From IMG/VR virus record IMGVR_UViG_3300030109_000899, positions 1 through 20,926 of that record: a stretch of DNA of 20,926 nt; one strand, 5' to 3'. Shown piece by piece: positions 1-20,926 of this stretch; position 1 is the stretch's first letter, and each line of letters begins with the position of its first letter. Under the pieces are notes generated by a model, which was not told where the DNA came from, did not search any database, and was given only the letters and a program-made list of their open reading frames with translations. Made by a program: the position numbers and the translations under genes. The stretch comes from a virus.

Positions 1-1029
1 ACTGAGTTATCACAACCTGCAGTAGGAGCATCTGGAAGTATCACTAACCAGGCTACAGTACAAGGACAATTAGAAAATATTACACAAGATATTGAAGCGT
101 CTTTAGCAGCAGGCACACCATTACCTGCATTTGCTAGAGGTGCACAAAAAATGGCTATGGCAGCCATGGCACAAAGAGGATTATCAGCTAGTACAATAGC
201 AGCTGATGCAGTAGCTGAAGGTGTGCTTAGAGCATCGACACAGATAGCACAAGCAGACGCTCAAACTTATAAAGATATGATATTCCAAAACTTAAGTAAT
301 AGACAACAGGCTATGATTACTAATGCCCAAAATTACTTTCAGTTGGATATGCAAAATTTATCAAATAAACAACAAGAGTTTTTAACTAATGCACAACTAA
401 AGCAACAATTTATGTTGTCAGATCAAGCTGCAGTAAATGCTTCTTCACAATTTAATGCAACTAATCAACAACAAACTGATCAATTTTTTGCAAACTTAAA
501 TGCATCTATAGATGAATCAAATGCAAAAAGATTTGATGCAATACAAAAATTTAATGAAACAGAAGTTAATAAAGCTAATGCTTTAAATGCACAAAATGCT
601 ACAGCTGTTGCTGAAGCTAATGCATCTAGAGCACAAACAGCAGATCAATTTAATGCTACTGTAAAAGATGCTAGAGAAAAATTTAATGTAGATAATCAAA
701 GAATAATAGATCAAAGTAATGTTGAGTGGAGACGTGCTATTAATACAGCTAATACAGCAGCTGTAAATGCAGCCAATCAGACTGATGCACAAGCGGCACT
801 AGATATATCTAATTATGCTATGAATGCACTTTGGCAACAATGGCGAGATGAAGCATCTTGGGCAAACTCAACTTCAGAAAATGATCGTAATAGATCTCAC
901 AACTTAGCAGTAGCAGCTATGGAAAGGTCTACAACATTTGATATTATGGATCAAGAATCAGAAGACAGACTACTAGAGTTTATTGGTTCATTTGCTTTAG
1001 GTATGTGGGAATCTAAAAATGAAGATTAA
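1..1029 (+). CDS. Virion structural protein, Asn/Gln/Ala-rich hendecad coiled coil (5' end cut by window)
   Basis: The reading frame is open from base 1, so the gene starts upstream; the first in-window ATG (151) is internal, because the 50 codons before it read as the same Ala/Gln-rich protein. Residues 41-201 (counted from that ATG) form an 11-residue repeat with Asn at almost every 11th position, which predicts a long right-handed coiled coil. The C-terminal part switches to a Trp-rich segment (VEWRR, LWQQWRDEASWAN) and ends in a short hydrophobic helix (LLEFIGSFALGMW). Proteins with this 'DAREKFN..NQR', 'LWQ..RD.A.W' style are familiar as virion proteins of marine phages; exact role unknown. 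As the first of five virion genes before the two largest ones, it sits where T7-like phages carry gp14. It could instead be a fibre or appendage protein. Confidence 0.75.
   Translation, partial: TELSQPAVGASGSITNQATVQGQLENITQDIEASLAAGTPLPAFARGAQKMAMAAMAQRGLSASTIAADAVAEGVLRASTQIAQADAQTYKDMIFQNLSNRQQAMITNAQNYFQLDMQNLSNKQQEFLTNAQLKQQFMLSDQAAVNASSQFNATNQQQTDQFFANLNASIDESNAKRFDAIQKFNETEVNKANALNAQNATAVAEANASRAQTADQFNATVKDAREKFNVDNQRIIDQSNVEWRRAINTANTAAVNAANQTDAQAALDISNYAMNALWQQWRDEASWANSTSENDRNRSHNLAVAAMERSTTFDIMDQESEDRLLEFIGSFALGMWESKNED
271..753 (+). repeat. Protein-level 11-residue (33-bp) repeat tract with periodic Asn
   Basis: Codons 41-201 of the first gene fall into consecutive 11-residue units, most ending in Asn, such as LSNRQQAMITN, LSNKQQEFLTN, AKRFDAIQKFN, ASRAQTADQFN, ATVKDAREKFN and VDNQRIIDQSN. 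Asn occupies the last place at residues 47, 58, 69, 80, 102, 124, 135, 146, 157, 168, 179, 190 and 201; only 91 (Asp) and 113 (Phe) break the series. The residue before it is often Phe. The repeat is in the protein rather than in near-identical DNA copies, so it is old or under structural selection. Confidence 0.85.
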
Positions 1030-1044
1030 AATTAGGAGATTATA

Positions 1045-1377
1045 ATGAGTGATGGTAAATCAATATGGGAATATGCAGAAGATGGGTATGATGCATTTAC
1101 TAATTTATTTGGAGATGATGCTTTAGAAGAAGGCATTCGAGCAGGATATAATTATCTTACTGAAGATGATCAAAGCTCTTCAAGTACAAAATTAAAAAGA
1201 TTAAGAGGTAGAGTTGGCATAAAAACAGCTGGCATGGCTGCTCCAGGAGCGACTAAGGCACCTGGATCAAGAGTATCAAGTCAGTACGAAGTAGTTTATA
1301 GTAAATATAATTCAATATTTAGAAACGCTATCTCTCAAGCAAAATCAGCAACAGTAAAAACAGGACGAAGAGTATAA
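1045..1377 (+). CDS. Small phage protein of unknown function in the virion block
   Basis: This gene encodes 110 residues. An AGGAG ribosome site at 1034-1038 sits 6 bases before the ATG, so the start is secure. The first 40 residues are acidic and aromatic (SIWEYAEDGYDAFTNLFGDD); then comes a Ser run (DDQSSSST) followed by a basic, Gly/Ala-rich linker (KLKRLRGRVG, then AAPGATKAPG) and a basic helical C-terminus ending KTGRRV. The charge changes from acidic to basic along the chain. I do not recognise the family. It lies 15 bases after the coiled-coil protein and one base before the next virion gene, so a virion or ejection-complex accessory role is likely from context only. Confidence 0.65.
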   Translation: MSDGKSIWEYAEDGYDAFTNLFGDDALEEGIRAGYNYLTEDDQSSSSTKLKRLRGRVGIKTAGMAAPGATKAPGSRVSSQYEVVYSKYNSIFRNAISQAKSATVKTGRRV

Positions 1378-1378
1378 T

Positions 1379-1894
1379 ATGGAACCAACGTATGATAAAT
1401 TTAGCACTCCTATTCCAGGGCAATCTTTAACAGATACTCCTGGTAAATGGTCTTGGGAACAACCGCCACGATTTACATCAATAGAAGAAGCTGCAGATGC
1501 AACTATGCAAAGATTATTTACAGATAAAAATACTAAAAACGTAATTATGATGTTAGAAGCAGGAGTTCCTGTAGAAGGTGTTGCAAGATCAATAGTATTT
1601 GCTGGATTTCAATCTGGTGCATATACTGTTGATGTGGCTCTTTTACTAACACCGATGGTTACAGAAGCTGTTTTAACTATAGGCACAGTTGCAGAAGTTA
1701 AAGACTTAAGGCTTAGTATGAAACCTAGAAATCAAAAACAAGATGACTTTGAAGTAGGTATGGCAGATGCTAAGTTTATAAAATTTTTATCTGAAAAAAC
1801 TGAAAAAGATTTAACTAAAATAAAAGAAGCTGCAGAAGAAAAAGAACCTACAGAAGGTTTAATGTCACGACCAACAAAAGAAGAGGATGAATAA
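1379..1894 (+). CDS. Virion-associated protein of the 'PGQSLTDTPG..WE.PP' type
   Basis: This gene encodes 171 residues. The ATG follows the previous TAA by one base and no strong ribosome site is visible, so translation probably continues from the upstream gene. The N-terminus carries TPIPGQSLTDTPGKWSWEQPP, a Pro/Trp signature I associate with small virion proteins of marine phages (from memory, not a search). The middle (about residues 35-110) is a helical region with a hydrophobic patch (VDVALLLTPMVTEAVLTIGTV), and the C-terminal 50 residues are a charged Lys/Glu-rich tail (KEAAEEKEPTEG). It shares the A of a TAATG junction with the 657-aa gene, which suggests their products are made in step. 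Function unknown; a virion or ejection-complex part by context. Confidence 0.65.
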   Translation: MEPTYDKFSTPIPGQSLTDTPGKWSWEQPPRFTSIEEAADATMQRLFTDKNTKNVIMMLEAGVPVEGVARSIVFAGFQSGAYTVDVALLLTPMVTEAVLTIGTVAEVKDLRLSMKPRNQKQDDFEVGMADAKFIKFLSEKTEKDLTKIKEAAEEKEPTEGLMSRPTKEEDE

Positions 1895-3867
1895 TGGTTG
1901 ATTTAAAAAGATTACTAGTACCACTTGCAACAGGTGCTTTAGGTGCAAAAGTTGGCCTTATGGCTAAAGAGAAAGAAAAAGAAGAACAGGCGATTGAAGA
2001 AGCAGAAGGTGTAAATTCTACATTAGTTACAGATGCAATTAATACTTCTAGAAATCAACTTACTAATGAATCAAATATACAAAATCAAACGTATAGTTTA
2101 ATGGTAAGTAACTACAATATTTTAAAAGATAGATATGGTGCAGATAAAGAAGACGACTTAGCACTTTTATATACAAGAAATAGAGGCCTATTTAAGTCTC
2201 AAGATATTACAAAAAGATTTGATGAAATTGATTCTCTACTATCTACTGGATTACTTGGTGATATAGTTGGAGAAGGCATAGATAGAAAATTTGTTCCTGG
2301 TGCTGATATTACAGGAGAAACTCCTCAGATAAAAAGTATTTATGAAGCGTATGGTCAGGACGTTACTGCTGGAGATATTATAAAACAACAACAAGATAAA
2401 TATAATAAACAAGTAAATGCAGGACTTTCTAATTTAGCTGGCGAAAATAATACAAAATTATTTATAGATAAAACTGTTCAACCTGGAATGGTTAGAGAAA
2501 AAACTTTACAAAGAGATGAGTTCCAAACAGGCAGAGTTTCACAAGAACAATTTATGACTAACATAAATGATATTGTGGATCAAGCAACTATGCAAGATTT
2601 AACCAGTGTAGATATAGCAAAAATGTCACAAACAGTTAACTGGTCTCCAGTGCTAAGTGCAGAGGATTTAAATATGGCAGCAATAAATGCTATACCTGGT
2701 GTAACTAATCAAGATGAGTTACTAAGAGAAAGATACAAATTTAGTTATCTATTAGACACTGCAAAAACTATAAAGTTACAAAATGGAAATGTTGAAACTA
2801 CAGATGAAGCTATTGATATACTACGAGCAAATGGCAGAATAACTAGAGATAGTGTAATAAACTCTTTAACTGCACTAGATAGAGCAGTGCTTGATCGTGT
2901 TAATGCATTAAAAGATCAAGCTATGAGAGACCCATTGGCACCAGAATCTCAAGCACTTAAAGAGGCAGTAGCTGGTTTTACAATACAAGGAACTGATCAA
3001 GAAAAAATGATAGACGTAAATGGAGTAGATGTACCTTTAAGAGGTGTGGTGCACAATATAGAAAATCAATTTAGGGAAACTGCTAAATTAGAATATAGTA
3101 GGCAAGGTTACTATGATCTATTTAATAGATTTGTAAATGTTGGAGATGATGATCAGTTTAACGTAAAAGTAACTGTGCCAGTTAAAGAAAATGAAGAGTC
3201 GCCATTTGTAGATAAGCAAATAACAGGTGCTATTAATCCTCAAATATTATCTGATGGAGGTTTACAAGTTGTAGATACAAAAGATATATATGAAACTATT
3301 GATGTGGTGGATTCTAGAGATTTATTTGGTGTGTATGGTCCAGACGGTATTACACAATTAAAACCAGGAAACTCTGGTATATTTTCTAGTATGGAAGCAC
3401 AAGCACGAGAAAATTTAAAAGAACAAATAATATTAAACTCTGGTGGTATGGAAGCTATAAAACCATTCTTAGTTATGTCTGATGAAGAATTTAAAGCGTA
3501 TGAAGATAGTAAAAAAATAACAGAAAAAAAACAAGAAACAGAAATATTACCTGAAAGTATAAATAGAGATAATTATGAAAATTTCTTACCGCCTGAATTA
3601 ACAATAAAAGAGGGTCAAGGTAGAGGTGCTCCATTTGTAACTAATCCAGAATTAATAAATTGGGCTAAAGAAAATATGTCAGCTTGGGAATCTTTTGTTA
3701 ACTCAATAGGAGAAAAGCCAAAAGCATCTGACTATCCAGAAGATCAAAGAAATGTGAAAGATCCAACACAACAATATGGTATAGACTTAAGATTCTATAA
3801 TACTATTGGAAAAGATTTAATAAAACAACTACCTAAAATACAAAAACTAGTAAAAGATAGAGAGTAG
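1894..3867 (+). CDS. Large virion protein, candidate gp15-like internal/ejection protein
   Basis: This gene encodes 657 residues and starts on the shared A of a TAATG junction, with AGAGGA just upstream at 1882-1887. The N-terminus has a short hydrophobic stretch (LLVPLATGALGAKVGLMA, about residues 7-24), then a Lys/Glu-rich segment. The rest is a soluble, mostly helical protein rich in Asn, Gln, Asp and Lys, with no Cys, no enzyme motif and no signal peptide that I can see. Its place just before the giant 1667-aa gene, and its size (T7 gp15 is about 750 residues), match the gp15 slot of a podoviral internal core. I saw no sequence signature to prove homology, so the name rests on gene order and size. 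Confidence 0.6.
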   Translation: MVDLKRLLVPLATGALGAKVGLMAKEKEKEEQAIEEAEGVNSTLVTDAINTSRNQLTNESNIQNQTYSLMVSNYNILKDRYGADKEDDLALLYTRNRGLFKSQDITKRFDEIDSLLSTGLLGDIVGEGIDRKFVPGADITGETPQIKSIYEAYGQDVTAGDIIKQQQDKYNKQVNAGLSNLAGENNTKLFIDKTVQPGMVREKTLQRDEFQTGRVSQEQFMTNINDIVDQATMQDLTSVDIAKMSQTVNWSPVLSAEDLNMAAINAIPGVTNQDELLRERYKFSYLLDTAKTIKLQNGNVETTDEAIDILRANGRITRDSVINSLTALDRAVLDRVNALKDQAMRDPLAPESQALKEAVAGFTIQGTDQEKMIDVNGVDVPLRGVVHNIENQFRETAKLEYSRQGYYDLFNRFVNVGDDDQFNVKVTVPVKENEESPFVDKQITGAINPQILSDGGLQVVDTKDIYETIDVVDSRDLFGVYGPDGITQLKPGNSGIFSSMEAQARENLKEQIILNSGGMEAIKPFLVMSDEEFKAYEDSKKITEKKQETEILPESINRDNYENFLPPELTIKEGQGRGAPFVTNPELINWAKENMSAWESFVNSIGEKPKASDYPEDQRNVKDPTQQYGIDLRFYNTIGKDLIKQLPKIQKLVKDRE

Positions 3868-3870
3868 TAC

Positions 3871-6800
3871 ATGGCCGAATACGGTAAGATTAAGAGTATC
3901 ACAGAGGTACCTTTTGAAGAACGTGAAAATAGAGTTCTATATAATGCACCTGGATATAGCTATCCTGTATTAGAAAAAGTTAATTACTTTAGTGATGATG
4001 CAGGAACTATACAAGAAAAGTTAAACTTAGATTACATGCCATTTATGGAAGAGCCTAAGACTACTGAATTAGGTAAGGCTGCAAAGTATGGATTTTCTAG
4101 TGCCGTGTCTGGTGCAGTATATAACTTTAGTGGTATACCTGGATGGACAGATTCTTTAGCAGATTATACTTTAGAAAAATTAGGATACAATCCTGATCAA
4201 TGGAAGTTTGATTATGTTAATGGAGAAAATATAGCTTTAGATACCAACCAAGGTACATTAGCAGAAAGAGAAGCATTAAAGAAACAGTTTCTTGAAAAAG
4301 AAAAATTTAAAAATTCATTAGATGAAAGTTCTATAAAACAATTTTCTTTTAATCTTTTAGCAGGTATAGATAGTGTTGAAGATTATTTAAGAGATACTGC
4401 AGAAACTCTTGGCCCTGAACATATGTTTAACTTAGGTCAAGACTATGTTCCTGATACAATAGCAGAACAAGTTGTTGCAGGATTTGCTGGTGCACCTATA
4501 ATGATAGCTGAATATGGTGCCTATACAGCGGCAGCCATAGGAGGACTAGCTGCAGTTGGTATTCCTGGTGCAGTTGTTGGTGGATCTGCACTTGCATTTG
4601 GTACAGTAGGATTCTTAGGCTCATACGAACAGCCTTGGGCAAAAGTATTTAGTAACACTGCAATGGGTGCCATAGAAGGTGCTGCATTTGGTAGTGTAGG
4701 TAAGTTAAATGGTTGGGCAACAAGATCTATAGCATTAGGTGCTATTGGTGCTGCATCTGCTAAAATGCATGGGGGTGGCACAACAGAAGTTATATCTGGT
4801 GCTATTACACTTGCAGGATTAGGTTTTGCTGGACCTATGATAGGTCTTAAAAGACAAGGTGAAGGTGCATTTACTGCTCCCCCTAAAGCTGCATTTACAT
4901 CCACACCTGCATATTCGTCCATTACTCACGATAGTGCTAGATTGTCTGCACATGCAGAGCCATTAACTAAGTTTATAAAAACTAATGGTAAGGGATACCA
5001 TAAAGAAATAGAACCATTACCTTTTGAGTTTGCTGAGTTATCAAAAAAAGAACTAACTAAAAGAGATAAACGTGATAAGGTAATGAGAGATACTGGTAAC
5101 GTTGAACCTTTAATAGCAACTAAAGCAACGCAACGTGCTATTGAAAATGGTAAAGAACTAATACCTTTTCAAAGAACCAAACCAGAAACAAAAAAAGAAG
5201 AGATTGATGTTACTAAAGGAGAAAAACCAGTAACAGAAAAAGTGTCTATACCTAGAGACCAAGTTATTTTAGATGGTAAATTTTTAGATTTAACTGTACA
5301 CATAAATGCTAGAACTAAAAATGTTGTGCCTACTAGAAAAACACCAGAAGTAAAAAAACCAAAATCATCTTTTGATGAACTTAACTTAGTACTATCAGCT
5401 AGAACTAGTAACAGTAAGGTTGCTGCAGAAAATGTAAGTATTGCTAGAGATCTTTCACAAAGATATGGTTTAAAATTTTTAGGAGATGGTGCTAAAGTAG
5501 AAGTTAAACTTAGTCAGATACAGGCAATAGCTAAATCTAGAAAAAAAAGTGATGCTTGGGCAAAAGAATTGTTACCAAAGATAGTAGAACTTAAAACTAA
5601 AAAAGAAAATAATTTAAATAAAAGACTTACATCTTATCAAAAAGCTATAGATAAAACCCAAAAGGCTATGGGTAGACTTGCAGTTGCTAGTATTAACTTA
5701 AGACCAGATCCAGGTGAGTCTCCCTTTAAACATTTTAAAGAACTTGAGAATGCGCTATTAGATACAAAAGGTAAAATTAAGTTAGACAAACAAGGCAATC
5801 CTATTGAAGTAGATTTAACTGGTAAAATAGGTGGGCTTACTGGTAAGATATTTAATTTTGCAGAAACATTTGGATTACCTGCTAAACTTGCAGGAGACCC
5901 ATCAAAAAATGCTTTCATGCGATTTGTAACTACTGGTGTTAAAAATACTCAACGTGCTATTGAAGCAGGTAAAGATGACATACTATATAAACGATTAATA
6001 GATCCTACTTACAAGCCAGATAAAACTAGATTTATTGAAGAGAATCCTGGCATAACACAAGGTGGTGTGCTGTATAGTTTTGGTAATGTTCTTGGTAAAA
6101 TAAAAACTTTTAAAAGTAAAGAAGGTGCCTGGACTCAATTTGAATTATTACTAAAACAAAAAGGTAAAAAAGAAGGAGTAGAGACAGCTAATAGAATTAT
6201 AAAAGCTATGGTAAAACGTGAGGTTATCATGGAGAAAAGAGCCATGTTAGCTGCAGGCGGTAAAAAAGCGAAGAAAGAAAAAGTAGAAAAATTATTATTG
6301 TCTAAGAGAGAGGACGGATCTTATGTGTTCCAAATGACATATGATAGAATGGCATCAGAGTTTAAGTTAACTAAACAAGAAGTAGATATTATTAGAAACT
6401 TAGATAGAGGACTTGCAGAAGCTAGAATATATCACAACAGATCTGTAAAAGAAAATCCAGAAGTTGGTGCTACTATAATACCAGAAAGACCTAACTATTT
6501 TCCTAGAGTTTGGAATGGTAGGCATAGAATATATATTAAAGAGCCTGGCAAAGAAGGGCAAATGATTCATGCTATAGCTGGTAAAACTGAAAAAGAAGTG
6601 TATGGCATTTATGATACATTTATAAAAGCTAATCCTCAATACAAAAATCATGTTGTTAACTATGAATTAAAATCTGATTTATCAGTTGGTAGAAGAGAAA
6701 ATATGAATCTATCTTTTGATGAGTCAATTAGATTATGGGATAAAAAAAATCCAGATGTAGCTGCATTACTTAAAGAAGCACAAGTTGATTACTTAGCTGC

Positions 6801-8874
6801 AAGAGGTTTTGGTGCTAGAAAAGTAGCAAGAAAAGATGTAGGTGGATATGTAGGCACTGGTAAAGAAGGTCGTAGATTGTTAGAAGACTTTACTGATGCA
6901 TACATTGGTTATATTGATGGTGCTATAAGAGGTGCAGAGGCTATAAGATTTAGAGGAAGAATAGAACCTGTAATAGGTGGCAGAAGTAAGTTTAATGATT
7001 TAATACCACAACAAGTTTCATTTGCTAAAAAATATGTAGATAATGCTTTTGGTAGAGATGCTAGTTACTTTGCTAAAAAAGGAGACAAGTTAATAGAGAC
7101 AATAGCAGACTCTGCTATATTTAAAAAATTTGGTAGCCCTGGAACTTTTCAAAAAGCAATACAATATGCTAACTCTTTTACGCTGCATAAAGCATTACTA
7201 TTTTTTAACCCAAGATTCTTATACTCACAAATTGTACAGCCATATCAAATGGGTGCACAAAGATTACAGTTTATGAAAGTAGAGTATGGAATTAAAGGTG
7301 ATGTTGGTAAGGCTATGGTTGAAGGATCTTATTTACCCTTTAAACCAACAAAAGAATTTAGAGAGTTAATTACTGATGCAATTAAAAGTGGTACTATTGA
7401 TACTAAATTTTTAAAAGAATTTGGTATTGATGCACGGACTGGTGAAAGAATTAGAACCATGTCTGAAGAAATAAGAACAAAAATTTGGGAACGTAGCACT
7501 GGTAAAAGATTATCAGAAATGGCAGAGAGGCATAGTAGATTAACTGCATTAGCCATGAACTATTCTTTCTTAAAGAGTGGTAAATATGATGTAGCTAATG
7601 GTAAACAAAATATGTTTAATACTGCAAAGTGGATGACAGATAACATGATGGTTGAATATAACTTTACTAATAGACCAATGATGTACACTCACCAGGGTTT
7701 AGGAACTATAGGATCTTTGTTTGGTTTATTTAAAACATTTCAACACAACTACTTTGGACAAGTTGCACAGTATGCAAGAACATACTCTAAAGGTATACAA
7801 AAACATGGTGGTGGTTTAAAAGGTTTTGCAAAAGGGTCATTTTCAGCAGAGGCAACTCCTTTGATGATGCATGCTGTAAGTATGGTAATGACAGCTGGAA
7901 TGTTTGGCATTATGGCTGTTAATCAAATTGATTTTCTATTAAAGCAAATGGATAAAGCAGTACAAGGTGGATTAAAAGCTGCTGGTGTAAAAAATCCTGG
8001 TCAATATAGAATACCAGAATACACAGAAATGGTTTTAAAATTAGATATACCAATAGAGCAAAAGTTTGGAGTGCCTTCTGCATTAGTAAATGCTGATGTG
8101 TCTTCAACACTAGCAGCTCCAGGCATTGGAGTAGGAGACATATTTAGTTTACCAACATTAGATTTTCTATTTGGTTATACTTCAAAAACAAATGAAGGTG
8201 TTATAGGTAATACTTTTAACATGGTTATGAAGGGAGCTACTGGCAGATTAACTGATGTTGATATATACAAATTTTTAAAAGCAACATCACCTCCTGTTTT
8301 ATTAGCAGAAGTTGAAAGAAGATTTGCTGGTGTATCCTCTCAGGCTATGTTTTCTGCAGTTCCAGGATTTGAAAGAGAATCACCTTTAAAAGGTGAGCCT
8401 ATAACTGAAGCTAGAGGTAGATATATGGAGTTTAAAAATGGTAGATATATTGTTAGCAATCCATATAAAAAAATGTATGGGCAGATAGAGAGAGACATTG
8501 GAGGATTTTGGAAAAGATATTTAGGTGGTCGTTCTTTTGAAGAATCAATTATATTAAAAAGTATATGGCAAAGTACAAAGATTAGTATGAACCATAGAGA
8601 TAAAATTGATGCATTAGTAACACAAGCAGCAGATAATGGATACGATGGTTTCTATGAAAGCATTATGTTCTTTACAGATGCTGCTATAGATTTAGGATAT
8701 ACCCAAGAACAGTTTATAGAAAAGGTTGTAAACAGAATGGAAGTTCAAAGTAACACCGTATTAAGCAGATTAAAAGCCTATGGTGAAAGATACAATATGA
8801 CAAGAGATGATTTTATAAGATCAGTTATACATAATAATAATATTAAACTGGCATATCCGCCAGGTTCAGAATAG
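3871..8874 (+). CDS. Giant virion protein, candidate gp16-like DNA-ejection/internal core protein
   Basis: At 1667 residues this is by far the longest gene in the window. It starts 3 bases after the previous stop with only a weak AGAGAG upstream. Residues about 200-325 are very Gly/Ala-rich and hydrophobic (for example AAAIGGLAAVGIPGAVVGG), a likely membrane-inserting segment. Residues about 330-660 are basic and charged. A conserved-looking core follows: RPNYFPRVW near residue 873, a Gly/Arg-rich stretch near 975-1010, and FFNPRFLYSQIVQPYQMG near 1111. A second hydrophobic helix lies near 1334-1357 (VSMVMTAGMFGIMAV). T7 gp16 has an N-terminal lytic transglycosylase; I see no such motif here. 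Context and size suggest a protein that is ejected with the genome and helps DNA cross the envelope. A large polyvalent virion protein of another kind is the alternative. Confidence 0.6.
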   Translation: MAEYGKIKSITEVPFEERENRVLYNAPGYSYPVLEKVNYFSDDAGTIQEKLNLDYMPFMEEPKTTELGKAAKYGFSSAVSGAVYNFSGIPGWTDSLADYTLEKLGYNPDQWKFDYVNGENIALDTNQGTLAEREALKKQFLEKEKFKNSLDESSIKQFSFNLLAGIDSVEDYLRDTAETLGPEHMFNLGQDYVPDTIAEQVVAGFAGAPIMIAEYGAYTAAAIGGLAAVGIPGAVVGGSALAFGTVGFLGSYEQPWAKVFSNTAMGAIEGAAFGSVGKLNGWATRSIALGAIGAASAKMHGGGTTEVISGAITLAGLGFAGPMIGLKRQGEGAFTAPPKAAFTSTPAYSSITHDSARLSAHAEPLTKFIKTNGKGYHKEIEPLPFEFAELSKKELTKRDKRDKVMRDTGNVEPLIATKATQRAIENGKELIPFQRTKPETKKEEIDVTKGEKPVTEKVSIPRDQVILDGKFLDLTVHINARTKNVVPTRKTPEVKKPKSSFDELNLVLSARTSNSKVAAENVSIARDLSQRYGLKFLGDGAKVEVKLSQIQAIAKSRKKSDAWAKELLPKIVELKTKKENNLNKRLTSYQKAIDKTQKAMGRLAVASINLRPDPGESPFKHFKELENALLDTKGKIKLDKQGNPIEVDLTGKIGGLTGKIFNFAETFGLPAKLAGDPSKNAFMRFVTTGVKNTQRAIEAGKDDILYKRLIDPTYKPDKTRFIEENPGITQGGVLYSFGNVLGKIKTFKSKEGAWTQFELLLKQKGKKEGVETANRIIKAMVKREVIMEKRAMLAAGGKKAKKEKVEKLLLSKREDGSYVFQMTYDRMASEFKLTKQEVDIIRNLDRGLAEARIYHNRSVKENPEVGATIIPERPNYFPRVWNGRHRIYIKEPGKEGQMIHAIAGKTEKEVYGIYDTFIKANPQYKNHVVNYELKSDLSVGRRENMNLSFDESIRLWDKKNPDVAALLKEAQVDYLAARGFGARKVARKDVGGYVGTGKEGRRLLEDFTDAYIGYIDGAIRGAEAIRFRGRIEPVIGGRSKFNDLIPQQVSFAKKYVDNAFGRDASYFAKKGDKLIETIADSAIFKKFGSPGTFQKAIQYANSFTLHKALLFFNPRFLYSQIVQPYQMGAQRLQFMKVEYGIKGDVGKAMVEGSYLPFKPTKEFRELITDAIKSGTIDTKFLKEFGIDARTGERIRTMSEEIRTKIWERSTGKRLSEMAERHSRLTALAMNYSFLKSGKYDVANGKQNMFNTAKWMTDNMMVEYNFTNRPMMYTHQGLGTIGSLFGLFKTFQHNYFGQVAQYARTYSKGIQKHGGGLKGFAKGSFSAEATPLMMHAVSMVMTAGMFGIMAVNQIDFLLKQMDKAVQGGLKAAGVKNPGQYRIPEYTEMVLKLDIPIEQKFGVPSALVNADVSSTLAAPGIGVGDIFSLPTLDFLFGYTSKTNEGVIGNTFNMVMKGATGRLTDVDIYKFLKATSPPVLLAEVERRFAGVSSQAMFSAVPGFERESPLKGEPITEARGRYMEFKNGRYIVSNPYKKMYGQIERDIGGFWKRYLGGRSFEESIILKSIWQSTKISMNHRDKIDALVTQAADNGYDGFYESIMFFTDAAIDLGYTQEQFIEKVVNRMEVQSNTVLSRLKAYGERYNMTRDDFIRSVIHNNNIKLAYPPGSE

Positions 8875-8885
8875 AGGAGATAAAA

Positions 8886-9317
8886 ATGCCATTTGAAATG
8901 ATAACTATGCTAGGGTCTACCGTACTTGGTGGCATCATGAGTATATGGTCACAAAGCATAAAAGCAAAACAAGCAGAACAAAAGATGTTATTGCAACGAG
9001 CTGAAGTACAGACTGCAGCTTTTAAAGAAGCTAGAGAATATGAGAACGTAGGATTTCAGTGGACTAGAAGGATCATAGCATTAACTGCTATATTTGCTAT
9101 TGTAGTTCTACCTAAGATACTACCATTAATTAGTCCTGATGCTCATGTTATTGTAGGATATACAGAATGGAAGCCAGGCTTCTTATTCTTTGAAGGTAAA
9201 GATGTAATGCAGTGGGTGCCTATGGCACATAAAGGTATAGTAATTACACCACTAGATACTAACTTAGTTGCTGCTATTATAGGTTTATACTTTGGAGGAT
9301 CGTTAGTTAAAAAATAA
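8886..9317 (+). CDS. Holin-like membrane protein with three hydrophobic segments
   Basis: This gene encodes 143 residues; GAGGAG at 8875-8880 sets the start. Hydrophobic stretches lie at about residues 4-20 (ITMLGSTVLGGIMSI), 63-82 (IIALTAIFAIVVLPKILPLI) and 124-140 (TNLVAAIIGLYFGGSLV), with a charged helical linker rich in Lys, Gln and Glu between the first two and a WTRR turn just before the second. The chain ends in Lys-Lys. This layout fits small phage holins, including the three-segment type known from gene transfer agents, though I cannot confirm that family by eye. It opens the envelope-directed block that ends with the lysozyme gene. A structural membrane role is the alternative. Confidence 0.55.
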   Translation: MPFEMITMLGSTVLGGIMSIWSQSIKAKQAEQKMLLQRAEVQTAAFKEAREYENVGFQWTRRIIALTAIFAIVVLPKILPLISPDAHVIVGYTEWKPGFLFFEGKDVMQWVPMAHKGIVITPLDTNLVAAIIGLYFGGSLVKK

Positions 9318-9532
9318 TGTATTGGGTAATTACGGTAATGTTGATGTTTCATGGTACAGATGTGCTAGTGGAGAGAGAGTATAAACTTAAACAGTTTAAT
9401 GATGACTGGAGTTGTCATGAATATATTCACGAGAATAAAATTGATCTGTTAAAGCAACATGTTCTGGACTACCCTAACCAATTAAAAAGTTTTGAATTTT
9501 ATTGCGAAAGCAGATACGGAGAAGAAGTATGA
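9317..9532 (+). CDS. Small protein with hydrophobic N-terminus and two cysteines, unknown function
   Basis: This gene encodes 71 residues and begins on the last A of the previous stop (TAATG, 9315-9319). The first 12 residues (MYWVITVMLMFH) are hydrophobic but short for a membrane helix or signal peptide. The rest is charged, with two Cys (DWSCHEY and FEFYCESR) that could pair if the protein is exported. The stop overlaps the next start in an ATGA junction (9529-9532). I do not recognise the family. Its position between a holin-like gene and two exported proteins suggests an envelope-linked role, by context only. Confidence 0.65.
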   Translation: MYWVITVMLMFHGTDVLVEREYKLKQFNDDWSCHEYIHENKIDLLKQHVLDYPNQLKSFEFYCESRYGEEV

Positions 9533-10254
9533 TTAGAAGTATAGGCGTAGCTGTAGTTATTACAGTCTGTATGTTGTGGGCCTTTAGCGCATTAATGGAT
9601 TCTGCTATGGCAGACGTAACTGGTGCTGGTAGTACCACAAATGATCAGGTAACTTCTGGATCATCATCAAGTAATACGGCTATAACAGGAGGATATCACA
9701 GTGAAGCAACAACAAACTATCAATCAGGATCTTCTCAAACTACAAGTACAACCAATACAACCAACAACAATAACAACTCCTATACAGGAGACACTAGAAC
9801 TGTGCCTTCAGCATCTGCTCCTGGCATCTCTGCTATGTCTCAAGATCTGTGTACTGTTGGCGTTGGTATAGGAATACAAAAGCCACTTATAGGCGGCAGT
9901 ATTGGTATTACTAAACGTGATATGAATTGTGAACGTATGAAACTGGCTAAACTTCTTTTTGATTTTAATATGAAGGTTAGTGCTGTTGCTATATTATGCC
10001 AAGATGCAAGAGTATTTCAGAGCATGGTTATGGCGGGGACGCCCTGTCCCTTTAACGGACGCATAGGCAGTGAAGCTTTAGCTGAATGGAATAAATACGA
10101 ACAACAAAGACCAGACTACGAAGAATATACTAAGGCTCTTAATTATATGCAAAGAGTTGATAATAAAATTGCAGTAGAATTAGAACAAGAGGCTAACCCA
10201 GATGAACAAATTATTACTGACGGTAACGGCAATCGTATTAACCTCGGTCATTAG
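9529..10254 (+). CDS. Exported protein with Ser/Thr/Asn-rich linker and Cys-containing C-terminal domain
   Basis: The ATG at 9529 is preferred over a TTG at 9502: it makes an ATGA overlap with the upstream stop and has GGAGAAG just before it. This gives 241 residues. Residues 1-28 form a signal peptide (charged MIR, hydrophobic core, cleavage at SAMA/DV). Residues 31-95 are a low-complexity Ser/Thr/Asn/Gly linker with an Asn run. The C-terminal domain holds Cys108, 134, 157 and 173 in contexts such as DLCTVGVGIGIQKP, RDMNCERMKLAKLL, ILCQDARVF and GTPCPF. Four Cys in an exported domain suggest two disulfides. No enzyme family is recognised. The gene overlaps the next exported protein by 53 bases. 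It may act in the periplasm during lysis, or be a virion protein; the sequence does not decide. Confidence 0.7.
   Translation: MIRSIGVAVVITVCMLWAFSALMDSAMADVTGAGSTTNDQVTSGSSSSNTAITGGYHSEATTNYQSGSSQTTSTTNTTNNNNNSYTGDTRTVPSASAPGISAMSQDLCTVGVGIGIQKPLIGGSIGITKRDMNCERMKLAKLLFDFNMKVSAVAILCQDARVFQSMVMAGTPCPFNGRIGSEALAEWNKYEQQRPDYEEYTKALNYMQRVDNKIAVELEQEANPDEQIITDGNGNRINLGH
10035..10051 (+). repeat. GC-rich hairpin inside the 241-aa exported gene
   Basis: GGGAC (10036-10040) and GTCCC (10046-10050) pair perfectly around a 5-base loop GCCCT, and a G-U pair adds a sixth step. It is a small GC island in AT-rich DNA and is followed by only three T. It encodes part of the AGTPCPFNG stretch, so codon need may explain it. 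A weak internal terminator or pause site is possible but unproven. Confidence 0.4.
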
Positions 10255-12025
10255 TCGTGCTGATGTAGTTGTCATACCTGACACACCCAATGTGGGAGAT
10301 TTTACTACTGTCACAACTGTGACAACAGGTAATCCTGTTACTAGTAATAACTTGATAAGCCAAGATTTTGCTGATGGTACTTGGAATGGTACTATGTTTC
10401 CAGATAATTCTGATCTTAATCACTCAACTTGGTTGACTGGCAAAGATGGCAAGTATGCAGAAACTTCAATAGACTCAGAAGATTATGTTTCACTAGAAGA
10501 ACTAAAACTAGGTTTTACTTCAAACTTTACAGCTAATATTAGGTGGTGGAATCAGGTTGAATCTACTGTTACAATGACGCAATCTATTAGTAACGGTATC
10601 GACACCACAACACAAAGCACAACTTTTGAAGACACCACAAACTCTAGCTATCAGGTAAATCCATATGGTAATATTTTAGTAGTTAATCCTGATGCCAATA
10701 TGACACACGGCACCGCAACCTATAGGTTTGATTTTGATATCGTAAACGACAATCAAGCAGGGTATAACGGAGGCCATGCTGGCGTGGATGTGCGAGACCC
10801 ATCAGCCAGGATAGACTATACCGCTTTATCTAGTACTACTATAAGTGAGATAACATATTGTTGGCAACAGACACCACCAACATGCCCAGGTCAGGAAGAG
10901 ATAGAAGATGTTCAGGATATTATTGAAGAGATAGATACTATTATAGTTGACTTTGAAGTGCCAGAAGATACATTTTTACCTGAGTATGTGGAGATAGACT
11001 ATGAGTTTAATGATATCTTTGAAGATGAAATTATAATAGAAGAAGATACATTTGAAATTTTAGCACTTGATGAATTTTTTTTTGAAGAGGATTACTTTCA
11101 AACTGACTATTACGAAGAGCCTGAATTGGAAGTCTTTTTTCCAGAAGACATTATGTTGGTAGAAGAAATAGAAATGTTTGATGCTCTACCACCAATAGAA
11201 ATGTTTGAAGAAATACCAGTAATTGAAGAGATATATGAGGCAGTGCCTGAAACAATGTTTGTAGAAGAATTTACAGACGAAATGCAAGAGGAGTTTATAG
11301 ATGAAGTTGAAGAATATTTTGAAGAGCCTATGGAAGAAATTGCCATGGTTGAAGAAGAAGTTGTGCCTATGCAAGAAGAACCCAGTATGTCAGTGCAAGA
11401 AACAATCCAAGAAGAAGTCGTACAAGAAGAAAGTATCCAAGAAGAGGTTATCGAAGAAGAACCAACAGAAGAGATAGCAAGTGAAATTGAAGAGCAACCC
11501 AGTAGCGAAGAGCCTACTGCAAACGAACCAGAACCAACAACAGAAGTTGCCGAACAAGAAGAAGTTATCGAGGAGCCAATTGAAGAAGGACCTACAGAAG
11601 TTGCAGAAGAGCCAGGAACAGAACCTAAAGGAGACGTGGAAGTTGATCTAGATATTAAGGTTGCAAAGATTGAACAGGCTATACAAAGTAAAATAAAAAA
11701 TGTTGCACAACAAATAGATGCAACACTAACGGTTATAAATGAAGTGGTCAGTAGAGAAATGATATCTCAAGAACCTGATATGTCATCTTACTTTAATACT
11801 AATTTAGCATTGTTTGATACTAGGCAATTGCCATCAGGCAATCAAGATTTTTTTCTACAAGCTAGCCTTGCTAGCTACAGTAAACCTATTTACGTTGCAC
11901 AAGTAAGTATAGCAGGTACAGATCCTGTAGTGCAGTACCAAATTAAAGTAAACAATGCAAAACAAAAAACAAATGAAGCATATAAAAAATTAAAGGAGTT
12001 ATTAAATGCAAGGAATATTCAATAA
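10202..12025 (+). CDS. Sec-exported protein with a 272-residue cation-free acidic segment
   Basis: This gene encodes 607 residues. The start lies inside the previous gene but is supported by the signal peptide it creates: MNK, a hydrophobic core LLLTVTAIVLTSVI, and a probable cleavage at SRA/D (residue 20). An AAGAGG lies upstream. Residues 21-215 look like a folded Thr/Ser/Asn-rich, beta-type domain. A Cys pair follows (220 and 228). Residues 204-475 hold no Lys, Arg or His at all and are dominated by Glu and Asp, first with aromatic and Ile residues (DEFFFEEDYFQTDYYEEPE), then as Gln/Glu/Pro/Val-rich repeats (VQEE, IQEEV, IEEEP). Residues 476-607 return to normal charge, with a helical start (DIKVAKIEQAIQSKIKN) and a Lys-rich end. 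No family recognised. The gene overlaps the next one by 20 bases. Confidence 0.7.
   Translation: MNKLLLTVTAIVLTSVISRADVVVIPDTPNVGDFTTVTTVTTGNPVTSNNLISQDFADGTWNGTMFPDNSDLNHSTWLTGKDGKYAETSIDSEDYVSLEELKLGFTSNFTANIRWWNQVESTVTMTQSISNGIDTTTQSTTFEDTTNSSYQVNPYGNILVVNPDANMTHGTATYRFDFDIVNDNQAGYNGGHAGVDVRDPSARIDYTALSSTTISEITYCWQQTPPTCPGQEEIEDVQDIIEEIDTIIVDFEVPEDTFLPEYVEIDYEFNDIFEDEIIIEEDTFEILALDEFFFEEDYFQTDYYEEPELEVFFPEDIMLVEEIEMFDALPPIEMFEEIPVIEEIYEAVPETMFVEEFTDEMQEEFIDEVEEYFEEPMEEIAMVEEEVVPMQEEPSMSVQETIQEEVVQEESIQEEVIEEEPTEEIASEIEEQPSSEEPTANEPEPTTEVAEQEEVIEEPIEEGPTEVAEEPGTEPKGDVEVDLDIKVAKIEQAIQSKIKNVAQQIDATLTVINEVVSREMISQEPDMSSYFNTNLALFDTRQLPSGNQDFFLQASLASYSKPIYVAQVSIAGTDPVVQYQIKVNNAKQKTNEAYKKLKELLNARNIQ
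10811..11626 (+). other. Coding segment for polyacidic, Lys/Arg/His-free region
   Basis: These 272 codons (residues 204-475 of the exported acidic protein) contain no codon for Lys, Arg or His. GAA and GAG codons dominate and the second half forms imperfect short repeats around QEE/EEV/EEP. Such a segment would stay extended and strongly negative, and could bind divalent cations or basic partners. The reversed strand therefore shows spurious Ser/Ile-rich open frames. Confidence 0.85.
11860..11876 (+). repeat. Perfect 7-bp inverted repeat with 3-base loop
   Basis: AGCTAGC (11860-11866) and GCTAGCT (11870-11876) flank CTT within the coding sequence for LQASLASYS in the acidic exported protein. 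No T run follows, so a terminator is unlikely. It may be chance from repeated Ala-Ser codons. Confidence 0.4.
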
Positions 12026-12284
12026 ACTAGCTAGTTATGCCGCACTCGCAGGCGTTATTGGAGCCATTGGTGGAGGCTTTATGGCGTGGGGTGAGTTTAA
12101 TAATAGGATAGCACAGTTAGAAAATACAGAGTTTGTAATAAATCAAGAAGTAGATTTATCTGATATTATAAAACAATTGGAAGCACTGAAAGGTGATATC
12201 AAAATTAATGGGGCTGCATTAGAATATCTTGATGCAAAGATAGAAGAACTAAAAGCTATGCAATCAAATCCATTACTGAACTAG
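12006..12284 (+). CDS. Small one-pass membrane protein with coiled coil (spanin-like layout)
   Basis: This gene encodes 92 residues. AAGGAG lies 8 bases before the ATG, inside the end of the previous gene. Residues about 9-28 form one Gly/Ala-rich membrane helix (SYAALAGVIGAIGGGFMAW). The rest is a charged helical region with heptad-like Leu/Ile spacing (IIKQLEALKGDIKING, LEYLDAKIEELKAM). A short N-terminus, one membrane helix and a soluble coiled coil make the layout of inner-membrane spanins or of small holin partners. It lies 8 bases before the lysozyme gene. I did not find a lipoprotein (outer spanin) gene beside it, so the spanin idea is a guess from topology. Confidence 0.55.
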   Translation: MQGIFNKLASYAALAGVIGAIGGGFMAWGEFNNRIAQLENTEFVINQEVDLSDIIKQLEALKGDIKINGAALEYLDAKIEELKAMQSNPLLN

Positions 12285-12292
12285 GAGCAAAC

Positions 12293-14008
12293 ATGGTAGA
12301 CACATTAGCACCAAAAAGAATATTTACTCAAAGAGATTTAGATAAAAGTTTAATACAGCGAACGCCTGTTGGTCAAAGTATTATGGCACCTGCATCTAAT
12401 GTACTTGATACGACACCTGATGTTAGCACACAAAAAAGTTTAACGGATACTCCACAACCAGATTATGTTGTAGACAAAAATCAAGTATTTAATATGATGC
12501 AAAATTTACAGAAAGCATCAAGATCTAGAGTTGCTGAAACTAGAGACACAGTTAAATCATCTGAAGAAACTACAAAAGAAAAACAAACAGGCATGCGTAC
12601 TGAAAGACAAGAGACACCTCAAAGTGGTAGTTTGGTAATGAGACCTGTTGAGTATGCAGCTGATGGTGTGAAAGATAAAGAAGTAAGTGGCCCAATACTT
12701 GTTGGAGAAAAAGGTGCTGAACTTGTAGTGCCAACTGGAGAGGGCAAGGTTAGCATACTAGATGCTAAGACTACTAGTGGTCTTATGAAATTTCCAGGCT
12801 ATGGTGATGAAATGATAACTACAAAGTATGTTGATGATTTAAGTGAAAAACAATTTGAAGATCCAAAAGAACCAAGTAAACTTCAAAAAAGACAGGCATT
12901 TAAACGTGGTAAAAAAGCTGAACCAGAACTTGTAAAAATACCACAAGCAGATGAGGATGAAGATTTTATAAAATACATGAAGAAAGTAGAGAACGCTAAG
13001 TTATTGGCTGGAGACACCTCAATGTTACAGCATGATTCTGCAGAAGGTGGCAATAAAACTATAGCATACGGGCACAAGTTAACAGATAAAGAACGTGAAT
13101 TAGGAAAAGTTTATGGTTACGATATTGAAAATTTAACTATAGAACAAGCAAATGAAATATTAAAAAGAGATCTCTCGAAAGCATACGATCAACTTACAAA
13201 TACGTTTGGTAGACAGTTTTTAGATCTTGATGATAGGCGTAAACAAATGCTAGTAGATATGCAATTTAATTTAGGAAGTCTTGAAGCCTTTCCTAAATTT
13301 ACAGAGGCACTGTTTGCTGGAGATGAAACAACTATGATGAAAGAATACAAGAGATCTTTCAGAGATCCAGAGTCAGGCAATATGAAACCTTTAACTGGCA
13401 GAAATAAAGATTTTAATGAGTTCTTTTTTAAAGGTATGGCAAAAGCATCTCTCGTAACTAAGCCAATTAAGAAGGCTGAGAAGGGTGCAAAGAATGTTGA
13501 GATAGGTAAAGCAGAACCTGCAGGATTCTTTTTTAGAAACCCAGCAACTCCAGACAAAGAATCTGGTGGTGAAAAGTTACTGAAGTTTTTCTTTGGAGAT
13601 AAAGATGAAGAAGAAGAAACAGCTATGCGAAACCCTATGAGACCATCCGCAGTATCACCAGGATTGCCAGCAGACGAAGACGCATTTGATATTAGCAAAA
13701 TAATGGATGAAGATGGCTCACCTAATGTAACTTATTTTTATGATAATATTGAGGAGATTGCAAGATATGGTTTTCAACAAAGATTTGGAACAGATCGTGA
13801 ACCAACTGAACAAGAATTAAAAGATGCCGAAGAAGAGGCATTTGCTAAAATGCGTGCATATTTACATATGTCATTAGAAAAATCAGAGAAAGATCTTTTT
13901 GAAACTTTACAGGAAAGCTATAGAAAACCTGACCCATACGATCCTTTAGGAAAAAGAAAACAAAAGTTACTTGATCAGTATGGTCCTGAAATTCTTCCTG
14001 AAGTCTAA
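12293..14008 (+). CDS. Lysozyme-domain protein (GH24-like muramidase) with long flanking arms
   Basis: This gene encodes 571 residues; AGGAG at 12283-12287 fixes the start. The N-terminal 220 residues are charged and probably disordered, with KSLTDTP near 48-54 and GPILVGEKGAELVVPTGEG at 133-151, which resembles a short motif seen in tail tape measure proteins. Residues about 222-385 form the lysozyme domain: candidate catalytic Glu233 (MKKVENAK), Asp248 (QHDSAEGG) and Thr256 in TIAYGHKL, then a helical lobe with DMQFNLGSLEAFPKFTEAL. The catalytic spacing is longer than in T4 lysozyme (Glu-8-Asp-5-Thr) but fits a form I recall from marine phages. The C-terminal 185 residues are acidic and unrecognised. 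The product should cut peptidoglycan, either at lysis or as a virion enzyme at entry; the long arms favour a virion-linked role. Confidence 0.75.
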   Translation: MVDTLAPKRIFTQRDLDKSLIQRTPVGQSIMAPASNVLDTTPDVSTQKSLTDTPQPDYVVDKNQVFNMMQNLQKASRSRVAETRDTVKSSEETTKEKQTGMRTERQETPQSGSLVMRPVEYAADGVKDKEVSGPILVGEKGAELVVPTGEGKVSILDAKTTSGLMKFPGYGDEMITTKYVDDLSEKQFEDPKEPSKLQKRQAFKRGKKAEPELVKIPQADEDEDFIKYMKKVENAKLLAGDTSMLQHDSAEGGNKTIAYGHKLTDKERELGKVYGYDIENLTIEQANEILKRDLSKAYDQLTNTFGRQFLDLDDRRKQMLVDMQFNLGSLEAFPKFTEALFAGDETTMMKEYKRSFRDPESGNMKPLTGRNKDFNEFFFKGMAKASLVTKPIKKAEKGAKNVEIGKAEPAGFFFRNPATPDKESGGEKLLKFFFGDKDEEEETAMRNPMRPSAVSPGLPADEDAFDISKIMDEDGSPNVTYFYDNIEEIARYGFQQRFGTDREPTEQELKDAEEEAFAKMRAYLHMSLEKSEKDLFETLQESYRKPDPYDPLGKRKQKLLDQYGPEILPEV

Positions 14009-14388
14009 CCCACATCCTTAATTTTATACGGATCTGTATTTAATCTAGGAACCTTATCCCCTTGCTCCCCACTTAAAATACTTTCAAGATTTTTATGTAA
14101 GTAGGTTACAGCAGAGCCTACTATTGAATCCTTAGTTAAAGTTTCTGCTACTTCCTTAAAGCTACAGCCATACTGTAGTAATAAAGATATCATCTTACCT
14201 GATGCCCTCAGTTCTCTATCTAAAGTAGACTCTGTTGGTCTTACCTTAATCCACACAGCCATAGGCAAAATGCCTAACTCATTTACAGTGTAGTCTACTA
14301 TTGCTAACACTCTTCTATCGTCTATATTCATACGGATAGTTGTACTTCTCATTCTATTTGGGACTTCAGCTCTTGCCACGTTATTCAT
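14005..14388 (-). CDS. TSCPD-like domain protein
   Basis: This gene encodes 127 residues; AAGGA lies before the ATG, which shares the A of a TAATG junction with the upstream 74-aa gene. The stretch LPMAVWIKVRPTESTL, then RASGKMISLLLQYGCSFKEVAETLTKD, then GSAVTYLHKNLESIL follows the pattern of the TSCPD domain (found at the C-terminus of B12-dependent ribonucleotide reductases and as stand-alone small proteins of Alphaproteobacteria and their phages): a 'IKV...S' strand, a long helix '.ISL.L..G....E....L', and a closing helix after 'G'. The eponymous TSCPD tetrapeptide is absent. Its role is unknown; a link to nucleotide metabolism is only suggested by the family. This is the last gene of the minus arm and its TAG overlaps the lysozyme TAA. 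Confidence 0.6.
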   Translation of the reverse strand: MNNVARAEVPNRMRSTTIRMNIDDRRVLAIVDYTVNELGILPMAVWIKVRPTESTLDRELRASGKMISLLLQYGCSFKEVAETLTKDSIVGSAVTYLHKNLESILSGEQGDKVPRLNTDPYKIKDVG

Positions 14389-14612
14389 TATATCCTTTCA
14401 ATTAATTGTTTAATATCACCATTAAGTCGTTGACTTGTTTCAATGCAATGCTTGACCACACTCGCCAATAAGTTTGCATAAAAAATTTCATCTATATCTT
14501 CTAACGAATCTTTTAGCATACTTGGCTGAATGTAGTCAAGATCAATTGCTATCTGACTATTGTTAGTCAGAGAAACTTTCATGGTAAAAAGTTCTGAGTT
14601 ACTTCTTGGCAT
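14388..14612 (-). CDS. Small phage protein, unknown function
   Basis: This gene encodes up to 74 residues. Two starts are possible: ATG at 14612, which overlaps the upstream gene by 14 bases, or ATG at 14582 (64 residues, MKVSLTNNSQIAID). Neither has a clear ribosome site, so reading by ribosomes from the upstream gene is likely and the start is uncertain. The N-terminal part looks beta-stranded (MKVSLTNNSQIAIDLDY) and the C-terminal half is helical (IFYANLLASVVKHCIETSQRLNGDIKQLIERI). No family recognised. It ends in TAATG with the TSCPD-like gene. Confidence 0.55.
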   Translation of the reverse strand: MPRSNSELFTMKVSLTNNSQIAIDLDYIQPSMLKDSLEDIDEIFYANLLASVVKHCIETSQRLNGDIKQLIERI

Positions 14613-14808
14613 TGTCTGCAGGTTTTGCTACAAAGTCAGCACCTATATTAGGATCAAGTTCTCTTAATCCTTTTGATAGCACTTCAATACCCTGTACTAC
14701 TTCTCCATAAGGTCTTGTAAATAGATACCGAAGTATGCTTTGAACTTGAGATCCAGATATAATATATTGTTTATCTAAATTCTGTGGCTCTTGTTGTTTT
14801 TCTGCCAT
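14599..14808 (-). CDS. Small phage protein, unknown function
   Basis: This gene encodes 69 residues, with a clear AGGAG 7 bases before the ATG. It has a polar N-terminus (MAEKQQEPQNLDKQ), a central helical part (ISGSQVQSILRYLFTRPYGEVVQGIEVLSKGLREL) and a polar tail ending DNAKK. No cysteines, membrane segment or known motif. It is the first gene after the 140-base gap with a candidate promoter, so it probably leads a short three-gene unit with the 74-aa and TSCPD-like genes. Confidence 0.65.
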   Translation of the reverse strand: MAEKQQEPQNLDKQYIISGSQVQSILRYLFTRPYGEVVQGIEVLSKGLRELDPNIGADFVAKPADNAKK

Positions 14809-14844
14809 TTTATTCTCCTTTTATTAAATTTTTCTTTCTGAGAC

Positions 14845-14886
14845 GCTCAAATATGAGCAAGTTTGTATGTTTTGATACCAACATAC
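14845..14886 (-). other. Structured 5' leader: two hairpins before the 69-aa gene
   Basis: Two perfect inverted repeats lie in the gap upstream of the 69-aa gene. GTATGTT (14865-14871) pairs with AACATAC (14880-14886) over an 8-base loop, and GCTCA (14845-14849) pairs with TGAGC (14854-14858) over a 4-base loop. Neither is followed by a T run on the minus strand, so they are not standard terminators. They would fall in the mRNA leader if the promoter at 14905-14932 is real. Confidence 0.4.
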
Positions 14887-14904
14887 CAGGCCATATCACT
14901 TTGT

Positions 14905-14932
14905 ATTATACGTTTAGATATGGGCCGTTAAA
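14905..14932 (-). promoter_or_regulatory. Candidate sigma70-type promoter for the 69-aa/74-aa/TSCPD unit
   Basis: On the minus strand a perfect TATAAT (14905-14910) follows TTTAAC (14927-14932, three of six matches to TTGACA) with a 16-base spacer. Transcription would start near 14898, giving a leader of about 90 bases before the AGGAG-led gene at 14808. It is in one of only two sizeable gaps of the arm. AT-rich DNA yields such matches by chance, so this is tentative. Confidence 0.4.
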
Positions 14933-14935
14933 CGT
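14910..14935. promoter_or_regulatory. Inverted repeat ACGTTTA-12-TAAACGT over the candidate promoter
   Basis: ACGTTTA (14910-14916) and TAAACGT (14929-14935) are perfect 7-base arms separated by 12 bases. The arms touch the -10 and overlap the -35 of the candidate promoter. Arm spacing of 19 bases centre to centre is near two helical turns, as for a dimeric operator. No repressor is known in the window. Confidence 0.35.
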
Positions 14936-14948
14936 TATTTGCTACATT

Positions 14949-15206
14949 CTATTCATCTGGATACTCCTTTTGTTGCTTTTCTACATCTTGTTCTAAAACT
15001 TCTACGATTAATCTCCTCAAGTACCATTCTGCCTTCTCTAAATCTTGAACAGGCTGTCCTTTATACTTGTACCTTGACATGTATTTCATACATGCACCTT
15101 TGAGATAACCATGAAACTCTTCAGTAGTCATTGACTCTTTGATTAGATCAATAGTCTCAGTCTTTGACTGGCGATAATGTTTAGGAAAGTTAACTACGTC
15201 TTCCAT
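14949..15206 (-). CDS. DUF3310-family phage protein
   Basis: This gene encodes 85 residues. The sequence VNFPKHY, then ETIDLIKESM, FHGYLKGACMKYMSRYKYKG and DLEKAEWYLRRLI follows the DUF3310 pattern ('NHPKHY.....E.IDVI.....F..GN.IKY..R...K....DL.KA.WYL..L'), a small protein common in phages, sometimes labelled nucleotide kinase without firm proof. It overlaps the end of the metallophosphoesterase gene by 17 bases, with GAGGT upstream of the ATG. The C-terminus is a charged tail. Biochemical role not established; its place near DNA metabolism genes is typical. Confidence 0.8.
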   Translation of the reverse strand: MEDVVNFPKHYRQSKTETIDLIKESMTTEEFHGYLKGACMKYMSRYKYKGQPVQDLEKAEWYLRRLIVEVLEQDVEKQQKEYPDE

Positions 15207-15936
15207 ATCTTTTCTTTACCTCGCTAATATGGACAGTCTCAATATCATACTCCCCACCTTTTACATTTCGTTTTACAATTAATCCAGACCACCATAGTCT
15301 CTGTGTGTTATATGCGTACTTTTCTCTATGAGTCAAGTAGCAACCTGCAGATAATCCCATTATCTTTTTACCAGATGGCTGTGACGCAATAGCATAATCT
15401 AATAGATGAGAGTGCCCAACGGTAGAAGATACTTTATTTTTATTTACTAAAGATCTGGCCATGTTCTCACCTGATATAGCTGTGCCCATAACACCACTAG
15501 GAAAGTTATGGGAGTAGTATACTCCATCGATCACAGCAGGATATCTGTAATCATAGGTATGCCATCCATATTCAGGATACTTTAGATCATCTATAGTCAT
15601 GTGACCTTCAAGCTCTGGATTATCCTCTACCATACGATCAATCCTATCTTCATGATTGCCCAGTAGCATATGCATCTCTGGCTCATACTTGCCTAGACCA
15701 TCATTGAATTTTTGTAGTGCGTCATGTGTATGCTCTATATCTTTTTTATATCTCCTACCCTCAAAAGATTTCTTCTTTTTATCATAGCTAGACATAGAAT
15801 CCATACTAGCAAAGTCTCCCATACAAATAACTTTATCTACCTTTAAATCTTTAGCCATTCGTCCTGCCCAAGTAAATCTTTCATTACTAGCACTAGGTGT
15901 ACAATGGGGGTCTCCTATTACTAAGTGAGTTGTCAT
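15190..15936 (-). CDS. Calcineurin-like metallophosphoesterase
   Basis: The ATG at 15936 is chosen over a TTG at 15960: it shares a TAATG with the upstream gene and has AAGGAG 10 bases before it, giving 248 residues. The metal-binding motifs appear in order: GDPH (Asp9, His11), GDF (Asp41), GNHED (Asn94, His95), YYSH (His143) and GHSH (His175, His177). This is a full set for a two-metal phosphoesterase. Targets in this superfamily range from nucleotides and nucleic acids to proteins; the phage substrate cannot be read from sequence. Neighbouring nucleases and polymerase suggest a nucleic acid or nucleotide substrate. The protein has no signal peptide and should act in the cytoplasm. Confidence 0.88.
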   Translation of the reverse strand: MTTHLVIGDPHCTPSASNERFTWAGRMAKDLKVDKVICMGDFASMDSMSSYDKKKKSFEGRRYKKDIEHTHDALQKFNDGLGKYEPEMHMLLGNHEDRIDRMVEDNPELEGHMTIDDLKYPEYGWHTYDYRYPAVIDGVYYSHNFPSGVMGTAISGENMARSLVNKNKVSSTVGHSHLLDYAIASQPSGKKIMGLSAGCYLTHREKYAYNTQRLWWSGLIVKRNVKGGEYDIETVHISEVKKRYGRRS

Positions 15937-16217
15937 TAGTGTAAGTCTCCTTTTTTCCAAGTTAAAATATCTATAACATTATCTAGGTCCGTTTCTTTTG
16001 GTTCGGACTCATCTTCTTTAAATCCATACATACCCTCTTCGTATATGAGGTCTGGATTTGATGTAACAAAACGAACCAAACCTTTTGCTATATAAGAGCA
16101 CACATCTCTATCATCAGGTGACTTTGGATCTATTATGCCACATGTAAATCCTTTATCATGTGGCGTTATAATTACAGATACAGATTGAAATATATCTATT
16201 GGTTTATCAAAGTCCAT
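15936..16217 (-). CDS. Small acidic phage protein, unknown function
   Basis: This gene encodes 93 residues and is joined by TAATG junctions at both ends. The N-terminal half seems to form strands (DIFQSVSVIITPHDKGFTCG), followed by a helical piece (VCSYIAKGLVRFVTSNPDLI) and an acidic tail (KEDESEPKETDLDNVIDIL). Two Cys are present (TCG and VCS). I do not recognise the family. Its tight coupling to the metallophosphoesterase start suggests the two are made together. Confidence 0.65.
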   Translation of the reverse strand: MDFDKPIDIFQSVSVIITPHDKGFTCGIIDPKSPDDRDVCSYIAKGLVRFVTSNPDLIYEEGMYGFKEDESEPKETDLDNVIDILTWKKGDLH

Positions 16218-16402
16218 TATATAACCTCAATCAGAGCATCAAGCTCTCTTATTTCTTTATCTTCTTCTGGCACGCCAGCTTCTATTAACTTTTTTCTTTT
16301 GACTGCTAAGTCATGTAAGGCAGTGTCTACCTCTTCTTGTGCTTGTTCTGATAAAGTTTCTATTTCTTCATCAGTTATTCCTTGTGGAAATGTAACCATC
16401 AT
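16217..16402 (-). CDS. Small helical phage protein, unknown function
   Basis: This gene encodes 61 residues. AGGAG is 9 bases before the ATG, which makes an ATGA overlap with the endonuclease gene. After a short MMVTFPQG start the sequence is almost all charged helix (DEEIETLSEQAQEEVDTALH, then LAVKRKKLIEAGVPEEDKEI), probably a coiled coil. There is no recognisable motif. It ends in TAATG with the 93-aa gene. Confidence 0.65.
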   Translation of the reverse strand: MMVTFPQGITDEEIETLSEQAQEEVDTALHDLAVKRKKLIEAGVPEEDKEIRELDALIEVI

Positions 16403-16776
16403 AATAAGTCTCCTAAGTTAGTTTTCATGTTTGATTCTTTGATTATAGCAACAAACTTTTTAAAGTCAAGCACAATCAATGGATCTCTTTTATTCATCTT
16501 CAATACCACAACAGGCTCTAAGTTAGCATTAGATATTGCTTGGTCATATGCATCATACAAACCTTTCCATGTTTCTTTGTTTTTACACTCAATAGAAAAT
16601 GGAAATAGTCCTTGTGCAAATCTAGATAACTTAACATCAATACCTGATTCGCCCATGATAGCACAAGAAATATCTTCGTCTTTCTTTAAGTTAGGGAACG
16701 TACTTAATAGCACGTCCCTAACCCAGTTTTGTAGCCTTCGCCCCTTGGCTTTTCGACTGCGTACACTAGTAGCCAT
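16399..16776 (-). CDS. Small PD-(D/E)XK endonuclease, resolvase-like
   Basis: This gene encodes 125 residues. A basic N-terminus (SVRSRKAKGRRLQNWVRD) precedes the nuclease core: GESGIDVKLS with Asp47, then FPFSIECKNKETW with Glu63 and Lys65, the D...ExK signature of this fold. A helix (YDAYDQAISNA), a strand (EPVVVLKM) and a closing segment (PLIVLDFKKFVAIIK) follow as usual. Size and basic start fit small phage endonucleases and Holliday junction resolvases. It overlaps the upstream RecB-like nuclease by 11 bases. Likely roles are branch resolution before packaging or host DNA breakdown; the sequence alone cannot separate these. Confidence 0.7.
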   Translation of the reverse strand: MATSVRSRKAKGRRLQNWVRDVLLSTFPNLKKDEDISCAIMGESGIDVKLSRFAQGLFPFSIECKNKETWKGLYDAYDQAISNANLEPVVVLKMNKRDPLIVLDFKKFVAIIKESNMKTNLGDLL

Positions 16777-17659
16777 CGTCCTCTACCCTAGGATTATTGA
16801 CTTCAGTATACCAAACCCACTTGGGGTTTTTACCTTGCGACTGCTGTTGTGGTAGCAGCTGCAAGTTTTCTCCCCAACAAGGAAACTTGTAAGGGCAGAA
16901 ACCGCATGCCGTTCCTAATACTTTATTACCTGTCTTTTGTTTTCTAAAGTATTCGTCTTCGGCTTTGAAACATCTTTTAAATTTCTTATCTAAATTTATA
17001 GCTCTAATATTATTATCAATAGTACTCAATGCATGTTCTTTGTATTCATCATCAGCTAAAGGAGCCTCAGTTAGTGCCCATTCTCCAGTTGATTTATTGA
17101 TAGCTATCCAACCTCCAAAAGGTTTTTGTCTAGACTCTGCATATATATATCCTTGTGCTAGATATCCAAACAAGTCATCACTTGCTACTGCATGAAAGCC
17201 ACCATTCTCTCCAAACTTATTAGTGAATGACCATGGTGATGCGCTTTTAATATCCCATACCTTATCCTCAATCTCCACATCAAGAGTACCATTTACAGTA
17301 ACATCATCAAGTTTATATTCAGTCTTTGTTTGCTCTGATTGTATTTCTACACCAGATGCTTTCATAATAATCATTGCCGCTTGCTCTATAAGATCTCCAA
17401 ATAAATTTCTCATCTTAACATTATATGGTTGCGACTCACCTTTAATACCTTTCTTCTCCATCTGCAATTGACACAGAGGTCGTCCGATGCTTGATGCTCT
17501 AAGACCAAACTCTTTATTTCTTTGGTCAGTGAATTGCTTGCGGAATGATTCCATGCAAGCGTCACCAAACTGAGTGATCAAGTCATCGGATACCTCGACT
17601 GCATCTTTATTAGCAGCCTCCAAAAACACCCTAACTTTTTCTAGGATGTCCGAACTCAT
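16766..17659 (-). CDS. RecB/Cas4-like PD-(D/E)XK exonuclease with iron-sulfur cysteines
   Basis: This gene encodes 297 residues, starting in an ATGA overlap with the ssDNA-binding candidate. Core motifs are GDLIEQ near 88-93 (Glu where RecB members often have His), NGTLDVEI with Asp127, VWDIKS with Asp136 and Lys138, and YLAQGYIYA with the Q-x3-Y helix motif (Gln169, Tyr173). One Cys lies before the core (Cys63, RPLCQLQ) and three behind it (CGFCPYKFPC, Cys252, 255, 261). This 1+3 set is how AddB and Cas4 hold a 4Fe-4S cluster that staples the domain. The product is probably a DNA exonuclease for recombination or host DNA degradation. No Cas1/Cas2 or CRISPR is present, so a replication role is favoured. 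Confidence 0.8.
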   Translation of the reverse strand: MSSDILEKVRVFLEAANKDAVEVSDDLITQFGDACMESFRKQFTDQRNKEFGLRASSIGRPLCQLQMEKKGIKGESQPYNVKMRNLFGDLIEQAAMIIMKASGVEIQSEQTKTEYKLDDVTVNGTLDVEIEDKVWDIKSASPWSFTNKFGENGGFHAVASDDLFGYLAQGYIYAESRQKPFGGWIAINKSTGEWALTEAPLADDEYKEHALSTIDNNIRAINLDKKFKRCFKAEDEYFRKQKTGNKVLGTACGFCPYKFPCWGENLQLLPQQQSQGKNPKWVWYTEVNNPRVEDDGY

Positions 17660-18492
17660 GACGACAATACTTCAATAGGATCATCATCAAACTCTGCCTC
17701 TACCGCCTGTACGGATACAGGTTCAGCTTTCTTGGCTTGTCTCCAAAGTTCTACTATCTCCTCATTTTCTGTGTTGATAGTATCTTGGAAAGCAAGAAGA
17801 ATTTCTTTTTCTTTATCAGAAAACTGTACTTCATCTGAGTCTACACTTATATCAGACACATAGAATACATTACTTCCAGCCTTTTTCTTTTTACTTTTAA
17901 GTGTAAGCGTATGATTAAACATCACCTTACCTCTGCGTCTAAGACTTTCTATTGCCTCTCCAACAGGTTTAAAGTTACTGCCTGTTACTTTCCACAATAC
18001 AGGTAAGTTAGTTACCTCTGCATCAGCTCCACCTGGAAGGCTACCTTTAAAAGAAACTAGACCATAAACTAAACGATAGCACTTTATTGCTTTCTGTTTC
18101 ATTCTTTCTTCATCAGAAAGATTAGCCAGTTCCTTTGCAGGTATTTTGCCACAGCGTATACCACCTTGTATATCTATGGCCTCATCTTTCCAAGACTTAA
18201 AGATTATACTTCTGTTGCTATACTCATTCTTCTCTGCATCGTACTTCATGTACTGATATGCATTCATGAATGGCCTAAATGTAACAGGCTTTCCGTAAGC
18301 CATGCTATCTAATTCAGGAACGTAAACACCGTATGATCCCACTGGTACCTCTGCCCCATCATCATTTTCTGGAAATCTATTTATGGCTAGCTTCGGTAAG
18401 AAGTTACCAGTAGAAGATTTCTCTTGTCCAATCATAGACATAATCTGTTCTTGTGACAGACCATCTATGTTTGATATTTCATTATTAGTCAT
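17656..18492 (-). CDS. Candidate ssDNA-binding protein
   Basis: This gene encodes 278 residues; AAGGAGGT before the ATG is one of the strongest ribosome sites in the window, so the protein is probably made in quantity. The N-terminus is polar. The middle is mixed strand-like with aromatic and basic residues (GKPVTFRPFMNAYQYMKYD, RSIIFKSWKD), and RRRGKVMFNHTLTLKSKKKK gives a basic patch near 185-205. The C-terminus ends acidic (VEAEFDDDPIEVLSS), as in phage ssDNA-binding proteins, whose acid tails recruit partners. Position between polymerase and nuclease genes supports this. No direct family match is visible; a recombination mediator is the alternative. Confidence 0.5.
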   Translation of the reverse strand: MTNNEISNIDGLSQEQIMSMIGQEKSSTGNFLPKLAINRFPENDDGAEVPVGSYGVYVPELDSMAYGKPVTFRPFMNAYQYMKYDAEKNEYSNRSIIFKSWKDEAIDIQGGIRCGKIPAKELANLSDEERMKQKAIKCYRLVYGLVSFKGSLPGGADAEVTNLPVLWKVTGSNFKPVGEAIESLRRRGKVMFNHTLTLKSKKKKAGSNVFYVSDISVDSDEVQFSDKEKEILLAFQDTINTENEEIVELWRQAKKAEPVSVQAVEAEFDDDPIEVLSS

Positions 18493-18511
18493 GCGACCTC
18501 CTTATTATTAA

Positions 18512-18712
18512 TTATATATCTTTTATCTCTTCAATCGCCATAAGATTATCTCTGGCGGACGCTATCTTTTGTATTTGTTTATCTACTTCATCAATGTGTT
18601 GAGGATGTTCTCCAATACCAACAGAATTATTTAAGTAAATTTCAAGCGTTGCCTTTGCCTCAGATATCTGAGAGTTATAACGATCTACTAATGCTTTTAA
18701 GATTTGTGACAT
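18512..18712 (-). CDS. Small coiled-coil protein, unknown function
   Basis: This gene encodes 66 residues with a strong AAGGAGGT ribosome site just before the ATG. Nearly the whole chain is helical with regular Leu/Ile/Val spacing (ILKALVDRYNSQISEAKATL, then IDEVDKQIQKIASARDNLMA), broken by a Gly-containing turn (NNSVGIGEHPQH), suggesting a helical hairpin. No family recognised. It lies between the polymerase and the ssDNA-binding candidate and is separated from the polymerase by a 123-base gap. Confidence 0.65.
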   Translation of the reverse strand: MSQILKALVDRYNSQISEAKATLEIYLNNSVGIGEHPQHIDEVDKQIQKIASARDNLMAIEEIKDI

Positions 18713-18835
18713 ACTACCTCCTTCCTATCACAATTTACCATAAATGTCAAGTAATTATATTAATAATTACTAATATAAATATTACCAAAAATACTAACAA
18801 ATCAAACAGGCTAAATATAAATCTTTCTAGTTTTT
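18713..18835. other. 123-base gap after the polymerase, very AT-rich
   Basis: No gene is visible here. It holds the AT-only hairpin at 18750-18771 and a TTGACA on the minus strand at 18745-18750 that lacks a usable -10. A role as a regulatory or transcript-processing site between polymerase and downstream genes is possible. Confidence 0.4.
18750..18771. repeat. Perfect 9-bp inverted repeat (AT-rich hairpin)
   Basis: AGTAATTAT (18750-18758) pairs with ATAATTACT (18763-18771) around the loop ATTA. It is not followed by a T run on the minus strand, so it is not a classical terminator. The site lies between the polymerase stop and the next gene and could be an operator, an RNA end stabiliser or an unwinding element. 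Confidence 0.5.
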
Positions 18836-20899
18836 TCACATTACTATCCTTTCCTTTTTTAAAGAAACTTCATTCATTTCTAACCAATTATCGCCTATCT
18901 TTAGCTCCGTGTCAAGTGGTACATTGAACTCAACTTTATAAAAGTCATACAAAGAATCAATAACATTTCTAGTTGCTTTGTCTAGTAGATCAGTCATTAA
19001 TTCTACCTCATCTGGGTGTGCATCTACAACTATGGAATCGTGCACAGTATTTATTAATAAACTTTTTACACCCTTATCTCTCATCATTTTGTAAGCATTG
19101 ATACATGCTATGGGTACTATATCAGCAGTTGCAAAACCTTGAACTGGATAGTTCTTTATCTGTGTGGAGTAACTAGAGCCACCCCATGCCTGTCTTTGTG
19201 CATACGGAAATGAATACTCACGACCTGATGGTAGCTTTACTTTCTTAAACTCTATAGCTGTACTTTGTAAAGTCTCATGCCACTTTGCTATGTCTTTGTA
19301 CTTCTCAAGAAATGCTTTGTAGTATCTTTTCTCACTATCACTACCTGACATGCCACCATACAAAGGTTTGAATGTATGTGCTTTTGCATCTTGCCTACTT
19401 ACTCCAATAGTATCTGCGGTAAACTGATGTACATCTACACCATCATCGATATCTTTCATGCCCTGCTTATCCTGTGCTAAGAATACAGCAGTCCTAAATT
19501 CTAATTGTGAAAAATCTATCTCCATAATCTTACCACCCTTAAACCTGGAAGATATAACTTTACGAATAGGAAAAGTATTACCTCTTGGTTGGTTCTGAAA
19601 GTTGGGATCACGACTTGATAGTCTTGCTGTAGCTGTAACACACTGCATAAACTTAGGATGCAATACACTATCCTCATTTACATGATCTCTTATACCATTT
19701 ACAAATGTATTTAGATATGTATCTATGGCATTGTATCTGATAATTAAATCAACAAACTCTTTCATATCTCCTTGCGCCCTCATAGATAACTTCTTCAATG
19801 TATCTCTATCTGTTTTAAACCCACCCTCTGCTACCTCTGACACACCAACAGGCATCTGATTAAAACCTGCAGTTCTGTTAAGCTGTAGATAAATTACTCC
19901 TTCTCCATTGCACTGAGGACACTTTGTAAGATTCTTAAATGGTTCTCCATTAACTTTAAATCTTCTAATTAAACCTTTACCTTCACAGTGACTGCACTGT
20001 GCTGCTGATGTCTGCTTAATTGTTTTTGTGTTTAATGCTACTAAATCTCTAAACTTAGACTTTGATAGTGTGGGTCTGCGTTTCTTTCTCTTGGTAAATT
20101 TATCTATGCCTATGTTAAATGTCTCTGCCCACTTTTTTTTATCTATAACTTTTCTAGAGTAGATTAACCAAGATAATTGCTCTGTGCTAGCAGGATTGAT
20201 AGGCGTATCTCCCATCTTCTCTCTGATAATCTTTTTTATTTCCTGTGCCAGTCTGCCAAACTCTTCTTTAAACTCTTGCTCCACAGCATTCAATGCATTT
20301 AGGTCAATGTTTATGCCATTTATTTCCATATCTGCAAGCACTGGTAGAAATTCATTCATCATTTTGGCTGATTTAAGTAAGGGTTTGTTACCTTCTTTCT
20401 TAAAATCTACTATCTGTGCATTAAACAAAGCTCGTGTAGATACCACATCCTGCCTACCATACTCTTCAATAATACTCACAGGTATATCTTCAAATGATAT
20501 CTTGCGTTTCATATAGTCATCTACTGCATCTGACTTCTGAGATATACTTCTGCGTTTACATATATCTTTTAATGATAGTGGCTTTCTTAATCCACGAAGT
20601 AATATATACTCACCTATCATGGTATCGTACAATCTGCCAGTGTATTTAAATCCTGACTCCAGTAGCCACACTAAATCAAACTTAATGTTGTGGCCAACAA
20701 GTAGTGTAGTCTTATCTAGTATATCTTGAACTGCCTTGTGATTAGATTGTATATCAAAGCTCTCGTGATTGTGATTAAAAAAATAATACTCATCATTAAC
20801 TCCAATACTAACTAAGCAATTGTTAGGATTGAAAGGAAGTGGATCTACTTTGCCATCCACGATTTGAAAACTGGTCTCTACGTCTAATACTGAAATCAT
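18836..20899 (-). CDS. Family A DNA polymerase with 3'-5' exonuclease domain and zinc-motif insertion
   Basis: This gene encodes 687 residues, close to T7 DNA polymerase (704). Exonuclease motifs: Asp6/Glu8 (LDVET), Asn71/Asp75 (GHNIKFD) and Tyr147/Asp151 (YGRQD), so proofreading should be active. Polymerase motifs: TATARLSSRDPNFQNQP (417-440 region), motif A IDFSQLEFR (Asp462), motif B RQDAKAHTFKPLYG (Arg502, Lys506, Phe510, Tyr514) and motif C VHDSIVVD (Asp621). Two CxxCxGxG motifs (Cys302/305 and 327/330) lie in an insertion before motif A, after the NPAS..QL thumb helix. Motif C has Ser where Glu is usual. No 5'-3' nuclease domain is present. A GAGGT lies before the ATG. This is the replicative polymerase of the phage and the first complete gene of the minus arm. 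Confidence 0.95.
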   Translation of the reverse strand: MISVLDVETSFQIVDGKVDPLPFNPNNCLVSIGVNDEYYFFNHNHESFDIQSNHKAVQDILDKTTLLVGHNIKFDLVWLLESGFKYTGRLYDTMIGEYILLRGLRKPLSLKDICKRRSISQKSDAVDDYMKRKISFEDIPVSIIEEYGRQDVVSTRALFNAQIVDFKKEGNKPLLKSAKMMNEFLPVLADMEINGINIDLNALNAVEQEFKEEFGRLAQEIKKIIREKMGDTPINPASTEQLSWLIYSRKVIDKKKWAETFNIGIDKFTKRKKRRPTLSKSKFRDLVALNTKTIKQTSAAQCSHCEGKGLIRRFKVNGEPFKNLTKCPQCNGEGVIYLQLNRTAGFNQMPVGVSEVAEGGFKTDRDTLKKLSMRAQGDMKEFVDLIIRYNAIDTYLNTFVNGIRDHVNEDSVLHPKFMQCVTATARLSSRDPNFQNQPRGNTFPIRKVISSRFKGGKIMEIDFSQLEFRTAVFLAQDKQGMKDIDDGVDVHQFTADTIGVSRQDAKAHTFKPLYGGMSGSDSEKRYYKAFLEKYKDIAKWHETLQSTAIEFKKVKLPSGREYSFPYAQRQAWGGSSYSTQIKNYPVQGFATADIVPIACINAYKMMRDKGVKSLLINTVHDSIVVDAHPDEVELMTDLLDKATRNVIDSLYDFYKVEFNVPLDTELKIGDNWLEMNEVSLKKERIVM
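19898..19996 (-). other. DnaJ-like double CxxCxGxG motif inside the DNA polymerase
   Basis: The codons for residues 302-334 give CSHCEGKG and CPQCNGEG separated by 17 residues. The pair matches the zinc-binding repeat of DnaJ. It interrupts a lysine-rich stretch (FTKRKKRRP, LNTKTIKQT) between the thumb helix motif and the GGFKTDRDTLKKL segment, so it is an inserted element of the polymerase, not a separate gene. Confidence 0.85.
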
Positions 20900-20926
20900 A
20901 CTCTATACCTCGATAGTTGTGGTTCG

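Follow-up and report, generated by a model that had tools for sequence, protein, structure and literature searches.

A protein with asparagine at every eleventh residue in HMO-2011-type podophages: a candidate modular-length bundle of helices for genome delivery

The viral DNA analyzed here (the window, 20,926 nucleotides, positions 1 to 20,926 of IMG/VR record IMGVR_UViG_3300030109_000899) begins inside a gene whose product carries Asn at nearly every 11th residue, which raises the question of what structure such a repeat maintains and what that structure does for the virus. Frame +1 is open from nt 1 and ends at 1029, with residue n beginning at nt 3n-2. The ATG at 151 is internal and not where the gene starts: the reading frame continues back to nt 1, and a full-length homologue (L002, 445 aa, 94% identical) has ~104 extra N-terminal residues compared to the window protein. 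The complete product, here called the hendecad protein, has ~450 residues, and the ~104 N-terminal ones are missing from the window. Its features are as follows.

1..1029, plus strand, 3' part of the hendecad protein gene; the frame is open from nt 1 and the start lies upstream of the window
175..186, plus strand, RGLS motif, a conserved anchor upstream of the repeat array, at a distance of 8 modulo 11 from WRR
271..786, plus strand, hendecad domain, residues 91-262, with in-phase Asn at every 11th residue from 97 to 251
415..432, plus strand, conserved hinge LSDQAA, residues 139-144, a predicted helix break; D141 is invariant and in the Asn phase
727..735, plus strand, WRR motif, residues 243-245, the family anchor motif near the end of the array
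964..1008, plus strand, short apolar C-terminal helix, putative from its sequence (DRLLEFIGSFALGMW)

Of the 15 places that follow the series 97+11k, Asn is found in 13 (residues 97, 108, 119, 130, 152, 174, 185, 196, 207, 218, 229, 240, and 251; nt 289-753), the exceptions being D141 and F163. The best-phase count of 13 compares with a mean of 4.7 after shuffling and was reached in 0 of 2,000 shuffles, so the reported recurrence of Asn at nearly every 11th residue over 15 repeats holds; in blocks counted from codon 41 of the presumed start (nt 271), however, the Asn takes place 7 and not the last place. The periodicity analysis that had been proposed returned a period of 11: in a scan of periods 3 to 24 only 11 and its multiple 22 stood out, and spectral peaks were present at 2.75, 3.7, and ~10.9 residues, corresponding to 11/4, 11/3, and 11. 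The earlier note had Asn often following Phe; in the window protein this is so for 4 of the 13 in-phase Asn, though across the family an aromatic residue, usually Phe, fills place 6 in 63% of the post-hinge units. That the repeat is clear in protein and not in DNA is nearly right, except that DNA self-identity was 0.44-0.45 at lags 33, 66, and 99 versus 0.28-0.36 at lags outside the 33-nt series.

By tblastn, the hendecad protein was located in 27 isolate records, including the Pelagibacter phages HTVC033P, HTVC103P, HTVC104P, and HTVC115P, the SAR116 phage HMO-2011, Roseobacter CRP phages, Vibrio CHOED, Aeromonas MQM1 and 1233, Pseudoalteromonas Slicky01, Sinorhizobium phiM6, Rhizobium RHph phages, and one Manatee Spring genome. 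Identity to the window protein was 57% over 99% for HTVC033P and 38% over 72% for HMO-2011. IMG/VR yielded 52 relatives in a single-protein scan and at least 583 in a profile scan. The isolate annotations read 'hypothetical', once 'huntingtin', and in one case the gene is unannotated; HMO-2011 gp25 and HTVC033P gp56 (each 'hypothetical protein') are directly homologous to the window protein and share its repeat, its hinge, and its 171-aa neighbor. The 'huntingtin' entry (L147:1430-4021, MW202701) is a homologue apparently misnamed owing to its Gln/Asn-rich repeats. Those parts of the literature on HMO-2011-type and RCA phages reached by term searches do not describe the protein. Judged by its sequence, the window protein is a member of an HMO-2011-type podophage family of Pelagibacter, SAR116, and Roseobacter phages, for it combines homology, Asn at every 11th residue, an RGLS-to-WRR distance of 184, and a downstream 171-aa partner with the motif PIPGQSLT. 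The RGLS, SDQ, and WRR motifs, together with the Asn phase, can serve as markers for naming the family in metagenomes.

An alignment of homologues, which the earlier note had put forward as a check, showed the 11-step Asn to be conserved. Twelve of the 15 in-phase columns hold Asn in at least 44 of 50 aligned relatives, D141 is invariant among them, and none of the 11 places varies less than the Asn column, whose mean entropy is 0.32 bits; elsewhere in the domain the mean is 1.05 bits (P = 9e-5 across the 50 relatives, with close kin counted at full weight). The repeat is retained in homologues down to ~35-40% identity. The distant members Slicky01, MQM1, CHOED, ctYwJ, and HMO-2011 keep 11-13 of the 15 in-phase Asn; the pattern is less complete, at 8 of 15, in the members from Rhizobium phages, phiM6, and CRP-212.

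The plain distance between the RGLS and WRR motifs was used as the measure of array length to escape the circularity of aligning repeats. At 195 loci (166 distinct sequences) this distance was 184, 195, 206, 239, 250, 338, or 448 residues, and it equaled 8 modulo 11 in all 195. Two later lengths from bacterial-bin contigs, 261 and 272, were out of sample and also gave 8 modulo 11, for a total of nine distinct values from 184 (that of the window protein) to 448. Chance agreement of the eight further lengths with the first would have a probability of ~11^-8 if the events were independent. We conclude that the array lengthens and shortens by whole hendecads only. Variation across the family amounts to 1 to 24 units; in the alignment, it seemed to involve insertions (88 and 264 residues) and a deletion (22 residues). 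The segments on either side of the hinge both vary in length; compared to the window protein, HMO-2011 has two fewer hendecads after the hinge and eight more before it. Other anchor motifs gave some off-phase distances, which are due to motif look-alikes, mostly 5 residues downstream of the hinge or inside the repeat. HTVC033P (184) and HTVC115P (338) share a host genus and differ in spacing, so the host envelope alone does not dictate length. With length quantized so strictly in 11-residue steps, the family provides a clean natural experiment for studying helix-bundle register and the factors that determine how long a delivery rod or tube is.

AlphaFold2 was run on the full-length homologue L002 as a monomer with 33 sequences. 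The model predicts helices at residues 170-241 and 249-418 (window residues ~66-137 and ~145-314), with a break at the conserved LSDQ; confidence was low (mean pLDDT 56, pTM 0.23), reaching ~75-87 along most of the second helix. The 172-residue hendecad domain is devoid of Pro, Gly, and Cys, and hydropathy analysis of the hendecad protein revealed no segment of transmembrane length (no 19-residue stretch above threshold). No match above cut-off to Pfam, PHROGs, or NCBIfam was obtained for the window protein, no sequence match to the PDB at E up to 1 and no credible profile match were found, and a Foldseek search of the model against the PDB returned only unspecific long helices. The earlier proposal that an 11-residue (11/3) helical repeat is kept by protein structure is supported by the homologues, the Asn column, the helix prediction, and the lengths in elevens. 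We looked both for homologues that keep the fold and lose the 11-step Asn and for a globular prediction, and found neither. A bundle of hendecad helices is thus very probable.

How the Asn row would sit in such a bundle differs between the two segments. Units before the hinge read roughly N-L-S-N-R-Q-Q-A-x-L-x and those after it x-x-I-x-Q-F-N-A-x-x-x. Across the hinge the phase of the Asn row is maintained, but the apolar side shifts from ~83 to ~264 degrees. The post-hinge unit is a standard hendecad with apolar places a, d, and h and Asn at the core-type place e; the pre-hinge Asn lies beside the apolar core, not in it, and is equally conserved. If the Asn row runs on unbroken and is flanked by contact strips on either side, a ring or tube fits; if the helix breaks at the hinge and the segments pack separately, a rod does. 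We consider a hollow tube and a solid rod evenly balanced. The family-average hydropathy (first harmonic near zero, second large) was discarded as proof of a barrel, as 13-22% of permutations of the 11 places equaled the second harmonic and separate treatment of the pre- and post-hinge parts showed that the effect arises partly from two segments with opposite apolar sides. The two-sided hydropathy of the family was accordingly not significant versus permuted positions.

The hendecad gene is followed in the window by these genes.

1045..1377, plus strand, 110-aa fast-evolving gene, placed by synteny, with sequence relatives in close loci only
1379..1894, plus strand, 171-aa conserved partner with the PIPGQSLT motif, found at 229 loci and co-occurring with the hendecad protein
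1894..3867, plus strand, 657-aa gene, by gene order in the gp15 slot of an ejection operon
3871..8874, plus strand, 1,667-aa gene, by gene order in the gp16 slot of an ejection operon, with two transmembrane-like segments by hydropathy

The 171-aa partner is present in 24 isolate records, all of them within the 27 of the hendecad protein. Its AlphaFold2 model is all helical (pLDDT 85) with one apolar segment at residues 84-102, and Foldseek gave no PDB match and one unnamed viral relative. The slot of the 657-aa gene is filled by several sequence groups, very different proteins in the same place, whose syntenic members share at most the N-terminal ~70-100 residues across subgroups (~170 in one subgroup pair). 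Directly after the hendecad gene of HTVC115P, a 'toxin-activating lysine-acyltransferase' is annotated (L138:3290-3739).

Phages of Pelagibacter, Roseobacter, SAR116, Vibrio, Aeromonas, and Rhizobium have the block (some later genes being cut in the stretches read): the hendecad gene, then genes of ~65-300, ~170, ~400-660, and >800 residues, varying in detail. The hendecad gene heads this conserved block, whose size order and tail-proximal position resemble those of the gp14-15-16 ejection operon used for comparison (PMC8954989). Layout and helicity are like those of T7 gp14/gp15/gp16, P22 gp7/gp20/gp16, and DEV gp73/gp72/gp71, but the hendecad protein has no detectable homology to podophage ejection proteins, and sequence, profile, and hhalign comparisons found no ejection-protein homology for the genes of the block. 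Specifically, hhalign of the 657-aa group with T7 gp15 gave no homology, the 1,667-aa protein matched nothing in the PDB or the family libraries, and a profile search of the hendecad protein and its three neighbors against the PDB returned nothing credible. The two transmembrane-like segments of the 1,667-aa protein would be expected of an inner-membrane ejection protein, and we treat them as suggestive only. T7 gp14, which forms a channel of six two-helix subunits once ejected (PMC11784390), lacks the 11-residue Asn period, and gp14-like proteins have lengths of ~180-240 aa and are predicted to contain transmembrane helices (PMC8954989), whereas the hendecad protein is ~450 aa with none.

Domain fusions in relatives bear on both symmetry and location. 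Peptidase_S74 domains are known from trimeric fibers and spikes. One is found at the C terminus of CRP-3, CRP-212, CRP-235, and CRP-738; 1 of 30 further diverse members gave a match, and the motif was seen in L105, which belongs to the window's own subgroup and length class. In all, S74 is present on five relatives, which fall in two subgroups, and this argues for a three-fold assembly; the family-library search found the domain absent from the window protein, and most relatives are without it. CRP-235 (L144:1142-3676) carries a LysM domain near its N terminus in addition to the C-terminal Peptidase_S74, and this cell-wall-binding domain argues for cell-wall contact. The profile phrog_6121, 'virion structural protein', spans the hendecad region of CRP-3. 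A match of CRP-235 to phrog_4287, 'DNA ejection protein', was discarded as evidence of function because it covers the S74 domain only.

The nearest known kinds are the 11-mers of siphophage tape measures, discussed below, and the H protein of phiX174, a decameric alpha-helical DNA tube with hendecads, long helices, and an Asn/Gln/Arg-rich strip (PMC7354561). Hendecads and an Asn/Gln/Arg strip are present in the hendecad protein too, and its likeness to this amide-lined tube favors a channel. The H tube combines hendecads and heptads, its lining is mainly Asn, Gln, and Arg, and changes in the lining affect DNA delivery (PMC7354561). Its heptad part, as computed here, has the same two-sided hydropathy pattern as the hendecad family. 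H differs in having three hendecads and then heptads, in lacking Asn at every 11th residue, in belonging to a different virus realm with ssDNA cargo, and in showing no sequence relation.

We propose that the hendecad protein would be a virion component of these short-tailed phages, forming a long, parallel, homo-oligomeric alpha-helix bundle of 11/3 geometry. The Asn row would form a polar strip along every helix, beside apolar contact strips, and face the interior of the assembly as a polar lumen or core layer. Bundle length would be set by whole hendecads (16.5 Å each if helical, ~26 nm for ~172 residues), and units could be gained or lost in evolution with the helix-helix register undisturbed. 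As part of the genome-delivery (ejection) block, the bundle may be deployed through or from the tail across the cell envelope, where its Asn/Gln/Arg surface would give DNA an uncharged route capable of hydrogen bonding, by analogy with the argument made for the phiX174 H tube. A role in genome delivery is somewhat favored by the order and sizes of the gene block, the LysM domain of CRP-235, the phrog_6121 match, and the likeness to phiX174 H, and gene order makes a place in the internal channel plausible. Counted against the proposal are the low-confidence monomeric model, the non-significant two-sided hydropathy, the switch of apolar side at the hinge, the five S74 relatives, the two spacings in one host genus, the absence of such a period from T7 gp14, and the lack of ejection homology; searches found neither virion proteomics nor a structure for the protein. 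Taken as a whole, a modular-length hendecad bundle in the genome-delivery apparatus is the best explanation, with about an even chance of being right. More tentatively, and with considerable doubt, the protein could be an Asn-lined, purely hendecad delivery tube, its length in one-hendecad quanta, that represents an unrecognized class in a marine virus group ranking among the most abundant, unrelated in sequence to T7, P22, or N4 proteins and convergent with phiX174 H. If so, tailed phages would have arrived independently at the phiX174 solution.

The strongest alternative, itself rather unlikely, is a solid trimeric right-handed coiled coil that is folded in the cell and mounted on the tail as a fiber, needle, or other appendage, with Asn in a core whose places a, d, e, and h are Ile/Met, Phe, Asn, and mixed. 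This is the reading of the earlier note, in which buried Asn layers of a trimer or tetramer might hold anions or water. The standard hendecad after the hinge and the C-terminal S74 fusions are consistent with it; the pre-hinge Asn, however, is outside the apolar core yet conserved equally, the window protein and most relatives lack S74, and the gene heads an ejection-like block instead of lying among the annotated tail-fiber genes. Less probable again is an internal ruler or scaffold, a helical rod in the head or tail that measures or holds and is not a conduit. Siphophage tape-measure proteins do have this layout, a varying number of 11-residue units, each with its marker residue, and hence a modular length (PMC3271669), and the family varies in just this manner, but HMO-2011-type phages have short tails (PMC9038755) with no long tube to measure, the gene lies in an ejection-like block, and the marker is Asn and not the Trp or Phe of long-tailed siphophages. 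Amphipathic 11/3 helices lying on a membrane surface, as in the synuclein-type 11-mer, would be permitted by the repeat and the ejected-protein context, but are very improbable for a Lys-poor domain without Gly and of near-neutral charge (15 basic and 18 acidic residues out of 172); nor would membrane binding call for apolar strips accompanied by an invariant row of Asn. An unstructured low-complexity sequence of an A+T-rich genome, which 35% GC, mostly AAT codons for Asn, and a Gln, Ala, and Asn content of about half the domain might suggest, is hardly credible, being contradicted by the phase kept in distant phages, the invariant hinge, and the lengths in elevens.

Several other observations were made. 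Apparently identical phage contigs (L274-L277) occur in a Flavobacteriales MAG (TMED123) and a Neomarinimicrobiota MAG (MED589), and their equal lengths and ranges are a sign of binning contamination. Farther along the window, 10202-12025 encodes a protein of 607 aa, a long part of which is very rich in Glu and repeats imperfectly, and 12293-14008 encodes a central phage lysozyme domain together with a 'GEKGAELVVP' stretch that recalls tape-measure proteins. On the minus strand, 18836-20899 encodes a family A DNA polymerase with a mid-protein match to a DnaJ-type CxxCxGxG zinc finger (E 3e-6, below the Pfam cut-off).
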